From Prochlorococcus sp. AG-402-M15 (GTDB taxonomy: Bacteria > Cyanobacteriota > Cyanobacteriia > PCC-6307 > Cyanobiaceae): a DNA stretch of 64,000 bases. Made by a program: the position numbers and the translations under genes. This document shows, in pieces, positions 1 through 64,000 of the stretch. Where the stretch lies: NCBI GenBank assembly GCA_003216615.1, contig QCIP01000006.1, positions 1 to 64,000 on the forward strand, written 5' to 3'. The notes under the pieces are model-generated. The model was not told where the DNA came from. It searched no databases and saw only the letters and a list, made by a program, of their open reading frames with translations. Position 1 is the stretch's first letter, and each line of letters opens with the position of its first letter.

Positions 1-30
1 CTTATGATCAAAATTTTAGTTCCTAGATAA

Positions 31-213
31 ATGTCAGATAAAGATCTAAAAAATTTTCTAAAAAAAATAGAGCAACTTAATCAAATTGCTGAGATAATAA
101 AAAATAATCCTAGTAAAAAGTTGTCTCTTTCAAAATGCAAAAATCATGATGAAGTAATTAAATTAACCACTGAATGGGGTTTTGACATCGGTAAAAGGTG
201 GGGAGAATATTAA
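31..213 (+). CDS. Nif11-domain small peptide
   Basis: A 60-residue protein that fits the Nif11 N-terminal / leader-peptide family: an amphipathic N-terminal helix beginning 'LKNFLKKIEQ', a middle block around 'CKNHDEVIKLTTEWGF' and a short tail ending in GEY. In this family the domain acts either as a stand-alone small protein or as a leader for ribosomally made peptides. Here there is no Gly-Gly cleavage site and no Cys/Ser/Thr-rich core after the domain, and no modification enzyme is nearby, so it is probably a stand-alone member. The ATG directly follows a TAA at 28-30 that may close a gene lying off the window. Family call is fairly safe; function unknown. Confidence 0.7.
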   Translation: MSDKDLKNFLKKIEQLNQIAEIIKNNPSKKLSLSKCKNHDEVIKLTTEWGFDIGKRWGEY

Positions 214-299
214 TTGATTTTATTACCAGCATTTATTAAAATTGCCATCAACTTCAAATTAAATTCCTAAGATAAATTAGTATTTCTTGTATTGGAGTT

Positions 300-1070
300 A
301 TGAAAGAAATTGGAGAGATAAAGTCAAATATATATAAAATAGCTGCTGTTACAGATAGAGGGCAAAGATTAAATAAATTAATCTCTCCTATATATGAGGA
401 AAAAGCTAATGAAATGGGTGAATTGATTGAGGCTCTTAAAAACTTTAGTTTCGAAATATCAGAAAAATCATTGTCTGGAGAGTGGGAATTGATTTTTTCA
501 AATGTTGAATTATTTCGAAGTTCTCCTTTCTTCCTTGCTATTGAAAAGGCATTAAATGATGAATTTAAAAGTAATCTTTTTTTTAAATTACATCAATTGC
601 AAGTAGGATCCTTTGGCATATCAACTATTGGGAGAATTGCTCAAAAGATTGATTTTGACAAAAAAGAATTTATATCTTCTTTTGACACTACAATATTTGG
701 GCTCACAACAATTCCTATCTTAGGTTGGTTCAAACTATTACCTACTTTTGGTGGAAGAGTAATAACCCTAGCAAGTGATTTAATTTTAAGAAATAATTTA
801 CTTGATATGAACTTACAAAAGACAAAAGTTTCCAAAGTTGATGGACTTAATAAGATTCCATTATTTAGTGAATTTCTCATGGATAGATGGTATCCAGTTA
901 AAGAGATATGGAATAAATTACCTTGGAATAAAGAATCACCAAATTGCCAGGTTTCAATTGTATATTTAGACGAAGAAATGAGAATTATGCAGGATATGTA
1001 TGGGTCTATTTTTATTTATATAAGGCCTTCAATTTCCTTATTGAATTCAAATGCAAAATCTAATAATTAA
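300..1070 (+). CDS. PAP/fibrillin family protein
   Basis: A 256-residue soluble protein of the plastid-lipid-associated protein (fibrillin) family. The signature is the N-terminal helical part followed by 'LSGEWELIFSNVE' (residues 58-70), matching the family's L-x-G-x-W-x-L-I-Y/F-S start of a lipocalin-like barrel. In plants and cyanobacteria fibrillins associate with thylakoid membranes and lipid bodies and are linked to stress and quinone/carotenoid handling; the ligand of this one is not known. No signal peptide or membrane segment is visible. It stands alone between a Nif11 peptide and a broken gene, with over 80 bases of spacer on each side. Confidence 0.7.
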   Translation: MKEIGEIKSNIYKIAAVTDRGQRLNKLISPIYEEKANEMGELIEALKNFSFEISEKSLSGEWELIFSNVELFRSSPFFLAIEKALNDEFKSNLFFKLHQLQVGSFGISTIGRIAQKIDFDKKEFISSFDTTIFGLTTIPILGWFKLLPTFGGRVITLASDLILRNNLLDMNLQKTKVSKVDGLNKIPLFSEFLMDRWYPVKEIWNKLPWNKESPNCQVSIVYLDEEMRIMQDMYGSIFIYIRPSISLLNSNAKSNN

Positions 1071-1187
1071 TTAAAAGACTGACTAATATTCTTAGTAATT
1101 TTTAGAATAAATCTATTGAAAAATTTATTTTAAGGATTAATTAATAAAAACATCTCACATCTAAAATACAAATAGTTTAAGTTCATA

Positions 1188-1492
1188 GTGAACATTTTTT
1201 TATTATGCTTAGAAATCAAGAAAAAAAATTCAGTTATTAGAAGAATATTCTTAATAGTGGGATGGGGATTAGGTCTAGACAGATTCTATGAAGGTGATAA
1301 AAAGATGGTTTTTTATAAATCATTGGTTGGAGTATCACATTTCTTAGTTTTATCTTTCTTAAAAGTTCAGGTTATGAATATGTTGAGGGTGTGAAAAATT
1401 ATTCAGATTATTCCCCTAACCCATTAATAGTAATACCTTTACTTGCAGGAGCATATGGTGGCTTTCTAATAATTAATAAGGCTTTTAGATAA
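1188..1492 (+). pseudogene. Broken TM2-domain membrane protein (frameshift)
   Basis: The first frame from 1188 reads 'GLGLDRFYEGDKKM', typical of TM2 proteins (two membrane helices joined by a tight turn, with G-x-D/H-R-F-Y). That frame stops at TGA 1392-1394. At about 1360-1364 a shift by one base gives a continuing frame that runs 'SSGYEYVEGVKNYSDY' and then a hydrophobic second helix 'PLIVIPLLAGAYGGFLII' before TAA at 1490-1492. The two parts together make one ordinary TM2-sized protein, so I read this as one gene broken by a frameshift (or a sequencing error, or programmed slippage at the T/A-rich site). The N-terminal first helix also looks worn, which favours decay. Confidence 0.55.
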
Positions 1493-1537
1493 GCAAAGCA
1501 ATTTGAGAATACTGAATAATACTACCGACAGGCAAAT

Positions 1538-1699
1538 TCAAGATAATAATCCAGATCCTTTCAAATAAAATTTAAATAAAAGAATTACTAAAAGGTTTAA
1601 CATTACTAAGGCTACTAAACCATTTCTGTTTTTTACATCTAATTTCTTGACTAAATTAGAAAGATAAACGACTGGATTTTCAGGCTCTTTATTATCCAA
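1538..1699 (-). CDS. Small single-helix membrane protein (TTG start)
   Basis: A 53-residue reading frame starting at TTG (1697-1699) and ending with TGA at 1538. A stop codon two codons upstream of the TTG leaves no ATG choice. The N-terminal part is polar (DNKEPENPVVYLSNLVKKLD), followed by a hydrophobic helix from about residue 28 to 45 and a short 'KGSGLLS' tail. The soluble head plus C-terminal anchor resembles the neighbouring 124-residue minus-strand protein. No family recognised. Coding status is inferred from composition and frame integrity only. Confidence 0.4.
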   Translation of the reverse strand: MDNKEPENPVVYLSNLVKKLDVKNRNGLVALVMLNLLVILLFKFYLKGSGLLS

Positions 1700-1795
1700 A
1701 TTTTATTTAAATATTAATTTGACAAGAAAATATCACAGTTTCATTTGAAGAATCAAAATTGTAAAGATGAATATCCAAAAAGAAATAAATAATTT

Positions 1796-2170
1796 CTAAC
1801 CCATAATTCCTGCATTTCTTAAAAAAGCCTTCCCCATATTGCCAATCACAAAAAATAGAGACAAATTAATTAAAAGGATTATTAATAATGCCAACATTTT
1901 ATAGTTTGGATTAGTTGAAATGCCATCAAATCCATTATTAAGAAATCTTTTAAAAAGTGATTTGTCAATTTTTATTTTTTGTTGCTCAGAATCAAGTTTT
2001 ACTCGTTCTTCTGAAGAATCTTGATTACTTGCTTTCTCTAGAAATTCTTTAAATGCCTTAACATTTTCTTCTTTTTTATCCCCCTCATTAAGATCTTTAT
2101 TATCTTCATTCAAATTGGGGGAAGATTCGATTGAATTATTTTCCTCAGGATTAAGTTTTGAATCTTCCAA
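1796..2170 (-). CDS. Acidic tail-anchored hypothetical protein
   Basis: A 124-residue protein with a strongly acidic, Asn/Glu-rich first 75 residues that look disordered, then a hydrophobic helix (about residues 91-112, 'KMLALLIILLINLSLFF') and a short C-terminal tail ending in AGIMG. This would place the acidic domain in the cytoplasm or stroma side with a C-terminal membrane anchor. I do not recognise a family. It lies upstream, in the same direction, of the 53-residue single-helix gene, with a spacer of about 100 bases, so the two may be co-transcribed. Confidence 0.6.
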   Translation of the reverse strand: MEDSKLNPEENNSIESSPNLNEDNKDLNEGDKKEENVKAFKEFLEKASNQDSSEERVKLDSEQQKIKIDKSLFKRFLNNGFDGISTNPNYKMLALLIILLINLSLFFVIGNMGKAFLRNAGIMG

Positions 2171-2205
2171 AATTAGTAGTAAATGCTAGAGGTATATTAC
2201 ACCAT

Positions 2206-2239
2206 AAAAAAACCCACTCGATCAATTGAAGAGAGGGTT
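2206..2239 (-). terminator. Rho-independent terminator on the minus strand
   Basis: AACCC-A-CTC (2211-2219) pairs with GAG-A-GGGTT (2231-2239), leaving one A-A mismatch and an 11-base loop. On the minus strand the stem is followed by a run of T. The plus strand has no T-run after the stem, so the signal works leftward. There is no minus-strand gene just upstream of it, which suggests a short untranslated transcript from roughly 2,330 down to 2,206. Confidence 0.5.
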
Positions 2240-2332
2240 AGCTAAGGTTAAAATTCTTAATAAGATAATAATTAATTTTAATTAAATTTGCGGTAAAAGC
2301 ATTATGAAGTTTTAATTTAGCTTATAGGTAAA

Positions 2333-2554
2333 GTGTTTTTATTACATATGTTAGATGCGAATACTAAAAAAGCATGTAAAGATGATCCCTCAATAAGAGA
2401 AATTAAAATTAGAAATATAGAACATGCTATTGAACAAGCAGAATTAATGATAAAAGAATCAAAAATGAGCAAAGAAGAATTAATCTTCTTAAAAAAAAAA
2501 ATATCGGACTCAAGACAGGATTTAGAGATACTTTATTTAATGAAAATTCAATGA
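2333..2554 (+). CDS. Small helical hypothetical protein
   Basis: A 73-residue (GTG start) or 68-residue (ATG at 2348) charged, all-helical protein. The core 'IREIKIRNIEHAIEQAELMIKESK' has heptad-like spacing of hydrophobic residues, then a second Lys/Glu-rich helix, suggesting a helical hairpin or small coiled coil. The GTG has a weak AGG about eight bases upstream; the ATG has none. No membrane helix and no known family. It is followed by over 100 bases before the next tiny gene, so it is probably monocistronic. Confidence 0.55.
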   Translation: MFLLHMLDANTKKACKDDPSIREIKIRNIEHAIEQAELMIKESKMSKEELIFLKKKISDSRQDLEILYLMKIQ

Positions 2555-2670
2555 ATATAAATTTTTTATCATTATATAAGGATTGAATTTTTTCTAAGAA
2601 AACTAATTTGTATATTTGAAGACTTATAAAGTTTGAGGGGAATGTAAGAATTTGTATAAAGGTTCTAGTT

Positions 2671-2772
2671 ATGTCTAAAAATAATCTATATATACCTTTA
2701 AAGGTTGTCCCTTACGTCTTTATTTCAATTACTGCTATTGCAATAACAGCAGCTACATATGTAATTACTTAG
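2671..2772 (+). CDS. 33-residue single-helix membrane peptide
   Basis: ATG at 2671 to TAG at 2770-2772 encodes 33 residues: a short polar head MSKNNLYIPLK and a hydrophobic helix rich in Ile, Val, Ala and Thr that runs to the C-terminus. An AAAGG lies about eight bases before the ATG. Size and shape resemble the small single-helix subunits common in thylakoid complexes, but I cannot match it to a named subunit. Confidence 0.45.
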   Translation: MSKNNLYIPLKVVPYVFISITAIAITAATYVIT

Positions 2773-2836
2773 TTCTATCTGCTATATAAAGTTTTTAGAT
2801 ATTAAATAAATTAAAATATTTATAAAAACTAATTAT

Positions 2837-3079
2837 ATGAATAAAGTCAAAATAGCAATTTTTACAATATCAATAATCATATTTCCACTTATTGGGATTA
2901 AAAAATTAATTAATATAAATCAAGTTAAAGATTTAAAAAATAAAGAAGAATTAATTTTAAATGAATCTATACGTGTTTTAAATGAATGCTTCGATCTAGA
3001 AAATAAAAATAAAAGAACTCTCAACAAATCAATTGAATTAATTGAGTATTGCTTAGAGGAATATGGATATAAAAACTGA
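2837..3079 (+). CDS. Hypothetical protein with N-terminal membrane helix
   Basis: An 80-residue protein. Residues 3-22 form a hydrophobic helix (KIAIFTISIIIFPLIGI) preceded by MNK, an uncleaved signal anchor or signal peptide. The remainder is a charged helical region with two cysteines (in 'NECFDLE' and 'IEYCLEEYG'). No family recognised. The cysteines sit in similar helical contexts and could form a disulfide if the domain is lumenal or periplasmic; that is inference. Confidence 0.55.
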   Translation: MNKVKIAIFTISIIIFPLIGIKKLININQVKDLKNKEELILNESIRVLNECFDLENKNKRTLNKSIELIEYCLEEYGYKN

Positions 3080-3210
3080 TTTCAAAACTTGAATGATGAA
3101 TTTCCTTAATACTCCACTAATATGCAAATAAAAAAATTCTGATCAATTATCTTGTAATGTTCCATAATTTTTTGTTTTTAATAATAGTTTTCTAATTTAA
3201 TTTTTTTAAA

Positions 3211-3618
3211 ATGACTAAAGTGAAATGTTCTTATTTAGGAAATTTAAACTGTGAGGCTATTCATTTACAATCTGGAAGTCTTATTAGAACAGATGCACCT
3301 TTAGATCACTGTGGTAAAGGGGAAAGTTTTTCTCCAACTGATTTATTAGCAACATCTCTAGGTACTTGCTTGCTAACCATTATGGCAATCAAAGCTAAAT
3401 CTAAAGGATTTGATTTGAAAGGTATATATTTAAATATTGAAAAACTAATGACACAAAATAGCGAGAGGAAGATAAAAGAACTAATAATAGATATTTTTAT
3501 ACCAGAGCGCACTTCTAATGAAACTATTGATTTTTTGAAAAAAGCTTCCAAAGAATGTCCAGTTACAAGAAATTTATCTCAAGAAATAGATATTAAAATT
3601 AGTTGGCATCATGAATAA
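3211..3618 (+). CDS. OsmC/Ohr family peroxiredoxin-like protein
   Basis: A 135-residue OsmC-family protein. Members reduce organic hydroperoxides using two conserved cysteines, the first on a central helix and the second in a later loop. Both are visible: C53 in 'ATSLGTCLLTIMAIKAK' and C116 in 'KECPVTRNL'. The length is normal for the short YhfA-like OsmC branch. The protein is cytoplasmic, with no signal peptide. The start ATG follows a T/A-rich stretch with no clear ribosome site. Flanking genes do not suggest an operon. The exact substrate cannot be read from sequence. Confidence 0.85.
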   Translation: MTKVKCSYLGNLNCEAIHLQSGSLIRTDAPLDHCGKGESFSPTDLLATSLGTCLLTIMAIKAKSKGFDLKGIYLNIEKLMTQNSERKIKELIIDIFIPERTSNETIDFLKKASKECPVTRNLSQEIDIKISWHHE

Positions 3619-3833
3619 ATCTCAAACATAGTAATTACATAAAAAATAATAAAATACTTTCTTTGAATAGTCATTCTGTTATTTGGAATATATATATTGA
3701 CAGACTTGGCATTAAAGACAAGGTATACAAGAAAAAGACTTTCCAAAGGAAAAAATAAATCTTCTAAATTTTAATATTTTTTATTAAAGAAATAGATTTA
3801 TTTTTGTGCTAAGAATTAAGGCAAATTTTAGTT

Positions 3834-4118
3834 TTATTTTTTCACTATTTTTTGGTCAATCAAACTAATCAACGGGATCATGAAATTTACATTTATTCCA
3901 ACAGTGCACCATGTATAAGTAATTAGAAAAATTATTTTTATAAATAAATTAGAGGGTAGGGTGAAAAATATTTTGAAGAACCCTCCAATGAATAATACCA
4001 ATATTCCAATTTGCAAAAGACCTTTAATTATCCATTTGAGTCCATTTTTTTTAATGTTTATGTAAAACCAAAAAAAAACAAAGCTACATAACGAAAAATA
4101 TATAAGATTTATGATCAT
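3834..4118 (-). CDS. Small multi-helix membrane protein
   Basis: A 94-residue hydrophobic protein with three predicted membrane helices (about residues 2-21, 31-51 and 60-84), joined by short basic loops (NIKKNGLKW). It ends IDQKIVKK. No family recognised. A perfect 12-base palindrome of the Fur/Zur type lies 45 bases upstream of its ATG (4163-4174), so it may be metal-regulated; nothing else lies downstream of that site on this strand before the gene. Confidence 0.6.
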   Translation of the reverse strand: MIINLIYFSLCSFVFFWFYINIKKNGLKWIIKGLLQIGILVLFIGGFFKIFFTLPSNLFIKIIFLITYTWCTVGINVNFMIPLISLIDQKIVKK

Positions 4119-4162
4119 CTTTTTAAAGAAAATCTAATAAATTTGCCATTATCAAGGCCTAA

Positions 4163-4174
4163 TGATAATTATCA
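4163..4174. promoter_or_regulatory. Candidate Fur/Zur-type operator
   Basis: TGATAATTATCA is a perfect inverted repeat with the GATAAT/ATTATC half-sites used by Fur-family repressors. It lies 45 bases upstream of the start codon of the three-helix membrane protein. The half-sites touch directly, one base closer than in the znuA box of this window, so whether Fur, Zur or neither binds is open. Confidence 0.45.
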
Positions 4175-4260
4175 CTTTTTTATCTGCGTTATTTTTTTGA
4201 AAATGGAAAAGTTATACAAAAAACAATAAATACAAAATTCGATGATTCAACTTTTTTTTC

Positions 4261-4644
4261 CTAAAACATTTTCGATTTTAGTAAATCAACTCTTTTTTGA
4301 TTCACTCCCAAATCACTTTCTCCAACTCTTGATTCTGATCTTATTGATAACATTTTTGATTCAGGTAAAAAGGATACTTCTAAGTCATCTACATACTTCA
4401 TCCATTTACTGGTTGCCTCAGCATGAAGATAATCTCCATCAATTTCTACAATCTCAGTTCTTGGAGTGTTTTCGATAAATGTTTTAATCTCTTCAAAAGG
4501 TTCCTCAATATTGTTAACCTCCCATTCCTCTCTTACACAATGAGCAATCTCTACACAAGGTTTTAGTTCTACATGTGAAGCTAATGATGAAGAAGGGAAT
4601 AAAAAGCTTGAACAAATTAAAATTGCTAAAAAAAGTATTTTCAT
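4261..4644 (-). CDS. DUF1499 family exported protein
   Basis: A 127-residue protein with a clear signal peptide (MKILFLAILICSSFLFPSSS, likely cut after A22) and the DUF1499 domain. Family marks seen: 'CVEIAHCV' near residue 30, 'DYLHAEATSKWMKYVDDLEV' (71-90) and the tail 'SESRVGESDLGVNQKRV'. The function of DUF1499 is unknown; the domain is common in cyanobacteria and plastids. The protein should act in the periplasm or thylakoid lumen. A plus-strand open frame over the same bases is a shadow, since only the minus frame has the domain pattern and signal peptide. Confidence 0.8.
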   Translation of the reverse strand: MKILFLAILICSSFLFPSSSLASHVELKPCVEIAHCVREEWEVNNIEEPFEEIKTFIENTPRTEIVEIDGDYLHAEATSKWMKYVDDLEVSFLPESKMLSIRSESRVGESDLGVNQKRVDLLKSKMF

Positions 4645-4771
4645 TAACAGAAGAATTTAACAACATTTAATCTAACGAATCAAATTACTAATTTGTAATG
4701 ACGTCTCTCATTATTTTTGAAGAAAACATATATATTTTAAATTCAGGATTTAATATGTATTTCTAATAATC

Positions 4772-4868
4772 AAAAAAAAAAAGATCCCTCATAGAGAGAT
4801 CTTTTAAAATTGATTTAAATCAAGTGTTTCCTTGTTTCCACTGAAATAAATCAATTCCTCCTACACAC
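4772..4868 (-). ncRNA. Yfr2-family small RNA candidate
   Basis: On the minus strand an imperfect stem (AATTGATTTA paired with TTAAATCAATT, outer arms about 4846-4855 and 4808-4818) presents a loop holding two copies of GGAAACA in direct succession. This repeated GGAAACA in a hairpin loop is the hallmark of the Yfr2-5/Yfr10 sRNA family of marine cyanobacteria. It is followed by a terminator, AAAAGATC (4779-4786) with GATCTTTT (4798-4805), plus a T-run. A GATATT at 4875-4880 (minus) can serve as the -10, giving a start near 4868. The 5' end reads GTGTGTAGGAGGA, nearly complementary to the Yfr1 core. Confidence 0.7.
4779..4805 (-). terminator. Terminator of the Yfr2-like RNA
   Basis: An eight-base perfect outer stem (AAAAGATC with GATCTTTT) is extended inside by CTC/GAG after one mismatch, with an ATA loop. 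On the minus strand it runs into a long T tract (4772-4778 as A on the plus strand). Confidence 0.7.
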
Positions 4869-4940
4869 TCACTTAATATCACACCTAAATTCAAAATATG
4901 TAATGCCTAATAGACCTCTATCTTAAGTGTCACATCGCAA

Positions 4941-5047
4941 AAAATATAAAAAGTACTCAAACTTTCGGTCGAGTACTTTTAAAGTTATCAGAAAAAAGTG
5001 TGTGAGGAGTTTCTGATGTATTTAATTTACTCCGTAGGTAATTTAAA
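4941..5047 (-). ncRNA. Yfr1-motif small RNA candidate (second copy)
   Basis: The minus strand carries ACTCCTCACACAC (4998-5010), the core of the sRNA Yfr1, identical to the copy at 32922-32934. Here the motif lies in the loop of a hairpin made by ATCAGAAA and TTTCTGAT (arms 5010-5017 and 4987-4994), rather than in the single-stranded linker seen in classical Yfr1. A strong terminator follows (GAGTACTTTT / AAAAGTACTC with a T-rich tail). TATACT at 5055-5060 (minus) is a good -10 and gives a start near 5047, hence an RNA of about 105 bases. The 5' segment has no start codon frame of note. Confidence 0.6.
4948..4980 (-). terminator. Terminator of the Yfr1-motif RNA
   Basis: AAAAGTACTC (4949-4958) pairs perfectly over ten bases with GAGTACTTTT (4971-4980), with a 12-base loop. 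On the minus strand the stem is followed by TATATTTTTT. Confidence 0.75.
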
Positions 5048-5091
5048 AGGCTACAGTATAAATTACTAATTATTTAAATCTTGCAGAAAAA

Positions 5092-5268
5092 TTGGCCGTT
5101 GATGAAAAAAATAATCATAAAGATAAAAAATTCATAAAAAGCATTTACAAAAAAATCATTTTTATTATTTCGATAATTGCTCTTTTTTCAGTAATAGTGG
5201 GTGTTGTCAAATATTCGCTTACTTATATTGAAAATAATCCCAAAAAAATACTTACCTACAAAAAGTAA
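5092..5268 (+). CDS. Small single-helix membrane protein (TTG start)
   Basis: A 58-residue open frame beginning at TTG 5092 and ending TAA 5266-5268. The head is polar and basic (AVDEKNNHKDKKFIKS), followed by one long hydrophobic helix (about residues 20-40, 'IIFIISIIALFSVIVGVV') and a short polar tail ending in TYKK. No ATG exists between the upstream stop at 5059-5061 and the helix, so TTG is the only usual start. No family is recognised; the call rests on the membrane-protein character of the frame. Confidence 0.4.
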   Translation: MAVDEKNNHKDKKFIKSIYKKIIFIISIIALFSVIVGVVKYSLTYIENNPKKILTYKK

Positions 5269-5345
5269 GACAAAAATTAAGTATAAATTCACTTTAAAAA
5301 ATCTATAAAGTGTCTTAAATATGTTCTACATAGACAGCTTGAGTC

Positions 5346-5489
5346 ATGAAAATCAAAAATACTTCAGTTCTTAATCAGAATAATATTCATTTAAGTCAAT
5401 TTAAAAATAAGCATAAATATCAAATACTTGAGAATTACTGGAAGAAAAGAAAGAAAGAATGTGAAAAAAATCTTTCAAAATTTTGCTAA
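5346..5489 (+). CDS. 47-residue basic hypothetical protein
   Basis: ATG 5346 to TAA 5487-5489 encodes a very basic peptide with the C-terminal block 'YWKKRKKECEKNLSKFC'. It has two cysteines and an aromatic-basic helix that could bind nucleic acid or membrane surfaces, but no family is recognised. It ends nine bases before the next gene's ATG, so the two may share a transcript. Confidence 0.4.
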   Translation: MKIKNTSVLNQNNIHLSQFKNKHKYQILENYWKKRKKECEKNLSKFC

Positions 5490-5498
5490 CCGATAATT

Positions 5499-5747
5499 AT
5501 GAATTTTATTTTTTCTTTTTTATTAGCATCTGTGATGTGGGTACAAGTTCCACAGTGGGATGCTGACTGGTCAAAATGTGCTGTTGATGTTCCCGATTCA
5601 TCATGTCACTGGTACGTAGCTGCTCCCGATAATACGTTTGGGGAAGGATTTAATTGGGAAAACGCTCCTTGGTTTGATGCTAATGGATTAAAGGATGTAG
5701 CTAAAATTGAGAAAGAATCTGTAGTAGAAAAACTTCAAAATAACTAA
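5499..5747 (+). CDS. Small Trp-rich exported hypothetical protein
   Basis: An 82-residue protein with a short hydrophobic N-terminus (MNFIFSFLLASVMWV) that looks like a signal peptide or anchor. After it comes an unusual Trp/Asp-rich region ('QWDADWSKC', 'SSCHWYVAAPDN', 'FNWENAPWFDANGL') with two cysteines about 11 residues apart, and a charged helical tail. Six tryptophans in about 55 residues is striking. No known family. It follows the 47-residue basic gene after nine bases. Confidence 0.6.
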   Translation: MNFIFSFLLASVMWVQVPQWDADWSKCAVDVPDSSCHWYVAAPDNTFGEGFNWENAPWFDANGLKDVAKIEKESVVEKLQNN

Positions 5748-5830
5748 AGTTTCTATTTAATCAATTAACTTTTTAAAGTATTTAAATATAATTACTTAAT
5801 GGATAAAGTTTGATTAATTGAAAAAATTTT

Positions 5831-5977
5831 ATGCGTTTCAAGGTAAGTCTCAAAAAAAACGGAAAGGAATTTGATGAAGTTGTTATTGCCAATAATAAAA
5901 AAGAGGCTATGGAAGTAGCTTTAAAAAACAATCCAAAAGCAGAAGTATTAAGCTCTAACTGGACATTTAAGATTTAA
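5831..5977 (+). CDS. 48-residue hypothetical protein
   Basis: ATG 5831 to TAA 5975-5977 gives a small soluble protein with an apparent beta-beta-alpha-beta layout: 'MRFKVSLKKNGKEFDEVVIA', a helix 'KKEAMEVALKNNP', then 'EVLSSNWTFKI'. The regular fold and lysine-rich composition argue for a real gene. Its stop codon is directly next to the stop codon of znuB on the other strand. Family not recognised. Confidence 0.55.
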   Translation: MRFKVSLKKNGKEFDEVVIANNKKEAMEVALKNNPKAEVLSSNWTFKI

Positions 5978-6763
5978 TTATTTGCGAAATTTAGGAATCA
6001 AAAGTGTGGCAACGCAAATTACGCTTATTGCAGGTCCTGGAGACAAGTTAAAAAGTAGAGACAAAATAAAGCCCAGAAGTGAAATACATAATCCAAAGAG
6101 TGATGATCGTATCATTGCAATCCTAAGACTTTGAGCTTTATCTAGCCCTAACAAAGTAGGTGATGAGAGAAGTGCGATCACAAGAATAACTCCAACTGCG
6201 GACATCGAACTAACAATTACTAATGATGTAGTAAAGCTAAGGGCAAGGTTTAAAAAAGAAACATTTATACCACTTGCAGATGCACCTTCTGGATCTAATC
6301 CCACATAAACAACTTTTTCATATCCAAAAGCCATTAAAAGCATAAATACTGAAAATGCAATTATTGTTTCAAGTAAATCCTCAAAATTTGCTACAAACAA
6401 ATCTCCAAACAGCACAGTTTCTAAATCGATCCTTATTCCGAGCAGAGGAATAAGGATAACTCCAAATCCCAGCATACCCGCAAGAATAGTATTCATAACT
6501 GCTTCATAATTCTCACTTTTTCTATTAGTTAAGCTTTCAGCAACTACAGAGCCTAAAAGGCCGCTAACAACTCCTCCAATTGATGGATTTACCCCAAATG
6601 CATAAGCAAGTGCAAGGCCAGGAAGCACACAATGAGAAATTAAATTAACTTGTAATAATCGTTTATGTGTTATTAATACAGTTCCCATTGCTGGACATAA
6701 GATCCCAGAGAATATAGTTACTATTAAAGGAAGAAACCACCAATTGTTATTAATAAAAGACAT
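5978..6763 (-). CDS. znuB: Zinc ABC transporter permease
   Basis: A 261-residue membrane protein of the ABC-3 family (ZnuB/MntB type), with about eight hydrophobic helices. Seen: 'GTVLITHKRLLQVNLISHCVLPGLALAYAFG' style segments near residues 27-57, and the coupling region around 'GLDPEGASASGINV' (residues 155-168) that contacts the ATPase. Members move zinc or manganese across the inner membrane. Here the neighbours zur, znuC and znuA make zinc the likely substrate. It starts 17 bases from the zur start on the opposite strand, and znuC lies beyond zur in the same direction, so the permease has either its own promoter or is read through the antisense of zur. Confidence 0.88.
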   Translation of the reverse strand: MSFINNNWWFLPLIVTIFSGILCPAMGTVLITHKRLLQVNLISHCVLPGLALAYAFGVNPSIGGVVSGLLGSVVAESLTNRKSENYEAVMNTILAGMLGFGVILIPLLGIRIDLETVLFGDLFVANFEDLLETIIAFSVFMLLMAFGYEKVVYVGLDPEGASASGINVSFLNLALSFTTSLVIVSSMSAVGVILVIALLSSPTLLGLDKAQSLRIAMIRSSLFGLCISLLGFILSLLFNLSPGPAISVICVATLLIPKFRK

Positions 6764-6780
6764 TATTCGAATGATTCGTT

Positions 6781-7215
6781 ATGATCAAAAATGCGGGACA
6801 AAAAAAGATTTCGGAAACAATGGTAACTAAGTCTGACATTACCCAAAGACAAGAACAACTTCTTGAAGAACTTAATAAATGCGAGGATGAATTGAGCGGA
6901 CAAGAATTGCATAGACAGTTGATCAATAAAGGCAAATCTATGGGATTGACCACTGTTTATAGAAATCTGCAAATTTTGATAAAGCATGGATTAATTCGTT
7001 CTAGACATCTCCCTACTGGTGAAGTACTTTATACTCCTGTTGATAGAGATATTCATCATTTGACATGCGTTCAATGTGGAGAGACGTCGAAAATGGAAGG
7101 TTGTCCGGTTAAAGATATTCATGCCCCTAAAAAAAATCCAAAAAAGTTTCAACTTTTGTTTCATACCCTCGAATATTTCGGCCTTTGCCAAAACTGTTAT
7201 CAAGCTCAAAATTAA
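6781..7215 (+). CDS. zur: Fur-family zinc uptake regulator
   Basis: A 144-residue Fur-family repressor. It has the N-terminal winged helix ('GQELHRQLINKGKSMGLTTVYRNLQILIKHGLI', about 40-72) with the recognition helix 'LTTVYRNL', then the dimerisation domain. Two CxxC pairs (C96/C99 and C136/C139) form the structural zinc site, and 'DIHHLTC' supplies His residues for metal sensing. Location between znuB and znuC supports Zur rather than Fur. A second start at ATG 6820 (MVTKSDITQRQ) is equally good and would remove 13 residues. It should repress the znu genes when zinc is plentiful, acting at the palindrome before znuA. Confidence 0.85.
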   Translation: MIKNAGQKKISETMVTKSDITQRQEQLLEELNKCEDELSGQELHRQLINKGKSMGLTTVYRNLQILIKHGLIRSRHLPTGEVLYTPVDRDIHHLTCVQCGETSKMEGCPVKDIHAPKKNPKKFQLLFHTLEYFGLCQNCYQAQN

Positions 7216-7228
7216 GAAGGAACATTTT

Positions 7229-7999
7229 CTAATCACAGGAATTATTTTCCTTTATTGAACTGATGTTTATTTCCTCTAATTGATCTTTTATTTGATCAGG
7301 ACTACCAACTGCTAAAACACTTTTATCAAGAACTATTACTTGATCGTAGTTATTTAGAGACTTACCCCAATCATGGCTACTTACAAGTAAAGAAAGGCCC
7401 GCATCTGCAAGTTGACGAACAATTTTTAAAAAATCCTCTTTTGCAGGGGGATCCAATGCAGCACAAGGTTCATCTAAAAGAAATATTTTTGCCGGGGACA
7501 TAAGAGTTTTTGCTAATAGAGCTCTTTGTTGCTGTCCTCCTGAAAGAGAATCGAGTCTTCTATTAGCCAAATTAGCAATTCCTACTCTTTGCATTGTCGC
7601 CTCTAATTCACAACATTTATTAATCCAAGAATTAGGATATGCTAAAAGAGCCTTGATTTGAAAGGGGTTTTTGCTTCTTGATTTTGAATACTTTATTTGA
7701 CCAAGAGATACCAATTTTTCAACTGTAATGGGAAACTTCCAATTCATAGAACTTCTTTGAGGCATAAGTGCCACAAGAGATCTAGATCTATATAAATTTT
7801 CATCGTCAATTTTTATTTCACCTTTATCTGGAGTATTTTGTCCTTGCAATATCCTCAAAAGAGTGGATTTACCGGCGCCGTTTGGGCCTACTAGCGCTGT
7901 TAGAGTTCCAGGTTTAATCTCAACCGATACCTTATTTAAAACTGGCTTACTTTTTTTTGTGTATGCAAAGGTTAAATTTTCAGCGACTAAAGTAGCCAT
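7229..7999 (-). CDS. znuC: Zinc ABC transporter ATP-binding protein
   Basis: A 256-residue ABC ATPase of the manganese/zinc/iron chelate type. Seen: Walker A GPNGAGKST (38-46), a Q-loop 'MPQRSSMNWKFP', signature LSGGQQQRA (152-160), Walker B FLLDEP (173-178) and switch His in 'LLVSSHDWG'. It powers zinc import with the ZnuB permease. The gene ends 13 bases from the zur stop on the other strand and its start faces znuA across a 138-base divergent control region containing a Zur box. Confidence 0.9.
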   Translation of the reverse strand: MATLVAENLTFAYTKKSKPVLNKVSVEIKPGTLTALVGPNGAGKSTLLRILQGQNTPDKGEIKIDDENLYRSRSLVALMPQRSSMNWKFPITVEKLVSLGQIKYSKSRSKNPFQIKALLAYPNSWINKCCELEATMQRVGIANLANRRLDSLSGGQQQRALLAKTLMSPAKIFLLDEPCAALDPPAKEDFLKIVRQLADAGLSLLVSSHDWGKSLNNYDQVIVLDKSVLAVGSPDQIKDQLEEINISSIKENNSCD

Positions 8000-8039
8000 T
8001 AAATAATCTTCATGAAAAAAGTCACTTTACAAGTTTACC

Positions 8040-8062
8040 AATAATACAAGCTACGTATTATT
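8040..8062. repeat. Inverted repeat in the znuC-znuA control region
   Basis: AATAATAC (8040-8047) and GTATTATT (8055-8062) form an eight-base perfect inverted repeat with a seven-base spacer. It lies 41 bases before the znuC start. It could be a second operator serving znuC or a hairpin in its leader; there is no T-run to make it a terminator. Confidence 0.35.
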
Positions 8063-8100
8063 TTCATAACATTTGATACCTTTTCTTGTCATGCGTAATG

Positions 8101-8117
8101 AAAATGATTATCATTTT
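8101..8117. promoter_or_regulatory. Zur box before znuA
   Basis: AAAATGATTATCATTTT is a 17-base perfect palindrome centred on T8109, the typical cyanobacterial Zur/Fur operator form with an odd centre. It lies 20 bases before the znuA start and 101 bases before the znuC start, so it can control both divergent genes. Confidence 0.8.
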
Positions 8118-8126
8118 TTAGTATTA

Positions 8127-8132
8127 TATAAT
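8127..8132 (+). promoter_or_regulatory. Candidate -10 box of znuA
   Basis: TATAAT lies only five bases before the ATG at 8138 and ten bases after the Zur box. If it is used, transcription would start at or within a few bases of the ATG, giving a leaderless or nearly leaderless mRNA whose promoter is occluded by Zur. Confidence 0.4.
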
Positions 8133-8137
8133 TATTT

Positions 8138-9655
8138 ATGTCAATTTTTAAAAGACTTTTAACAAATAAAACAGTTTCAAATAAGTCAATTATTAAAAAT
8201 TCCGTGATCGCGGGAACGATAATTTTTTCTGGTTTTGGGCAGGATGTCATGGCTAAAGGAAAGTCATATGTAGCAGTTGAACCACTAGTTTGTGATTTAG
8301 TTAAATCAATTGCATTACCTTCTGACGAAGTTACATGCTTAGTAGATAGAAAACAGGATGTTCATGACTTAAAGATAAATCCGAGACAAGCTCAATTACT
8401 AAATAGCGCAGACAAAGTATTCACTCTTGGTAAAGAAATGACTCCAAGTATGAGAAATTGGGAAAGTAAAAAGAATACTGTTGTTGTAGGTGTTAGTGCA
8501 ATAGAAGTAGATGATCACTCAGACCATGGTGGACATGATGATCATGCTGAACATTCAGCTAAGGTAGATGATCATTCTGATCATGGAGGTCACGATGATC
8601 ACTCAGACCATGGTGGACATGATGATCATGCTGAAGGTGATTTCGAATGGGCAGGTAAATTCCAGCTTTCTAAGGGTTCCTACAAATGGTCATTTGAAAA
8701 GGTTGATGGCGAATATGCAGATCCTGCAATGAAGATGGTGATTCTCAAATCTAATGATATAGAAGGTTCTGAAGATTTAGCTAAAGAATTATTAGGATCT
8801 AAAGACTCAATAAGCAGGAAAAATAATGGTACTTTGATCGCAAGTGATAAAGCTTTTATTCTTAACTTTGATCAAAGAAAAGAAAGCACTGTTTTTAATG
8901 TGGAAATCAAAGAAGATGGTCAATATATTTTCTTTACTGAACACATGCCTTTTGAGTTTGAAGCAACTCAACACTTTTTTAAAGACGTTTTAAATAGTGA
9001 TGTCGAACCAATAGCACAAGTACCAGACGAGGGAGAGGGGCATCATCACCATCATGACCATGGAGGACTAGATCCTCATGTTTGGCATGATCCACATAAC
9101 ATCATTAAAATGGGCAATGTAATAAGTAAAAGTTTAAAGAAAGATATTTCAATTTTTAATGGAGGGGACAGAAAACTAATTAATGAAAGATTCGAAAAAG
9201 TTGATTCTATTTTAGAAAACTTAGATAGTTGGATCGTCAAACAAGTAAGCTCTATTCCTGAGGAAAACAGAGTAATTGTATCTAAACACAAAGCTATGGA
9301 ATACTATGGAGATGCTTTTGGTTTTGAAACTATTAGTTTACTTGACTTTCTTGGTGACTCCTCAAGCTTAAGACCAGAGAACATAAGTTCTACTTTGAAC
9401 ATGCTTAATGAAGAGAATGTTCAGGCAATATTTCCAGAACAAATTCCAGCATCTAAGTTATTAAAAAACTTAAGTAGACAAAGTTCGGTTCCTTTAGCTC
9501 CTAATCAAATATTTGTTGATGGATTGATGATGGATGGTAATACGATTTCAGTAGCTGTTCACAACACTTGTACAATTGTTGATTCATTAGGTGGAAGCTG
9601 TGATAAAGAGTCTGGCTCCAATTTTGAGTCTGAATGGTACAAACTTTCAGATTAA
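8138..9655 (+). CDS. znuA: Zinc-binding protein ZnuA with His-rich loop and extra module
   Basis: A 505-residue cluster A-I substrate-binding protein; usual ZnuA length is near 310. An N-terminal signal region ends around 'DVMAKG' (residue 36-41). Expected zinc ligands are H76 ('DVHDLK'), H314 ('LDPHVWHDPHN') and H384 ('VSKHKAMEYY'), plus an acidic residue near D461. Residues 125-166 are a His/Asp-rich repeat (units like DDHSDHGGHDDHAE), and residues 302-308 a second His run. Between them, residues 168-292, lies an inserted module starting 'FEWAGKFQLSKGSYKW' that resembles part of the next gene. The protein captures zinc in the periplasm for ZnuBC. It is controlled by the Zur box just upstream and is followed after 77 bases by the COG0523 GTPase. 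Confidence 0.88.
   Translation: MSIFKRLLTNKTVSNKSIIKNSVIAGTIIFSGFGQDVMAKGKSYVAVEPLVCDLVKSIALPSDEVTCLVDRKQDVHDLKINPRQAQLLNSADKVFTLGKEMTPSMRNWESKKNTVVVGVSAIEVDDHSDHGGHDDHAEHSAKVDDHSDHGGHDDHSDHGGHDDHAEGDFEWAGKFQLSKGSYKWSFEKVDGEYADPAMKMVILKSNDIEGSEDLAKELLGSKDSISRKNNGTLIASDKAFILNFDQRKESTVFNVEIKEDGQYIFFTEHMPFEFEATQHFFKDVLNSDVEPIAQVPDEGEGHHHHHDHGGLDPHVWHDPHNIIKMGNVISKSLKKDISIFNGGDRKLINERFEKVDSILENLDSWIVKQVSSIPEENRVIVSKHKAMEYYGDAFGFETISLLDFLGDSSSLRPENISSTLNMLNEENVQAIFPEQIPASKLLKNLSRQSSVPLAPNQIFVDGLMMDGNTISVAVHNTCTIVDSLGGSCDKESGSNFESEWYKLSD
8510..8635 (+). repeat. 42-base direct repeats encoding His-rich units
   Basis: Two identical 42-base copies, 8510-8551 and 8594-8635, encode the DDHSDHGGHDDHAE unit of ZnuA. 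A partial, diverged copy lies between them (8567-8593). The exact identity of the outer copies points to recent duplication or ongoing copy-number change. Confidence 0.8.
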
Positions 9656-9732
9656 ATTTTTCTAATAAAAACGGTTTTCATTCCTTATTTTTACTATTAT
9701 TAAACTATTGTTTATTTAGTAAGAATAAGTAA

Positions 9733-11088
9733 ATGAGTATAAAAGATAAAGTTCCCGTAACTATCCTTACTGGATTCCTTGGCTCAGGGAAAACAACTCT
9801 GCTTAATAGAATATTAAGTGAGGAGCACGGGAAACGAATAGCTGTAATTGAGAATGAATACGGTGAGGTAGGTATAGATCAAGGACTCGTAATTAATGCC
9901 GACGAAGAAGTATTTGAGATGTCAAATGGGTGCATTTGTTGTACTGTTCGCGGGGATTTAATAAGAGTACTTGGCAACCTTATGAAAAGAAGAGATAAGT
10001 TTGACTATGTTTTAGTAGAAACGACAGGATTAGCAGATCCAGGCCCAGTTGCTCAGACTTTTTTCATGGATGAAGAAATTAGTTCCGAATTTACTCTCGA
10101 TGGAATTGTGACTTTAGTTGATGCTGCACATATTGATCAGCAATTAGGAAGAAGTGATGAAAGTTCAGAACAAGTTGCATTTGCAGATGTTCTTGTCCTA
10201 AATAAAACTGATTTAGTCTCTGATGATGCTCTAGATACTCTTGAATCGAGATTGAGAGATATGAACCGAATGACTCGAATCATTCGAGCCGAGAAAGCCC
10301 AAGTACCCATCGAAACAGTCCTAAATCTAAGTGCATTTGATCTCGATCAGATCCTTATACGCAGACCAACATTTCTTGAACCAGAATATCCTTTTGAATG
10401 GACAGGTGTTTACGATCTTGCTGCAGGAAAATATGAATTAATTTTAGAAGAAGGACCCGATCCTGAAATGTCGTTAGTTGCTTTTACAGATCAAGGATCA
10501 ACCGAGGAAGAACTTAAAGATGGTGCTGAATCCTCCGTAAGACTTTATGCAGAAAAAGCTAAAAGCTTAGAACCTGGGAATATCATTCCATTTGGAGAAC
10601 ATATAAATCTTAAATTGGAGGATAAAGGAAATAAATCATTCATATTAGATATCAATAAGGGATCAAAGATAGGTTTATATACACAGCACACTGCTGAAGA
10701 ATTCAATATGAAAATCATAAATATCGGTAAAAATAATCCAAAAGAGATTCCATTTAATATTGAAAGATTCTGGCAAGCTGAGCACGAACACGATGATGAA
10801 GTAACGTCAATTGCAATTGAACGATTTGGAGATGTTGATCCAGAAAAACTTAATACTTGGTTGGGCAGACTTCTTTCGGAAAAAGGTGTGGATATATTTA
10901 GAACAAAAGGGTTCATTAGCTACTCAGGAAACCCACAGAGAATAGTTTTCCAAGGGGTGCATATGCTATTTACAGCGCAACCTGATAAAGAATGGGGTAA
11001 CGAACCTCGTAGAAACCAACTTGTTTTTATAGGTAGGAATTTAGACGAGAAAGAGATGCGAGAAGGTTTTGAAAAATGCCTGATATAG
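9733..11088 (+). CDS. COG0523 (CobW/ZagA-type) GTPase, zinc metallochaperone
   Basis: A 451-residue G3E-family GTPase. Seen: Walker A GFLGSGKTT (14-22), the metal-binding C-x-C-C motif C67-I-C-C70 in 'MSNGCICCTVRGDL', the Walker B/G3 region 'YVLVETTGLADPGPV' (92-106), NKTDL (157-161) and the C-terminal CobW domain ('FISYSGNPQRIVFQGV'). Between the G domain and the C-terminal domain, about residues 221-335, sits an extra module beginning 'FEWTGVYDLAAGKYEL' that resembles the insert of ZnuA upstream. An acidic-His stretch 'AEHEHDDE' follows. Known members hand zinc to target enzymes under zinc shortage. Synteny with znuA and zur supports that role over cobalamin synthesis. Confidence 0.85.
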   Translation: MSIKDKVPVTILTGFLGSGKTTLLNRILSEEHGKRIAVIENEYGEVGIDQGLVINADEEVFEMSNGCICCTVRGDLIRVLGNLMKRRDKFDYVLVETTGLADPGPVAQTFFMDEEISSEFTLDGIVTLVDAAHIDQQLGRSDESSEQVAFADVLVLNKTDLVSDDALDTLESRLRDMNRMTRIIRAEKAQVPIETVLNLSAFDLDQILIRRPTFLEPEYPFEWTGVYDLAAGKYELILEEGPDPEMSLVAFTDQGSTEEELKDGAESSVRLYAEKAKSLEPGNIIPFGEHINLKLEDKGNKSFILDINKGSKIGLYTQHTAEEFNMKIINIGKNNPKEIPFNIERFWQAEHEHDDEVTSIAIERFGDVDPEKLNTWLGRLLSEKGVDIFRTKGFISYSGNPQRIVFQGVHMLFTAQPDKEWGNEPRRNQLVFIGRNLDEKEMREGFEKCLI

Positions 11089-12134
11089 AATCATTTAGCC
11101 CAAGAGGTATGTTCCACGAGGGATGGACAGCTGAAGTTAATGATTATGCAATAGTTTGTGGTTGGGCTATTAAAGGAAAGTTATTCATTGTTGGGGATGT
11201 AGCAGGAGGTATTTTTGCCTTTGAAGGAGATACTGGGAAAATTATTTGGAAAAAAGAAAATACACACTCTAGTGGTCTTCTAGCAATGTCCATTCATCCA
11301 GAAGGAGAGATTTTTGCAACTTCCGGTCAAGATGGGGATATTCAAATATATAATTGCCACGAAGGTAAAGTAATTAAAACTCTCGATCTTGGCAAGGGTT
11401 GGGTAGAGCATCTTAAGTGGTCAAATGATGGCTTATTTCTTGCAGTAGCTTCTTCAAAAAAAGTATATGTTTTTAACGAAATTGGTGAAGAAAAATGGGT
11501 CTCAGATGATCATCCAAGCACAGTGAGTGCAATAAAATGGTCAAATAATAATGAGCTAGCTACAGCCTGCTACGGGAGAGTAACATTCTTTGACATATTA
11601 AATAATAAAACGAATCAAAAACTCGAGTGGCAAGGATCATTAGTCTCAATGGAATTAAGTCCTGATGGTGATATAGTCGCCTGCGGGAGTCAAGACAATT
11701 CAGTTCATTTTTGGAGAAGATCAACCGGAATGGATGCTGAAATGACAGGATACCCAGGAAAACCTAGTCATCTTTCCTTTGATGATAGTGGAAAATTATT
11801 AGCAACTAGTGGTAGCGAGAGAATCACAGTATGGAGCTTTATAGGTGACGGTCCTGAGGGAACTATGCCGGGAGAGCTATGGCACCATACCGAACCTATT
11901 TCTAGCCTAGCCTTTTCAAATAAAGGCATGCTTGTAGCTTCCGGATCTAGAGATGGTTCTGTTGTCGCAAGTTTTCTAAAAAAAGACGGTAATGGTGACC
12001 CAGTTGGGGCTGCATTCGCAGGCGATTTAGTGGGTGCACTTTCGTGGAGACCTGATGATTGTGCACTAGCTGCAGTTAACGCCAAAGGTGTGGTAAATGT
12101 ATGGAAATTTAAAGTTCGTACTAATTCTTTTTGA
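11076..12134 (+). CDS. WD40 repeat protein linked to the zinc GTPase
   Basis: A 352-residue protein made of WD40-type repeats, probably seven blades. Recurrent blade endings are visible: 'IFAFEGDTGKIIWK', 'DIQIYNCHEGKVIKTL', 'SVHFWRRSTG', 'RITVWSF' and the closing 'GVVNVWKFKVR', each preceded by G-x-D/S-G-x or S-x-D-x turns. It is a predicted interaction platform, cytoplasmic, without signal peptide. Its start overlaps the end of the GTPase gene by 13 bases in another frame, so translation is probably coupled and the products may form a complex. WD40 proteins next to COG0523 genes suggest a target-recognition or scaffold role in metal delivery; this is inference. Confidence 0.8.
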   Translation: MPDIESFSPRGMFHEGWTAEVNDYAIVCGWAIKGKLFIVGDVAGGIFAFEGDTGKIIWKKENTHSSGLLAMSIHPEGEIFATSGQDGDIQIYNCHEGKVIKTLDLGKGWVEHLKWSNDGLFLAVASSKKVYVFNEIGEEKWVSDDHPSTVSAIKWSNNNELATACYGRVTFFDILNNKTNQKLEWQGSLVSMELSPDGDIVACGSQDNSVHFWRRSTGMDAEMTGYPGKPSHLSFDDSGKLLATSGSERITVWSFIGDGPEGTMPGELWHHTEPISSLAFSNKGMLVASGSRDGSVVASFLKKDGNGDPVGAAFAGDLVGALSWRPDDCALAAVNAKGVVNVWKFKVRTNSF

Positions 12135-12168
12135 AGGAATTTAAGCAGGAAAATAAAAATCATTCAAA

Positions 12169-12324
12169 CTACCAATAGTTTGCTTTTAAATGTCTTTCCA
12201 TACAAATGACCTCACAGTCTTTATCTATACCTTTTGGGTGAATATCGCAATATGAAAGGCATTGAAAATATTCATCTATCGGATTAGATTTCTCGATTTT
12301 ACTATCTTCTTTTAAATCTCTCAT
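12169..12324 (-). CDS. 51-residue protein with twin CX3C motif
   Basis: ATG (12322-12324) to TAG encodes a small protein with four cysteines at residues 22, 26, 37 and 41: C-x3-C, ten residues, C-x3-C, in 'YFQCLSYCDIHPKGID' and 'CEVICMERHLK'. The compact spacing suggests two disulfides pinning a helical hairpin, or a metal site. It ends HLKANYW. No signal peptide. It converges with the WD40 gene. The conserved-looking Cys and aromatic residues support a real gene even though it is short. Family not named. Confidence 0.6.
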   Translation of the reverse strand: MRDLKEDSKIEKSNPIDEYFQCLSYCDIHPKGIDKDCEVICMERHLKANYW

Positions 12325-12606
12325 AAAAGATTTCCTTAATTATTTAAAATCAAGATAGACGGATTCAATATAAAAAGAAATAAGCAAAACTTACTAAAAA
12401 TCTCAAAAAAAAAAGCGATTGATTACTACTTTCGGACATTTTTAATTAAAAAGCAATGCGTATAAAAACGGATTGTTTTTAGAGAAATATTTTCCTAATT
12501 TTATATTGTTGAGTTCTAGGAGGTCTTTCAAAATGATCGATAGCCTGCCTGAAATTTCGGAATAAACCTAACTAATTTAATTAACTGCTCCAATTATTTT
12601 TTATTA

Positions 12607-12696
12607 ATGTCTAAGCTTCCTTCTTCTGCATCGTTTAGGTGCCCTTTAAGAAACAAGCTTAATTCTAGAGTTTTTGCCCCAGTTAAAGACAATTAG
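12607..12696 (+). CDS. Possible 29-residue basic peptide
   Basis: ATG 12607 to TAG 12694-12696 encodes a basic, Ser-rich peptide (MSKLPSSASFRCPLRNK then LNSRVFAPVKDN). It lies inside the predicted 300-base transcript. The amino-acid mix is less A/T-driven than random frames here, which hints at coding, but no ribosome site or family is visible. Low confidence. Confidence 0.25.
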   Translation: MSKLPSSASFRCPLRNKLNSRVFAPVKDN

Positions 12697-12793
12697 TTAA
12701 TTTTGGTAAGCATTAGCTTAAAAGAAGTTAGAAACAAGGATCCATGATTTAGGTGCGTTATTAACTTCAGTAAAAATATAAGTAAGAGATGAA

Positions 12794-12821
12794 AGAGGGC
12801 TTAATAAAGCCCTCTTTTTTT
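12794..12821 (+). terminator. Rho-independent terminator
   Basis: AGAGGGCTT (12794-12802) pairs perfectly with AAGCCCTCT (12807-12815) around an AATA loop, followed by a T-run to 12821. It is one of the most G/C-rich stems in the window. Confidence 0.85.
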
Positions 12822-12886
12822 ATTTAATAAACAAGATGACTTTCTTCTATTTTTATAGATAATGATTAAAACAATAAAATTAAAAA

Positions 12887-13171
12887 ATGGTTCGATATTA
12901 TTGCCCATATTGCAATCCTAAATATCAATTTCAAAAACAATCCTCAAAAGGCACTTTGATTTGTGGCTTGTGCGGAGAGGATCTTGTAAAAAAACCATTT
13001 ATTAGGTTGAACCAGATAATAGCTTTAGTTGCTGCTTCATCATTTCTTCTACCGTTAATATATACTTTTATTTTTTTAATTAAAAATCAAATCAATCCTC
13101 CCAATAAAAATTATCAAGCAAATAATGAATATAAAATAACCATCAAAGATAAAATTTCAAAAAATTCTTAA
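12887..13171 (+). CDS. Zinc-ribbon membrane-anchored hypothetical protein
   Basis: A 94-residue protein with an N-terminal zinc ribbon, C6-x2-C9 ('YYCPYC') and C26-x2-C29 ('LICGLCGE'), then one membrane helix (about residues 43-66) and a charged, likely disordered tail. The spacing of the two knuckles is that of rubredoxin-like ribbons. The ribbon would face the cytoplasm if the anchor follows the positive-inside rule. No operon partner. Function unknown; the proximity to the zinc locus may be chance. Confidence 0.65.
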   Translation: MVRYYCPYCNPKYQFQKQSSKGTLICGLCGEDLVKKPFIRLNQIIALVAASSFLLPLIYTFIFLIKNQINPPNKNYQANNEYKITIKDKISKNS

Positions 13172-13184
13172 AATTCTTCCTAGG

Positions 13185-13424
13185 TCAACCTCTGCATAGA
13201 GATTTATTTAAACATGAATTTTTACTTTCAATATTCATTTGATCACTATTATTATTTAATTTATTTTCATTATTTATTGCTTCAACATTCTTTACACAAT
13301 GTTCTTTGCAACCACCATTAAATAAATTATGTGCATATAAATTGGAAATATTCGTAAGTAGTAAAAGAAAAATTATTTTATAAATTTGATAAAAATAAGA
13401 CTTTATTTTTAATATCATTTTCAC
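13185..13424 (-). CDS. Small exported Cys-containing hypothetical protein
   Basis: A 79-residue protein with a long basic-hydrophobic N-terminus ending 'NLYAHN', a likely signal peptide cut after A31. The mature part has four cysteines: C39-x3-C43 in 'GGCKEHC' and C71-x5-C77 near the end, separated by an Asn-rich linker. This suggests disulfides or metal binding outside the cytoplasm. No family recognised. It converges with the zinc-ribbon gene after 13 bases. Confidence 0.55.
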   Translation of the reverse strand: MKMILKIKSYFYQIYKIIFLLLLTNISNLYAHNLFNGGCKEHCVKNVEAINNENKLNNNSDQMNIESKNSCLNKSLCRG

Positions 13425-13449
13425 AGAATTAGTAAATAAATAATATCAG

Positions 13450-13686
13450 TTAATTCCAAGGAGTGTTTATAAGTCCCCATATATCGAAGAAGAAAAATAA
13501 AACTGCAATAACCACAAGATCCCATGCTCTTTCCCTAAAAGCCCAAGGCGCGATAAAAACTTCTCCAAGTCCGTGCAGTGCAGCCCCTACTGGTAGATGA
13601 TCAAGAACCAGCAAACTGTGAGAGAGGATAAAAAGAAAGCTTGCGAAATATCTAAAAAAAACAAATTGCCAATTTGTAGAACTCAT
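13450..13686 (-). CDS. Small membrane protein
   Basis: A 78-residue hydrophobic protein with two or three membrane helices: about residues 8-28 ('FFRYFASFLFILSHSLLVL'), a short amphipathic loop 'GLGEVFIAPWAFRERAWDL', and residues 56-72 ('LVVIAVLFFFFDIWGLI'). The pattern looks conserved and well formed (charged residues confined to loops), but I do not recognise a named family. It lies 25 bases upstream of the Cys-containing exported gene on the same strand. Confidence 0.6.
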   Translation of the reverse strand: MSSTNWQFVFFRYFASFLFILSHSLLVLDHLPVGAALHGLGEVFIAPWAFRERAWDLVVIAVLFFFFDIWGLINTPWN

Positions 13687-13823
13687 ACCTTTTAGATTTT
13701 TAAGAAATATACTTCAATGATCAAAATAATGAAATAGATCTGGTCAAGAGATATTATTTTTGGTAGCCATAAATACGAATAAAGATTTAAAGCTCAAGTA
13801 AAAATTACAAAACGAAGAAATAG

Positions 13824-15257
13824 ATGTTTTCAGGTTATCGTCCTAAAAATAGTTTTGATGAATACTTTAAGGATAATGTGAACTCTGCTAGAGAAATATT
13901 AATTCCTCTTTTGTCCTCTTTAGATAATATGGGTCTTGAAGAATTAAACAGGAATCATTCTGCAGCAAAAAAATTATTACTGAGACATGGTGCTACTTTT
14001 AGATTAAATGATACTGGTTTAAAAGGGACGGAGAGAATATTACCTTTTGATCCACTGCCAAGAATAATAAGTAAAGATGATTGGATAACATTAGAAAAAG
14101 GCCTAAAACAAAGGCTTGAGGCAATTGATTTATTCCTTGATGATATTTATAATTCTCAAAATATAATTAATGACGGGATAATTCCAAGAGAATTAATAGA
14201 GAGTTCAGATGGTTGGAGACCTCAAATGATAGGTTTCAAACCTCCATTAAATAAATGGTGTCAAATTTCAGGACTTGATTTGATAAGGGACAGAAAGGGT
14301 GATTGGCATGTTTTAGAAGATAATTTAAGATGCCCTTCTGGGGTTGCTTATTTTTTAGAAAATAGATTAGTTATGAAAAATATTTTTCCTAATCTTTTTT
14401 CTGGCAGAATAGTAAAACCGATTGATGAATATCCATCATATCTTTTAAAAACTCTTCAAGAACTTGCAGTTTGGACAGATACTCCCAAGATAGTTCTACT
14501 AACTCCAGGAATTTTTAATAGTGCTTATTTTGAACATAGTTATTTAGCTCAAGAAATGGGCATCCAATTAGTTCAGGGTCATGACTTAATTTGTAATGAT
14601 GATTATGTATATTTAAAAACTACCTCCGGTTTAAAAAGAGTAGATGTAATTTACAGACGAATTGATGATGATTTTTTAGATCCTCTTAATTTTAGAAAAG
14701 ATTCCTGCCTTGGTGTTAGCGGATTACTTGAAGTTTTCAAAGCAGGTCATGTTGCTTTAGCAAATGCCCCTGGGACTGGGATAGCAGATGACAAAATGAT
14801 TTATTCTTTTGTTCCAAAAATGATTAAATATTATCTTGATGAAGAAATTATTATTAAAAATGTAGAAACATATATTTGTCATTACGAAAAGGATCGGGAA
14901 TACGTTCTAGAAAATTTACCAAAACTTGTTGTTAAGTCTGTTGCTGAAGCTGGAGGATATGGAATGTTAATTGGTCCTCACTCAACAAGCACAGAAATAG
15001 AAGAATTTGCTAATAAAATTAGAAAAAATCCTAGAAATTTCGTAGCACAACCAACATTAGAATTATCTACTGTTCCATCGTTATGTGATGGAGAACTATA
15101 TCCATGTCATGTTGATTTAAGACCATATATATTAAGAGGAAAAGATTCATGGGTTAGTCCAGGTGGGCTTACGAGAGTAGCATTAAAAAAAGGATCATTA
15201 GTAGTAAACTCTTCTCAAGGTGGAGGATGCAAAGATACATGGGTCGTAGGTAAATAA
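13824..15257 (+). CDS. Circularly permuted ATP-grasp protein
   Basis: A 477-residue protein of the circularly permuted ATP-grasp family (formerly DUF404/DUF407). Seen: 'ERILPFDPLPRII', 'RCPSGVAYFLENRL' and the C-terminal glycine-rich nucleotide region 'VVKSVAEAGGYGMLIGPHS' followed by 'CHVDLRPYIL'. ATP-grasp enzymes join a carboxylate to an amine or thiol using ATP, so a peptide-bond-forming role is likely, substrate unknown. The gene is first of a tight three-gene operon with an alpha-E protein (one base away) and a transglutaminase-like protein, a grouping that recurs in many bacteria. Confidence 0.85.
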   Translation: MFSGYRPKNSFDEYFKDNVNSAREILIPLLSSLDNMGLEELNRNHSAAKKLLLRHGATFRLNDTGLKGTERILPFDPLPRIISKDDWITLEKGLKQRLEAIDLFLDDIYNSQNIINDGIIPRELIESSDGWRPQMIGFKPPLNKWCQISGLDLIRDRKGDWHVLEDNLRCPSGVAYFLENRLVMKNIFPNLFSGRIVKPIDEYPSYLLKTLQELAVWTDTPKIVLLTPGIFNSAYFEHSYLAQEMGIQLVQGHDLICNDDYVYLKTTSGLKRVDVIYRRIDDDFLDPLNFRKDSCLGVSGLLEVFKAGHVALANAPGTGIADDKMIYSFVPKMIKYYLDEEIIIKNVETYICHYEKDREYVLENLPKLVVKSVAEAGGYGMLIGPHSTSTEIEEFANKIRKNPRNFVAQPTLELSTVPSLCDGELYPCHVDLRPYILRGKDSWVSPGGLTRVALKKGSLVVNSSQGGGCKDTWVVGK

Positions 15258-15258
15258 T

Positions 15259-16200
15259 ATGCTTTTAAGTCGTGTTGCAGAATCTCTTTATTGGATAAAT
15301 CGTTATTTAGAACGTGCAGAAAACATATCTCGTTTCGTGGAAGTAAGTGAAGCAATGTCATTAGATTGTCCACCAGGAAGCGCAGAACCTTGGCTCCCGT
15401 TAATTGATGCTTCAAGTGACAGAGAATCTTTTGATAAAAGATTCCCAGAAAAAAAACCTGATGACGTTATTAATTTTTTAATAAGAGATCGTTTAAATCC
15501 AAACAGCATAATTTCTTGTATTCAATTAGCTAGAGAAAACGCACGACAAATAAGAGACGTTTTGACCACAGAAATGTGGGAACAAATTAATATTTTATAT
15601 TGGAATATGCAAGAAGGAGAAGCAATATGGAATAAGCCAAGACAAGAACAATTAAGTGAAATAAGGAGAGCATGTCAGCTTTTTTATGGAATTACAGATG
15701 CGACTTTAAGCAAAGACCTTGCTTGGAGATTTAGCATTCTTGGAAGATTAATTGAGAGAGCTGACAAAACATCGAGAATTTTAGATGTTAAATATTATTT
15801 ACTTTTACCCAGCCTAGATGAACTTGGAGGGGTTCTTGATGAGTTGCAATGGATTGCTCTTTTACGTTCCGCTGGAGCTTATCAAATGTTTAGGAAAGCA
15901 GAGCAAAATTCTATTAAGCCTAATTCAGTTGCAAGATTCCTTTTACTAGATCCAATTTTTCCCAGATCAATAAGATACTGTCTTGATGGAATAAGCAATA
16001 CTCTTAAGATGATAGATACCTCTCCTCCTCCTGAAAATCCTTCAGAATTAGAATGCATGAGAGGCTTGCTTAAAGCAAAGTGGAGTTATATCAGAATTGA
16101 AGATATAATTAATGATGGTTTACATGAGGCAATCGATTCATTGCAAATAGATTTGAATAAATTAAATGATCTCATTCATGAAAAATATTTTATTAATTAA
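15259..16200 (+). CDS. Alpha-E domain protein
   Basis: A 313-residue all-helical alpha-E domain (DUF403) protein. The family start 'MLLSRVAESLYWINRYLERAENISR' pattern is present (first 25 residues), as are 'ARENARQIRDVLTTEMWEQIN' and 'LGRLIERADKTSRILDVKY'. Its biochemical job is not established; it always travels with the ATP-grasp and transglutaminase-like partners, suggesting one complex or pathway for a peptide-like product. Start ATG lies one base after the ATP-grasp stop. Confidence 0.88.
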   Translation: MLLSRVAESLYWINRYLERAENISRFVEVSEAMSLDCPPGSAEPWLPLIDASSDRESFDKRFPEKKPDDVINFLIRDRLNPNSIISCIQLARENARQIRDVLTTEMWEQINILYWNMQEGEAIWNKPRQEQLSEIRRACQLFYGITDATLSKDLAWRFSILGRLIERADKTSRILDVKYYLLLPSLDELGGVLDELQWIALLRSAGAYQMFRKAEQNSIKPNSVARFLLLDPIFPRSIRYCLDGISNTLKMIDTSPPPENPSELECMRGLLKAKWSYIRIEDIINDGLHEAIDSLQIDLNKLNDLIHEKYFIN

Positions 16201-16211
16201 AAAGTTTATTA

Positions 16212-17069
16212 ATGAGAATTAAATACATTCACAAACTTGAATATAAATATGAAGACCCTGTTCAATTAGGCGAACATAGATTGTGTATAAAGCCAAGGTC
16301 AAATGGATTCCAAAAATTGAAGAATTTTGAATTAAAAATAACCCCAGAACCAGAAATTATTTATCCATTACTTGCTGCAAGTGGAGAAGAGATTAATCGA
16401 ATTAGATTTAACGGATTAACAGATAATTTAATTATTGAATCAATTAGCGAAGTTGAGACCATTAAACATCCAAATATTATTGATGGGGTAAAAAATAGAG
16501 ATCTAACATTACCTTTTTGTAGAAGCATTATTAACAGAGATTTACAAGGGGCATTAGAGGGCTGGATGCCAAATGGACAACACGATCCCTCTGCCGTAGA
16601 ACTTGCCCAAGAAGCATTAGCAGGAAGTTTTAATAACGCATTATCATTCACCTATCAATTAATAGAGATTATTCAAGATCGGGTTAAATATACAAAAAGA
16701 CATACAGGTCCTGCATGGCCAGCGAGCAGAACACTTAAAGAACGCATAGGTTCATGCAGAGATTTAGCAATGCTGATGGTTGAAGCTTGTAGGTCTATTG
16801 GTATCCCTAGTAGGTTTGTAAGTGGTTATCATTTTGAAGACCCGTTGCCTTCTGAGATAGATTTACATGCTTGGGCTGAATTATATATTCCAGGTGCAGG
16901 TTGGAGAGGTTTTGATCCAAGTGGAAAAGGATTAATAGATGAAAGATATTTAACTTTGGTATCCTCTTCTAAATCTAATTTAACTTCTGTAATTACAGGA
17001 AACTTTACAGGAAAAAATAATCTAGAAAATACTTTATCCTGGGAAATCAAACCTCTTGAAATTAAATAA
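16212..17069 (+). CDS. Transglutaminase-like cysteine protease/ligase
   Basis: A 285-residue protein with an N-terminal beta domain of the type found in bacterial transglutaminase-like proteins ('MRIKYIHKLEYKYEDPV' start) and a C-terminal papain-like core. The catalytic triad is visible: C182 in 'IGSCRDLAML', H219 in 'DLHAWAELYIPG' and D235 in 'WRGFDPSG'. Such enzymes cut or cross-link peptides. It is third in the ATP-grasp/alpha-E operon, 11 bases after the alpha-E gene. No signal peptide, so it acts in the cytoplasm. Confidence 0.87.
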   Translation: MRIKYIHKLEYKYEDPVQLGEHRLCIKPRSNGFQKLKNFELKITPEPEIIYPLLAASGEEINRIRFNGLTDNLIIESISEVETIKHPNIIDGVKNRDLTLPFCRSIINRDLQGALEGWMPNGQHDPSAVELAQEALAGSFNNALSFTYQLIEIIQDRVKYTKRHTGPAWPASRTLKERIGSCRDLAMLMVEACRSIGIPSRFVSGYHFEDPLPSEIDLHAWAELYIPGAGWRGFDPSGKGLIDERYLTLVSSSKSNLTSVITGNFTGKNNLENTLSWEIKPLEIK

Positions 17070-17196
17070 ACACAAAATTTTTATTCTTTATAATATAACA
17101 AGAAAATATAAATAAAAATATGTTTCTTTTTTAGTGTTAATTGATACGTTATTAGAGATATATATCTGTTTTCATTTGTTTAATCTTTAAAGAAAA

Positions 17197-17718
17197 TTGA
17201 ACTCAAGTTTAGAAATTCCAGTTATCAAACCAAACAAATCAAAAATGTTTGAATTGATAAGCTATGAAAAATTTCGCGATACAAAAGATGTTAGATTTTT
17301 TGATATTAGTATTAATGAATCAAATTATAGAGATCTAGTAATCCACAGTGGTCCTGCAGTTAGTCCGCCAAATGAGGGCGAATTTAAAAATTGGCAATTT
17401 TACATTCACCATAATCAAGAAGATAATCTATTAGCTATTTCTGGGGGAAGAACATTTTTTCTTGTTAATTTTGGGTGGGATTATCCTTTTTATAAAGTCA
17501 GATTAGAATCTTGCGGATATATTCTAAGAATCCCTAGAGGAACTTTTCATAGATCAGTATCTGACGAAAACGGTTCCATTGTTTTAAATCAAGCCATAAG
17601 AGATAAAGGTGGCACAGTTGAATCTGAATTCAAGGTAACGAATAGCAAAGATAATAAAAAACTTCTAGATTGTATAACTAATCTAGAACCTAGATTTAAA
17701 ATTTATAGTGTTAAATAA
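17197..17718 (+). CDS. Cupin-like hypothetical protein
   Basis: A 173-residue soluble protein (TTG start; ATG 17245 gives 157 residues). The central part looks like a cupin barrel: 'NWQFYIHHNQEDNLLAISGGRTFFLVNFG' style strands, then 'RLESCGYILRIPRGTFHRSVSDENGSIVLNQ', with G-x5-P-x-G-T-x-H as in cupin motif spacing. The single clear metal-type His is in 'GTFHRS', with others in 'YIHHNQ'. No enzyme family can be named. It stands alone, with about 130 bases of spacer upstream. Confidence 0.55.
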   Translation: MNSSLEIPVIKPNKSKMFELISYEKFRDTKDVRFFDISINESNYRDLVIHSGPAVSPPNEGEFKNWQFYIHHNQEDNLLAISGGRTFFLVNFGWDYPFYKVRLESCGYILRIPRGTFHRSVSDENGSIVLNQAIRDKGGTVESEFKVTNSKDNKKLLDCITNLEPRFKIYSVK

Positions 17719-17801
17719 TCTTAAAAAGGTTTTCCAAATTTATATATCAATTTTAAAAATTATCTAATTGTTATAAACTAATAATATTCGAATTTTCTAG
17801 T

Positions 17802-18320
17802 ATGAAATTTTTTAGGTTTTTAAAATATCTTTTATGCATAACTTTTTCTTTCTTAGTTTTGTCCTCTCCAGTTTTGGCTGGGGCAAATGTAGCTGTTAAG
17901 GGAGAAGGAGATGAAGTTCCAAGTTATGTAAGATCTAATATTACAGGATTTGATTTCCATGGAGAGGATCTTCATTTGTCATCTATAGCTGGAGCAGTTG
18001 CGAGAGACGCAGATTTTAGTGATGTTGATTTACATGGGACAACATTAACCCTATCTGATCTAAAAGGTTCTAATTTAAATGGAATCGACCTGACGGATAC
18101 TCTTTCTGATCGAGTTAATTTCCAAAAAACAGATCTTAGAAATGCTGTTTTAATAAATATGATCGCATCAGGTAGCAGTTTTGCAGGAGCTCAAATAGAA
18201 GGAGCAGATTTTTCTTACGCTATTCTTGACAGCGAAGACCAAAGAAATCTTTGTGAAATTGCTGATGGGATCAATCCAACAACGGGTGTTTCAACAAGAG
18301 AAAGTCTTGAGTGTAGTTAG
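17802..18320 (+). CDS. Exported pentapeptide-repeat protein
   Basis: A 172-residue protein with a signal peptide (basic start [10 protein letters not shown], hydrophobic core, cut after 'VLA' near residue 26). The mature chain has pentapeptide repeats of the A(D/N)LxX type: '[28 protein letters not shown]', giving a short right-handed beta-helix, then a Cys-containing tail with C-x-n-C at 'NLCEIADG' and 'LECS'. This layout matches thylakoid-lumen pentapeptide proteins of cyanobacteria and plants. Function not known. Confidence 0.8.
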
Positions 18321-18328
18321 AACTAAAA

Positions 18329-18682
18329 TTATAAGTAGACTTTTTTCCCATTATTAAATTTATAAATCCTTTGTTCATCATCTTGAAATATCATTTCACC
18401 ATTTAATTTGGATTTCTTAAATTTTGAAAGCCTTGCTCTGTGAATATTAGATTTTCTATTAATATTATCTTCGTTATCATAACTTCCAATATAGATATTT
18501 ATATTAGGGTTTGAAAAGGTTTTTTCTTCCTCTCTTAAAAAAATTCTTTCAATATTTGTTTGCCTGCTCTGCAGTTTATTTTTAAATTTGTCTAATTTTA
18601 AGTTCTTTGGTTTTTTAGATTTAATTTTTTTGTAGACCAAAAAAATAACTCCTAAAATTAGAAAAAGTAAAAATATATTCAT
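18329..18682 (-). CDS. Membrane-anchored basic hypothetical protein
   Basis: A 117-residue protein with an N-terminal membrane helix (residues 2-17, 'NIFLLFLILGVIFLVY') followed by a very basic region (KKIKSKKPKNLKLDKFKNK). The C-terminal part ends 'IFQDDEQRIYKFNNGKKVYL', which looks like beta strands. No family recognised. It is the last of a minus-strand run after pfkB-like and 63-residue genes with a three-base gap, implying one operon. Confidence 0.55.
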   Translation of the reverse strand: MNIFLLFLILGVIFLVYKKIKSKKPKNLKLDKFKNKLQSRQTNIERIFLREEEKTFSNPNINIYIGSYDNEDNINRKSNIHRARLSKFKKSKLNGEMIFQDDEQRIYKFNNGKKVYL

Positions 18683-18685
18683 TGC

Positions 18686-18877
18686 CTATTTAATTTTTAT
18701 TTTTATATCTACCCCTAAGTTACTTTTAGTAGTTAATATTTCTTTTTTTAAGATTCCATAAGTAAAAATTCTAGATAAAGTTTTCAAGGATTTAAAAACT
18801 AAAAAAACAGTAAATAAAAAGAAAACAATAAGGTTTTCTACAAGAATATTTTTATTTTTATTATCTAAGTTGCTCAT
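18686..18877 (-). CDS. Small membrane hypothetical protein
   Basis: A 63-residue protein with a polar N-terminus (MSNLDNKNKN), one hydrophobic helix (about 12-29, 'LVENLIVFFLFTVFLVF') and a basic C-terminal part. No family recognised. It lies 16 bases after the sugar kinase gene and three bases before the 117-residue membrane-anchored gene, so it probably belongs to the same transcript. Short and low complexity, so coding status is moderately sure. Confidence 0.45.
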   Translation of the reverse strand: MSNLDNKNKNILVENLIVFFLFTVFLVFKSLKTLSRIFTYGILKKEILTTKSNLGVDIKIKIK

Positions 18878-18893
18878 GTAAGAGTTAATTCAA

Positions 18894-19763
18894 TTATTTT
18901 TTATAATTATTAGCATATGGGCCGAAAAATTCACTAGCGTCTCTTCCCATTACTTTAGCAAGATTTAAACTTTTATCTATATCCCATTTAGATGCCATTC
19001 CATAAAGAATACCAGCAGCAAAAGAATCGCCACATCCATAAGAATCAACCTTTAATTTTTTGTTTTTAAGAGCCTCATATCTTCCTCCTGGAAATATTAT
19101 GCCCCCCTTCTCTCCCTCTGTTTTAATAGTATATTTGGGTTTTAACGATAAATCAGAAAAAGAAAAAACTTCCCCTGGATCAAGATTACTGCCTATTAAT
19201 CCATCTAAAAGGACATTCGATTTATTAATTGTATTTAATCCCACCCTTGGTGTTGTACAAAGTATTGAAGCTGATCTAGCCATTTTAAAAATCTCTGAAT
19301 CAGATGCAGTAATAAAAATTCCGTCCATTTTTTTTAAAATGTTCCAATCTAACTTATCTTTATGAGTTGGAGCTAACCTTTCTCCAATAACTGTTATTGC
19401 TCTTTCACCTTGAGAGTCAATTAAACTAAACCCTCTTCTAGTTGGTTTATCACGCCAAGCTACATGCAACATAATTCCCATACTTGAGAGAATCTTGAAA
19501 CACTTATCTCCATAATCATCATTACCTAGTGAAGTAAAAAAATGAATTTGGTTTAAAGTTAAATCAGAAAGTATTTTCGCGATAATAGAGCCACCACCTG
19601 CTGGATATTCAATGGACTTTTTAGAATGAGAGATGATTCCTGGCTTCGGCAATTTGTCGACTATTAAGAAATTTATCCACTCAATATGACCAACTACAGC
19701 AAAATTTAAATTCCCTTTTTTAAATTTATAGTCTTCAACTTTATTATTCTTTTCAACATCCAT
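18894..19763 (-). CDS. PfkB-family carbohydrate kinase
   Basis: A 289-residue ribokinase/PfkB-fold sugar or nucleoside kinase. The first signature region is at 'EYPAGGGSIIAKILSDL' (52-68). The second signature holds the catalytic base: 'DSYGCGDSFAAGILYG' with D246 in GCGDSFAAG (243-251). The lid strand and the P-loop-like 'KTEGEKGGIIF' are visible. Substrate cannot be deduced; members near this branch phosphorylate ribose, fructose or nucleosides. It starts divergently, 41 bases from a DUF2834-type gene. Confidence 0.85.
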   Translation of the reverse strand: MDVEKNNKVEDYKFKKGNLNFAVVGHIEWINFLIVDKLPKPGIISHSKKSIEYPAGGGSIIAKILSDLTLNQIHFFTSLGNDDYGDKCFKILSSMGIMLHVAWRDKPTRRGFSLIDSQGERAITVIGERLAPTHKDKLDWNILKKMDGIFITASDSEIFKMARSASILCTTPRVGLNTINKSNVLLDGLIGSNLDPGEVFSFSDLSLKPKYTIKTEGEKGGIIFPGGRYEALKNKKLKVDSYGCGDSFAAGILYGMASKWDIDKSLNLAKVMGRDASEFFGPYANNYKK

Positions 19764-19804
19764 AAGCTTTTAAATACTATTATTAAAAGAAATATTTTTG
19801 AAAA

Positions 19805-20176
19805 GTGAATTCATTTAACATTTTAAAAGATAATAAACAGATACTATCTTATCTTTACCTTTTTCTATCTATTTTAGGAGCTATCCTTCCTATGATGGCA
19901 AATTTCGAATTTGCTAGGGAATATGGAAACAGCTTTGATTTAAATAACTTCATTTCTTTAGCGAATGCAAACCCTGCAGCTCAGTCAATCTCTAGAGACT
20001 TATTGGTAGGAGCTAGCGCTATTTTTATATGGATAGTAAATGAATCAAAAAAACTAAACATGAAGAATATGTGGGTTGTATACATTGGAACTTTTCTTAT
20101 AGCATTTGCATTCTCTGCACCTTTTTTCTTATTTCTAAGAGAGAGAAGAATTATTGAATTAGAAAAGATTAATTAA
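19805..20176 (+). CDS. DUF2834-type membrane protein (GTG start)
   Basis: A 123-residue membrane protein with three helices: about 14-33 ('ILSYLYLFLSILGAILPMM'), 66-80 and 88-110 ('NMWVVYIGTFLIAFAFSAPFF'). The layout and the motif 'LVGASAIFIWIVNESKKL' fit DUF2834. The start is GTG at 19805 with no better ATG upstream. Its stop overlaps the MFS gene's stop by four bases on the opposite strand. Function unknown. Confidence 0.7.
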   Translation: MNSFNILKDNKQILSYLYLFLSILGAILPMMANFEFAREYGNSFDLNNFISLANANPAAQSISRDLLVGASAIFIWIVNESKKLNMKNMWVVYIGTFLIAFAFSAPFFLFLRERRIIELEKIN

Positions 20177-21402
20177 AATAATCTCTTAAATAGAATTGCA
20201 AATACAATAAAGCAACAACATGAAATGGAAAGCCAGATTATTGAAGCATAACCAAATAGATCTAATATGCGTCCTGAAATAAATGGTCCAAAAAAATAAC
20301 CCATAGCGAAACATTGTGATAGTAAAGCAAGTGCGAAACCTTTTTTGTTTGAAGGAGCTATTCTGAAAACGACATCTGTTGATGTTGGAAGAAATGAAGC
20401 AGTACCTAAACTTACTAATATCAATGAAAAAGAAATTAAATAAAAAGCTGGTATATTTAAATAACTAGAAATAAATAATAAAAATGAAGCGAAAGAGAAA
20501 TTTATTAAACTAAATTTCAAACCAAATAATCTTTCTTTCTTAGATATCCAAGAACCAACAGGCCATTGTAAAAACAACAATAAAATTAACTGAATTGAAA
20601 TTATAAGACTAATAATTTCTTTGCTTAATGCATTGCGATATACTCCACCTTTAACAAGATCCAGTGGCAAAGTTACTTGAATTAGAGCTAAAGAGGTAGT
20701 TATCAATAAAATAGATAAAATTATTATTGTTGAATTTTTATTCCATTTCAATTGTTCCTGATTAATTGGATCTACTAATTTTTTTTGGAAATTTTCTAAG
20801 TTTCTTTTAATAGAAGAACTATTTCTAAATATTAAATATGTGATAACTAACATGCAAAATATATCATTAATAAAAATTGATTTGGAATACAAAAAATTCG
20901 TCATATAACCCCCTAAGAATACCCCTAGAAATATTCCTAAAGCCTCCGAACTTCTAACAAGAGCATATGCTTTGCGTGTTTCGATTGGATGGCAAAAATA
21001 TGGCACCCCAAACTCGGCAGCAGGCCAATATATTCCTGCAGCAGCCCCAACAAATGATTGTCCAATTATGTACAAAAAAGTATCTCTTGAAAAAATGAGG
21101 CATAAGCTAGCGGCAATACTTAGTATTGAAGAAGTAACTATTGGAAATTGTATTTTCCCTGTTTTATTAAGATAATTGCCTGTTAAGAGTCTTGTTAAGG
21201 TTCCAATTATTGCTGAAATGGTGAACCCCAAGCCAATATCTGTTGCCGATAATCCTATGTTATTAAAAATAAGTGATGTTAAATAAATTACACCTCCTGC
21301 ACCAAATGCAGCGTAAAATCTTATTTTGGTAATTAACCTCAAATTATATGGAAATTGAATCCACCAATTTTTAATAATTTGAAAATTATTTAGACTAATC
21401 AC
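20173..21402 (-). CDS. Major facilitator superfamily transporter
   Basis: A 409-residue protein with about twelve membrane helices in two halves, joined by a polar loop 'RNLENFQKKLVDPINQEQLKWN' near the middle. MFS signs: 'GFTISAIIGTLTRLLTGNYLNKTGK' (the loop 2-3 motif, here G-x-L-x-x-x-G-K) and its counterpart 'WPVGSWISKKER' in the second half. Likely exports a small molecule, substrate unknown. The start is GTG, two bases from the GTG start of the divergent hydrolase gene, so the two promoters must lie within each other's coding region. Confidence 0.82.
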   Translation of the reverse strand: MISLNNFQIIKNWWIQFPYNLRLITKIRFYAAFGAGGVIYLTSLIFNNIGLSATDIGLGFTISAIIGTLTRLLTGNYLNKTGKIQFPIVTSSILSIAASLCLIFSRDTFLYIIGQSFVGAAAGIYWPAAEFGVPYFCHPIETRKAYALVRSSEALGIFLGVFLGGYMTNFLYSKSIFINDIFCMLVITYLIFRNSSSIKRNLENFQKKLVDPINQEQLKWNKNSTIIILSILLITTSLALIQVTLPLDLVKGGVYRNALSKEIISLIISIQLILLLFLQWPVGSWISKKERLFGLKFSLINFSFASFLLFISSYLNIPAFYLISFSLILVSLGTASFLPTSTDVVFRIAPSNKKGFALALLSQCFAMGYFFGPFISGRILDLFGYASIIWLSISCCCFIVFAILFKRLF

Positions 21403-21404
21403 TA

Positions 21405-22955
21405 GTGAAAAACCTTTTTATAATTTCTTTAGGCATTTGTGGTTTATTTTTTAATAATGGTTCAAAGGCTGCAGAAAAGATAAATATTATATTTGAAGAG
21501 ATGGAAATCCCTCTTACTATAGAACAATTATCAAAATTAGAGAAATATAAAGATGATTCAACAGAATTAATAGATTGGCTAAACAAAATTGGATTAAGCA
21601 GAGTTTTTGAATTATCAAAATTTTTAGAATATCCAGTTTTCAAGGAAGAAGGATTAAATAGAGAAATATTAAGAAGTTGGATAGGTCGAAAAATTCTTAC
21701 AGAATTAAGCCAAAGCATTAAAGTTCCTAATGACAAAAATGGAACAGAAATTTTTAACACTATAGAAAATTTATTGGATGAGAAAGAAGAAGTTTCAACC
21801 TTAGAAATTATTAAGACATTACCTTCAGAAGAAATTTCTTTAGACATTGATAACTTAATTTTAGTAATTTCATCTTGGAAAAATGAATTAGAAATGCAAC
21901 AAGATCTTATATTCAAATTAAATAATCTTGAGAAAACTAATATTAAACCTATTAAAAAAAGCGAAAATAATTTTAATTTAGATATTCTAAAGATAAATAA
22001 AAAAATTAATGCACCTCACCGTGTAGAACCTTTGGAAATTGAATTATGGAAAAGTAATAAAAAAAATGATGATAAAGAACTGATAATTTTTATGCCTGGA
22101 CTTGGAGGCGAAATTAATAATTTCAAATGGTTAGGGAACGAATTAAATAAAAGTGGCTGGCCAATAGTTTACATAGATCATAGAGGGAGTAATTTAGATG
22201 CCTTTACAGAAGTACTCGATGGAAAAGAAGCAATCCCTGGGAGTGCGGAATTTTTCTTATATAGAATCAAAGATTTAGATGCTGTATTAAAAGCTCATGA
22301 AAATGGGGAATTTGGTTTACCTAATAATTCATATATCTTAATGGGGCATTCACTTGGTGCTTTAATAGCACTTTTATATGAGGGTAATAAACCAAACAAG
22401 CAACTCGAGGAAATATGTACTTCGGCATTAAAAGATTTTGCAATAACAAATTTATCAAAATTACTTCAATGTCAATTAAGCGAAATTCCATTCTCTGAGA
22501 AAAAAAACACTAACAAGGCAAGTGCAATAATAGGATTTAATTCGTTTGGAAGTTTAGTATGGCCAAAAGAAAAAAGTTCCGGTATTAAAATACCAACTCT
22601 TCTTATAGGTGGCACATATGACCTTATTACACCACTAATTAATGAACAATTTAGAGTTTTTTCTGCTTTAAATAATCCATCAAATAGATTTTTAATTATT
22701 GAAGGGGCTAGTCATTTCTCTCCAATCAGATTAAATAATAGTCATGAAGAAAATAATGATATCTTCAAAATAAATGAATCTTTTATTGGTTCAGATCCAA
22801 TTTTAGTCCAAGACTTATCTTCGAAATTTATAGTTGAATTTATAAATGATATAAAGAGCCAAAAGATCCCAAGTGTAATTAAAAATCAAAGAGAAAAAGG
22901 ACTTGATTTCCATTTTTTAGATCTTGAAACTATAAATGAAGTCTCGAAAAATTAG
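21405..22955 (+). CDS. Exported alpha/beta hydrolase with DUF1400-like N-terminus
   Basis: A 516-residue protein. It starts GTG and has a signal peptide (MKNLFIISLGICGLFFNNGSKA). Residues 25-150 are a helical DUF1400-like region ('INIIFEEMEIPLTIEQLSKL' and following), common in cyanobacterial exported hydrolases. The C-terminal half is the alpha/beta hydrolase fold: 'FMPGLGGEINNF', 'YIDHRGSNLDAF', nucleophile elbow GHSLG with S316, acid in 'LLIGGTYDLITP' and His in 'EGASHFSP'. It is a predicted periplasmic esterase or lipase. Ends overlapping the ABC permease stop by four bases. Confidence 0.8.
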   Translation: MKNLFIISLGICGLFFNNGSKAAEKINIIFEEMEIPLTIEQLSKLEKYKDDSTELIDWLNKIGLSRVFELSKFLEYPVFKEEGLNREILRSWIGRKILTELSQSIKVPNDKNGTEIFNTIENLLDEKEEVSTLEIIKTLPSEEISLDIDNLILVISSWKNELEMQQDLIFKLNNLEKTNIKPIKKSENNFNLDILKINKKINAPHRVEPLEIELWKSNKKNDDKELIIFMPGLGGEINNFKWLGNELNKSGWPIVYIDHRGSNLDAFTEVLDGKEAIPGSAEFFLYRIKDLDAVLKAHENGEFGLPNNSYILMGHSLGALIALLYEGNKPNKQLEEICTSALKDFAITNLSKLLQCQLSEIPFSEKKNTNKASAIIGFNSFGSLVWPKEKSSGIKIPTLLIGGTYDLITPLINEQFRVFSALNNPSNRFLIIEGASHFSPIRLNNSHEENNDIFKINESFIGSDPILVQDLSSKFIVEFINDIKSQKIPSVIKNQREKGLDFHFLDLETINEVSKN

Positions 22956-23974
22956 TATTCTATCCTTGGATCTAGATAGGCAATTAAGATATCAACAAAG
23001 AGATTTAAAGAAACTATAAGCATAGAGGTAAAAATTACTATACCTTGAACCAAGGTATAGTCTCTCTGAGAAATTGCTTTATGTAATCTTAAAGCTATAC
23101 CTGGCCATGAAAAGGTTACTTCAAACAATAGTGCGCCTCCTGCTAATGATGCCATTGTCAATCCAGAAATAGTGACAATTGGTAGCAGAGCATTAGGCAA
23201 AGCATGATTTAAAAAAATTTTTTTTCTAGATATTCCTCTGGATATTGCGGCATTTACATAATCACTTTTTAATGTCTTATCTAAATTAACTCTTAATGAC
23301 CTGCTGAATATCCCACTTAATAAAAAACCAAGAGTAATCGAAGGAAGTGCGAGATGATAAAGACAATCTTTTAAAGCAATAATATTATTTGAAAGAATGC
23401 TATCTAAGACCAGAAATCCTGTAACTTGAGGTTGTTGCTGAAAGATTGGGAATCTACCCCCAATTGGGGAAATATTTAAATATACAGAAAATAATAATTG
23501 TGCTAACATTGCGCCCCAAAAAGGAGGGATCGCATATGTAGAAATACCAAGTATTCTCACAATATAATCAGCCTTTTTACCTCTTTTAATTAACCCAAGA
23601 AATCCCAAAGGGAATCCAATTAGAATTGCACTTAATATTGAAAAGAAACCAAGTTCAAGACTTGCAGGTAATGACTTAAGAATAATATTTAAGACTGGCT
23701 CTTCAGTACTAAGAGAAAGACCAAAATTAAGGTGCAAAATATCATTAATATATGAAAAATATTGATTTATTAAGGATTCATTTAGACCCAATTTATTTCT
23801 TAGAATTTCTCTTGATACCTCATTGGCTCCTGATCCAAGTATTGCATCAACAGGATCACCAGGAGCAACCCTCAACAAAATAAACACAAGTGAAGAAATT
23901 ATCCATAACATTAATGGTATTAATAAAATTTTTAACAATGAATAATTTAAAAGTTTATTTAAATTTCTACTCAT
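22952..23974 (-). CDS. Peptide/nickel-type ABC transporter permease (DppB-like)
   Basis: A 340-residue permease of the binding-protein-dependent transport family with six helices. Seen: the DppB N-terminal helix and 'RVAPGDPVDAILG' loop (34-46), and the EAA coupling loop 'NAAISRGISRKKIFLNHALPNALLP'. It forms the channel for peptides, nickel or similar ligands with a DppC partner and ATPases, none of which is in this window. Its start overlaps the end of the binding-protein gene by four bases (ATGA-type coupling). Confidence 0.85.
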   Translation of the reverse strand: MSRNLNKLLNYSLLKILLIPLMLWIISSLVFILLRVAPGDPVDAILGSGANEVSREILRNKLGLNESLINQYFSYINDILHLNFGLSLSTEEPVLNIILKSLPASLELGFFSILSAILIGFPLGFLGLIKRGKKADYIVRILGISTYAIPPFWGAMLAQLLFSVYLNISPIGGRFPIFQQQPQVTGFLVLDSILSNNIIALKDCLYHLALPSITLGFLLSGIFSRSLRVNLDKTLKSDYVNAAISRGISRKKIFLNHALPNALLPIVTISGLTMASLAGGALLFEVTFSWPGIALRLHKAISQRDYTLVQGIVIFTSMLIVSLNLFVDILIAYLDPRIEY

Positions 23975-25542
23975 TCATCAATTAACTCAAGATCACTTAA
24001 TGAAATTATTCCTGCACCATTAAAGATAGGTTTGGATATTTTATTTTGAGCCCATGCCTTTTGAGAGGATATCCAAAGAGGAATATAAGGAACTGATTCT
24101 GATGCAATCTTTTCAATTTTTATTAAATTATTCAATCTATAATTTCCAACCATGGAGTCGCTTTCTTTAAATAAATTCTCTATTTGTTTTGAGGCCCAAA
24201 AACTACCGCTCAAGACAGATTCACCCTCTTTACATAAATTTTCAACAATTTCACTACAACTTAATAAAGGCTTGAGGTAAGCTTCAGGATCAGAATAAAG
24301 TCCTGTCCAGTCATAAATTGCAGCGGGATATACACCTTTCGAGAGATTTTCATACATTGTCGTTGACTCCACTCCATTAATATCTATTGAGATACAATCC
24401 GATAAATTGTTTTTAATATCTTCTTTGATTATTAGAGAAATCAATTTATCTGAAGGAACATTAGATCTATATGTCAAGGGAAATTTAAGTTTCTTTCCAT
24501 TACAAAATCCTTCTTTCTCCAAAAGAATTCTTGCCTCTTTAGGATTATATTCTGGCCATAAGTCTTGATTACTTTCCTTAAATATTGGAGGTACAATATT
24601 CCTTAGGGGCTTTCTCAAGTTGTAACTAACTTTTTTACTTATTAAATTTCTATTAATGCTTTTGGAAAATGCTAATCTTACATTAAGGCTATTAAATGGA
24701 TATAAATTTGTTCTAAGACTTATAAATGTTATTTGAGTTTCAGGAGCAATTCCTTCTCTGATTTTTTTTTCTTTACTAGATAAATTTAAATCATTACGTT
24801 GAATATCCTCAATTGAATTAGATAAAAGCACATCAATTTGTTTACTTTTAAGAGCCCCATAAAGAGAAGCTGAATCTTCATAACCTATAAATATTATTCC
24901 ATCATTTTTAGGCTTCAAGCCCCAATATTTGGAGTTAGGTTCAATAAGTTGTTTTTCATTGGAGAAATTCTTGAGAAAATATTTACCCGTTCCAATAAAA
25001 TTATCATTTAAAAATTTATTTGAATAGTCTTTATAAAAAGTTGGAGAAATAGGAGTTAAATTTATAGAGGTTAATAAAGCATTAATGGAGCTTGATGGTT
25101 TATTTAAATTAAAGACAAGCTTAAACTTAGAGGGAGTTTCAACAAAATTAATTTTATCTCCCAAAATATAATTATTTATACCAATTCGTCTGAACCTATC
25201 AATAGTAAATTTCATTGCCTTCGCATCAAATTTAGTGCCATCATGAAAGTAAATATTCTCTTTTAAATTAATAGTTATCTTCAACTTATCTTCAGAAATA
25301 ATTGGCATACCCAATGCGAGTTCAGGAACTAATTTTCCATCACTATTTATCACATATAAAGTATCCCCTAAAGATGCTAATAATTGAAATGCTTTTAGAG
25401 TTGTAACTCTTGCAGGGTCAAGAGATTCAACCTTTCCGGAGCTTGCAACTATTATACTTTTGGAATTATTTTTGGATACACAAGAAAACTGTGCCGCCGA
25501 GAGCAGAAAAATAAAAAAAGATATAAATAATTTATTTTGCAT
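23971..25542 (-). CDS. ABC transporter substrate-binding protein, family 5
   Basis: A 523-residue extracytoplasmic binding protein of SBP family 5 (peptide/nickel type). The N-terminus MQNKLFISFFIFLLSAAQFS-C is a lipoprotein-like signal with C21 as candidate lipid site. Family marks: 'SLDPARVTTLKAFQLLASLGDTLY' start, 'FHDGTKFDAKAMKFTIDRF' (the SBP_bac_5 signature) and 'VRLAFSKSINRNLI'. It delivers substrate to the DppB-like permease encoded next. Which substrate cannot be told. Length is normal. Confidence 0.85.
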   Translation of the reverse strand: MQNKLFISFFIFLLSAAQFSCVSKNNSKSIIVASSGKVESLDPARVTTLKAFQLLASLGDTLYVINSDGKLVPELALGMPIISEDKLKITINLKENIYFHDGTKFDAKAMKFTIDRFRRIGINNYILGDKINFVETPSKFKLVFNLNKPSSSINALLTSINLTPISPTFYKDYSNKFLNDNFIGTGKYFLKNFSNEKQLIEPNSKYWGLKPKNDGIIFIGYEDSASLYGALKSKQIDVLLSNSIEDIQRNDLNLSSKEKKIREGIAPETQITFISLRTNLYPFNSLNVRLAFSKSINRNLISKKVSYNLRKPLRNIVPPIFKESNQDLWPEYNPKEARILLEKEGFCNGKKLKFPLTYRSNVPSDKLISLIIKEDIKNNLSDCISIDINGVESTTMYENLSKGVYPAAIYDWTGLYSDPEAYLKPLLSCSEIVENLCKEGESVLSGSFWASKQIENLFKESDSMVGNYRLNNLIKIEKIASESVPYIPLWISSQKAWAQNKISKPIFNGAGIISLSDLELIDE

Positions 25543-25552
25543 TTTTAATTTT

Positions 25553-25834
25553 TTAGCCTATACCTTCTTTAGTAAAATCATTAGAACATAAAACTTGTAT
25601 TGATATTTGACTAATATTCAAAGCAAATGTTTTTTTAGAATTACAGTCAAAAGGCCACTCTCTCAACCAGCAAATTTTTTTTTCTTGATTTAAACCAATT
25701 ACTTGAAAAGTGTTTTTATTATTTTTAATTTTTACACAAGCTCCTTTGTAGAGACTTTCAGAACAAACTAAATTATTATTTTCGTTTTTATTGTTTAATA
25801 GTTTTGAATGAATCATAAAAGGTGCTAAAACCAA
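25553..25834 (-). CDS. Small hypothetical protein
   Basis: A 93-residue protein with several cysteines (in 'LVCSESLYKGACVKI', 'KICWLREWPFDCNSK', 'VLCSNDF') and beta-strand-like segments. The middle 'FQVIGLNQEKKICWLREWP' looks like an SH3-like small barrel. No family is recognised and no clear signal peptide is seen, although the first residues MVLAPFMIHSKLL are hydrophobic. It lies between hom and the binding-protein gene, ten bases from the latter, so it is probably in the same transcript. Confidence 0.5.
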   Translation of the reverse strand: MVLAPFMIHSKLLNNKNENNNLVCSESLYKGACVKIKNNKNTFQVIGLNQEKKICWLREWPFDCNSKKTFALNISQISIQVLCSNDFTKEGIG

Positions 25835-25887
25835 ACACTTACTTTCTTCGGTTTAACAAGCTATAAAGAAATTTGCAAACTATTTTT

Positions 25888-27189
25888 TTAAATACAACTT
25901 AATTGACTTGCAATAATTTTGACTTCGTTTAGAGCATTTATTTCATCTTTTGATTTCTCAAAATTTCCATTATTCACCTCATGAGTTATAACAACAATTT
26001 CAGCTTTGTCCTCACTTGCATCTAGTTGAACAATTGATTCTATTGATACATTATTATTTCCAAAAATATCTCCAATCTTTCCTATTACACCAGGACTATC
26101 AAGACAAATAATTCTAAGGTAATTTTTTTTATTTATTTGAGAAGAGCTTATTATATGACAGTTTCTCCAGAAATCAAAAGATAATAGTGGATCGATTAAA
26201 TTATTATTTTTTACTGAGGCGGCATGTAGGTTTAATATATCTGAAACTACTGATGCAGCAGTTGGGCCACTTCCTGCTCCTGGACCATACAACATTATTT
26301 CTCCAAGAGGATCAGCCTCTATCAACAAGGCATTGTTAACTCCCTTAACTGTTGCTAGTGGATGAGATTTTGGAATCAAGGAAGGGCCTACCCAAATATT
26401 TAAAGCAAGTGAATCATTACTATTAATTTGTTGCCTTTCGGCGAGAGCCAAAAGTTTTATTTCAAATCCTAATTTATTGGCATATTCAATATCCTTAAGA
26501 TTAATTTTACTAATGCCATCAGAATGTATCTCGTCTCTTTTGATTTTCCCTCCAAATGCGAGTTCACTAAGAATTGAAATCTTATCAGCAGCATCATGTC
26601 CCTCAACATCTGCCGTTGGATCCAATTCTGCATACCCAAGGCTTTGAGCCAATTTTAAGGTCTCCTTATAATCAGCTTTTTCATTTGTCATCTTTGAAAG
26701 AATAAAATTTGTTGTGCCATTTATTATCCCAAGCATTTTTTTTATGCTGTTACTTTTTAATGATCTTTTTAAGGGCTCAACTATTGGAATCCCCCCGCAA
26801 ACTGCCGCCTCTGACAATATGTAAACTCCCTCTTTAGTCGCAGTTTTATATATTTCTTCCCCATATCTTGCAATAACTGCTTTATTTGCTGTAACAACAG
26901 ATTTACCTGATTTTAATGATTGCAGAATAATATCTTTCGCCAAATCAACACCACCCATTACTTCAACAATTACATCTATGGAGGCGTCATTAATTAACTC
27001 AAATGGATCATCAGTTAAAAAATTATTATCTAGCTCAACATCCCTTCTTTTCATAAGATCTTTAACTGCTATTTTTACTATTTCTATTTCTTTTAAAATT
27101 GGATGTGAATCAATTTCTGAACTTAATATTTTATAGATCCCTGAACCTACAGTTCCAAAACCTATAATACCAACTTTGCATTTTCTCAT
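25888..27189 (-). CDS. hom: Homoserine dehydrogenase
   Basis: A 433-residue monofunctional homoserine dehydrogenase, which reduces aspartate semialdehyde to homoserine on the way to threonine and methionine. Seen: NAD(P)-binding GFGTVGSGIY (10-19), 'VMGGVDLAKD' and 'VTANKAVIARYG', the catalytic-site segment 'LGYAELDPTADVEGHDAADK', and a C-terminal ACT regulatory domain (from about residue 350, 'LRIICLDSPGVIGKIGDIFG'). The ACT domain implies feedback control by threonine. It sits in the long minus-strand row downstream of sufE. Confidence 0.95.
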   Translation of the reverse strand: MRKCKVGIIGFGTVGSGIYKILSSEIDSHPILKEIEIVKIAVKDLMKRRDVELDNNFLTDDPFELINDASIDVIVEVMGGVDLAKDIILQSLKSGKSVVTANKAVIARYGEEIYKTATKEGVYILSEAAVCGGIPIVEPLKRSLKSNSIKKMLGIINGTTNFILSKMTNEKADYKETLKLAQSLGYAELDPTADVEGHDAADKISILSELAFGGKIKRDEIHSDGISKINLKDIEYANKLGFEIKLLALAERQQINSNDSLALNIWVGPSLIPKSHPLATVKGVNNALLIEADPLGEIMLYGPGAGSGPTAASVVSDILNLHAASVKNNNLIDPLLSFDFWRNCHIISSSQINKKNYLRIICLDSPGVIGKIGDIFGNNNVSIESIVQLDASEDKAEIVVITHEVNNGNFEKSKDEINALNEVKIIASQLSCI

Positions 27190-27233
27190 TTTTTATTTGC
27201 TTTAACTTTGAATTTAATTTTATATTATTAGAC

Positions 27234-27653
27234 CTACAAAAATTGATTTGCTTGAGATTGCATTTTTAATAATATGTTTAAAAACCCATTTGACCGTGAA
27301 GGAGTTAAACTTGCTTTCAAACCAGTATCTTCTATAAATTTTTTATTTATTTTCACAACCTCATTAGGTGTTAATTCATTTAATCCATTAATAAGAAAGG
27401 CTAATAAGCCCTTGGTTATTAGGGCATCAGAATATCCCTCCCAAAATAATTTACCGTCTTTAATATTTGCCTTAACAAAAACTTCCGAAACGCATCCCTT
27501 AACCTTATTTTCTTCAATAAGAATTTTACTATCTGGTTCTTTCAATTTTTTGCCTAACCACAAAATGTACTCATACTTTCTTTTTGGATCTTCTGATTTC
27601 TTCAACTTTTCAACTAATTTTGATAAGTTATTGTATTTTGATTGATTTTCCAT
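27234..27653 (-). CDS. sufE: SufE-family cysteine desulfuration protein
   Basis: A 139-residue SufE protein, which takes sulfane sulfur from the SufS cysteine desulfurase and passes it to the SufBCD scaffold for Fe-S cluster assembly. The sulfur-accepting C54 lies in 'KVKGCVSEVFV'. 'YILWLGKKL' (29-37) and the tail 'GLKASLTPSRSNGFLNIL' are typical. Length is normal. SufS is not in this window. A plus-strand frame covering the same bases is a shadow. Confidence 0.92.
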   Translation of the reverse strand: MENQSKYNNLSKLVEKLKKSEDPKRKYEYILWLGKKLKEPDSKILIEENKVKGCVSEVFVKANIKDGKLFWEGYSDALITKGLLAFLINGLNELTPNEVVKINKKFIEDTGLKASLTPSRSNGFLNILLKMQSQANQFL

Positions 27654-27693
27654 TTTTTAAAAAACTATTAATAAATCACTTTTGGATCCTTAA

Positions 27694-28254
27694 TTATACA
27701 AATATTTCCTTTTCAGTAATAAATCCTGATAAGGGAATATCCCACTCAGCCCTGGGTAATGGAATAGTACTTACACAATTAGAAGTCAATACTCCAATGC
27801 ATGGTACATGCCTCCAATTTTCATCTCTTCTTAATTTATCAAAATAACCTCCGCCATAACCTAATCTTATTAAATTTTTATCCACAGAAAGACATGGAAC
27901 AAATATCAAACTTATCTGCTCATGACTTAATGAAAAAGAGTTATTTGGACTTAATATCCCCTCAAAGTCTTTTGTAAGAGTTTTTTCATCCCATGGATAA
28001 AAAAACAACTTTTTTTTATCTTTACATCTTGGCAAAGCTAAAGATTTTTTTTCCTTAAGACTTCTTATGTCAACTTCATTTTTTAGAGGCCAATATATTG
28101 CTATGTAGCTTGTAATTTTATTTTCCTTAACTAATGAATCAACATATAGTTTTACATTTTTTTCTACATTTTTCCTTTGATTAAGTGAAATCCCATCTCT
28201 AAGTTTTCTAAACTTATCCCTCTCAAATTTCTTCTTTTCAAAGATACTACTCAT
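27694..28254 (-). CDS. 5-formyltetrahydrofolate cyclo-ligase
   Basis: A 186-residue enzyme that uses ATP to turn 5-formyl-THF into 5,10-methenyl-THF, returning stored folate to one-carbon metabolism. Seen: an N-terminal 'RDKFRKLRDGIS', the folate/ATP region 'YWPLKNEVDIRSL', 'FVPCLSVDKN' and the glycine-rich signature 'RLGYGGGYFDK' (130-140). Length is normal. It follows ruvC by nine bases and precedes sufE by 40. FolD, elsewhere in the window, works on the next step. Confidence 0.9.
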   Translation of the reverse strand: MSSIFEKKKFERDKFRKLRDGISLNQRKNVEKNVKLYVDSLVKENKITSYIAIYWPLKNEVDIRSLKEKKSLALPRCKDKKKLFFYPWDEKTLTKDFEGILSPNNSFSLSHEQISLIFVPCLSVDKNLIRLGYGGGYFDKLRRDENWRHVPCIGVLTSNCVSTIPLPRAEWDIPLSGFITEKEIFV

Positions 28255-28263
28255 GCTGGGTAT

Positions 28264-28737
28264 TTAGTTAAAGCCTTCTTCATTTAGTTTTGTGAGTGCT
28301 ATGGCCAATGCATCTGCTGAATCGTCAGGTTTCGGAGGTTTGCTAAGTTCTAAGTTATACATAACAGCATCAAGAACTTCTTTCTTAGATGCTTTCCCAG
28401 ACCCTGCAATGGTTAACTTTATCTGCGCAGGGGAATATTCACTAACAAGAATTTTTTTAGAAGCCAATACCATCATAATCACCCCTCTAGCCTGAACCAC
28501 ACTAATAGTAGTACTTGATCTGTAAAAGAAAAATTTTTCTACTGCAGCTACATTTGGATTCCAATGATTTATTAATTCATTAAGATCTTTGAATATCTCA
28601 TAAAGTCTATCCTCTTCTTTTTTATCTTTACCTGTCTCAATAACGCCGCAATCTAACAGTATCTTTTTTTCATTATCTATCTCAATAATTCCATACCCAA
28701 CTCTAGCTAATCCAGGGTCAATCCCAATTATTCTCAC
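28264..28737 (-). CDS. ruvC: Holliday junction resolvase RuvC
   Basis: A 157-residue crossover-junction endonuclease. Catalytic acids are visible: D7 in '[13 protein letters not shown]', E67 in 'AAVEKFFF' and the D139/D142 pair in '[11 protein letters not shown]'. It cuts Holliday junctions presented by RuvAB, in the cytoplasm. Normal length. It starts five bases after chlI stops, in the same direction; ruvA and ruvB are not in this window. Confidence 0.95.
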
Positions 28738-28742
28738 TGTAA

Positions 28743-29831
28743 TTAGGATTCTGCAGACAATTGAAATTTTGAAAGATTTTCTTTATCGTCTAAATCAAAA
28801 ACTTTACAAAAAGCATGAATAACTCTTTCACCTGAATCTACTTGTTCTAAAGGATCTTTTCTAAGTCTATGTCGTAAAGCACAAGAAATAACCCTTGCTA
28901 TGTCATCTTCTTGTACTTCAGTTCTGCCCTCAAAGGCTGCGATTGCCCTTGCCGATCGATTTGTAACAATATCTCCACGTAAACCATCAACATCAAGTTC
29001 GCCGCATATTGCAGATATATTCAATCTAAGGTCATCGTCCATTTGAACAGAATTTAAAATTTCTTGAGCTTTAATAACCTTTTGTTGAAGTTCATCCTGC
29101 TGTTTCTCAACATTCAATGAAAACTTATCAGGATCATCGTCAAAAGAAGTTCTTTGATCTACTACTTGAACTCTTAATTCTGCATCTCTAACTGTTTTGA
29201 CCTCAACACTCATTCCAAACCTATCCAATAACTGAGGCCTTAATTCACCTTCTTCTGGATTGCCTGAACCAATAAGAACAAATCTCGCAGGATGTCTAAC
29301 TGAAACACCTTCTCTTTCAACTGTATTCCATCCAGAAGCTGCTGAATCTAAGAGCACATCCACTAAATGGTCATCAAGCAAATTCACTTCATCTACATAT
29401 AGTAAACCCCTATTAGCTTTCGCCAATAATCCAGGTTCAAATGCCTTGACACCCTCATTCAAAGCCTTCTCTATATCAATGGTGCCACAAAGCCTGTCTT
29501 CGGTAGCCCCTAAAGGCAGATCAACCATAGGTACTTGTTTTTGAATACTCTCCAGATTTTCTCCATGAGTAATTCTTTCCAAAACTTCTTTACTCTGCAA
29601 ATCAGGATCGATAAGAGAACTATTATATGGATCATCTTTAACAACTTCTATTGCCGGCAACAAATCAGCTAAGGCTCTAATTGTAGTAGACTTTCCAGTC
29701 CCTCTATCACCCATTATCATCACTCCTCCAATTCTTGGATCAATAACATTTAACAAGAGAGCTAATTTCATTTCTTCCTGACCAATTACAGCTGTAAAAG
29801 GAAAAACTCTTCTTTTCTTTGTTGTAGTCAC
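28743..29831 (-). CDS. chlI: Magnesium chelatase subunit ChlI
   Basis: A 362-residue AAA+ ATPase, the motor subunit of magnesium chelatase, which inserts Mg into protoporphyrin IX in chlorophyll synthesis. Seen: Walker [10 protein letters not shown] (41-49), Walker B '[11 protein letters not shown]' (142-152), sensor '[22 protein letters not shown]' and the C-terminal lid with '[12 protein letters not shown]'. It works with ChlD and ChlH, which are not here. Gene is followed by ruvC after five bases. 120 bases upstream separate it from the methylase gene, so it may have its own promoter. Confidence 0.96.
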
Positions 29832-29951
29832 AGTTTTAGTTTTCTTAAAATATTCAAATAATCAATAGATGCTACTTCAGAAAATGTTTTTAGTAAATAT
29901 CCCTCTCAAATAAAACTATAGAAAGATAAATATAAACTAATTTATAGGTTC

Positions 29952-30701
29952 CTAATTTCTTTTCGAATTATTCATAAACCAATTTATTTGATGGACAATT
30001 CCTCTTAAAACATTTATTTCGTGCATTGATGTATTTGCCCTTGAAATATAATTCTTAAATTTACTTATTTTAGCCCTTGAGGTATGTTTCAAAAGATATC
30101 CAACCCCAAGAAGCATTTCCTCTATCTCAACAAATGAATCATGTATTTGTTTTGATGATGCAAGATTAAATACCTCTAACTCCTTATTAAAATTTCTATT
30201 AGAAGACTTATTTAACTCATACAAAACTATAGAAACTGCATGAGAAAGATTTAAAGAAGGATTATTTTTAGTAGTAGGAATATTAAAAGTTTTATTTGCC
30301 AGAAGTAATTCATTATTGGTTAAACCTCTATCTTCTCTACCAAATATAATTGCTAAATTATTTATTTTTTTAAAAGAAAAAATCCAATCAAATATATCTT
30401 CAGAAGATATAAAAAATGAGTCTTTACTTATATCAATCCTTCCACAAGATGCGATAACTAAATCACAATCAAAAACTGCATTTTCAAGATTATCAAAAAT
30501 TTTGCAATGATCAAGATACTTCTGACCTTTAAGGGCCATTTTTTTTGCTTCTAAAGAAAATATGTCGCATTTTGGAGAAACAATTCTTAATTCATCGACT
30601 TCAAAGTTGGAGCATAATCTTGCAACACTCCCAACATTTAAAGGTCCATTTGGTTCAACTAATATGACCTTTAAATTATTAAAGTTTTTTTCTAAAGTCA
30701 T
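29952..30701 (-). CDS. SPOUT-class RNA methyltransferase (TrmH/TrmJ family)
   Basis: A 249-residue SpoU/TrmH-family 2'-O-ribose methyltransferase. SAM-binding knot motifs are seen: 'ILVEPNGPLNVGSVARLC' style first motif (N-x-G-x-x-x-R), 'LAIIFGREDRGLTN' and 'PSLNLSHAVSIVLYEL'. The order and length match the TrmJ/LasT branch, which methylates tRNA position 32, though an rRNA target is not excluded. A C-terminal helical extension ('VLRGIVHQINWF') supports TrmJ. Its start overlaps the cytochrome gene's stop by four bases. Confidence 0.85.
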   Translation of the reverse strand: MTLEKNFNNLKVILVEPNGPLNVGSVARLCSNFEVDELRIVSPKCDIFSLEAKKMALKGQKYLDHCKIFDNLENAVFDCDLVIASCGRIDISKDSFFISSEDIFDWIFSFKKINNLAIIFGREDRGLTNNELLLANKTFNIPTTKNNPSLNLSHAVSIVLYELNKSSNRNFNKELEVFNLASSKQIHDSFVEIEEMLLGVGYLLKHTSRAKISKFKNYISRANTSMHEINVLRGIVHQINWFMNNSKRN

Positions 30702-31084
30702 TCAAGGTTATGTAAATACTTTAATAAATTAGACATATTTACGGGATCAATTTCAAAACTTGGCATGGGAGGAGTAAGACCCCCAGTAACTTGTTTTATT
30801 ATTTCTTTATCATTCAAACGTTGAGTTATTGAGTGTAGGTCTGGGCCCACTAATCCTCTTGCTGTAATCCCATGACATCCCACACAATTCATCTTAAAAA
30901 GAGCATCTCCTGCCTTAGCAGATCCATTAAGCTCAAGAGTCTCAATTATATATTTATTATTTTCATCTTGATTAAAAAAAAATATTAAAAAACATATCAA
31001 TGAAACTACAACAACAATAAAAAACTTTACCAAGAATTCTCTTTTGGGTTCTCTTTCTGCTGCAGATGATGAAGATGTTGACAC
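30698..31084 (-). CDS. cytM: Membrane-anchored cytochrome c (CytM-like)
   Basis: A 128-residue c-type cytochrome: Ser-rich N-terminus, one membrane helix (residues 19-38), then a cytochrome c domain with haem site C67-V-G-C70-H71 and axial Met M107 in 'LTPPMPSF'. The anchor and small domain match cyanobacterial cytochrome cM, thought to modulate electron flow to respiration or photosynthesis under stress. The gene starts head-to-head with petG, 55 bases apart, so the two share a control region. Confidence 0.82.
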
Positions 31085-31139
31085 AAAAAATAATCTCTAT
31101 GTAAGAATTGTGGATGAGAAATTAAAAAAAGGCAAAAAA

Positions 31140-31259
31140 ATGATCGAGCCTCTTTTATGTGGAATTGTTTTAGGGTTAGTTCCTATAACTCTTCTTGGGT
31201 TATTTGTAAGTGCATGGAATCAATACAGAAGAGGTTCAGGGATGTTGGATATTGATTAA
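31140..31259 (+). CDS. petG: Cytochrome b6f complex subunit PetG
   Basis: A 39-residue single-helix subunit of the thylakoid cytochrome b6f complex, needed for its assembly. The sequence starts '[19 protein letters not shown]' and ends with the typical '[13 protein letters not shown]', a near-textbook PetG. The ATG at 31140 is chosen because that protein is complete; a longer frame starting at 31044 runs over the cytM gene and lacks sense. Its last 24 bases overlap the rsmD stop region on the other strand. Confidence 0.97.
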
Positions 31260-31835
31260 AAATGTTAATCTTGATTGCCCATAGTCTCTGACATCTATAG
31301 TTTCCCATAAAGTACTTTTTTTAATATAGATGTTGGGAGAATGTTCACAAATAACCACTGAATCTTTTTTTAAAAAATCACAATTAAATACTTGATTTAA
31401 AACTAATTGATGGAAATTAACATCATATGGAGGGTCTAGATAAACAAAATCAAATTTTAATTTGTTCAAATCCATAATTTTAGAAGATAATTTTCTCTCA
31501 TAATTCGGTTTTGTCCAGTTCAAAACGTCTTTACAAATAACATCAATATCATTTTGTCTTTTTTTTATATCTTGCAATGAAAGTAGATTTTTTAAGCATA
31601 TTTTTGAGTTATTTTTGTTTTTTTCGATTGCAATTATTTTTCTTGCCCCATGATTATATGCTTCACAAGATACGGCCCCTGTTCCACTAAATAAATCTAA
31701 CCAATTACTATTATCAACTCTATTTTTCAAAATATTAAATATAGCCTCTCTAACTCTCAAAGTTGTTGGTCTAGTATAAATATTGTTTGGACTTTGGATT
31801 CTTTTACCACCTATTAATCTTAAGTTTGTCTTCAT
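31236..31835 (-). CDS. rsmD: 16S rRNA (guanine966-N2)-methyltransferase RsmD
   Basis: A 199-residue class I methyltransferase. Seen: '[14 protein letters not shown]' (27-40), SAM-binding '[14 protein letters not shown]' (47-60) and the catalytic D-P-P-Y (134-137) in 'VYLDPPYDV'. It methylates G966 of 16S rRNA in the 30S subunit. Normal length. Convergent overlap with petG; 13 bases downstream of hisH in the same direction. Confidence 0.9.
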
Positions 31836-31848
31836 GCCTAATTATTAG

Positions 31849-32466
31849 TTATTGAATACTACTAAGCCATCTTCTCAAGAGTTTTTCTCCAGTTTTACCA
31901 GATTTTTCTGGATGAAATTGACAGGCAAATAAATTATCATACTCAATCATCGCTGTTAATTTCTCAGAACCATAATTAACCTGAGCAGCAATGATATTAA
32001 AGTCATCTGGAATTGCATGATATGAATGAACAAAATATACCCAATTATTTGATTCTTCTATTTCTAATAATGTATTTGATTTTGTGGGTAAAAGTTTGCA
32101 CCAACCCATGTGGGGGATTCTTTGGTTAACTATATTAGGTATTTTTTGTATTTTTCCCTTTAAGATGCCGAGACCGTGAACTTTTCCTTCTTCGCTAGAT
32201 TCAAAAAGGAGTTGAAGACCTAAACAAATTCCTAAAAAAGACTTACCACTATTAATCCAATTTTTTAAATCATTTATCAAATCTGCATTTATAAGATTTA
32301 TCATCGCAGGATCAAATGAACCAACACCAGGAAGTATTATCGCCTTACAGGCCTTTGATTCATTAAAGTTTTTAATTAATAGTATTTCTTCTCCAAGAAT
32401 TTCTAGAGATTTAGTTACGGAATGTACGTTACCCATCCCATAATCTATAAGTCCAATTTTATGCAA
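31849..32466 (-). CDS. hisH: Imidazole glycerol phosphate synthase subunit HisH
   Basis: A 205-residue glutamine amidotransferase subunit. It makes ammonia from glutamine for HisF, in histidine biosynthesis. Triad: C81 in 'LGICLGLQLLF', H185 and E187 in 'CQFHPEKSG'. N-terminus 'IGLIDYGMGNVHSV' is typical. Length is normal. HisF is not in this window. It lies 11 bases after trxA and 13 before rsmD in one direction. Confidence 0.95.
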   Translation of the reverse strand: MHKIGLIDYGMGNVHSVTKSLEILGEEILLIKNFNESKACKAIILPGVGSFDPAMINLINADLINDLKNWINSGKSFLGICLGLQLLFESSEEGKVHGLGILKGKIQKIPNIVNQRIPHMGWCKLLPTKSNTLLEIEESNNWVYFVHSYHAIPDDFNIIAAQVNYGSEKLTAMIEYDNLFACQFHPEKSGKTGEKLLRRWLSSIQ

Positions 32467-32477
32467 AGCTCTTTGTT

Positions 32478-32801
32478 TTATAAATGCTTAGTCAAAGTGC
32501 TCGAAAGAGTTGCTTTTGGTACTGCTCCAACCACAGTATCAACTTTTTGACCTCCTTTAAAGATCATTAATGTTGGAATACTTCTAATTCCGTATTGACT
32601 CGCAACATTTGGGTTTTCATCTGTATTTAATTTAAAAACTTTAATTTTCCCTTCAAAGTCTTTTGAAATTTCTTCTACAACTGGTGCAACCATCCTACAA
32701 GGACCGCACCATGGTGCCCAAAAATCAACCAATACTGGTAGATCACTTTGCAGTACATCCTTGTCAAATGAAGAATCAGTTACGGCTGGAGCTGATGACA
32801 T
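32478..32801 (-). CDS. trxA: Thioredoxin
   Basis: A 107-residue thioredoxin with the redox site W-C32-G-P-C35 ('[12 protein letters not shown]') and the cis-Pro loop '[14 protein letters not shown]'. It transfers electrons from thioredoxin reductase to target disulfides. In the marine cyanobacteria this gene lies next to Yfr1 and guaB, as here. First of a minus-strand set with hisH and rsmD. Confidence 0.95.
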
Positions 32802-32892
32802 AATTTAAGTATTCCTTTTAGAAAAATTTAGCAGGCAATTCTTTTAAGTGATGATTTCATTACAGATAAAATAATATAAGTAACAAAATATT

Positions 32893-32951
32893 TAAAAAAG
32901 CCCGATTAATCGGGCGATTTAGTGTGTGAGGAGTATGGGGTTTCCCCCATC
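32893..32951 (-). ncRNA. yfr1: Small RNA Yfr1
   Basis: The minus strand has the full Yfr1 layout: a 5' hairpin TGGGG-GAAA-CCCCA (32936-32949), the ultraconserved single-stranded ACTCCTCACACAC (32922-32934), and a terminator stem GCCCGATTAATCGGGC (32900-32915) with a T-run. Its place between guaB and trxA is the known location in Prochlorococcus and Synechococcus. Yfr1 is known to block translation of target mRNAs, including outer-membrane porins, by pairing through the UCCUCACAC core. A TATTAT-type -10 lies just upstream on the minus strand (around 32956-32964). Confidence 0.95.
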
Positions 32952-33034
32952 GCTTAATAATAACTCCTAATGCGAAATTTGTTCAATTTAATGATTAATT
33001 TACTAAAGTTGTATAGTTTTTTGATCTAAATAAA

Positions 33035-34210
33035 CTACTTACCCATCCCAAGCTGCTGAGCTTTTTGATAAACCTTACCCTCTGTAAGAAGAGATGGAGC
33101 AATAACAATTTCAACCTCTTGCATTTCTTTGATGTTTTTAGCACCAAGAGTACTCATTGATGTTCTAATAGCCCCTAATAAATTATGTGTACCATCATCA
33201 AGCAAAGCAGGGCCTTTGATTATCCTTTCTAAGGAACCTGAAGAGCCAACTTCAATTCTTGTACCTCGTGGCAACAAAGGGCTGGGAGTAGCCATACCCC
33301 AATGAAATCCTTTACCTGGAGAATTGGAGGATTTAGCTATTGGCGAGCCAATCATAACAGCATCTGCACCACATGCTAAACATTTACAAATATCTCCGCC
33401 AGTCACAATTCCTCCATCCCCAATAATAGGAATATAACAACCACTTTCTTTAAAATAATCATCTCTCGCCGAACTACAATCAGCAATTGCAGTTGCCTGA
33501 GGTATTCCAATCCCTAATACCCCTCTTGAGGTACATGCAGCTCCAGGTCCTATCCCAACCATTAATCCTGAGACTCCAGCATGCATAAGAAGTTTAGCAA
33601 CTTCGTAAGTAACACAATTACCAGCTACGACTGGTACCTTCATAGATTGACAGAGATCTTTAATATTTAAGGTTTCCTTACCTTCCATACTAAGATGCTC
33701 AGTTGAAACAACCGTTCCTTGAAGGAAGAATAAATCTAATTTGGAATTATTAAGTGTTTCTTTAAATTTAATGGCGGCTTGAGGAGTTCCACTAAACGCA
33801 GCAATACCTCCTAGTTCTTTGACCTCGTTTATTCTCTGTAAAATTAATTCCTCCTTGACGGGTTCTCTATAGATCTTCTGCATTAATGGAACAAACTCAT
33901 TTTTTCCGACTGATGCTATTTGATTAAATATTTCATCAGGATTTTTATATCGTGTTTGTATGCCCTCCATATTAATGACCCCTAGAGCACCTAATTTGGT
34001 AAGTTCTACAGCGGTATTAACATCGACAACGCTGTCCATGGCGCTAGCTACAATTGGGACTTCTCTCTTAAAATCACCTATTAACCATGATGGATCAGTT
34101 AAATCGTAATCAAGTGTTCTTCTACCAGGAACTAAAGCTATTTCGTCAATGCCATAAGCCCTTCTGACTTTTTTGTTTAATCCAAGTTCAATATTCACGG
34201 AATTTTTCAT
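33035..34210 (-). CDS. guaB: IMP dehydrogenase-family protein (GuaB3 type)
   Basis: A 391-residue IMP dehydrogenase-like TIM barrel. Catalytic C226 lies in the loop 'VGIGPGAACTSRGVLG', followed by 'AIADCSSARDDYF' and the phosphate-binding 'IIGDGGIVTGGDICKCLACGADAVMIGSP'. The roughly 120-residue CBS pair present in typical GuaB is missing; residues 80-110 run straight on, which matches the short GuaB3 branch found in actinobacteria and cyanobacteria. Its reaction may therefore differ (GMP reduction or IMP oxidation). Upstream of Yfr1. Confidence 0.88.
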   Translation of the reverse strand: MKNSVNIELGLNKKVRRAYGIDEIALVPGRRTLDYDLTDPSWLIGDFKREVPIVASAMDSVVDVNTAVELTKLGALGVINMEGIQTRYKNPDEIFNQIASVGKNEFVPLMQKIYREPVKEELILQRINEVKELGGIAAFSGTPQAAIKFKETLNNSKLDLFFLQGTVVSTEHLSMEGKETLNIKDLCQSMKVPVVAGNCVTYEVAKLLMHAGVSGLMVGIGPGAACTSRGVLGIGIPQATAIADCSSARDDYFKESGCYIPIIGDGGIVTGGDICKCLACGADAVMIGSPIAKSSNSPGKGFHWGMATPSPLLPRGTRIEVGSSGSLERIIKGPALLDDGTHNLLGAIRTSMSTLGAKNIKEMQEVEIVIAPSLLTEGKVYQKAQQLGMGK

Positions 34211-34378
34211 TTATTCTGATTAAATTAACAACTAACGGGGTAATAAGCCAAGGTTTATTCAAAAACAAAAGGTTTTTTTTTTAATTTATGTGTAAATGTG
34301 AGTATTTGGGAATTAAATATATTTTTTTTTTAATTCATTATGACAATCAGTGATTATTATTAAAGAAAGATTTTATGT

Positions 34379-36976
34379 ATGTCTGATATTGTAGATTCCG
34401 GTAATTCTGGATTAAACGAAGATAACGATCGAATTATTCAGACCGACTTAAGAAATGAGATGTCTCGTTCTTATCTCGAGTATGCAATGAGCGTTATAGT
34501 TGGTCGCGCGCTTCCAGATGCAAGGGATGGATTAAAGCCTGTTCATAGAAGAATTCTTTATGCAATGTATGAACTTGGTTTGACCAGCAGTAGACCCTAC
34601 AGAAAATGTGCAAGGGTTGTTGGAGAAGTACTTGGTAAATACCATCCCCATGGAGATACTGCCGTCTATGATGCTTTGGTAAGGATGGCCCAGGATTTCT
34701 CTATGAGGATGCCACTTATAGATGGTCATGGAAACTTTGGTTCTGTTGATAACGATCCTCCCGCAGCAATGCGATATACAGAATCTCGTCTACAGTCTCT
34801 TACAGATGAAAGTTTACTAGAGGATATTGAATCTGAAACTGTAGATTTCTCTGATAACTTTGACGGTTCTCAACAAGAGCCAACAGTTTTACCTGCAAGA
34901 ATCCCTCAACTACTTTTAAATGGATCATCTGGAATAGCAGTGGGAATGGCAACTAATATTCCACCTCATAACTTAGGAGAATTAATAAACGGTCTTAAAT
35001 CAATCATTAAAAACCCTTCGATTGAAGATAGAGAGCTTTTTGAACTCATTAAAGGTCCTGATTTTCCCACTGGGGGTCAAATCTTAGGAAGAGATGGTAT
35101 TAGAGAAACTTTTAAAACAGGAAGAGGTTCAATAACGATGAGAGGTGTAGCAAATATTGAGCAAATTAAATCAGCTGGTAGGGCAGAAAAAGATGCAGTA
35201 ATAGTTACAGAACTCCCTTTTCAAACCAATAAAGCAGCCTTAATAGAGAAAATTGCAGACTTGGTCAATGAGAAAAAATTAGAGGGCATATCTGATATCA
35301 GAGATGAAAGCGATCGAGATGGAATGAGAATCGTTATAGAGCTAAAAAGAGATGCCTATCCACAAGTAGTTTTAAATAATCTATTTAAGTTAACTCCTCT
35401 TCAAAATAACTTTAGTGCGAATATCCTAGCTCTAGTTAAAGGAGAACCCACAACTCTCTCACTTAGGAAAATGCTAGATGTATTTCTTGATTTTAGGATA
35501 GAGACTATACGGCGAAGAACAGGGTTTTTACTAAAAAAGGCAGAAGAAAGAGATCACATCGTAAAAGGCCTTTTATTAGCCTTGGGTGATATGGATGAAA
35601 TTATCAATCTAATAAGATCAGCGAAAGATACAATTTCAGCTCGAGAAAAATTACAAAATGACCATGAGTTATCTTCTAAACAAGCAGAAGCAATTTTACA
35701 AATGCAGTTAAGAAGATTAACAGCTCTAGAAGCAGATAAAATCAAAGATGAACATAATGAATTAACTCAGAAAATAAACCAATATCAACAAATATTGAAT
35801 AGTAAAGAAAGGATTTTTGAAATTATTCTTGAAGAAATTAATAAAATTGATGAAAGATTTTCTTCTCCTAGAAAAACAGAAATATTAGATTTAGGTGGTG
35901 GTCTAGATGATATTGATCTCATAGCGAATGACAGGTCCGTAGTTTTATTAACTGAAGCAGGTTATTTAAAAAGGATGCCTATTAATGAATTTGAATCTAC
36001 CAGTCGTGGGTCAAGGGGTAAATCTGGAACAAAGACCAAAGGAGATGACGAGGTCAAATTATTTATAAGCTGTAACGATCATGATACTCTTTTACTTTTC
36101 AGTGATAGAGGAGTCGCTTATGCTCTCCCTGCATATAGAGTTCCTATGAGTAGCAGAACCGCAAAAGGCACTCCATCAGTTCAACTCCTCCCGATACCTA
36201 GAGAAGAGAAAATAACTTCACTAGTCGCCGTAGATTCTTTTGATAATGATTATTATTTATTAATGCTAACTAGGGCTGGATTTATAAAAAGAACTTCACT
36301 TTCTGCTTTCTCAAAAATTCGTTCAAATGGATTAATAGCAATTAATCTTGAGGATGGAGACGCACTAAAATGGGTCAGATTATCAAAAGAAGGCGATAGT
36401 GTTTTAATTGGATCAAGAACAGGAATGGCGATTCATTTCAGATTAGATATTAACGAATTAAGGCCACTTGGCAGGACGGCAAGGGGTGTTAAATCTATGA
36501 ACCTGAGAAAAGGAGATAATCTAGTTTCCATGGATGTTTTGACATCTGACTTAGCTGATCAATTGGCTAAAAATGAGGATCTTACTAAAGAAATTAATGA
36601 GAATCTTGAAGTCAACTCTTCAGAAGGTCCTTGGGTATTAATAGCCAGTGCATTTGGATTAGGAAAGAGAGTGCCAGTAATTCAGTTTAGATTACAAAGA
36701 AGAGCAGGGATGGGTTTAAGAGCGATAAAATTCAGAATTAAAGATGATGTATTAGTTTGTTTGAAGGTCCTTGGAAAAGGAGAAGAGTTACTTTTTGTAA
36801 CCGAAAAAGGTGTAATAGTTAGAACAAACGCAGATAAAATTTCTCAGCAATCTAGAGCCGCTACAGGAGTAAAATTACAAAAACTTGACGAGGGTGATCA
36901 TTTATCAGAAGTGGTATTAGTTCCTCGTGAACAAATAGAGGAAATAGACCAAACAGACTTAGGGAAAGAAAATTAA
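34379..36976 (+). CDS. gyrA: DNA gyrase subunit A
   Basis: An 865-residue type IIA topoisomerase A subunit, which cuts and rejoins DNA during supercoiling. Seen: '[14 protein letters not shown]', catalytic Y133 in 'AAMRYTES', '[12 protein letters not shown]' and six C-terminal beta-propeller blades ('[14 protein letters not shown]', '[13 protein letters not shown]', '[12 protein letters not shown]'). The GyrA box, canonically QRRGGKG, reads QRRAGMG here (773-779). That makes it GyrA rather than ParC, though with altered residues. Length is normal. Confidence 0.95.
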
Positions 36977-36998
36977 AATTAATTGTTAATTAGATAAT

Positions 36999-38210
36999 AT
37001 GGAAATACTCGATATTTTAATTTTAGGATCTGGCCCTGCAGCATTATGTTTAGCATCAGAATTAGCCAATCAAAATTTATTTATAAAGGGAATATCAACT
37101 AAATCTCCAAATGAAAAATGGGAGAATACTTATGGTATATGGGCATCTGAGTTAGAGGAATTAGGATTAGAGTCTTTGTTATCTCACCGATGGTGTAAAA
37201 CAGTTAGTTTTTTTGGAAACGGGGAAAATAAAAAAGGGGATGCTCCGACAAAACATAACTATGATTATGGTTTAATAAATCAAGAAGCTTTTCAAAATGA
37301 ACTTTTGAAAAAATGTAAAGGCATTGAATGGTTGAATGAAACGGCAAAAGATATCATAGAGGAAAACAAACTATCTGAGGTAATTTGTTCTTCAGGTCTA
37401 AGAATAAAGGCTAGGTTAGTTATTGATGCAAGTGGTCATAAAAGTAATTTTGTAAAAAGACCAGTTCAAAATGAAATCGCTCAACAAGCTGCTTATGGAA
37501 TTGTGGGCAAATTTTCATCGCCACCTGTTAATAAAGAACAGTTTGTTTTAATGGATTTTCGTCCAAATCATTTAAACAACGAAGAAAAGTTATCATCTCC
37601 TTCCTTTCTTTATGCAATGGATCTAGGGAATGAAACTTTTTTTGTTGAAGAAACATCATTAGCTAGTTATCCTGCATTATCACAAGAAAATCTTAAAAAA
37701 AGACTTTTTAAAAGACTGAATAGTAAGGGTATTAAGGTAAGTGAAATTTTTCATGAAGAGAATTGCCTTTTTCCAATGAATTTACCCCTCCCATTCAAAA
37801 AACAATTTGTACTTGGTTTTGGAGGGGCCGCAAGCATGGTGCATCCTGCATCAGGATATATGATCGGTTCTTTATTAAGAAGGGCTCCACTTCTTGCAGA
37901 AAAATTAGCAATCTTTTTAAAAGAACCTAATCTAAGTTCTCTAGAGTTAGCAACAAAAGGTTGGGATATCCTATGGCCTTACGAATTAACACAAAGACAC
38001 AAACTATACCAATATGGCCTAAGAAGATTAATGAGTTTTGACGAAAGTAGATTAAGGAGCTTTTTCTCAAATTTCTTTAGATTATCAACCAAAGAATGGG
38101 TAGGTTTTCTTACAAATACACTTCCACTACCAAGACTAATTTATGTGATGAGCAAGATGTTTATAAATTCACCTCTAAAAGTTAAACTAGGAATGCTTAA
38201 GTTAAATTAG
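36999..38210 (+). CDS. crtL: Lycopene cyclase
   Basis: A 403-residue flavoprotein lycopene cyclase. N-terminal dinucleotide fold 'ILILGSGPAALCLASELA' (7-24), the cyclase motif region 'VLMDFRPNH', 'FFVEETSLASYP' and 'LGFGGAASMVHPASGYMIGSLLRRAP'. It closes the ends of lycopene to make beta (and possibly epsilon) rings for zeaxanthin and carotene in the thylakoid. Prochlorococcus has two related cyclases; the text favours beta activity, but ring specificity cannot be set from sequence alone. It starts 22 bases after gyrA. Confidence 0.9.
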   Translation: MEILDILILGSGPAALCLASELANQNLFIKGISTKSPNEKWENTYGIWASELEELGLESLLSHRWCKTVSFFGNGENKKGDAPTKHNYDYGLINQEAFQNELLKKCKGIEWLNETAKDIIEENKLSEVICSSGLRIKARLVIDASGHKSNFVKRPVQNEIAQQAAYGIVGKFSSPPVNKEQFVLMDFRPNHLNNEEKLSSPSFLYAMDLGNETFFVEETSLASYPALSQENLKKRLFKRLNSKGIKVSEIFHEENCLFPMNLPLPFKKQFVLGFGGAASMVHPASGYMIGSLLRRAPLLAEKLAIFLKEPNLSSLELATKGWDILWPYELTQRHKLYQYGLRRLMSFDESRLRSFFSNFFRLSTKEWVGFLTNTLPLPRLIYVMSKMFINSPLKVKLGMLKLN

Positions 38211-38215
38211 TATTA

Positions 38216-39799
38216 TTATTTTCGCCAATCATCAATATTAATATCTGGGAAAACTCTATCTTCTTCCTCAATATCTGCAAGAAATTTCAAATTAATATTG
38301 GAATGGTTTTTAATCATCCCAACTAATTTCCAGAACCTTAACAAGTGTCTTTCTATCCTCTCTTTTGCAAGCTCAGTTGTAGTTCCTGCTCTTAGGATAA
38401 AACTCCAATCAGAGGATTCAGAAAGAAGTAATTCTCTTGCTGCTTGTTTGAAAAGTCTTGGAGATAAATCATTATTAAAATTTTTCGAGCATAAATCAAC
38501 AAAAGTTGAACCTGCTTTTGTGATTTCTGGAACTATCCATGCATTTGCATCATTAATCCAGTAATTATGGTAACCCCCTTGCCCCCAGCTTGACGGCGAT
38601 GGGTCACAAATCTGAAGATTTGGCTTCTGTAGTAAGAATTCTTTTAAATTTATAAGCTTAATTGAATATTTACTGGAGTTTTTTAAAATATTCTCAATAA
38701 AAAAAGGTCCCTCATACCACCAATGACCAAATAACTCCGCATCAAATGGAGCTACCAATAGAGGCTTAAAGGAAGATGATAAAGTTAAATTTTCTAATTG
38801 TTTAGATCTCGCTAAAAGATAAGCATCAGCATGTTCTACAGCTTTCTTTTTGGCTTCATTTTCTAAGTAAAACTCTTTTTCCCCTAATGGTACGTTTTCA
38901 TCTGTAATCTTATGAAACTTTAAACCCAAAGGTCTTTTAGTTAAAATGCCTTTCTTTTGGAGCTGAGAGATGGGTAATTCCCACCCCAAATCTTTATGAA
39001 ATTCTCTATAAACTTTGTCGCCAGGGAACCCATCCTTGGAAGACCAAACTGGTAAGGTTGACTCACTATCTCTTCCGAAGAATGCGACTCCTTTTTTCGA
39101 GCAGATTGGGGCGTAAACACCATACCTAGGCCTCGGTGTAGAATTTAGAATCCCATGACCGTCTAAGATTGCATATCTAATTCCAGAATTAAATAGTAAT
39201 TCATCTAAATTTTCATAATATGCACATTCAGGTAACCAAATACCTAAAGGCTTTTTCCCAAAAATATTTTCATGGCTCTTAATTGCTGTATTAATTTGTC
39301 CTTTAACTGTTTCAGGATTCTCTCTTAGAATTGGCAAATATCCGTGTGTAGCAGCACAAGTAAGAATATCCAAATTTCCAGAGTTATTTAAAACTCTAAA
39401 CTTCTCAATTAAATTTCCAGAACATTTTTGCCAGTATAAAAATTTGTCGTTCAAATTTTTAATTAAAAATGCAGAAGCATTTTTTTCTTCTTGTGGTAAT
39501 TCGTTTAAAAAAGAATTCCTCATTTTAATCCAAATTGGGAAGGTTTCTTGAATTTTTTTATTATCTAAAAGCGATAATAATGTTGGAGACAAACTAATAG
39601 TTAGTTTTGTGTTTAAGGGATTTTCATTTTTGGATGATTCTATTGATTGAAGGAGTGGTATATAACATTCCAATATCGCCTGAAATAACCAATCCTCTTC
39701 TAATGAGTTTTTTTCATTTTTCCTGACATAAGGAAGATGAGCATGTAAAACTATCGCTAACTGGCCTAAAAAACTTTTTTTGGGGTATTGCCCATTCAT
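38216..39799 (-). CDS. GH57 family 1,4-alpha-glucan branching enzyme
   Basis: A 527-residue glycoside hydrolase 57 enzyme with the DUF1957 C-terminal helical domain. Seen: HAHLPYVR (19-26), nucleophile E191 in 'GIWLPECAYYENL', acid/base D353 in 'VAPFDAELFGHWWYEGP', and 'LRAGTTTELAKERIERHL' in the helical domain. Such enzymes make alpha-1,6 branches in glycogen; the assignment over alpha-amylase rests on the 'LPECAYY' and DUF1957 features. It converges with crtL. Confidence 0.88.
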   Translation of the reverse strand: MNGQYPKKSFLGQLAIVLHAHLPYVRKNEKNSLEEDWLFQAILECYIPLLQSIESSKNENPLNTKLTISLSPTLLSLLDNKKIQETFPIWIKMRNSFLNELPQEEKNASAFLIKNLNDKFLYWQKCSGNLIEKFRVLNNSGNLDILTCAATHGYLPILRENPETVKGQINTAIKSHENIFGKKPLGIWLPECAYYENLDELLFNSGIRYAILDGHGILNSTPRPRYGVYAPICSKKGVAFFGRDSESTLPVWSSKDGFPGDKVYREFHKDLGWELPISQLQKKGILTKRPLGLKFHKITDENVPLGEKEFYLENEAKKKAVEHADAYLLARSKQLENLTLSSSFKPLLVAPFDAELFGHWWYEGPFFIENILKNSSKYSIKLINLKEFLLQKPNLQICDPSPSSWGQGGYHNYWINDANAWIVPEITKAGSTFVDLCSKNFNNDLSPRLFKQAARELLLSESSDWSFILRAGTTTELAKERIERHLLRFWKLVGMIKNHSNINLKFLADIEEEDRVFPDINIDDWRK

Positions 39800-40024
39800 A
39801 CTTTTTAAAATTTATGCCTGTAATTCTATAAAAAATCAGAGTTAACCTTTTATAAAAAGGAAGCTTTAAACTTAAAACAATACTTTAATATTTAAAATTT
39901 TTTATTTTTTTTTCAGAATTTTAACCAATATTGTAAATAATATGCCTGTAGCGAGTTTTTTATTGAACAAAATCTAGTCAATTTTTTTTAATTAGCTTAA
40001 TATAAGCTTAAGTAATACCTGATA

Positions 40025-41653
40025 ATGTCTAAAGATCCTGGAAGAATTTTGATCTTTGATACAACTCTTCGAGATGGAGAGCAATCTCCTGGTGCCAGTT
40101 TAAATCTTGAAGAAAAGCTTGCTATCGCACACCAATTGGCAAGATTAGGAGTAGATGTAATTGAAGCTGGATTTCCTTTCGCAAGTCACGGAGATTTTAA
40201 AGCTGTAAATAAAATTGCCAATGCTGTAGGGAAAGAGAATGGTCCCATAATATGCGGTTTAGCTAGAGCGTCCAAAGGTGACATAAAAGCATGTTATGAA
40301 GCAGTAAGTCCAGCTCCCAAGAAAAGAATTCACACTTTTATTGCCACAAGTGATATTCATCTTAAACATAAACTAAAAAAATCTAGAAAAGATGTTCTTC
40401 AAATAGTTCCAGAAATGGTTAATTATGCAAAATCTCTGGTAGATGATATTGAGTTTTCTTGTGAAGATGCCTCAAGGAGTGATCCTGAGTTTTTGTACGA
40501 AGTAATTCAATTAGCAATTTCTGCAGGGGCTACAACAATAAATATCCCTGATACCGTTGGGTTTACAACTCCTAGTGAATTTGGGAAATTAATTGCCGAT
40601 ATAAATAAAAATGTTCCAAATGTTGATGATGCAGTAATCTCTGTTCATGGTCATAATGATTTAGGTTTGGCAGTTGCCAATTTTCTAGAGGCTGTAAAAA
40701 ATGGAGCAAGACAACTAGAATGTACGATTAATGGAATTGGGGAAAGAGCCGGCAATGCCTCTCTTGAAGAATTAGTAATGGCATTGCATGTTAGGAAAAG
40801 TTTTTTTAATAGTTTTTTCAAAAGAAATACAGATTCGCCAACTCCTCTTACAGCTATAAGAACAGAAGAAATAACAAAAACATCTAGGCTTGTTTCCAAC
40901 CTAACTGGAATGAATGTTCAACCTAATAAAGCAATTGTGGGGGCTAACGCTTTTGCACATGAGTCAGGCATTCATCAGGATGGGGTCTTAAAAAATAGAC
41001 TTACTTATGAAATTATCGATGCAAAAACTATTGGTTTGAGTGACAACAAAATATCATTAGGCAAACTTAGTGGAAGAAGTGCAGTAAGAGCGAGATTAGA
41101 AGAGATGGGATATGATTTGAGCAGGGAAGATTTAAATGATGCTTTTGCTCGTTTTAAGGATTTAGCTGATAGGAAAAGAGAAATCACTGATAGAGACTTA
41201 GAAGCAATAGTTAGTGAACAAGTACAGCTTCCAGAAGCTAAATTTCAATTAAGTCTTGTACAAGTAAGTTGCGGTAACGCATCTAAACCTACCGCCACCA
41301 TTACTCTTTTAAATACGGAAGATAATACTGAGGATACCGCTGTATCAATAGGGACTGGGCCTGTTGATGCTGTCTGCGAAGCATTAAATAAATTAGCTAA
41401 AGTTCCAAATGAATTAATTGAATTTTCTGTAAAGTCCGTAACAGAAGGTATTGACGCTTTGGGAGAAGTAACAATAAGAATAAGAAGGAATAATAAGATA
41501 TATTCTGGTCATTCAGCTGACACGGATGTCGTAGTTGCTGCTGCGAATGCTTACGTTAATGCTTTAAATAGGCTTGTATTTTCTGAGAAAAAAAATTCTA
41601 TTCACCCACAATTAGATAATTTAGAAAGTTCTGAAAAAACTATTTCTATCTAA
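40025..41653 (+). CDS. leuA: 2-isopropylmalate synthase
   Basis: A 542-residue enzyme of leucine synthesis, condensing acetyl-CoA with 2-ketoisovalerate. Seen: '[17 protein letters not shown]' (9-25), metal site '[18 protein letters not shown]', '[20 protein letters not shown]', '[13 protein letters not shown]' and a C-terminal LeuA dimer/regulatory domain (about residue 390 on), which gives leucine feedback inhibition. Length is normal. The 225-base upstream gap contains a weak CCTTTTATAAAAAGG palindrome, otherwise A/T-rich; no riboswitch or leader peptide was recognised. Confidence 0.95.
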
Positions 41654-41748
41654 TACTACAAATTAAATTATTTCTTAGGATTATTAAGTAGTTCTTAAAA
41701 ATAGTCTCTTAATAATGTAGATTGAATTAATAATTAAAGCAGTAAATA

Positions 41749-42141
41749 ATGAGAGAAAGGGTATTAGGATATTGGGCACTTTCGTGGTTTGGTTTAATTA
41801 GCAATATAATTGCACTTCCAATTATCGCATTAATAATAATTTATGGGCCTCCACTAAAAGTTGCAAATATAACGCTAGCTATAAGTCTTGGTTGGCCTGC
41901 TGCAATCGTTGGAATAGTTTCTTCATCAGCTCTTTTAGCAGAGAGAAAATGGGGTGTAACTCTAACTCTAGTTTCTTTATCAATGGTAATTTCTGGTATG
42001 GGTCCTTATTCAGTTGTAAGGCTCCTAACTCTTAAAGACATTTTGGGAATTGGTGGGTTTACTCTTTTAACAACATTATTAAGTACGCTAGCTCTTCTAT
42101 ATTGGTGTAATCCAAGACATCGAAGAAGTATTAGGCTATAA
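41749..42141 (+). CDS. Small polytopic membrane protein
   Basis: A 130-residue hydrophobic protein with four predicted membrane helices: about 10-33, 42-62, 70-87 and 98-118. Basic residues at both ends ('MRERVLGY' and 'RHRRSIRL') frame a compact bundle. The sequence 'GWPAAIVGIVSSSALLAERKWG' looks conserved. Family not recognised. It converges with the HD membrane protein gene with one base between stops. Confidence 0.65.
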   Translation: MRERVLGYWALSWFGLISNIIALPIIALIIIYGPPLKVANITLAISLGWPAAIVGIVSSSALLAERKWGVTLTLVSLSMVISGMGPYSVVRLLTLKDILGIGGFTLLTTLLSTLALLYWCNPRHRRSIRL

Positions 42142-42142
42142 A

Positions 42143-43615
42143 TTAAGAAAAAGTATTATTCTTGCTAGTTGGGTACTGAATTCTTCTATGTCTAATTCTT
42201 TTCCAAACATTCAAGAATGCCCTTTTTATTAAAAAAATTTCTCCCTTCGATAAATTACTTTCATCTAATTGACCATCTTTTTGACGTGAATAGATGATTC
42301 TAGATATTGTTTCCAAAGCTTCTTTATCAGATGCATTAATATTCATAGCTCTTAATGCTGCTTCACATCCATCAGCAAGCATTAAAATAGCTGTTTCTTT
42401 TGACTGAGGAACAGGGCCATTGTATCTAAAATCATCTTCATTAATCTTGATATTTTTTTCTTTAGCCTTATGAAAAAAATATCCCATTCTTAGAGTGCCT
42501 TGATGTTCTGGTATAAAATTTGCTATTGGTTTAGGTAGTCTATTTTTTCTTGCGTACTTTAATCCTTCATCAACATGCGCCTGTAATACCTCTGCACTTC
42601 TAACAGGATCATCTATTTCGTCATGTGGATTTTTTAATCCATGCTGATTTTCAATAAACCAATTAGGGGCATGTAATTTACCAACATCATGATACAAAGC
42701 TCCAGTTTTAATTAGATCAATATCACCACCAATCATTCTTGTTGCTTCCTCCGCTAAACCACATATCAATAAAGTATGTTCAAAAGTACCAGGAGCCTCA
42801 AGTGATAGTCTTCTGATGAGAGGTTTCTCTTTATCAGCCAATTCGAGTAATCTTGCTTTAGTTAATAATCCAAATATCGATTCAAAAATAGGAATAAATA
42901 AAATAGTAAAAAGCATTACTATTGCCAACAATAATGAATCTGAAAAAATATCGCCAGTAGCAAAAAAATATTCTTTTTTGTCAATGAGTGATATTTTATC
43001 TTTACCTATCAATATCCATTGACTCAAGAACGATCCAATTGGAACAAAAATTGAAAGTTGAAGTAACTGAGCTCTACTTCTTATTCTTCCTCCAAGTAGA
43101 GATACTACTGAAGCACAAACTAATAAAATTAAGAATAAATTGTTATTGATAGCTACTGCTGGGTTAGGCCAAATAAGACTCGCTATAGATACCCAAGCTA
43201 AAGCTGTGATGCTTCCCATTCCTTGAGATATTATTAACGCAGGTGGAATTATCATAGATAATGAACTTATAGTTGAAGCCAAGGCTAGTTTTGAAGACTG
43301 TACTGCTAAAAGAAGAGTTATGATCAAGATAATTTGTCTTGAAGAAATTGTTGGATTTTCTTTTCTTGAAACTAAAACCAAAATCCAGGAACTAATAAGT
43401 GCTTCAGTAAAGGTCAAAAGCCATGAGAAAATATCAGAGATATTTAAGGGGGAGATAAGAAGTAATTTATAAGAAGAAATTATTGAAATCAAAATGCATA
43501 TTAAAAAAATTATGAGATTATCAATTTTTGAAATTCTTGCTGGTTGTTTTATTGGAACCTGACTCCTCATCCATTGATAAAACAATTTTTTTAAAGTAGT
43601 TGTAATGTTTTGCAC
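42143..43615 (-). CDS. Membrane HD-domain phosphohydrolase (PgpH-like)
   Basis: A 490-residue protein with six or seven membrane helices (about residues 35-55, 65-85, 95-125, 128-150, 160-178, 185-203, 225-250) and a cytoplasmic HD domain. The HD ligands are H280 ('GTFEHTLL') and H309-D310 ('ALYHDVGKLHAPNWF'), with 'EHQGTLRMGYFFHKA' following. This matches the 7TM-HD family, in which PgpH degrades c-di-AMP. The large extracellular 7TMR-HDED domain of the family (about 250 residues) is absent here, so the signal input is reduced or lost. Confidence 0.85.
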   Translation of the reverse strand: MQNITTTLKKLFYQWMRSQVPIKQPARISKIDNLIIFLICILISIISSYKLLLISPLNISDIFSWLLTFTEALISSWILVLVSRKENPTISSRQIILIITLLLAVQSSKLALASTISSLSMIIPPALIISQGMGSITALAWVSIASLIWPNPAVAINNNLFLILLVCASVVSLLGGRIRSRAQLLQLSIFVPIGSFLSQWILIGKDKISLIDKKEYFFATGDIFSDSLLLAIVMLFTILFIPIFESIFGLLTKARLLELADKEKPLIRRLSLEAPGTFEHTLLICGLAEEATRMIGGDIDLIKTGALYHDVGKLHAPNWFIENQHGLKNPHDEIDDPVRSAEVLQAHVDEGLKYARKNRLPKPIANFIPEHQGTLRMGYFFHKAKEKNIKINEDDFRYNGPVPQSKETAILMLADGCEAALRAMNINASDKEALETISRIIYSRQKDGQLDESNLSKGEIFLIKRAFLNVWKRIRHRRIQYPTSKNNTFS

Positions 43616-43689
43616 AGAATATAATTAAATCTATTTGATTAATTTCAGATTATAGTCATGCTAGGTGTAAAAAGGAGATGTTTTTCTAA

Positions 43690-44586
43690 ATGTCATTAAA
43701 ATTAGACGGTAAAAAATTATCTCTGGAAATTGAGGAAAGATTAAATAACTATATTTCTAGTAATAAAAAAATTGCAAAAAGAGCTCCTGGTTTAGCTGTA
43801 ATAAGAATAGGTGAAGACCCAGCGAGTGGTGTTTACGTTAAGAACAAAGAAAAAGCATGTTCAAGGGTTGGGATAAAGAGCTTTATCTTTCATTTAAAAG
43901 ATAATGTAGAGCAAAAAGAAGTTGAACAATTAATAAACAAACTAAACTTTGACATGGATATTGATGGAATATTGCTACAACTCCCCATCCCAAAGAAGTT
44001 TGATGAGCAAAGACTGATAAGTTATATCAATCCAAGCAAAGATGTAGATGGATTAAATGAGATAAACATCGGCAAATTAGTGAAAAATGAGCCCGCGATG
44101 AGATCATGTACACCAGCAGGAATTATTAATTTATTAAAATCCCAAAATATTTCAATTGAAGGAAAGAAAATTGTTGTTGTTGGAAGAAGTTTACTAGTTG
44201 GGAAACCCCTAGCGCTTATGTTGTTAAATCTTAATGGGACTGTAACAATTACTCATTCAAAAACAATACCTTTAAATAAGGTATGTAAGGAAGCTGACAT
44301 TCTAATTGCCGCCGCAGGAAAACCAAATCTTATAGATTCTAGTTTTGTAAAAGAAGGTGCAGTGATTATTGATGTTGGAATTCATAGATTAAAAAGTTCT
44401 GATAAAAATAAAACCAGATTATGTGGCGATGTATTATTAGAAGATGTCATTCCAAAAGTATTTGCTTACACACCTGTTCCAGGAGGTGTTGGACCAATGA
44501 CAGTAACAATGTTACTGGTAAACACTATTTCTAGCTGGCAAAAACAATTTAGCTTATCATCAACCCTAAATAACCTTTTGCCATAA
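43690..44586 (+). CDS. folD: Methylenetetrahydrofolate dehydrogenase/cyclohydrolase FolD
   Basis: A 298-residue bifunctional folate enzyme that interconverts methylene-, methenyl- and 10-formyl-THF. Seen: '[14 protein letters not shown]' (48-61, with the catalytic Lys), '[10 protein letters not shown]', '[11 protein letters not shown]', and '[18 protein letters not shown]' for NADP. End '[16 protein letters not shown]' is typical. An AAGGAGA lies about 12 bases before the ATG. It heads a plus-strand group with crtE and a DUF212 gene. Confidence 0.95.
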
Positions 44587-44622
44587 ATCCTAAGATGAAA
44601 AAATTATTTTTAAAGGTATAAA

Positions 44623-45525
44623 ATGACTGACGTTATAAATAACATTACAGATTTTGATAAATATCTTAAAAACGCAAAAAAAGTTGTAGAAGATGCACTT
44701 GATTTCTCCCTAGGCCCTGAAAATCCCAAAATCCTTAGAGAATCAATGAGATATTCTCTTTTAGCTGGAGGGAAAAGAATACGTCCAATTTTATGTTTAG
44801 CCTCTTGTTCGTTGGCAGGAGGAGAACCTTCTTTAGCTATTCCTACAGCAGTAGCTATAGAAATGATTCATACAATGTCTTTGATTCATGATGATTTGCC
44901 TGCCATGGACAATGATGACTTAAGGAGAGGTAGGCCAACAAACCATAAAGTATACGGAGATGCAATAGCTATTCTCGCAGGCGACGCATTATTAACTAGA
45001 GCCTTTGAAATGGTCTCTTTAAGAAGTCCAGGAGTTGATCCAACTAGATTATTAAATGTAGTTGGTGAACTCTCCTTGGTTGCAGGGGCACCGGGGTTGG
45101 TGGGAGGACAAGTTGTTGATTTAGAATGCGAAGGCAAAGAAGTTGATCTTGAAACTTTAGAGTATATTCATCTTCATAAGACTGGGGCTTTATTAAAAGC
45201 TTGTGTAAGAACAGGTGCTATGATCGCAGGCGCCAACGAAAAACTATTACAAGCTCTTACAACATATGCAGAGGGGATTGGATTAGCCTTCCAGATTATA
45301 GATGATATTCTTGATTTAACTTCAAGCAGTGAAAAGCTTGGTAAAACTGCTGGTAAAGATCTTTTAGCTGACAAAACTACCTACCCTAAATTACTTGGAA
45401 TGGATGAGTCAAAGAAAAGAGCATTTGATTTGGTTGAAAAAGCAAAAAAAGCAATTGAGCCTTGGGGGGCAGATGCAAAGTATTTAATATCATTAGCCGA
45501 CTTTATTACAAATAGAGACAGATAA
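44623..45525 (+). CDS. crtE: Geranylgeranyl diphosphate synthase
   Basis: A 300-residue trans-isoprenyl diphosphate synthase. First Asp-rich motif '[19 protein letters not shown]' (88-106), second '[13 protein letters not shown]', with '[12 protein letters not shown]' (49-60) for IPP binding. In cyanobacteria this enzyme feeds carotenoids, phytol and quinones. Chain length (C15 to C20) follows from residues ahead of the first motif; GGPP is likely but FPP synthase is possible. Starts 36 bases after folD and ends 13 before the DUF212 gene. Confidence 0.9.
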
Positions 45526-45538
45526 ATAGTTTTGATTT

Positions 45539-46018
45539 ATGTCTGAGTTTTTTGCTTTTTTTAATAATTCAGTCCTTTTATGGAGTTTATTATCCTGTTT
45601 ACTAGCCCAATTTTTTAAAATTGTATTCAATTTCTTTTTAACTGGAGAGATAAGATTTGGAATTATGTTCGAGACAGGTGGTATGCCTTCAAGTCATTCC
45701 GCATTAATAACTGGTGCTGCATCCGGTATAGGTTATGAATTAGGATTTGATAGCTCGATATTCGCATTAGCGGTTGCTGTATCACTTATAGTTATGTATG
45801 ACGCTAGTGGGGTTAGAAAATCAGCTGGAATTCAAGCCGCAGAAATCAATAAATTATCAAAGAAATTAGACCCTCAATCTGAAGTAATTTTAAAAGAAAC
45901 CCTAGGCCATACAAAAATTGAGGTTATGGTGGGGAGTTTTCTAGGACCATTAATTACTTTGCCTGGAATGTTTTTTTTAGGTTCTCCTCTTAAAATATTT
46001 TATTTGATAATAAATTAA
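45539..46018 (+). CDS. Divergent PAP2 family (DUF212) membrane protein
   Basis: A 159-residue membrane protein of the divergent PAP2/DUF212 family. The acid-phosphatase-like motif 'GGMPSSHSALITG' is present, along with 'YDASGVRKSAGIQAAEIN'. It has four or so helices. PAP2 relatives remove phosphate from lipids or isoprenoid phosphates; here the neighbour crtE suggests an isoprenoid link, by inference only. Its stop overlaps that of cobB by four bases. Confidence 0.85.
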   Translation: MSEFFAFFNNSVLLWSLLSCLLAQFFKIVFNFFLTGEIRFGIMFETGGMPSSHSALITGAASGIGYELGFDSSIFALAVAVSLIVMYDASGVRKSAGIQAAEINKLSKKLDPQSEVILKETLGHTKIEVMVGSFLGPLITLPGMFFLGSPLKIFYLIIN

Positions 46019-47406
46019 GAATCCTTTGAATAACTAATTTGGGTAGCATCTATAAAGTTTTTTGCAACTTCTGGAGAACTTGGCAAGTGTAAATGAATCC
46101 AACTTGCATGTAATTTATCATCAAAAAAGCCTTCATTTTGGTATTCAGTTTCCCAAGATTTAATTTTCCATGGAGGAGAAAGTTTATTTTGATGCTCATT
46201 TTTTTTAAAATCAAATTCAAATAAATTATTTTCAATTTCCCAATAATGAAATTCATGTCCTCTAATTAATTGATTTTGTTTAATGATCGGAGTATCTTTT
46301 AGGCCCTCAATATATCTATAACCTACTGAAAGATTACTTTTTTTTGATCTAAAAGGCAGGATTCCACTCATTTTATGATAATTACCATTTTCATCTCTTA
46401 TGAAGTCTCCTAAAATCATCATCCCTCCGCACTCTGCATATATAAATCCATTTTTGCGAAATTTCCTTAAAGAATTTAAACTTTTTCTAGAATTACTAAT
46501 ATGATCAGCATACTTTTCAGGGAACCCCCCAGGAATAATTAAAGAAGAAGCCTCATTAGGTATTTCTTCATCATCATAAATACTCCATGAAATCAAAGAT
46601 ATTCCTATTTCACTTAAAAACTCCCTTGTTTCAGGGTATTGGAAATGAAAGATTTTATCTTCTGCAATTGCAATAGGTTTACTTTTAGCTATTTTAAAAT
46701 CTTCAAAACTAACAGAATTATATATTTTCTTTTGAGAAGATATCAAAAATTTACTTAGAGAAAATAGGTCAAGGTTTCTTTCGGCAAAACTTGCAAAATA
46801 TTCAACATCAATTCTTTTGCCATTATCCAATGGAGATATCAAACCTAAATTAGCTTTGTTTAATGTAATTTTTGGATCAGATGGTAAAAATCCAAGAATT
46901 TCTATATCCTCATTTTTAAAAACTTCTTTGATTAATTTTTTATGCCTATCTGAATTAACGTTGTTAAATATAATTCCTTCAATCGATAACTCACTATCGA
47001 AATCTCTGAAACCTCGAACAGTCGCCAAAAGAGAAGCTACTTGACCTCTAGCATTAACAATTAGAATTACTGGAGCGTTGAGAAGTTTAGCAACATTTGC
47101 TGTGCTGGAATAAGTTGTTGCCCCTAATCCATCAAATAAGCCCATAGCACCCTCAATTAATGAGAATTCATATTTTAACGAATGTTTAAAAAAACTTTCT
47201 TGAACCCATTCTTCACCACTTAAAAAAATATCTAAATTCCTACAAATAGGTTGGCCAATTGAACTAAGTTGTTGTTGATCAAGGTAATCAGGACCAACCT
47301 TGAAAGTTTGTATCTTTATTCCTTTTGAAAAAGCCCAACAAGATATTAAAAGCGATAAAGTCGTTTTACCGCTATCAGTTGAAGGAGAAGATATTACACA
47401 AGGCAT
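46015..47406 (-). CDS. cobB: Cobyrinate a,c-diamide synthase
   Basis: A 463-residue enzyme of cobalamin synthesis. It amidates side chains a and c of cobyrinate using ATP and glutamine. Seen: P-loop-like 'SSPSTDSGKTTLSLLI' (6-21), the synthetase domain 'EGAMGLFDGLG', and a C-terminal type-1 glutamine amidotransferase domain with the nucleophile in 'YAECGGMMILGDF'. The closing 'GHEFHYWEI' is a family mark. It is last in a set with opcA and zwf, three bases after opcA, an odd pairing for a vitamin enzyme. Confidence 0.92.
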   Translation of the reverse strand: MPCVISSPSTDSGKTTLSLLISCWAFSKGIKIQTFKVGPDYLDQQQLSSIGQPICRNLDIFLSGEEWVQESFFKHSLKYEFSLIEGAMGLFDGLGATTYSSTANVAKLLNAPVILIVNARGQVASLLATVRGFRDFDSELSIEGIIFNNVNSDRHKKLIKEVFKNEDIEILGFLPSDPKITLNKANLGLISPLDNGKRIDVEYFASFAERNLDLFSLSKFLISSQKKIYNSVSFEDFKIAKSKPIAIAEDKIFHFQYPETREFLSEIGISLISWSIYDDEEIPNEASSLIIPGGFPEKYADHISNSRKSLNSLRKFRKNGFIYAECGGMMILGDFIRDENGNYHKMSGILPFRSKKSNLSVGYRYIEGLKDTPIIKQNQLIRGHEFHYWEIENNLFEFDFKKNEHQNKLSPPWKIKSWETEYQNEGFFDDKLHASWIHLHLPSSPEVAKNFIDATQISYSKDS

Positions 47407-47409
47407 TTA

Positions 47410-48711
47410 TTAGTTATTAAAACCATTAAATATCTCAAGAGCTATTTTGATAGCATTTTCAAAAAGAGGACTCGTATTACCTCTGCTACTTCCCAATAAT
47501 TTACTCACATCATATTCTGATGAAGAAAAAGAATTTGGAACAACTTGTTCTATCAATTCCATATTAGCCATTCCACCAGCTTCAAGTCTCATACATTCCA
47601 CTGACTCACATCCAAGTATTACACAAGTATTATTTTTTTGGACATCACTAATTTTTGAGATCAACCTCAATCCAATAACTTGTCCTAAATGAATACTTGG
47701 ATTACCCAAAGGTAAAGGATTAATAGATGCAGAAATATTTTCTCCATTAATTCTTTCAAATTCTATTTTTGTTGATTCTTTATCACCTTCAACTCTTAAA
47801 AAAGACCAACCAAGTTTATCGCTAATCCATGAGATCAAAAACAAAGCTTGAATAATATGATCTCCCGCGATATCAATATCAATATCAGTAATATGATCTA
47901 AAATTGGTCTCCTCGATGGTGGATCAAAAATCATCGCCAATGATTCCCTCCAATTTTTCAATCTAACCCAATTTAAATCATTAATGGCTTTATTAGATTT
48001 CTTTAAATGATCTAAAACTTTTAAACATCTGCTAGGCGATCCAAGAGATGTATCAATTATTAACCTTGGACCATGATTAGTAAAATATTCGAAAATTTCA
48101 TGCGATTCATCCAAGCTTCCATTCCACCACAACCAAGAAGGTAATTCATCAATAGCTAATTCATCAATTATTTTTAAGCCTTTATTGGTTATTGAGGCAG
48201 AGTCACCTCTAATAACAACTAAATCACCACATATAGGTTGCATAGATGGTGTATCACTTAATGGACAGTAAGCAGATACAAAAGTTTTGATACCTGAATT
48301 TTTATTTAAAGTTGGCGCTAAAGTTATTAATCTCCTTGGATTTAATGTACTTATTGATGATTCAAAAAATTGTCCCCTAAAATCTTCAAAGTCTTTATTA
48401 GATAAATTTTCTTTCAACAAATTTAATAATTCTTCTCCATTGAGCGGAGTAGTAAGGGGAAGTCCTTTATCTAGTATAAATTTTTTGGCTACTTCAATTA
48501 TATCCAGACTTAAATTTCCAGTAATTGGTCCTTTTAATAATCCTTTTTGAACTAAACATTGTTCTAGCCAGGCAGGCTGCCAGACCATTAATGTAAAAGT
48601 ATTAGCACCAGTATTATCTTTATCTTCTGAAATCCACAACTTATTAAGGTAATTAGATATTTCCTGATAAGGAAGCTCTAGTGGAGTTTGGAGTGTTAAT
48701 TGAGGTTTCAT
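47410..48711 (-). CDS. opcA: Glucose-6-phosphate dehydrogenase assembly protein OpcA
   Basis: A 433-residue OpcA protein, which activates and assembles G6PDH in cyanobacteria and links it to thioredoxin control. No catalytic motif is expected. Family segments seen include 'VVIRGDSASITNKGLKIIDELAIDELPSWLWW' style middle and 'RIINGENISASINPLPL' near the end. The gene lies one base after zwf. Prochlorococcus uses this pathway for night or stress NADPH. Confidence 0.9.
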   Translation of the reverse strand: MKPQLTLQTPLELPYQEISNYLNKLWISEDKDNTGANTFTLMVWQPAWLEQCLVQKGLLKGPITGNLSLDIIEVAKKFILDKGLPLTTPLNGEELLNLLKENLSNKDFEDFRGQFFESSISTLNPRRLITLAPTLNKNSGIKTFVSAYCPLSDTPSMQPICGDLVVIRGDSASITNKGLKIIDELAIDELPSWLWWNGSLDESHEIFEYFTNHGPRLIIDTSLGSPSRCLKVLDHLKKSNKAINDLNWVRLKNWRESLAMIFDPPSRRPILDHITDIDIDIAGDHIIQALFLISWISDKLGWSFLRVEGDKESTKIEFERINGENISASINPLPLGNPSIHLGQVIGLRLISKISDVQKNNTCVILGCESVECMRLEAGGMANMELIEQVVPNSFSSSEYDVSKLLGSSRGNTSPLFENAIKIALEIFNGFNN

Positions 48712-48712
48712 T

Positions 48713-50236
48713 TTAAGGTCTGCGCCAGAAAATATTATCTTTTGAAAGTAATTGATCAGACTCAGGAGGTCCCCACGTCATAGATTCATAATTATAAACA
48801 GGTAACTTCCAAGGAGAATTATCCATCAATTCTATTAATGGAGTATAAAGCTTCCACGCAGCCTCTACTTCATCACTTCTTGTAAATAAGGTGGGATCAG
48901 AAAGCATTGCATCAGCCAATAATCTTACATAGCCTTCATCTGAGGGTTCTCCAAATGATTCATCATAAGAAAATTTCATTTCAACAGGTCTGGATTTCAT
49001 TCCAGAACCAGGTGATTTTACCTCGAATTTAAAAGTAGCGCCTTCATTTGGCTGAATTCTAAGAATAAGTTGATTTGGTGCAGGATTTATTATTGTTGAT
49101 TCAAATAAATGAACAGGAACATCTTTAAAAGTCAAGACTATTTCTCCAAGTCTTTTGGGTAGTCTTTTTCCTGTTCTCAAATAAAAAGGGACCCCTTGCC
49201 AACGCCAGTTATCAACGAAAACTTTTGCTGCAATATAAGTTTCTGTAGTGCTATTAATATACACACCATCTTCCTGCCTATATCCTTTGAGTCGATTTGA
49301 GATATTTCCTCCCTCTCCATATTGCCCTCTAATACAACAATTCCACGGTTGATTTTCATCAGCAAGTTTTGAAGCCTGAAGAACCTTAGCTTTTTCATTT
49401 CTTATTGCTTCTGGTTCAAATTTCCCAGGAGGTTCCATAGCAGTTACAGCGAGCATTTGAGTCATATGATTTTGAAGCATATCTCTTAAAGCACCAGAGC
49501 TTTCGTAATAACCTGCTCTATCTTCCACACCCACTGTTTCAGATGAAGTGATTTGAACACTTGATATATAATTTCTGTTCCAGATTGGTTCAAAAATAGT
49601 GTTAGCGAACCTCAAAACAAGAATATTTTGAACTGTCTCTTTACCTAAATAATGATCAATCCTATAAATCTGACTTTCTTCAGCACAACTTTGAACAATC
49701 TTGTTCAATTTTTTTGCACTTAAATAATCTCTTCCAAAAGGTTTTTCAATCACTAAACGACTTTTCTTAGGGTCATCTAAAAGGCCAGCTTTTTTTAGAG
49801 CTTTACATCCACTTGCATAGAAATTCGGTGAAACTGACAAATAAAATGTTTTATTTCCATGAGTAGCTTGTGATTTATCAATTTCATTTAATCTTTTAGA
49901 AAGCCTTACTACATGATCACTTTGTTGTAGGTCAACCGGCTCATAGAAAAGATAATTAGAAAATTGTTCCCATTCTTTTTCTTTACCATATATTTGATTG
50001 GATAGCTTTACTTTCATCTTTTCTCTAAACTCTTTATCAGTCCAAGGTCTTCTCGCACAACCAACTATTCCAAATTCACTTGGAATTCTTCTTTGCAAAA
50101 AGAGTTCAAATAAAGCTGGTATTAATTTTCTATGAGTAAGGTCTCCACTAGCACCAAAGATTACTAAGCATTGTGGAGATATGACTCTTTCCTGCCGTAA
50201 ACCTAATCTAAGAGGATTACTTAAAGTTGAAGGCAT
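48713..50236 (-). CDS. zwf: Glucose-6-phosphate 1-dehydrogenase
   Basis: A 507-residue G6PDH, first enzyme of the oxidative pentose phosphate pathway. Seen: NADP fold 'VIFGASGDLTHRKLIPALF' (25-43), substrate-site 'RIDHYLGKETVQNIL' and 'EKPFGRD'. C-terminal region 'TRSDEVEAAWKLYTPL' is typical. Normal length. Head of the zwf-opcA-cobB row, with a 110-base gap between it and petH, which lies in the same direction upstream. Confidence 0.96.
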   Translation of the reverse strand: MPSTLSNPLRLGLRQERVISPQCLVIFGASGDLTHRKLIPALFELFLQRRIPSEFGIVGCARRPWTDKEFREKMKVKLSNQIYGKEKEWEQFSNYLFYEPVDLQQSDHVVRLSKRLNEIDKSQATHGNKTFYLSVSPNFYASGCKALKKAGLLDDPKKSRLVIEKPFGRDYLSAKKLNKIVQSCAEESQIYRIDHYLGKETVQNILVLRFANTIFEPIWNRNYISSVQITSSETVGVEDRAGYYESSGALRDMLQNHMTQMLAVTAMEPPGKFEPEAIRNEKAKVLQASKLADENQPWNCCIRGQYGEGGNISNRLKGYRQEDGVYINSTTETYIAAKVFVDNWRWQGVPFYLRTGKRLPKRLGEIVLTFKDVPVHLFESTIINPAPNQLILRIQPNEGATFKFEVKSPGSGMKSRPVEMKFSYDESFGEPSDEGYVRLLADAMLSDPTLFTRSDEVEAAWKLYTPLIELMDNSPWKLPVYNYESMTWGPPESDQLLSKDNIFWRRP

Positions 50237-50346
50237 ATTTTTAATATTCTTTTTTTAAAATCCTCTTTTTTTAAAAGATTAGCTACATATTGTGTCTAAA
50301 CCAAAAAGTATCCCAAAGGTGAAACACAAATTTAAATCGCAGAAAT

Positions 50347-51498
<1,152 letters not shown>

Positions 51499-51655
51499 TT
51501 ATCAATTTGTAGTTTAATTTGTAGTGATTTTATAAAAATGGTTACGTTTTGAGATCGGAATAAATAAATAAATTTATTTTTATTTCTCAGCATTTGTTGT
51601 TTTTATCAGTATAGTTACACAGAAATAATTTTTTATCTAATTAAAAAATTCATTT

Positions 51656-52192
51656 ATGGATAATCCTAAAGGATCGGCAGATCATTCTAAAAACAATGCT
51701 TACAGGACAATTGAGCAAACTATGGAAAAGCTTTCTGGCGGGACGAGAAGACTTGCAGCTCAACTTACAACTTCTGCAAGTTTCGACTCCTTATGGAATG
51801 TTTTAACAGATTATGATCGACTAAATCTTTACATACCAAATCTACTGTCAAGCAAAAGGATATATCAAAAGAACAATAATGTGCACCTTAAACAAGTTGG
51901 AGCTCAGGACTTTCTTGGAATGAAATTTTCAGCTGAAGTAACTATTGATTTATTTGAAGATAAAGAGCTTGGCCTTTTAAAATTCAATTTAATTAAAGGG
52001 GATTTCAGAAAATTTGAAGGTAGTTGGAAAATTCAAAAAATTAAAAATACTTCAAAAAATTCATTAATATACGATCTAACTGTTCAAGGTTGTCAGTGGA
52101 TGCCAATAGGAATGATCGAGAAAAGATTAAAAAAAGATCTTTCAGAAAATTTAATTGCCGTAGATAGGCAAGCAAAATCATCAATTAATTAG
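51656..52192 (+). CDS. START-like / polyketide cyclase-type (Coq10-like) protein
   Basis: A 178-residue SRPBCC-fold protein. The hallmark 'VLTDYDRLNLYIPNL' (59-73), matching V-L-T-D-Y-D-x-L-x-x-Y-I-P-N-L, starts the ligand-binding helix-grip domain. 'FLGMKFSAEVTIDLFE' and 'GDFRKFEGSWKI' continue it. The family is shared with chloroplast and Coq10 proteins that bind lipids or quinones; the ligand is not known. No signal peptide. Confidence 0.78.
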   Translation: MDNPKGSADHSKNNAYRTIEQTMEKLSGGTRRLAAQLTTSASFDSLWNVLTDYDRLNLYIPNLLSSKRIYQKNNNVHLKQVGAQDFLGMKFSAEVTIDLFEDKELGLLKFNLIKGDFRKFEGSWKIQKIKNTSKNSLIYDLTVQGCQWMPIGMIEKRLKKDLSENLIAVDRQAKSSIN

Positions 52193-52209
52193 TTTGAAAT
52201 TTTAGATAA

Positions 52210-52282
52210 TAGCCCCAAGGGGATTCGAACCCCTGTCGCCTCCGTGAAAGGGAGGTGTCCTAGGCCTCTAGACGATGGGGCC
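52210..52282 (-). tRNA. trnE: tRNA-Glu (anticodon TTC)
   Basis: Minus strand: acceptor GGCCCCA pairs with TGGGGCT, D-arm around 'TCGTCTAGAGGCCTAGGA', anticodon arm CCTCC-CTTTCAC-GGAGG with TTC, and T-arm 'CAGGGGTTCGAATCCCCT'. The total is 73 bases with discriminator A; CCA is not encoded. Glu-tRNA also feeds chlorophyll precursor synthesis through glutamyl-tRNA reductase. Confidence 0.97.
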
Positions 52283-52325
52283 AGGAAAATCAGCATAACA
52301 GCTTATTTAAAAAGTAAGAGTAAGG

Positions 52326-53444
52326 CTAGCCTTTCGTCAAGTATTGTTGCTCTTTGTTTTGTCCTTGCCATACAGGAACCGTAAAATGGAAGCAGGAGCC
52401 TTCACCAATCTCAGATACGACCCATATTCTTCCTCCATGGACTTGCACTATTCTCCTGCATACAGATAACCCTATCCCAAATCCAGAAGTTCCTTCAGAA
52501 GTCTGTGGGAGCCTTACTCTGTCCAGAAAAATTCTTTTTTGTTCACTCAAAGGAATGCCTGCACCTTTGTCACAAACTGTTATTTCTACCCACTGATTTG
52601 TCTTATGAATCATTGTAATTTTTATAGATCCAGAATCTTTAGAAAATTTAATAGCATTTTCAATTAAGTTTAAAAATACTTGCCTCATTCTTCTTTGATC
52701 TGCAAATACACTTGGGAGATCAGATGGGATATCAGTATCAATTTCAATATTCCGTAATCTCCAAAATTTTTCTAATTCAAGTATTACTTCAGCACTAATA
52801 TTACCTAAGTCAATTTTCTGAGGATTAAATAACGCTTCCCATTTGGTTGTTCCCACTTCTAAAAGATCCTGAGATAAAAGTTCAATCTCTTCAAGACGTC
52901 TTTTTATTACCTCTTGCAATTTTGAAATATCTATTTGTCCAAGTTTTTGACTTTGAACGGCCAAAGTAGCTGCAGTTAAGGGGGTTCTTAATTCATGTGC
53001 GACCATTCTTAATAATCTTTCCTGAGATTCTATTCTTTTTGTTAATGTCTCATTTTCTTGCCTTAAAACGAGAAGTTCGTCTTCCAGAAGAAATTCTTTT
53101 TGAGTTCTTATTGAGTCAATTTTGGATGGTTGCAAATTAATCCCTAGGTTTTTTGTTAAACCTTCCTGTGTCCATCTCGGCAACCATTTCTGCAGCTGAG
53201 AGAAAATATTACTTCCAGCAAATATTTGTTTTGGAGCTGGCGAAACCTTTATAAGAGCAGGAATAGCAACTAATCTATGTAATTCAAGTAATTCAGGCTG
53301 CTCTGTTGGCTCAGAGATCTGGAGAGATATCTCAAATTCACAATCGTCTGATTCTAAATAAGCTATCAGAGACTTGATATCGCTACTAGAAAGTTGATTT
53401 CTAGCTGCTACTAGTATTAATTTTAGCTCTTTTTTATCATTCAA
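52326..53444 (-). CDS. sasA: Clock output histidine kinase SasA
   Basis: A 372-residue histidine kinase of the cyanobacterial clock. Residues 5-95 are a KaiB-like thioredoxin fold ('[20 protein letters not shown]', '[12 protein letters not shown]') that binds KaiC. Then a linker, HisKA with H150 in '[15 protein letters not shown]', and HATPase with N-box '[11 protein letters not shown]', G1 'DKGAGIP' and G2 '[11 protein letters not shown]'. It phosphorylates RpaA, which drives daily gene expression. No N-terminal truncation. It lies 43 bases upstream of tRNA-Glu on the same strand. Confidence 0.94.
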
Positions 53445-53550
53445 ATGATTTGCCCTGAAGTGTTGAAAAGCTGTTAATCCTTATAAACACCTTAAGATAT
53501 TTATTTTTATTCTACAAATAAGCTATGAATTAGATGAGACTTTTTTATGT

Positions 53551-54093
53551 ATGGTTGTTAATAACCAAAAGAAAAATCTAAATTTTGGCGAAAATAATTC
53601 TCCAGAAATTAGTTTGAACAGTAATTTAAAAAGGTGGTTTTCGAGAAATATCGGATTGTGGAAATCTAATAGAACATATTTTCTTGATGAAGCACAAAAA
53701 ACTTACAATTTATGTATGAACATAAATATTCAAGCTCTTAATAATAAGTCCGAATGGGAATCGCACTATAAATTCAACTGGTACCCAGAAAAAAAATATA
53801 ATTTTTTTGAGGAAAATCCCCAATACAAAGAACGAGGAGAAATGTATGCATTCCTAAAGGGGCACCAACTTATGAGAGATAATTTTTATTTAAGTAATGA
53901 TGAAGGGATTTCAAATATTAGGCAAGTTGATGAACACGAAATGATTTTTGAATCTTCTTATAAAGATTGGTATATTCTTGAACATACAAGATTAGTAGAT
54001 TCAGATAATTATAGATTTCGGGTGATATATTCATGGAATAAAAATAAACTGAAGATAGTAGAAAATCATCACGAAATTAAAATTATTAAATAA
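53551..54093 (+). CDS. CpcS/CpeS-like hypothetical protein
   Basis: A 180-residue soluble protein. The start 'LKRWFSRNIGLWKSNRTYFLDE' (26-47) resembles the 'G-x-W-x-S-x-R-T' of lipocalin-like bilin lyases (CpcS/CpeS family). Later segments 'RGEMYAFLKGHQLMRDNFY' and 'RQVDEHEMIFESSYKDWYILEHTRLV' do not match those lyases closely, so this may be a sister family with the same barrel. It is divergent from sasA by 106 bases. Function unknown; the bilin-lyase idea is weak in an organism without phycobilisomes. Confidence 0.55.
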   Translation: MVVNNQKKNLNFGENNSPEISLNSNLKRWFSRNIGLWKSNRTYFLDEAQKTYNLCMNINIQALNNKSEWESHYKFNWYPEKKYNFFEENPQYKERGEMYAFLKGHQLMRDNFYLSNDEGISNIRQVDEHEMIFESSYKDWYILEHTRLVDSDNYRFRVIYSWNKNKLKIVENHHEIKIIK

Positions 54094-54161
54094 ATTTTAT
54101 TGACGATTTAGTTTAAAAAAAAATGTTATTTTTATATAATGAATTAAAAAATAAATCAAAT

Positions 54162-54608
54162 ATGGTTTTTACAAAAATACTTAAAATTTTTGCAATTCCT
54201 CTAATTTTTTCATCTTTTTTATTAGGTTTAAATAATGATTTGAATAAAGTAAATGCAAATGTTAAAAAATCTCCTGCTAATAAAAATGATTTAGATCTAT
54301 ATCATGGCATGGGTGTTTCATTTCTTTGTAATGGTACAAGAAAAGGGCTGGAATTAGATTTCCCAAAAACATTGAGCGTTGCTTCAGCAACTTTCGCATC
54401 AGTAATATCACAAAAACATGGAGGGAAAATAATTGAAAGGAAAAAAGAACAAACAGTTGATATGAACAAATTACAATATATTGCATCTCTGCAACTAGTT
54501 GAATCAGCTCTTCAGGTTTGTCCTGATAATGTTCCTGAAAAGATTAAAAATGAATTTCAAATTGAAAGTGAGAGAATTAAGAAATTACAACAATTGAAAA
54601 ATAAATGA
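54162..54608 (+). CDS. Exported hypothetical protein
   Basis: A 148-residue protein from ATG 54162, with a hydrophobic signal (MVFTKILKIFAIPLIFSSFL) and likely cleavage after 'VNA' near residue 31. The mature chain has the pattern 'HGMGVSFLCNGTRKGLELDF' and two cysteines (C58 and one in 'LQVCPDNVP'), with helical tail. An upstream ATG at 54123 adds 13 residues of no clear sense, and the shorter form gives the better signal peptide. Family not recognised. It follows the CpcS-like gene after 68 bases. Confidence 0.6.
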   Translation: MVFTKILKIFAIPLIFSSFLLGLNNDLNKVNANVKKSPANKNDLDLYHGMGVSFLCNGTRKGLELDFPKTLSVASATFASVISQKHGGKIIERKKEQTVDMNKLQYIASLQLVESALQVCPDNVPEKIKNEFQIESERIKKLQQLKNK

Positions 54609-54618
54609 TAAATTTATA

Positions 54619-55614
54619 TTATCTAAACATAGAACTAACGGAACTTTCTTCGTGGATTCTCCATATAGCTTCACCGAGCATATTTGCGACCGAAAGGACT
54701 TTTAACTGCGGAAAATTATTTTTAATAATAACTGGGATGCTGTTGGTTACGATAACTTGTTCAAATAAATCTTTTGTACTTAATCTTTCGTAAGACGGAG
54801 GAGAAAATACAGCATGTGATGCACATGCGAATATTCTCTTAGCTCCTTCCTTTTTTAATAATTCAGCTCCAGAACAAATTGTTCCTCCCGTGTCTATCAT
54901 ATCGTCTATAAGAATAGCCGTCTTACCTTTAACCTCACCAATAACTGTTAGACTTTCAGCGATATTATGAGCCGATCTTCTTTTATCAATTATAGCCAGG
55001 GGAGCATCCTTCATTAATTTTGCAAATGCTCTTGCTCTAGCCACTCCACCTACATCAGGAGAGACAACTACAACTTCCTTTAAATTTAAAGATTCTAAAT
55101 AATCAATCAAAACTGGTGAACCGTAAATATGATCGCAAGGTATATCGAAATAACCTTGAATTTGCGCTGAATGTAAATCCATAGCAAGAACTCTATCTAC
55201 TCCTGATTTCTCTAGTAAGTTAGCAGTAAGTTTTGCAGTTATAGACTCTCTTCCAGAAGTCTTTCTATCTGCCCTTGCATATCCAAAATAAGGGATTACG
55301 GCCGTTATTTGTCTGGCAGATGCCCTCTTGCAAGCATCCACCATGATCAAAAGTTCCATTAAACTATCGTTTACAGGAGCGCATGTAGGTTGTATTAGGA
55401 ATACATCGCAACCTCTAATAGATTGCTGAATCTGAACATAAAGTTCTCCATCGGCAAATCTTTTAGATATTAACGGTACATTTTTAATCCCTAAGTATGA
55501 TGCGATTTCTTCAGCTAATTTAGGATTTGTTGTTCCACTTACGAGCCTTAACCTACTATTAGTTAGATTAAAGTTTGATTCTTTATTCTGCACTGCCGTG
55601 ATAAAACTAGTCAC
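54619..55614 (-). CDS. prs: Ribose-phosphate pyrophosphokinase
   Basis: A 331-residue PRPP synthetase, which makes phosphoribosyl pyrophosphate for nucleotides, His and Trp. Seen: 'FADGELYVQIQQSIRGCDV' flexible loop, metal/ATP site 'MDLHSAQIQGYFDIPCDH', and PRPP signature 'AILIDDMIDTGGTICSGAELL'. Length is slightly longer than the usual 315 because of an N-terminal extension of about 15 residues. Stop converges with the exported gene ten bases away. Confidence 0.95.
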   Translation of the reverse strand: MTSFITAVQNKESNFNLTNSRLRLVSGTTNPKLAEEIASYLGIKNVPLISKRFADGELYVQIQQSIRGCDVFLIQPTCAPVNDSLMELLIMVDACKRASARQITAVIPYFGYARADRKTSGRESITAKLTANLLEKSGVDRVLAMDLHSAQIQGYFDIPCDHIYGSPVLIDYLESLNLKEVVVVSPDVGGVARARAFAKLMKDAPLAIIDKRRSAHNIAESLTVIGEVKGKTAILIDDMIDTGGTICSGAELLKKEGAKRIFACASHAVFSPPSYERLSTKDLFEQVIVTNSIPVIIKNNFPQLKVLSVANMLGEAIWRIHEESSVSSMFR

Positions 55615-55863
55615 GAAATTTGCACTATAAAACTATATCCTTATCGTAGTCGTTTATGTGAATTTCGCAAAAGATTAATGACTAGATCTTTTAAAAAGTC
55701 ACATCAATTAAGAAAATATTGTTGAATAAAATCAGAATTTATATTAATTCAGTCTAAAAAATATAAAGAATAATATTTGTCAATTAAATAAAATTTGTAT
55801 ATCGTTGAATTTAGAGAATTTAAAAACACTTCAGTTGTAAAGCATCAAAATATAATTAAAAAC

Positions 55864-57384
55864 ATGCCAATAGAATCAGTTCTTTTAAAAAAATCATTAG
55901 GCATACTTATGCATCCCTCATGTATTCCAGGGGGTAGAGTATGTGGAACTTTTGGAAGAGGAGCTAAAGAGTGGATAAAAAAACTTCATAAGCATGGGAT
56001 TGAATACTGGCAATTTTTACCTCTTACACCCACTGACTCTACTGGATCTCCATATAGTTCCCCATCTAGTTTTGCTCTAAACCCATGGTTTTTAGATATA
56101 GATGAGTTAATCGAGAAATGTTTTATCTTCATTTCAAATAATGAAGAATTTGGACCCACAAATCAGAATAAGAATCATTTTGATTTTGATGTTGCGGATA
56201 ATTTAACAAAAAAATTAGGTCGCCTTATTTTGCAAGGTTGGAATTCACAATCAGAAGATATAAAAAATAATTTTTATAAATGGATTAGTGAGAACTTTTG
56301 GGTTCAAGATTATGCATTATTTATTGTTATCAGAGAAGAGTTTAATATGTTGCCTTGGTGGCAATGGCCTAGAGAATTTAAAATAAAAAATAACAAGTTT
56401 TTAAAATCATGGATTAAGGAAAGAAGTGAAGAGATCCTTATAAAAAAATTAATACAGTGGCACTTAGATAGGCAATGGAGATCTATTAAAGACTTTGCGA
56501 AATCATATAATGTTAAATTAATTGGAGATTTGCCCTTTTATGTATCTAGGGACAGCGCCGACGTATGGAGTAATAAATCACTATTCTCAATTTTTAAAAA
56601 TGGAGCTTTAATCTTTCAAAGTGGTGTACCACCAGATTATTTTTCATCAACAGGACAATTATGGGGTACCCCAACTTACTTCTGGTCTAAACATAAGAGG
56701 TCTAATTTCGATTGGTGGAGGAAAAGATTTAAAAGGCAATTTGAACTTGTGGACTTATTGAGATTAGATCATTTCAGGGGATTGTCGGGTTACTGGAGAG
56801 TTAATGGTAATTCTAAAACAGCAATTTATGGAAAATGGATAAATTCTCCAGGAAGAACACTATTAAATAAACTTAAAAATGATTTAGGGACTGATTATCT
56901 ACCAATTATCGCGGAGGATCTTGGCGTAATAACACCTGATGTAGAAAAATTAAGGAAAAGTTTTAATCTGCCTGGCATGAAAATATTACAGTTCGCATTT
57001 GATGGGAACGAAAGTAATCCATATTTACCTAAAAATATTAAAGGGGAAAATTGGGTTGTTTATACTGGTACTCATGATAATTCAACTTCCATCTCATGGT
57101 GGCAATGTTTAGATAATAACTCCAAAAAAAGAATAAAAGATGAGTATAAATTTTCGGAAAATCCTTCATGGAGTTTAATAGAAATAGGCATGAAAACTAA
57201 AGCTAATCTTTTTATAGCTCCAATCCAAGATATATTATCTCTAGATGACTCAAGTAGATTAAATATACCTGGTACTATAAAAAATAACTGGAAATGGAAG
57301 TTAAATCGACCTTTAGAAGAAATAGAAGATAATTTTATAATGTTTAGTGAGTTAGGAAATAATTTTGGGAGAACAAGAAAATAG
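55864..57384 (+). CDS. malQ: 4-alpha-glucanotransferase
   Basis: A 506-residue GH77 amylomaltase (from ATG 55864), which moves glucan segments between maltooligosaccharides during glycogen breakdown. Seen: 'QFLPLTPTDSTGSPYSSPSSFALNP', nucleophile region 'LLRLDHFRGLSGYW', acid/base 'IIAEDLGVITPDVEKLR' and 'YTGTHDNSTSISWW'. An in-frame TTG at 55795 would add 23 residues without family similarity, so ATG 55864 is preferred. Divergent from prs. Confidence 0.95.
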   Translation: MPIESVLLKKSLGILMHPSCIPGGRVCGTFGRGAKEWIKKLHKHGIEYWQFLPLTPTDSTGSPYSSPSSFALNPWFLDIDELIEKCFIFISNNEEFGPTNQNKNHFDFDVADNLTKKLGRLILQGWNSQSEDIKNNFYKWISENFWVQDYALFIVIREEFNMLPWWQWPREFKIKNNKFLKSWIKERSEEILIKKLIQWHLDRQWRSIKDFAKSYNVKLIGDLPFYVSRDSADVWSNKSLFSIFKNGALIFQSGVPPDYFSSTGQLWGTPTYFWSKHKRSNFDWWRKRFKRQFELVDLLRLDHFRGLSGYWRVNGNSKTAIYGKWINSPGRTLLNKLKNDLGTDYLPIIAEDLGVITPDVEKLRKSFNLPGMKILQFAFDGNESNPYLPKNIKGENWVVYTGTHDNSTSISWWQCLDNNSKKRIKDEYKFSENPSWSLIEIGMKTKANLFIAPIQDILSLDDSSRLNIPGTIKNNWKWKLNRPLEEIEDNFIMFSELGNNFGRTRK

Positions 57385-57398
57385 CCTCTTATTAAAGA

Positions 57399-57893
57399 TT
57401 ATTTATCAATTATTTTATTTTCAATATTTTGAATCTCTATAATATCTACATTCAAAATGAAGAATCGCTTTAATATAAATATAGATAGAACTAATATAAA
57501 AAAATATAAAAGACTTCCCTGCCAAGTATTTATAAGATCAAATTTGCTAACAAGAAAATCCTTTTTTTCTTTCTTAAAAGTTTCTCTTTCTCTTATAGCT
57601 AATTTTACTAATGTATTTTTTTTTAATAATAAACAATCTTCCAGCTTTATTAATATTGATCTAATAAAGGGATACTTTGGTCTTATATTTTTATTATTGT
57701 TTTCAATAGAATTTATTGTTTGTTCAGGGATTCTTGAAATCAGTGACAATTCTTGTATGGTTAGATTTTGTTGAATTCTTGCTTCTTTTACTAAATTCGC
57801 AATTTCTATATATTGATCGACAACTTCATGACTCAAGCCTTTATTATTTTCAGAATTTTTTTTAAATAAAAAAATATTTTTAAAAATATTCAT
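57399..57893 (-). CDS. RodZ-like HTH membrane protein
   Basis: A 164-residue protein with an N-terminal helix-turn-helix ('LVKEARIQQNLTIQELSLISRIPEQTINSIENN', about 34-66) of the HTH_25/RodZ type, a basic middle ('RERETFKKEKKDF') and one membrane helix (about 127-147). RodZ links MreB to the membrane for cell shape. The usual C-terminal beta domain is reduced to a stub. It converges with malQ and lies about 114 bases downstream of the UbiB-like gene. Could also be a membrane-bound regulator. Confidence 0.7.
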   Translation of the reverse strand: MNIFKNIFLFKKNSENNKGLSHEVVDQYIEIANLVKEARIQQNLTIQELSLISRIPEQTINSIENNNKNIRPKYPFIRSILIKLEDCLLLKKNTLVKLAIRERETFKKEKKDFLVSKFDLINTWQGSLLYFFILVLSIFILKRFFILNVDIIEIQNIENKIIDK

Positions 57894-58007
57894 TGCATAT
57901 TCCCAAATTTATTAATTCTTTGAATAATCAAACCTCAGAAAAAGCTAATCTATTTAATTGTAATAAATTTAAATCATAAATAAATTTATTAGATATAAAT
58001 ATAAAAA

Positions 58008-59666
58008 CTAAACTAGGGAAATGAAATTTTGAACTACACTCTTTGCAATATTAAAAGGGCTAAAAGTATCTCTTATTAAACCTAAAAGTTTCTTTGCATC
58101 AGTAAATTCTAATTTGTCATCCTTGATAAGGCTTAAAAGAAGATTTTTACGAACTTCAGAACCTTTTTTACTGGCAAATAATTTCAATCCAGCATTAGCA
58201 ACTGGTATGAGGTCTGAATTAATATTCTCAGAATCTTTAAATAAAATATTTAATAAGCTTTCAACTTTTTCTATTTGAATTCGACCTTTATTATCAAAAA
58301 CAACTTCCAAAAGAATTTCCAAAATTTCATCAGAATTATCGGTAAGTAGTTTTTTAGCAATATAAGGATACGCGATATTTAAAATTTTAAATTCAGGATC
58401 TAGTCTTAGTGCTAAACCTTCTTGACTAACAACTGCTCTTATTATTAAGGCAAATCTACTAGGGACTCGAAATGGATAAGAATACATTAGTTTTGAGAAC
58501 TTATCTGTTACGTTTTTAAGATTAAAATTACCAACCTCAGCGCCTAGAGATCCGCCTAGAACTTCTTTTAATGGACCAACAATTTTTTCAAGGTCTTGAT
58601 CTTTTGTTAAAAAACCTAATTTCTGGAAATCTTTTGCAAGAAGATAATATTCTTCATTTATTATGTGAACAATTGCCTTAATAAGAGTAATTCTATCTGA
58701 GTTTGTAATTGTATCCATCATTCCGAAATCTACATAAGCTAAATTCCCACAATCTGCATTTCCTCCTTTGAGAGCAAACATATTTCCAGGGTGCGGGTCA
58801 GCATGAAAATATCCATATTCAAATAATTGCTGTAGACCACTAATTACACAAGTTTTTATAAAAGAGGCTGGTATTAAATTATTTTCCTCCAATAGAGTCC
58901 GATCTCTTAACTTAACTCCATCAATCCAAGAAGTTGTAATAATCCTTCTAGATGAAAACTTTTTTTCCAATTTAGGAATAAAAACATTAGGGTTTTCTTT
59001 GAATAAATTTGCAAACTTCAAAGCATTTTCACCCTCTTTCTCGTAGTCAATTTCATCAAAAAGTGCCTTACCAAATTCATCTATTATTTCTCCGATACCA
59101 ACACCAATATTTAATGGAAAAAATGGTGAAAAGAAAGTTGCTAAAAACCTTAAGATTACAACATCTCTTTTTATAAGAAAGTATAAATTTGGCCTCTGCA
59201 CTTTTACAGCTAGATAAGTATTGTTTTTTATTTTTGCTTTATAAACTTGGCCTAAGCTTGCTGAAGCAATAGGATTATCTGGGAACTCATCAAAAAGCTC
59301 ATGCGCAGGAGCACCAAGTTCCTCTTCAATAATTTTTAAAGCAATTTTGTGATCAAATGCTGGGAGATTATCTTGCAAGTTTGTAAGTTCTGTAAGCCAA
59401 TCTTGTCTAACAAGATCTGGTCTAGTTGAAAGTGCTTGACCCAATTTTATAAAACAAGGTCCTAAATCTGTTATTACATCAAAAAGATATTTCGAGAGAT
59501 TTTTTTGTACATTTTTATTTTTACTGTTACCTTGAAAAAGTATTCTTAAAAAAAGAAAAATAAAAGTTAAAAGGATATATAAAACTCTGGGGATAAAAAT
59601 CCATGGTCTCAAAATCAACCAAACTAAGTCTCCTTTTGCTGAATATTTCGAATAAGATCTTGTCAT
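58008..59666 (-). CDS. UbiB/ABC1 atypical kinase family protein
   Basis: A 552-residue ABC1/UbiB-type protein kinase-like enzyme. Seen: the family KxGQ motif 'CFIKLGQALSTRPDLV', the Ala-rich loop 'IASASLGQVYKAKI' replacing the glycine loop, 'LAVKVQRP', and 'HADPHPGNMF...YVDFGMMD' as catalytic and metal sites. A membrane segment lies near residues 24-43. UbiB proteins support quinone or prenyl-lipid synthesis, and cyanobacterial and plastid ones are tied to thylakoid quinones. Divergent from the decarboxylase gene by 64 bases. Confidence 0.88.
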   Translation of the reverse strand: MTRSYSKYSAKGDLVWLILRPWIFIPRVLYILLTFIFLFLRILFQGNSKNKNVQKNLSKYLFDVITDLGPCFIKLGQALSTRPDLVRQDWLTELTNLQDNLPAFDHKIALKIIEEELGAPAHELFDEFPDNPIASASLGQVYKAKIKNNTYLAVKVQRPNLYFLIKRDVVILRFLATFFSPFFPLNIGVGIGEIIDEFGKALFDEIDYEKEGENALKFANLFKENPNVFIPKLEKKFSSRRIITTSWIDGVKLRDRTLLEENNLIPASFIKTCVISGLQQLFEYGYFHADPHPGNMFALKGGNADCGNLAYVDFGMMDTITNSDRITLIKAIVHIINEEYYLLAKDFQKLGFLTKDQDLEKIVGPLKEVLGGSLGAEVGNFNLKNVTDKFSKLMYSYPFRVPSRFALIIRAVVSQEGLALRLDPEFKILNIAYPYIAKKLLTDNSDEILEILLEVVFDNKGRIQIEKVESLLNILFKDSENINSDLIPVANAGLKLFASKKGSEVRKNLLLSLIKDDKLEFTDAKKLLGLIRDTFSPFNIAKSVVQNFISLV

Positions 59667-59730
59667 TAAAATTAAAAAATATCAAAAAGAAATTCCATTT
59701 AGTTCATTCTATATGTGTCAATAATACTTT

Positions 59731-61128
59731 ATGAGCATTTCATCTTTTCTAACTAAAAAGTTTTTAAAATCACTTTTCTTTCCCTCTCATAATAGAGGGG
59801 CAGCTTTACCAAAAAAATTAGTGAAATTATTAAAAAATCCCCCTGGGTTTTGGGACTTGCCTGAACTACCAGAGATAGGGTCACCATTATCTCAAAGCGG
59901 ATTAATTGCTAAATCTCAAAGAGAATTCTCTGAAAAATTTGGGGCTAAAGAATGTTTTTTTGGAGTTAATGGAGCTTCTGGATTAATACAATCAGCGGTA
60001 ATTGCCATGGCAAATCCGGGTGAAACTATCCTGATGCCTAGAAATGTTCATATAAGTGTTATAAAAACATGTGCGATGCAGAATATACTTCCAATATTCT
60101 TTGACCTGGAATTTTCATCAGAAACAGGTCATTACAAACCAATAACAAAAATCTGGTTGGAAAATGTATTTAAAAAATTAAATTTTAATGAGAATAAAAT
60201 TGTAGGGGTAATTCTTGTAAGTCCCTCTTATCATGGCTATGCCGGAGATTTAGAACCTTTAATAGATCTTTGTCATCAAAAACAATTACCTGTTTTAGTT
60301 GATGAAGCCCATGGTTCTTATTTCCTTTTTTGTGAAAACCTTAATTTACCAAAATCTGCTTTATCATCTAATGCTGATTTAGTAGTTCAATCATTGCATA
60401 AGTCGCTAAATGGTTTAACTCAGACGGCTGTACTTTGGTACAAAGGGAATCTGGTAAATGAACATAATTTAATTAAAAGTATTAATTTGTTGCAAACTAC
60501 TAGTCCAAGTTCCCTATTACTTTCTTCTTGTGAAGAGTCTATTAAAGATTGGCTTAATAAAAAAAGTTTATCAAAATATCAAAAAAGAATTTTAGAGGCA
60601 AAAAATATCTACAAAAAATTAATTCAAAAGAATATACCTCTCATAGAAACCCAAGACCCCTTAAAAATTGTAGTAAATACCTCCAAGGCTGGAATTGATG
60701 GTTTTACTGCAGATAATTTTTTTTATAAAAATGGTCTTATTGCTGAATTACCAGAAATGATGACTCTTACGTTTTGCTTAGGATTTGCAAATCAAAAAGA
60801 TTTTCTTAATTTATTTGAAAAATTGTGGAATAAATTACTATTAAATTCTGAAAAATTAAAAAGTTTAGAAGTGATAAAATCACCCTTTAAATTAGTTCAA
60901 ACACCAGAAATTGAAATTGGAATTGCTTGGAGAAGTGAGACTAGGATTATTCCTTTTTCGCAATCATTAAATAAAATATCTGGAGATATTATTTGTCCTT
61001 ATCCTCCTGGGATACCTCTTCTAGTACCCGGAGAAAAAATCGATATAGATAGATTTAATTGGATAAATAATCAAAGTTTATGCAACAAGGATCTGGTAAA
61101 TTTTAATATAAGAATTATAAAAACATAG
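59731..61128 (+). CDS. Orn/Lys/Arg decarboxylase family protein
   Basis: A 465-residue PLP enzyme of the fold-I Orn/Lys/Arg decarboxylase family. Seen: 'GVNGASGLIQSAVIAMANPGE' (78-98), 'SPSYHGYAGDLEPL', the PLP pocket 'VDEAHGSYF' (190-198) and the Schiff-base K224 in 'VQSLHKSLNGLTQTAVLW'. A C-terminal domain is present ('CPYPPGIPLLVPGE', typical). It makes a polyamine precursor or related amine; which amino acid is used is not visible. Nine bases before cdsA. Confidence 0.87.
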   Translation: MSISSFLTKKFLKSLFFPSHNRGAALPKKLVKLLKNPPGFWDLPELPEIGSPLSQSGLIAKSQREFSEKFGAKECFFGVNGASGLIQSAVIAMANPGETILMPRNVHISVIKTCAMQNILPIFFDLEFSSETGHYKPITKIWLENVFKKLNFNENKIVGVILVSPSYHGYAGDLEPLIDLCHQKQLPVLVDEAHGSYFLFCENLNLPKSALSSNADLVVQSLHKSLNGLTQTAVLWYKGNLVNEHNLIKSINLLQTTSPSSLLLSSCEESIKDWLNKKSLSKYQKRILEAKNIYKKLIQKNIPLIETQDPLKIVVNTSKAGIDGFTADNFFYKNGLIAELPEMMTLTFCLGFANQKDFLNLFEKLWNKLLLNSEKLKSLEVIKSPFKLVQTPEIEIGIAWRSETRIIPFSQSLNKISGDIICPYPPGIPLLVPGEKIDIDRFNWINNQSLCNKDLVNFNIRIIKT

Positions 61129-61137
61129 ACATTTGAT

Positions 61138-61995
61138 ATGAGATTAAGAAGCGGATTACTTATAGGAATTTTTGGTTTAATTGTTGTTTTGTTGGGAGGA
61201 TGGTTTTTTACATTAGCAACAGCGTTGCTTACTTATTTAGGATTATTAGAATTTTTTAGAATGGCAGAATTCAAAGGAATAAAACCAGCCACAAAAACTA
61301 CATTATTTTCATCTTTTGTTATTTTAATTTCTACTTATCTTGAAACTATTGGTTTGATTGAAGGAGAAATATCAAATTCAATTTTGCCTATCTGTTCAGT
61401 TGGAATATGTACTTGGTTACTTTTACAACCAAAACCTGGAACAATTTCAGATATTGCAGCCTCTATTTTTGGGTTATTCTATTTAGGTTTTTTACCTAGT
61501 TACTGGATTAAGTTAAGGGGATTAGATTCAGTGATAATAAGTTCTAATCAAGGTTTTATTTCTTTTGAAAACTTATCAAATACTACAGGTCTTTATTTAA
61601 CTTTAACTTCTTGTTTTTTAATTGTAGCTAGTGATATTGGTTCTTATTTCATTGGTAAGTCATTTGGTAAAAAATCTCTTTCTCCAATATCTCCGAGCAA
61701 AACTATAGAAGGTTTAATTGGAGGAATATCCTGTTCAATTTTACTAGCAATATTTTTCGCATTTTTATTGAATTGGGAAAATCCAATATTATTTGGAATC
61801 TTATATGGAATTGCAATTTCTCTTATGGCATTAGTTGGAGATTTAATTGAATCAATGATGAAGAGGGATGCAAAAATAAAAGATTCTGGAACTTTTTTAC
61901 CGGGACATGGAGGTATCCTTGACAGAATTGACAGTTACATCTTTACTCCATCTGTTTTGTATTACATTTTTATAATCCTGAAGTATCTAAATTAA
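61138..61995 (+). CDS. cdsA: Phosphatidate cytidylyltransferase
   Basis: A 285-residue membrane enzyme that makes CDP-diacylglycerol for phospholipids. Several helices; signature in the C-terminal part: 'SPISPSKTIEGLIGGISCSI' and 'GDLIESMMKRDAKIKDSGTFLPGHGGILDRIDS' style run (S-x-x-K-R-x-x-x-x-K-D-x-x-x-x-x-P-G-H-G-G). Length is normal. Follows the decarboxylase after nine bases, so it is probably co-transcribed. Confidence 0.93.
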   Translation: MRLRSGLLIGIFGLIVVLLGGWFFTLATALLTYLGLLEFFRMAEFKGIKPATKTTLFSSFVILISTYLETIGLIEGEISNSILPICSVGICTWLLLQPKPGTISDIAASIFGLFYLGFLPSYWIKLRGLDSVIISSNQGFISFENLSNTTGLYLTLTSCFLIVASDIGSYFIGKSFGKKSLSPISPSKTIEGLIGGISCSILLAIFFAFLLNWENPILFGILYGIAISLMALVGDLIESMMKRDAKIKDSGTFLPGHGGILDRIDSYIFTPSVLYYIFIILKYLN

Positions 61996-62010
61996 TTAGA
62001 AAAACTTTTA

Positions 62011-62907
62011 TTACAAGAAATAATCTTGAATAATTTTACTAGATAATGATGGTAGATCTACATGAGGAAGATGACCACAATTTTGCAAACCTACAAAATT
62101 TAATTTTTCAATTTTTCTTATTTTTTTAATCTCTTCTTTTCCAAGAATGCGATCATTTTCTCCACATAATGTTTTAATTGGCATATTTCGGATATATTTA
62201 TGCGTTCCAGCAAACCCTCCACTTTTTGCAAATGATGCAAGTGAATTCCTCCATCCTTTACAACCTAAATGAATTGAAGCAATTTGCTCTTCCATCACAC
62301 CAACAGATTCATTTGGGAAAGCAAATGCTTGCCTACAAAGACTTTTTCTGACCTGCGGCAATCCAAGAAATGAGGCCCCAATTTGGTTAAGAGGAAAAGG
62401 GATAATCTTAGGTTCTCCGAACAATCCGGCGGGTGATAAGAGGATAATTTTTTCAATAGAATCAGGTATTTCAAAAGCAAGTTTTAAAGCTGTTGAGCCT
62501 CCCATAGAGGCACCAATAATTTTTATATTCTTTGTTATTTGTAGAGCCTTAAGAAGATCAATTAAATGCGAAATTATTTTTGCGGAATTGTATTCATTTG
62601 TTGCACTCCTAGGACTAAAACCAAAACCTAACAAATCAGGAATTATAACTTGGAAATTACTTTTTAATGATTTATATATTCTCCTAAACTCTAAGAAACT
62701 ACTGTCAAAACCATGCAGAAGAAGTATAGGTTGACCTTTTCCTCCCAAAACCACAGGAAATTTTAAAGAGTTCCAGTTTTGATTGAGTTTTATCCACTTA
62801 ACATCATTTGCCAAATAAAGACCTAATGGGTCTAATAGTGACAATTTAGCACTTTCAAAAAAATCTACATTTAAATCATTTAATTGTTCAAAATGTTTTT
62901 TAGTCAA
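62011..62907 (-). CDS. Alpha/beta hydrolase
   Basis: A 298-residue alpha/beta hydrolase. 'ILLLHGFDSSFLEFRRIY' (61-78) supplies the oxyanion hole, S134 is in the elbow GASMGG, and the His is in 'NCGHLPHVDLP'; the acid is likely in 'LCGENDRILG'. Sequence resembles cyanobacterial/plastid hydrolases that act on chlorophyll- or carotenoid-type esters, without firm evidence. No signal peptide. It follows the dehydrogenase gene after eight bases. Confidence 0.8.
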   Translation of the reverse strand: MTKKHFEQLNDLNVDFFESAKLSLLDPLGLYLANDVKWIKLNQNWNSLKFPVVLGGKGQPILLLHGFDSSFLEFRRIYKSLKSNFQVIIPDLLGFGFSPRSATNEYNSAKIISHLIDLLKALQITKNIKIIGASMGGSTALKLAFEIPDSIEKIILLSPAGLFGEPKIIPFPLNQIGASFLGLPQVRKSLCRQAFAFPNESVGVMEEQIASIHLGCKGWRNSLASFAKSGGFAGTHKYIRNMPIKTLCGENDRILGKEEIKKIRKIEKLNFVGLQNCGHLPHVDLPSLSSKIIQDYFL

Positions 62908-62915
62908 AAAAAAGA

Positions 62916-64000
62916 TTAAATTTTAATTTTTTGTTGTTCAAAATTTGCAACGACCTCAACTATGTCTTGTTTATGAATTTCAAACGGCAAAAAGTGAATC
63001 TCAGATTTATCTCTGCAAGTAAAATCAGCAATTTTCTCTAAATTGTTATTTTCAAAAACATTTATTCCAAGTTGTGCGATAGAGGTTGGCAAATTCAATT
63101 CTTTCATAAGTACCAACAATTGTTTAATTGATTGATCAGCTAATTTATTATTATTTTTCATTTCTTCTAGTCTTAATTGCAATAATAATCCAACCCCAAC
63201 AATTTCACCATGTAAAAATTTATTTGGAGTAATTATCTGAGTAATTGCATTATGTATAGCATGTGCTGCAGCAGTCCTACACTTTTCTCCCCCAATACCA
63301 CCAACTAATCCTGCTGTAAGTCCGCAAGCTTCTACAGTATTTCGCCAAGAAGGATTATTTTCAAATTGAGCTTTAAATGCTTTTTCTCCATCTATTAATA
63401 GTTGATCTCTTAAAACTCTTGATATCTGAATCGCTTGTTGAACAAGACCATCATCTATTGTTGAACTTGTTATGGAGGATTCATACCATTTTGCCAAAGC
63501 ATCCGCTATCCCACTAGCAAGTGTTCTAGATGGAGCAGTTTGAATAAATTTATGATCATATACTAGAATTTTCGGACAAGATCCTAACGCAACATCCTTT
63601 ATGAATTGGCCATCTTTTGTATAAATATTAGATAAGGCTGTCCAACCTGCACATGTAGAGGCGCTAAGAGGCACTGTAATACAAGGGATATTAAGACACT
63701 CGGCTATATATTTCCCAGAATCTAGAACTTTGCCTCCTCCAGCTGCTATGACTGAATCATTATTACTCTTTAAAATAATATTCTTTAATCTTGAAATATC
63801 TTCAGAACAACAATCAAATTGTAAATTAGCAGAATTAACATTAAGTTTAAGATTTTTTAAATCATTATAAATTTTATTTCTCAGATTATTGGTATGAATC
63901 CCTCTACCTAAGATTAATGGACTTTTTGTTAATTTGGTAATTTGAGGTAAAGATTTTTGCCAAGCATAATTTCCCCTAAATATAGTTTCTGGAGAGATTG
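62916..64000 (-). CDS. Iron-containing alcohol dehydrogenase, glycerol-dehydrogenase-like (5' end cut)
   Basis: At least 361 residues, running off the window at its N-terminus. It carries the family NAD and metal regions: 'VIAAGGGKVLDSGKYIA', 'VPLSASTCAGWTALSNIY', and His ligands in 'AHAIHNAITQ' and 'LHGEIVGVGLLLQL'. Members oxidise glycerol or reduce small carbonyls with a Zn or Fe ion; this branch is glycerol-dehydrogenase-like (GldA). The GTG at 63672-63674 is internal and not a start, because the frame continues upstream with family residues to the window edge. Confidence 0.85.
   Translation of the reverse strand, partial: ISPETIFRGNYAWQKSLPQITKLTKSPLILGRGIHTNNLRNKIYNDLKNLKLNVNSANLQFDCCSEDISRLKNIILKSNNDSVIAAGGGKVLDSGKYIAECLNIPCITVPLSASTCAGWTALSNIYTKDGQFIKDVALGSCPKILVYDHKFIQTAPSRTLASGIADALAKWYESSITSSTIDDGLVQQAIQISRVLRDQLLIDGEKAFKAQFENNPSWRNTVEACGLTAGLVGGIGGEKCRTAAAHAIHNAITQIITPNKFLHGEIVGVGLLLQLRLEEMKNNNKLADQSIKQLLVLMKELNLPTSIAQLGINVFENNNLEKIADFTCRDKSEIHFLPFEIHKQDIVEVVANFEQQKIKI

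Follow-up and report, generated by a model that had tools for sequence, protein, structure and literature searches.

The periplasmic zinc-binding protein ZnuA and the COG0523 GTPase encoded next to it in Prochlorococcus sp. AG-402-M15 share a homologous domain of about 110 residues, here called the module. On balance, the module is probably a portable transition-metal-binding domain, with zinc as its metal in these two proteins and cobalt or nickel in some others.

A domain common to ZnuA and the adjacent GTPase

Within the window (the whole stretch of 64,000 nucleotides that was analysed), znuA occupies positions 8138-9655 of the forward strand and encodes a periplasmic zinc-binding protein of 505 aa with one module; the protein matches the Pfam ZnuA profile (PF01297, E 5.5e-43, in two stretches) with 147.8 bits against a cut-off of 29. 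The GTPase, of the COG0523 (cobW) type and also on the forward strand (9733-11088, 451 aa), carries one module together with a cobW domain (PF02492, E 2.2e-61, residues 8-184), a CobW_C domain (PF07683, E 3.4e-25, residues 358-450) and the NGCICC motif. Its stop codon is overlapped by a gene encoding a WD40 repeat protein (11076-12134, forward strand, Pfam WD40). On the other side of znuA are ORFs that, judged from their sequences, we take to encode a zinc ABC transporter ATP-binding protein (znuC, 7229-7999, reverse strand), a Fur-family regulator, probably Zur (6781-7215, forward strand), and a zinc ABC transporter permease (znuB, 5978-6763, reverse strand); all three have orthologues in loci L201 and L202. 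The module copies map to 8639-8968 in znuA (about residues 168-277) and to 10387-10713 in the GTPase gene (about residues 219-327, between the G domain and CobW_C), both on the forward strand, with E-values of 5.8e-28 and 3.0e-35 to profile A6. A profile search found only these two modules in the genome at E ≤ 0.001.

The initial annotation had claimed that a common domain is present in a periplasmic zinc binder and a cytoplasmic zinc GTPase. The motifs on which this claim was built were located as described, FEWAGKFQLSKGSYKW in ZnuA and FEWTGVYDLAAGKYEL in the GTPase, and the identity of both genes was confirmed. Direct BLASTP comparison of the two window proteins gave E 4e-4 over 36 residues. 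Used as a single query, the ZnuA segment matched the GTPase of 18 congeneric genomes (E 1.6e-4 to 0.01, mostly over residues 3-109) and that of one genome from another cyanobacterial family (1.3e-5), and the GTPase segment matched ZnuA in 4 genomes of the family (7e-5 to 2e-3); within the window's own genome, neither query reached its partner at E ≤ 0.01. The shortness of the single-sequence match and the partner missed in the window's genome would fit a resemblance due to chance or convergence, and comparison of profiles with controls argues against it. A profile made of GTPase modules only (43 modules) matched all 26 ZnuA modules, which are not independent because all are picocyanobacterial, at 56-68 bits; 1,040 shuffled ZnuA modules scored at most 7.8 bits and reversed ones at most 3.3 bits. 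In the other direction, the ZnuA profile matched 42 of the 43 GTPase modules at E<1e-3, and 1,720 shuffles reached at most 6.1 bits. The window's own pair scored 56.5 and 24.5 bits in this cross-profile test, and HMM-HMM alignment of the ZnuA and GTPase segment profiles gave a probability of 98.4 (E 5.1e-15) over 103 columns. A chance origin of the likeness was excluded by the shuffle and reversal controls, and we regard the probability of chance or convergence as negligible.

Structure prediction led to the same conclusion. Two AlphaFold2 runs used separate alignments, one of 26 ZnuA modules and the other of 44 further rows (43 GTPase modules plus a cation-efflux module). Their best models had a mean pLDDT of 84.1 and 88.3, respectively; the remaining four models of the ZnuA run had a lower confidence (64-76). 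The two best models display a near-identical predicted order of three strands, a helix and then five strands in ZnuA or four in the GTPase, with tails that differ. Neither unrelated folds nor an alignment score at random level, the outcomes set beforehand as refuting a common domain, turned up. The two groups of copies match each other's profile along almost their whole length and have the same predicted order of strands and helix, which defines a single module family.

The models predict a beta-sandwich with one helix, loosely GOLD- or jelly-roll-like, of which only the general type is fixed. The name of the fold is kept loose because Foldseek returned nothing at E ≤ 0.001 with either model and its best rows (all E >0.001) differed between them, being TNF-like for the GTPase module and haemagglutinin-like for the ZnuA module. 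A second structural comparison placed SEC14-like GOLD domains on top for both models with weak scores; one model gave Z 6.1 (rmsd 3.1, 84 aligned) and the other Z 4.6 (rmsd 3.2, 83 aligned), tied with unrelated folds, and by the tool's own note a sandwich commonly reaches a Z of 3 to 6. SEC14-like and p24 GOLD domains, which have a trafficking role in eukaryotes, make up these top structural rows for both models and have no sequence link to the module. Profile A6 matched no chain at E ≤ 10 in a search for a solved structure containing the module.

Searched alone, the window copies had no Pfam or NCBIfam family at E ≤ 1, and 34 diverse copies gave scattered weak matches of 1 or 2 members each. 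NF005913 was rejected as the family of the module, its best match (about 2e-4) reaching 20 bits against a cut-off of 382. As searched, no Pfam or NCBIfam model fits the module. The accompanying claim that neither host family normally has this part is borne out by E. coli YjiA and by the Pfam models of ZnuA and cobW; one widespread WD40-linked COG0523 group, however, normally has the module.

Two known metal domains can be set beside the module. The HMA domain, which occurs in metal chaperones, P-type ATPases and MerA, is likewise a small portable domain common to soluble metal carriers and membrane transporters; the module differs from it in its predicted fold, in having no conserved Cys, where HMA has a CxxC metal motif, and in having no Pfam HMA match among the 34 copies. 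The ZinT domain is an extra metal domain on the ZnuA-type zinc-binding protein AdcA, fused at its end, whereas the module is inserted within the His-rich loop and gave no ZinT match at E ≤ 1 among the 34 copies. In the literature, judged by titles and abstract openings together with passages of PMC9337993, PMC8786288, PMC2770081, PMC10957091 and PMC8469502, no paper describing the module domain was found. The zinc exoprotein ZepA, as described in passages of PMC10957091, also has a beta-sandwich domain, and its gene lies near ZnuA and COG0523 genes in some genomes; in this comparison, made by description only, ZepA stands apart by its PEP-CTERM and its absence from Archaea.

Host proteins, distribution and origin

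Scanning GTDB genomes by residue patterns returned at least 552 matching stretches encoding a relative, a count of stretches in which one gene may appear twice. Among the matches listed, 80 loci were retained, 45 from Prochlorococcus or Synechococcus and 35 from other lineages, which include Acidobacteria, Planctomycetes, Chloroflexi, Gemmatimonadetes, Rubrobacter, Gammaproteobacteria and Paenibacillus. Profile searches of genome samples, each counted with its centre genome, found the module in 7/299 genomes for the phylum of Paenibacillus, 2/299 for that of Methylocaldum, 10/151 for that of an Anaerolineae MAG, 9/149 for that of a Bryobacterales MAG, 5/198 for that of Rubrobacter and 3/149 for that of a planctomycete MAG; a single-sequence search found it in 13 of 145 genomes of Cyanobacteriia. 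The module is thus widespread, its GTPase hosts belonging to many phyla, but patchy. On plasmids, tblastn located it in haloarchaeal zinc-binding proteins, in GTPases of Pantoea and Paraburkholderia and in small proteins of unknown function. None of the 64 pattern matches in viral contigs was a relative, and tblastn of one GTPase module on phage records found none.

A census of 248 module ORFs (231 distinct) assigned 155 to the COG0523 GTPases, 80 to ZnuA (9 of them with two copies) and 2 to cation-efflux proteins (one gene fetched twice). Judged by reading, the 11 ORFs without a reference match comprise seven small proteins, two ZnuA, a broken GTPase and a membrane protein. Pfam recognised Cation_efflux and ZT_dimer in the Paenibacillus host protein, and confirmed ZnuA in one host from the Paenibacillus phylum and in one haloarchaeal host. 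The host at L050 (Alicyclobacillus), by eye a nickel/cobalt exporter, is called only a membrane protein because neither of its two outer pieces had a significant match in Pfam; its neighbours are annotated as cation transporters and a metal-sensitive regulator. L046 (G108 contig 27, about 38318-38503) was set aside as a module gene, being a fragment with a stop. This fragment is in another frame near a partial heavy-metal ATPase-like ORF (by reading) and is perhaps due to misassembly in a draft genome.

The small module proteins have lipoprotein- or Tat-like starts, and most contain His-rich stretches (by eye). Four of the seven are encoded near cobalt-transport, cobalamin-type or urease genes. 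At L205, the small protein lies between ribonucleotide reductase (PF02867) and periplasmic-binding-protein (PF01497) genes with CbiQ and CbiM upstream; L206 has the same arrangement by eye, CbiM not being on its contig; at L204, CbiM is about 2 kb away; and at L057 the module gene directly follows urease genes. Matches to CbiM (PF01891) in two of the small-protein clusters had E-values of 7.4e-52 and 2.5e-51, at a distance of about 2 to 3 kb, and one of these clusters also has CbiQ. No metal genes were in view on the loci of the other three (L053, L058 and L154/L207); L154 is the weakest module match, has lost W5 and D25, and lies beside an EPSP-synthase-like ORF (by reading). Judged by the identity of the hosts and by their neighbours, metal is therefore what unites the larger hosts and four of the seven small ones. 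The mobility proposed in the initial annotation is supported by the range of hosts, which are proteins of five kinds from bacteria and archaea, and by the 0, 1 or 2 copies found in syntenic znuA genes.

Some of these loci displayed further features. The ribonucleotide reductase gene of L205 (PF02867, 3605-5893) is located inside the cobalt-type uptake cluster that holds the small module protein. The Haloarcula halophila plasmid (L059, 358293-363408) has a second metal-cluster copy, in which the znuA frame goes astray within the module, near the end of the record. In the haloarchaeal loci L054, L055 and L051, a 73-aa protein of unknown function is encoded between the module-bearing znuA and the ABC genes, and the upstream GTP-binding protein, which lies whole in the locus at L054 and L055, has no module.

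A tree of 72 modules was poorly resolved, with few columns and many open forks. Picocyanobacterial ZnuA copies grouped with ZnuA copies from the Paenibacillus phylum (84/96, below the tool's starred level), away from the picocyanobacterial GTPase copies, and haloarchaeal ZnuA copies grouped with haloarchaeal small proteins (99/72). Descent of one window copy from the other by local duplication is not favoured by this tree. Since the best tree needs two changes for ZnuA, two separate captures of the module by ZnuA are the likelier reading; the well-supported branches alone are compatible with one.

The module in ZnuA and in the GTPase

In ZnuA, the module is inside the His-rich loop, between the two lobes. 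The sequence directly 5' of it is a His/Asp-rich tract that makes up the first arm of this loop (8513-8638, forward strand), and 3' of it an HHHHHDH tract (9041-9061, forward strand) stands immediately ahead of the DPHVWHD segment; a ZrgA match covers residues 86-167 and stops where the module starts. Genomes G024 (L201) and G027 (L202) have the same znuB-zur-znuC/znuA-GTPase-WD40 locus as the window, with a module-free ZnuA frame of 371 residues in which the His-rich loop is unbroken. Together with L022, these proteins form a natural series with 0 modules (G024, G027), 1 (window) and 2 (L022). Across 37 genomes of the genus, the window's among them, the module was found in both genes in 23 (one of which, G008, has a GTPase copy cut by a contig end), in the GTPase only in 5 and in neither gene in 9, of which 8 are under 90% complete. 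Two of the five GTPase-only genomes were checked and both hold an intact module-free ZnuA, indicating that the module is dispensable for this protein.

The number of His residues preceding the first module was counted in 45 distinct ZnuA with both loop borders found by pattern, out of 75 distinct ZnuA ORFs plus L150. All seven tandem two-module proteins (L022, L023, L048, L100, L109, L126 and L133) had none, and the 38 one-module proteins had a median of 12 (range 1-17), including two from the Paenibacillus phylum with 1 His each. This pattern looks like a trade of a loose His tract for a folded module, which may be a single event in one clade.

In the GTPase, the module takes the place of the short link joining the G domain and CobW_C in E. 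coli YjiA (1nij). YjiA is the best solved relative of the GTPase (E 3.6e-62) and differs from it by having no module: the alignment covers GTPase residues 7-213 and 354-446 and skips 214-353. An EHEHDDE motif in the sequence after the module (10780-10800, forward strand) lies at the start of CobW_C. Among the 150 module GTPase ORFs with a full start, all contain GC[IL]CC and 124 contain the HxHD motif.

A WD40 homologue is encoded next after the module gene in 33 of the 35 non-picocyanobacterial loci among the matches listed, a count from which the 45 Prochlorococcus/Synechococcus loci of the 80 were dropped and in which L064 and L065 are contigs of one MAG. The exceptions are L120, a GTPase locus, and L123, whose host is a cation-efflux protein. 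The WD40 family, defined by a profile match at E ≤ 1e-80 (weaker WD40 proteins exist in other genomes), and the module were found in exactly the same genomes, 13 of the 145 Cyanobacteriia and 9 of the 149 in the acidobacterial sample. This co-occurrence holds when the two genes are apart, on different contigs (draft G119) or separated by about 96 kb (G1029). By co-occurrence, the WD40 protein is a constant partner of the module-bearing GTPases. In passages of Haas et al. 2009 (PMC2770081), COG0523 subfamily 5 genes are described as clustering with WD40 and znuABC genes; the window GTPase, a zinc-linked protein encoded beside the same genes, resembles this subfamily, and its placement there rests on gene neighbourhood, not on the tree of Haas et al. 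An inserted domain goes unmentioned in these passages of PMC2770081.

Conserved residues and putative role in metal transfer

Four positions stand out in the module alignment. Among 221 distinct modules, with gaps set aside, E4 was found in 215/215, D25 in 212/214, H102 in 200/200 and E106 in 199/199, figures to which the residue patterns used for fetching some of the loci contribute in part. The count was repeated on the pattern-free subset because the patterns used to fetch part of the loci held some of the conserved letters; in these 43 distinct modules, E4 was found in 42/42, D25 in 41/43, H102 in 43/43 and E106 in 42/42. In the models, E4 starts strand 1, D25 is located between strands 2 and 3, and H102 and E106 come after the last main strand. 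Judging from this strand order, the four residues may meet at one end of the predicted sandwich. The conserved carboxylates and His could also be structural.

We infer metal binding, a role in metal transfer and the clustering of the four residues from the host proteins and genes that accompany the module and from its conserved E/D/H/E. At one end of the sandwich, E4, D25, H102 and E106 would hold the metal, in a module spliced into each host where the hand-over of metal takes place. In ZnuA, the module would be a folded and removable part of the His-rich loop near the zinc cleft, where it would add a site to collect or buffer zinc and pass it on to the cleft. For the GTPase, where the module is located between the GTP domain and CobW_C and shortly ahead of the HxHD motif, its task, shared with the WD40 partner, would be to hold zinc or bring it into position while GTP drives the transfer. 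The three small proteins with no metal gene in view slightly reduce our confidence in metal binding, and the ZnuA proteins that do without the module also count against this account.

The main rival explanation is that the module is a docking domain, which would bind a protein partner and not metal, the conserved residues providing a binding surface or supporting the fold. The partner would be the WD40 propeller or a client in the case of the GTPase, and the permease or another periplasmic protein in the case of ZnuA. Docking has its greatest appeal for the GTPase-WD40 pair. Module-bearing GTPases and the WD40 gene are in identical genomes (13/145 and 9/149) even when the genes are apart, and both GOLD-like sandwiches and WD40 propellers commonly serve to bind proteins. 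It would also fit the three of seven small module proteins without a metal gene in view. However, a cytoplasmic WD40 partner is not to be expected for ZnuA, the cation-efflux protein and the lipoprotein-like hosts, all of which work outside or across the membrane, and what is common to most of the named hosts is metal, not a partner. An invariant His and two invariant Glu across five kinds of host also exceed the needs of a common interface. We consider docking rather unlikely.

The invariance of E4, H102 and E106 across phyla is equally unexpected of a passive folded spacer keeping flexible His tracts apart or protected. Such a spacer would be consistent with the position of the module next to His-rich stretches in ZnuA and in most small proteins, as well as with the two-module ZnuA proteins that have no first His tract; overall it seems improbable to us. 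We give very little credence to a carbohydrate- or lipid-binding sandwich recruited to metal proteins. The weak structural neighbours of the models do include SEC14-like GOLD domains and CBM35, but Z values of 3 to 6 are commonplace among sandwiches, and a cytoplasmic GTPase has no evident use for sugar binding.

We would give slightly less than an even chance to a wider reading. The module would represent a new cross-domain metal-binding family with its own E/D/H/E site, a counterpart of HMA for zinc, cobalt and nickel that is plugged into importers, exporters, lipoproteins and GTP-driven chaperones, and the GTPase with its obligate WD40 propeller would be a two-protein zinc-delivery machine in many phyla.

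Portable metal domains reveal which steps of metal traffic are built alike. Prochlorococcus is a very abundant phototroph of the sea, and in it the module connects the zinc catcher outside with the zinc GTPase inside; further copies occur in zinc, cobalt and nickel proteins of both archaea and bacteria. The module offers a single site that can be mutated and an approach to how COG0523 GTPases take up their metal. The module also gives a family to proteins now called hypothetical, and the WD40 protein is a candidate partner for a poorly understood class of zinc GTPases.
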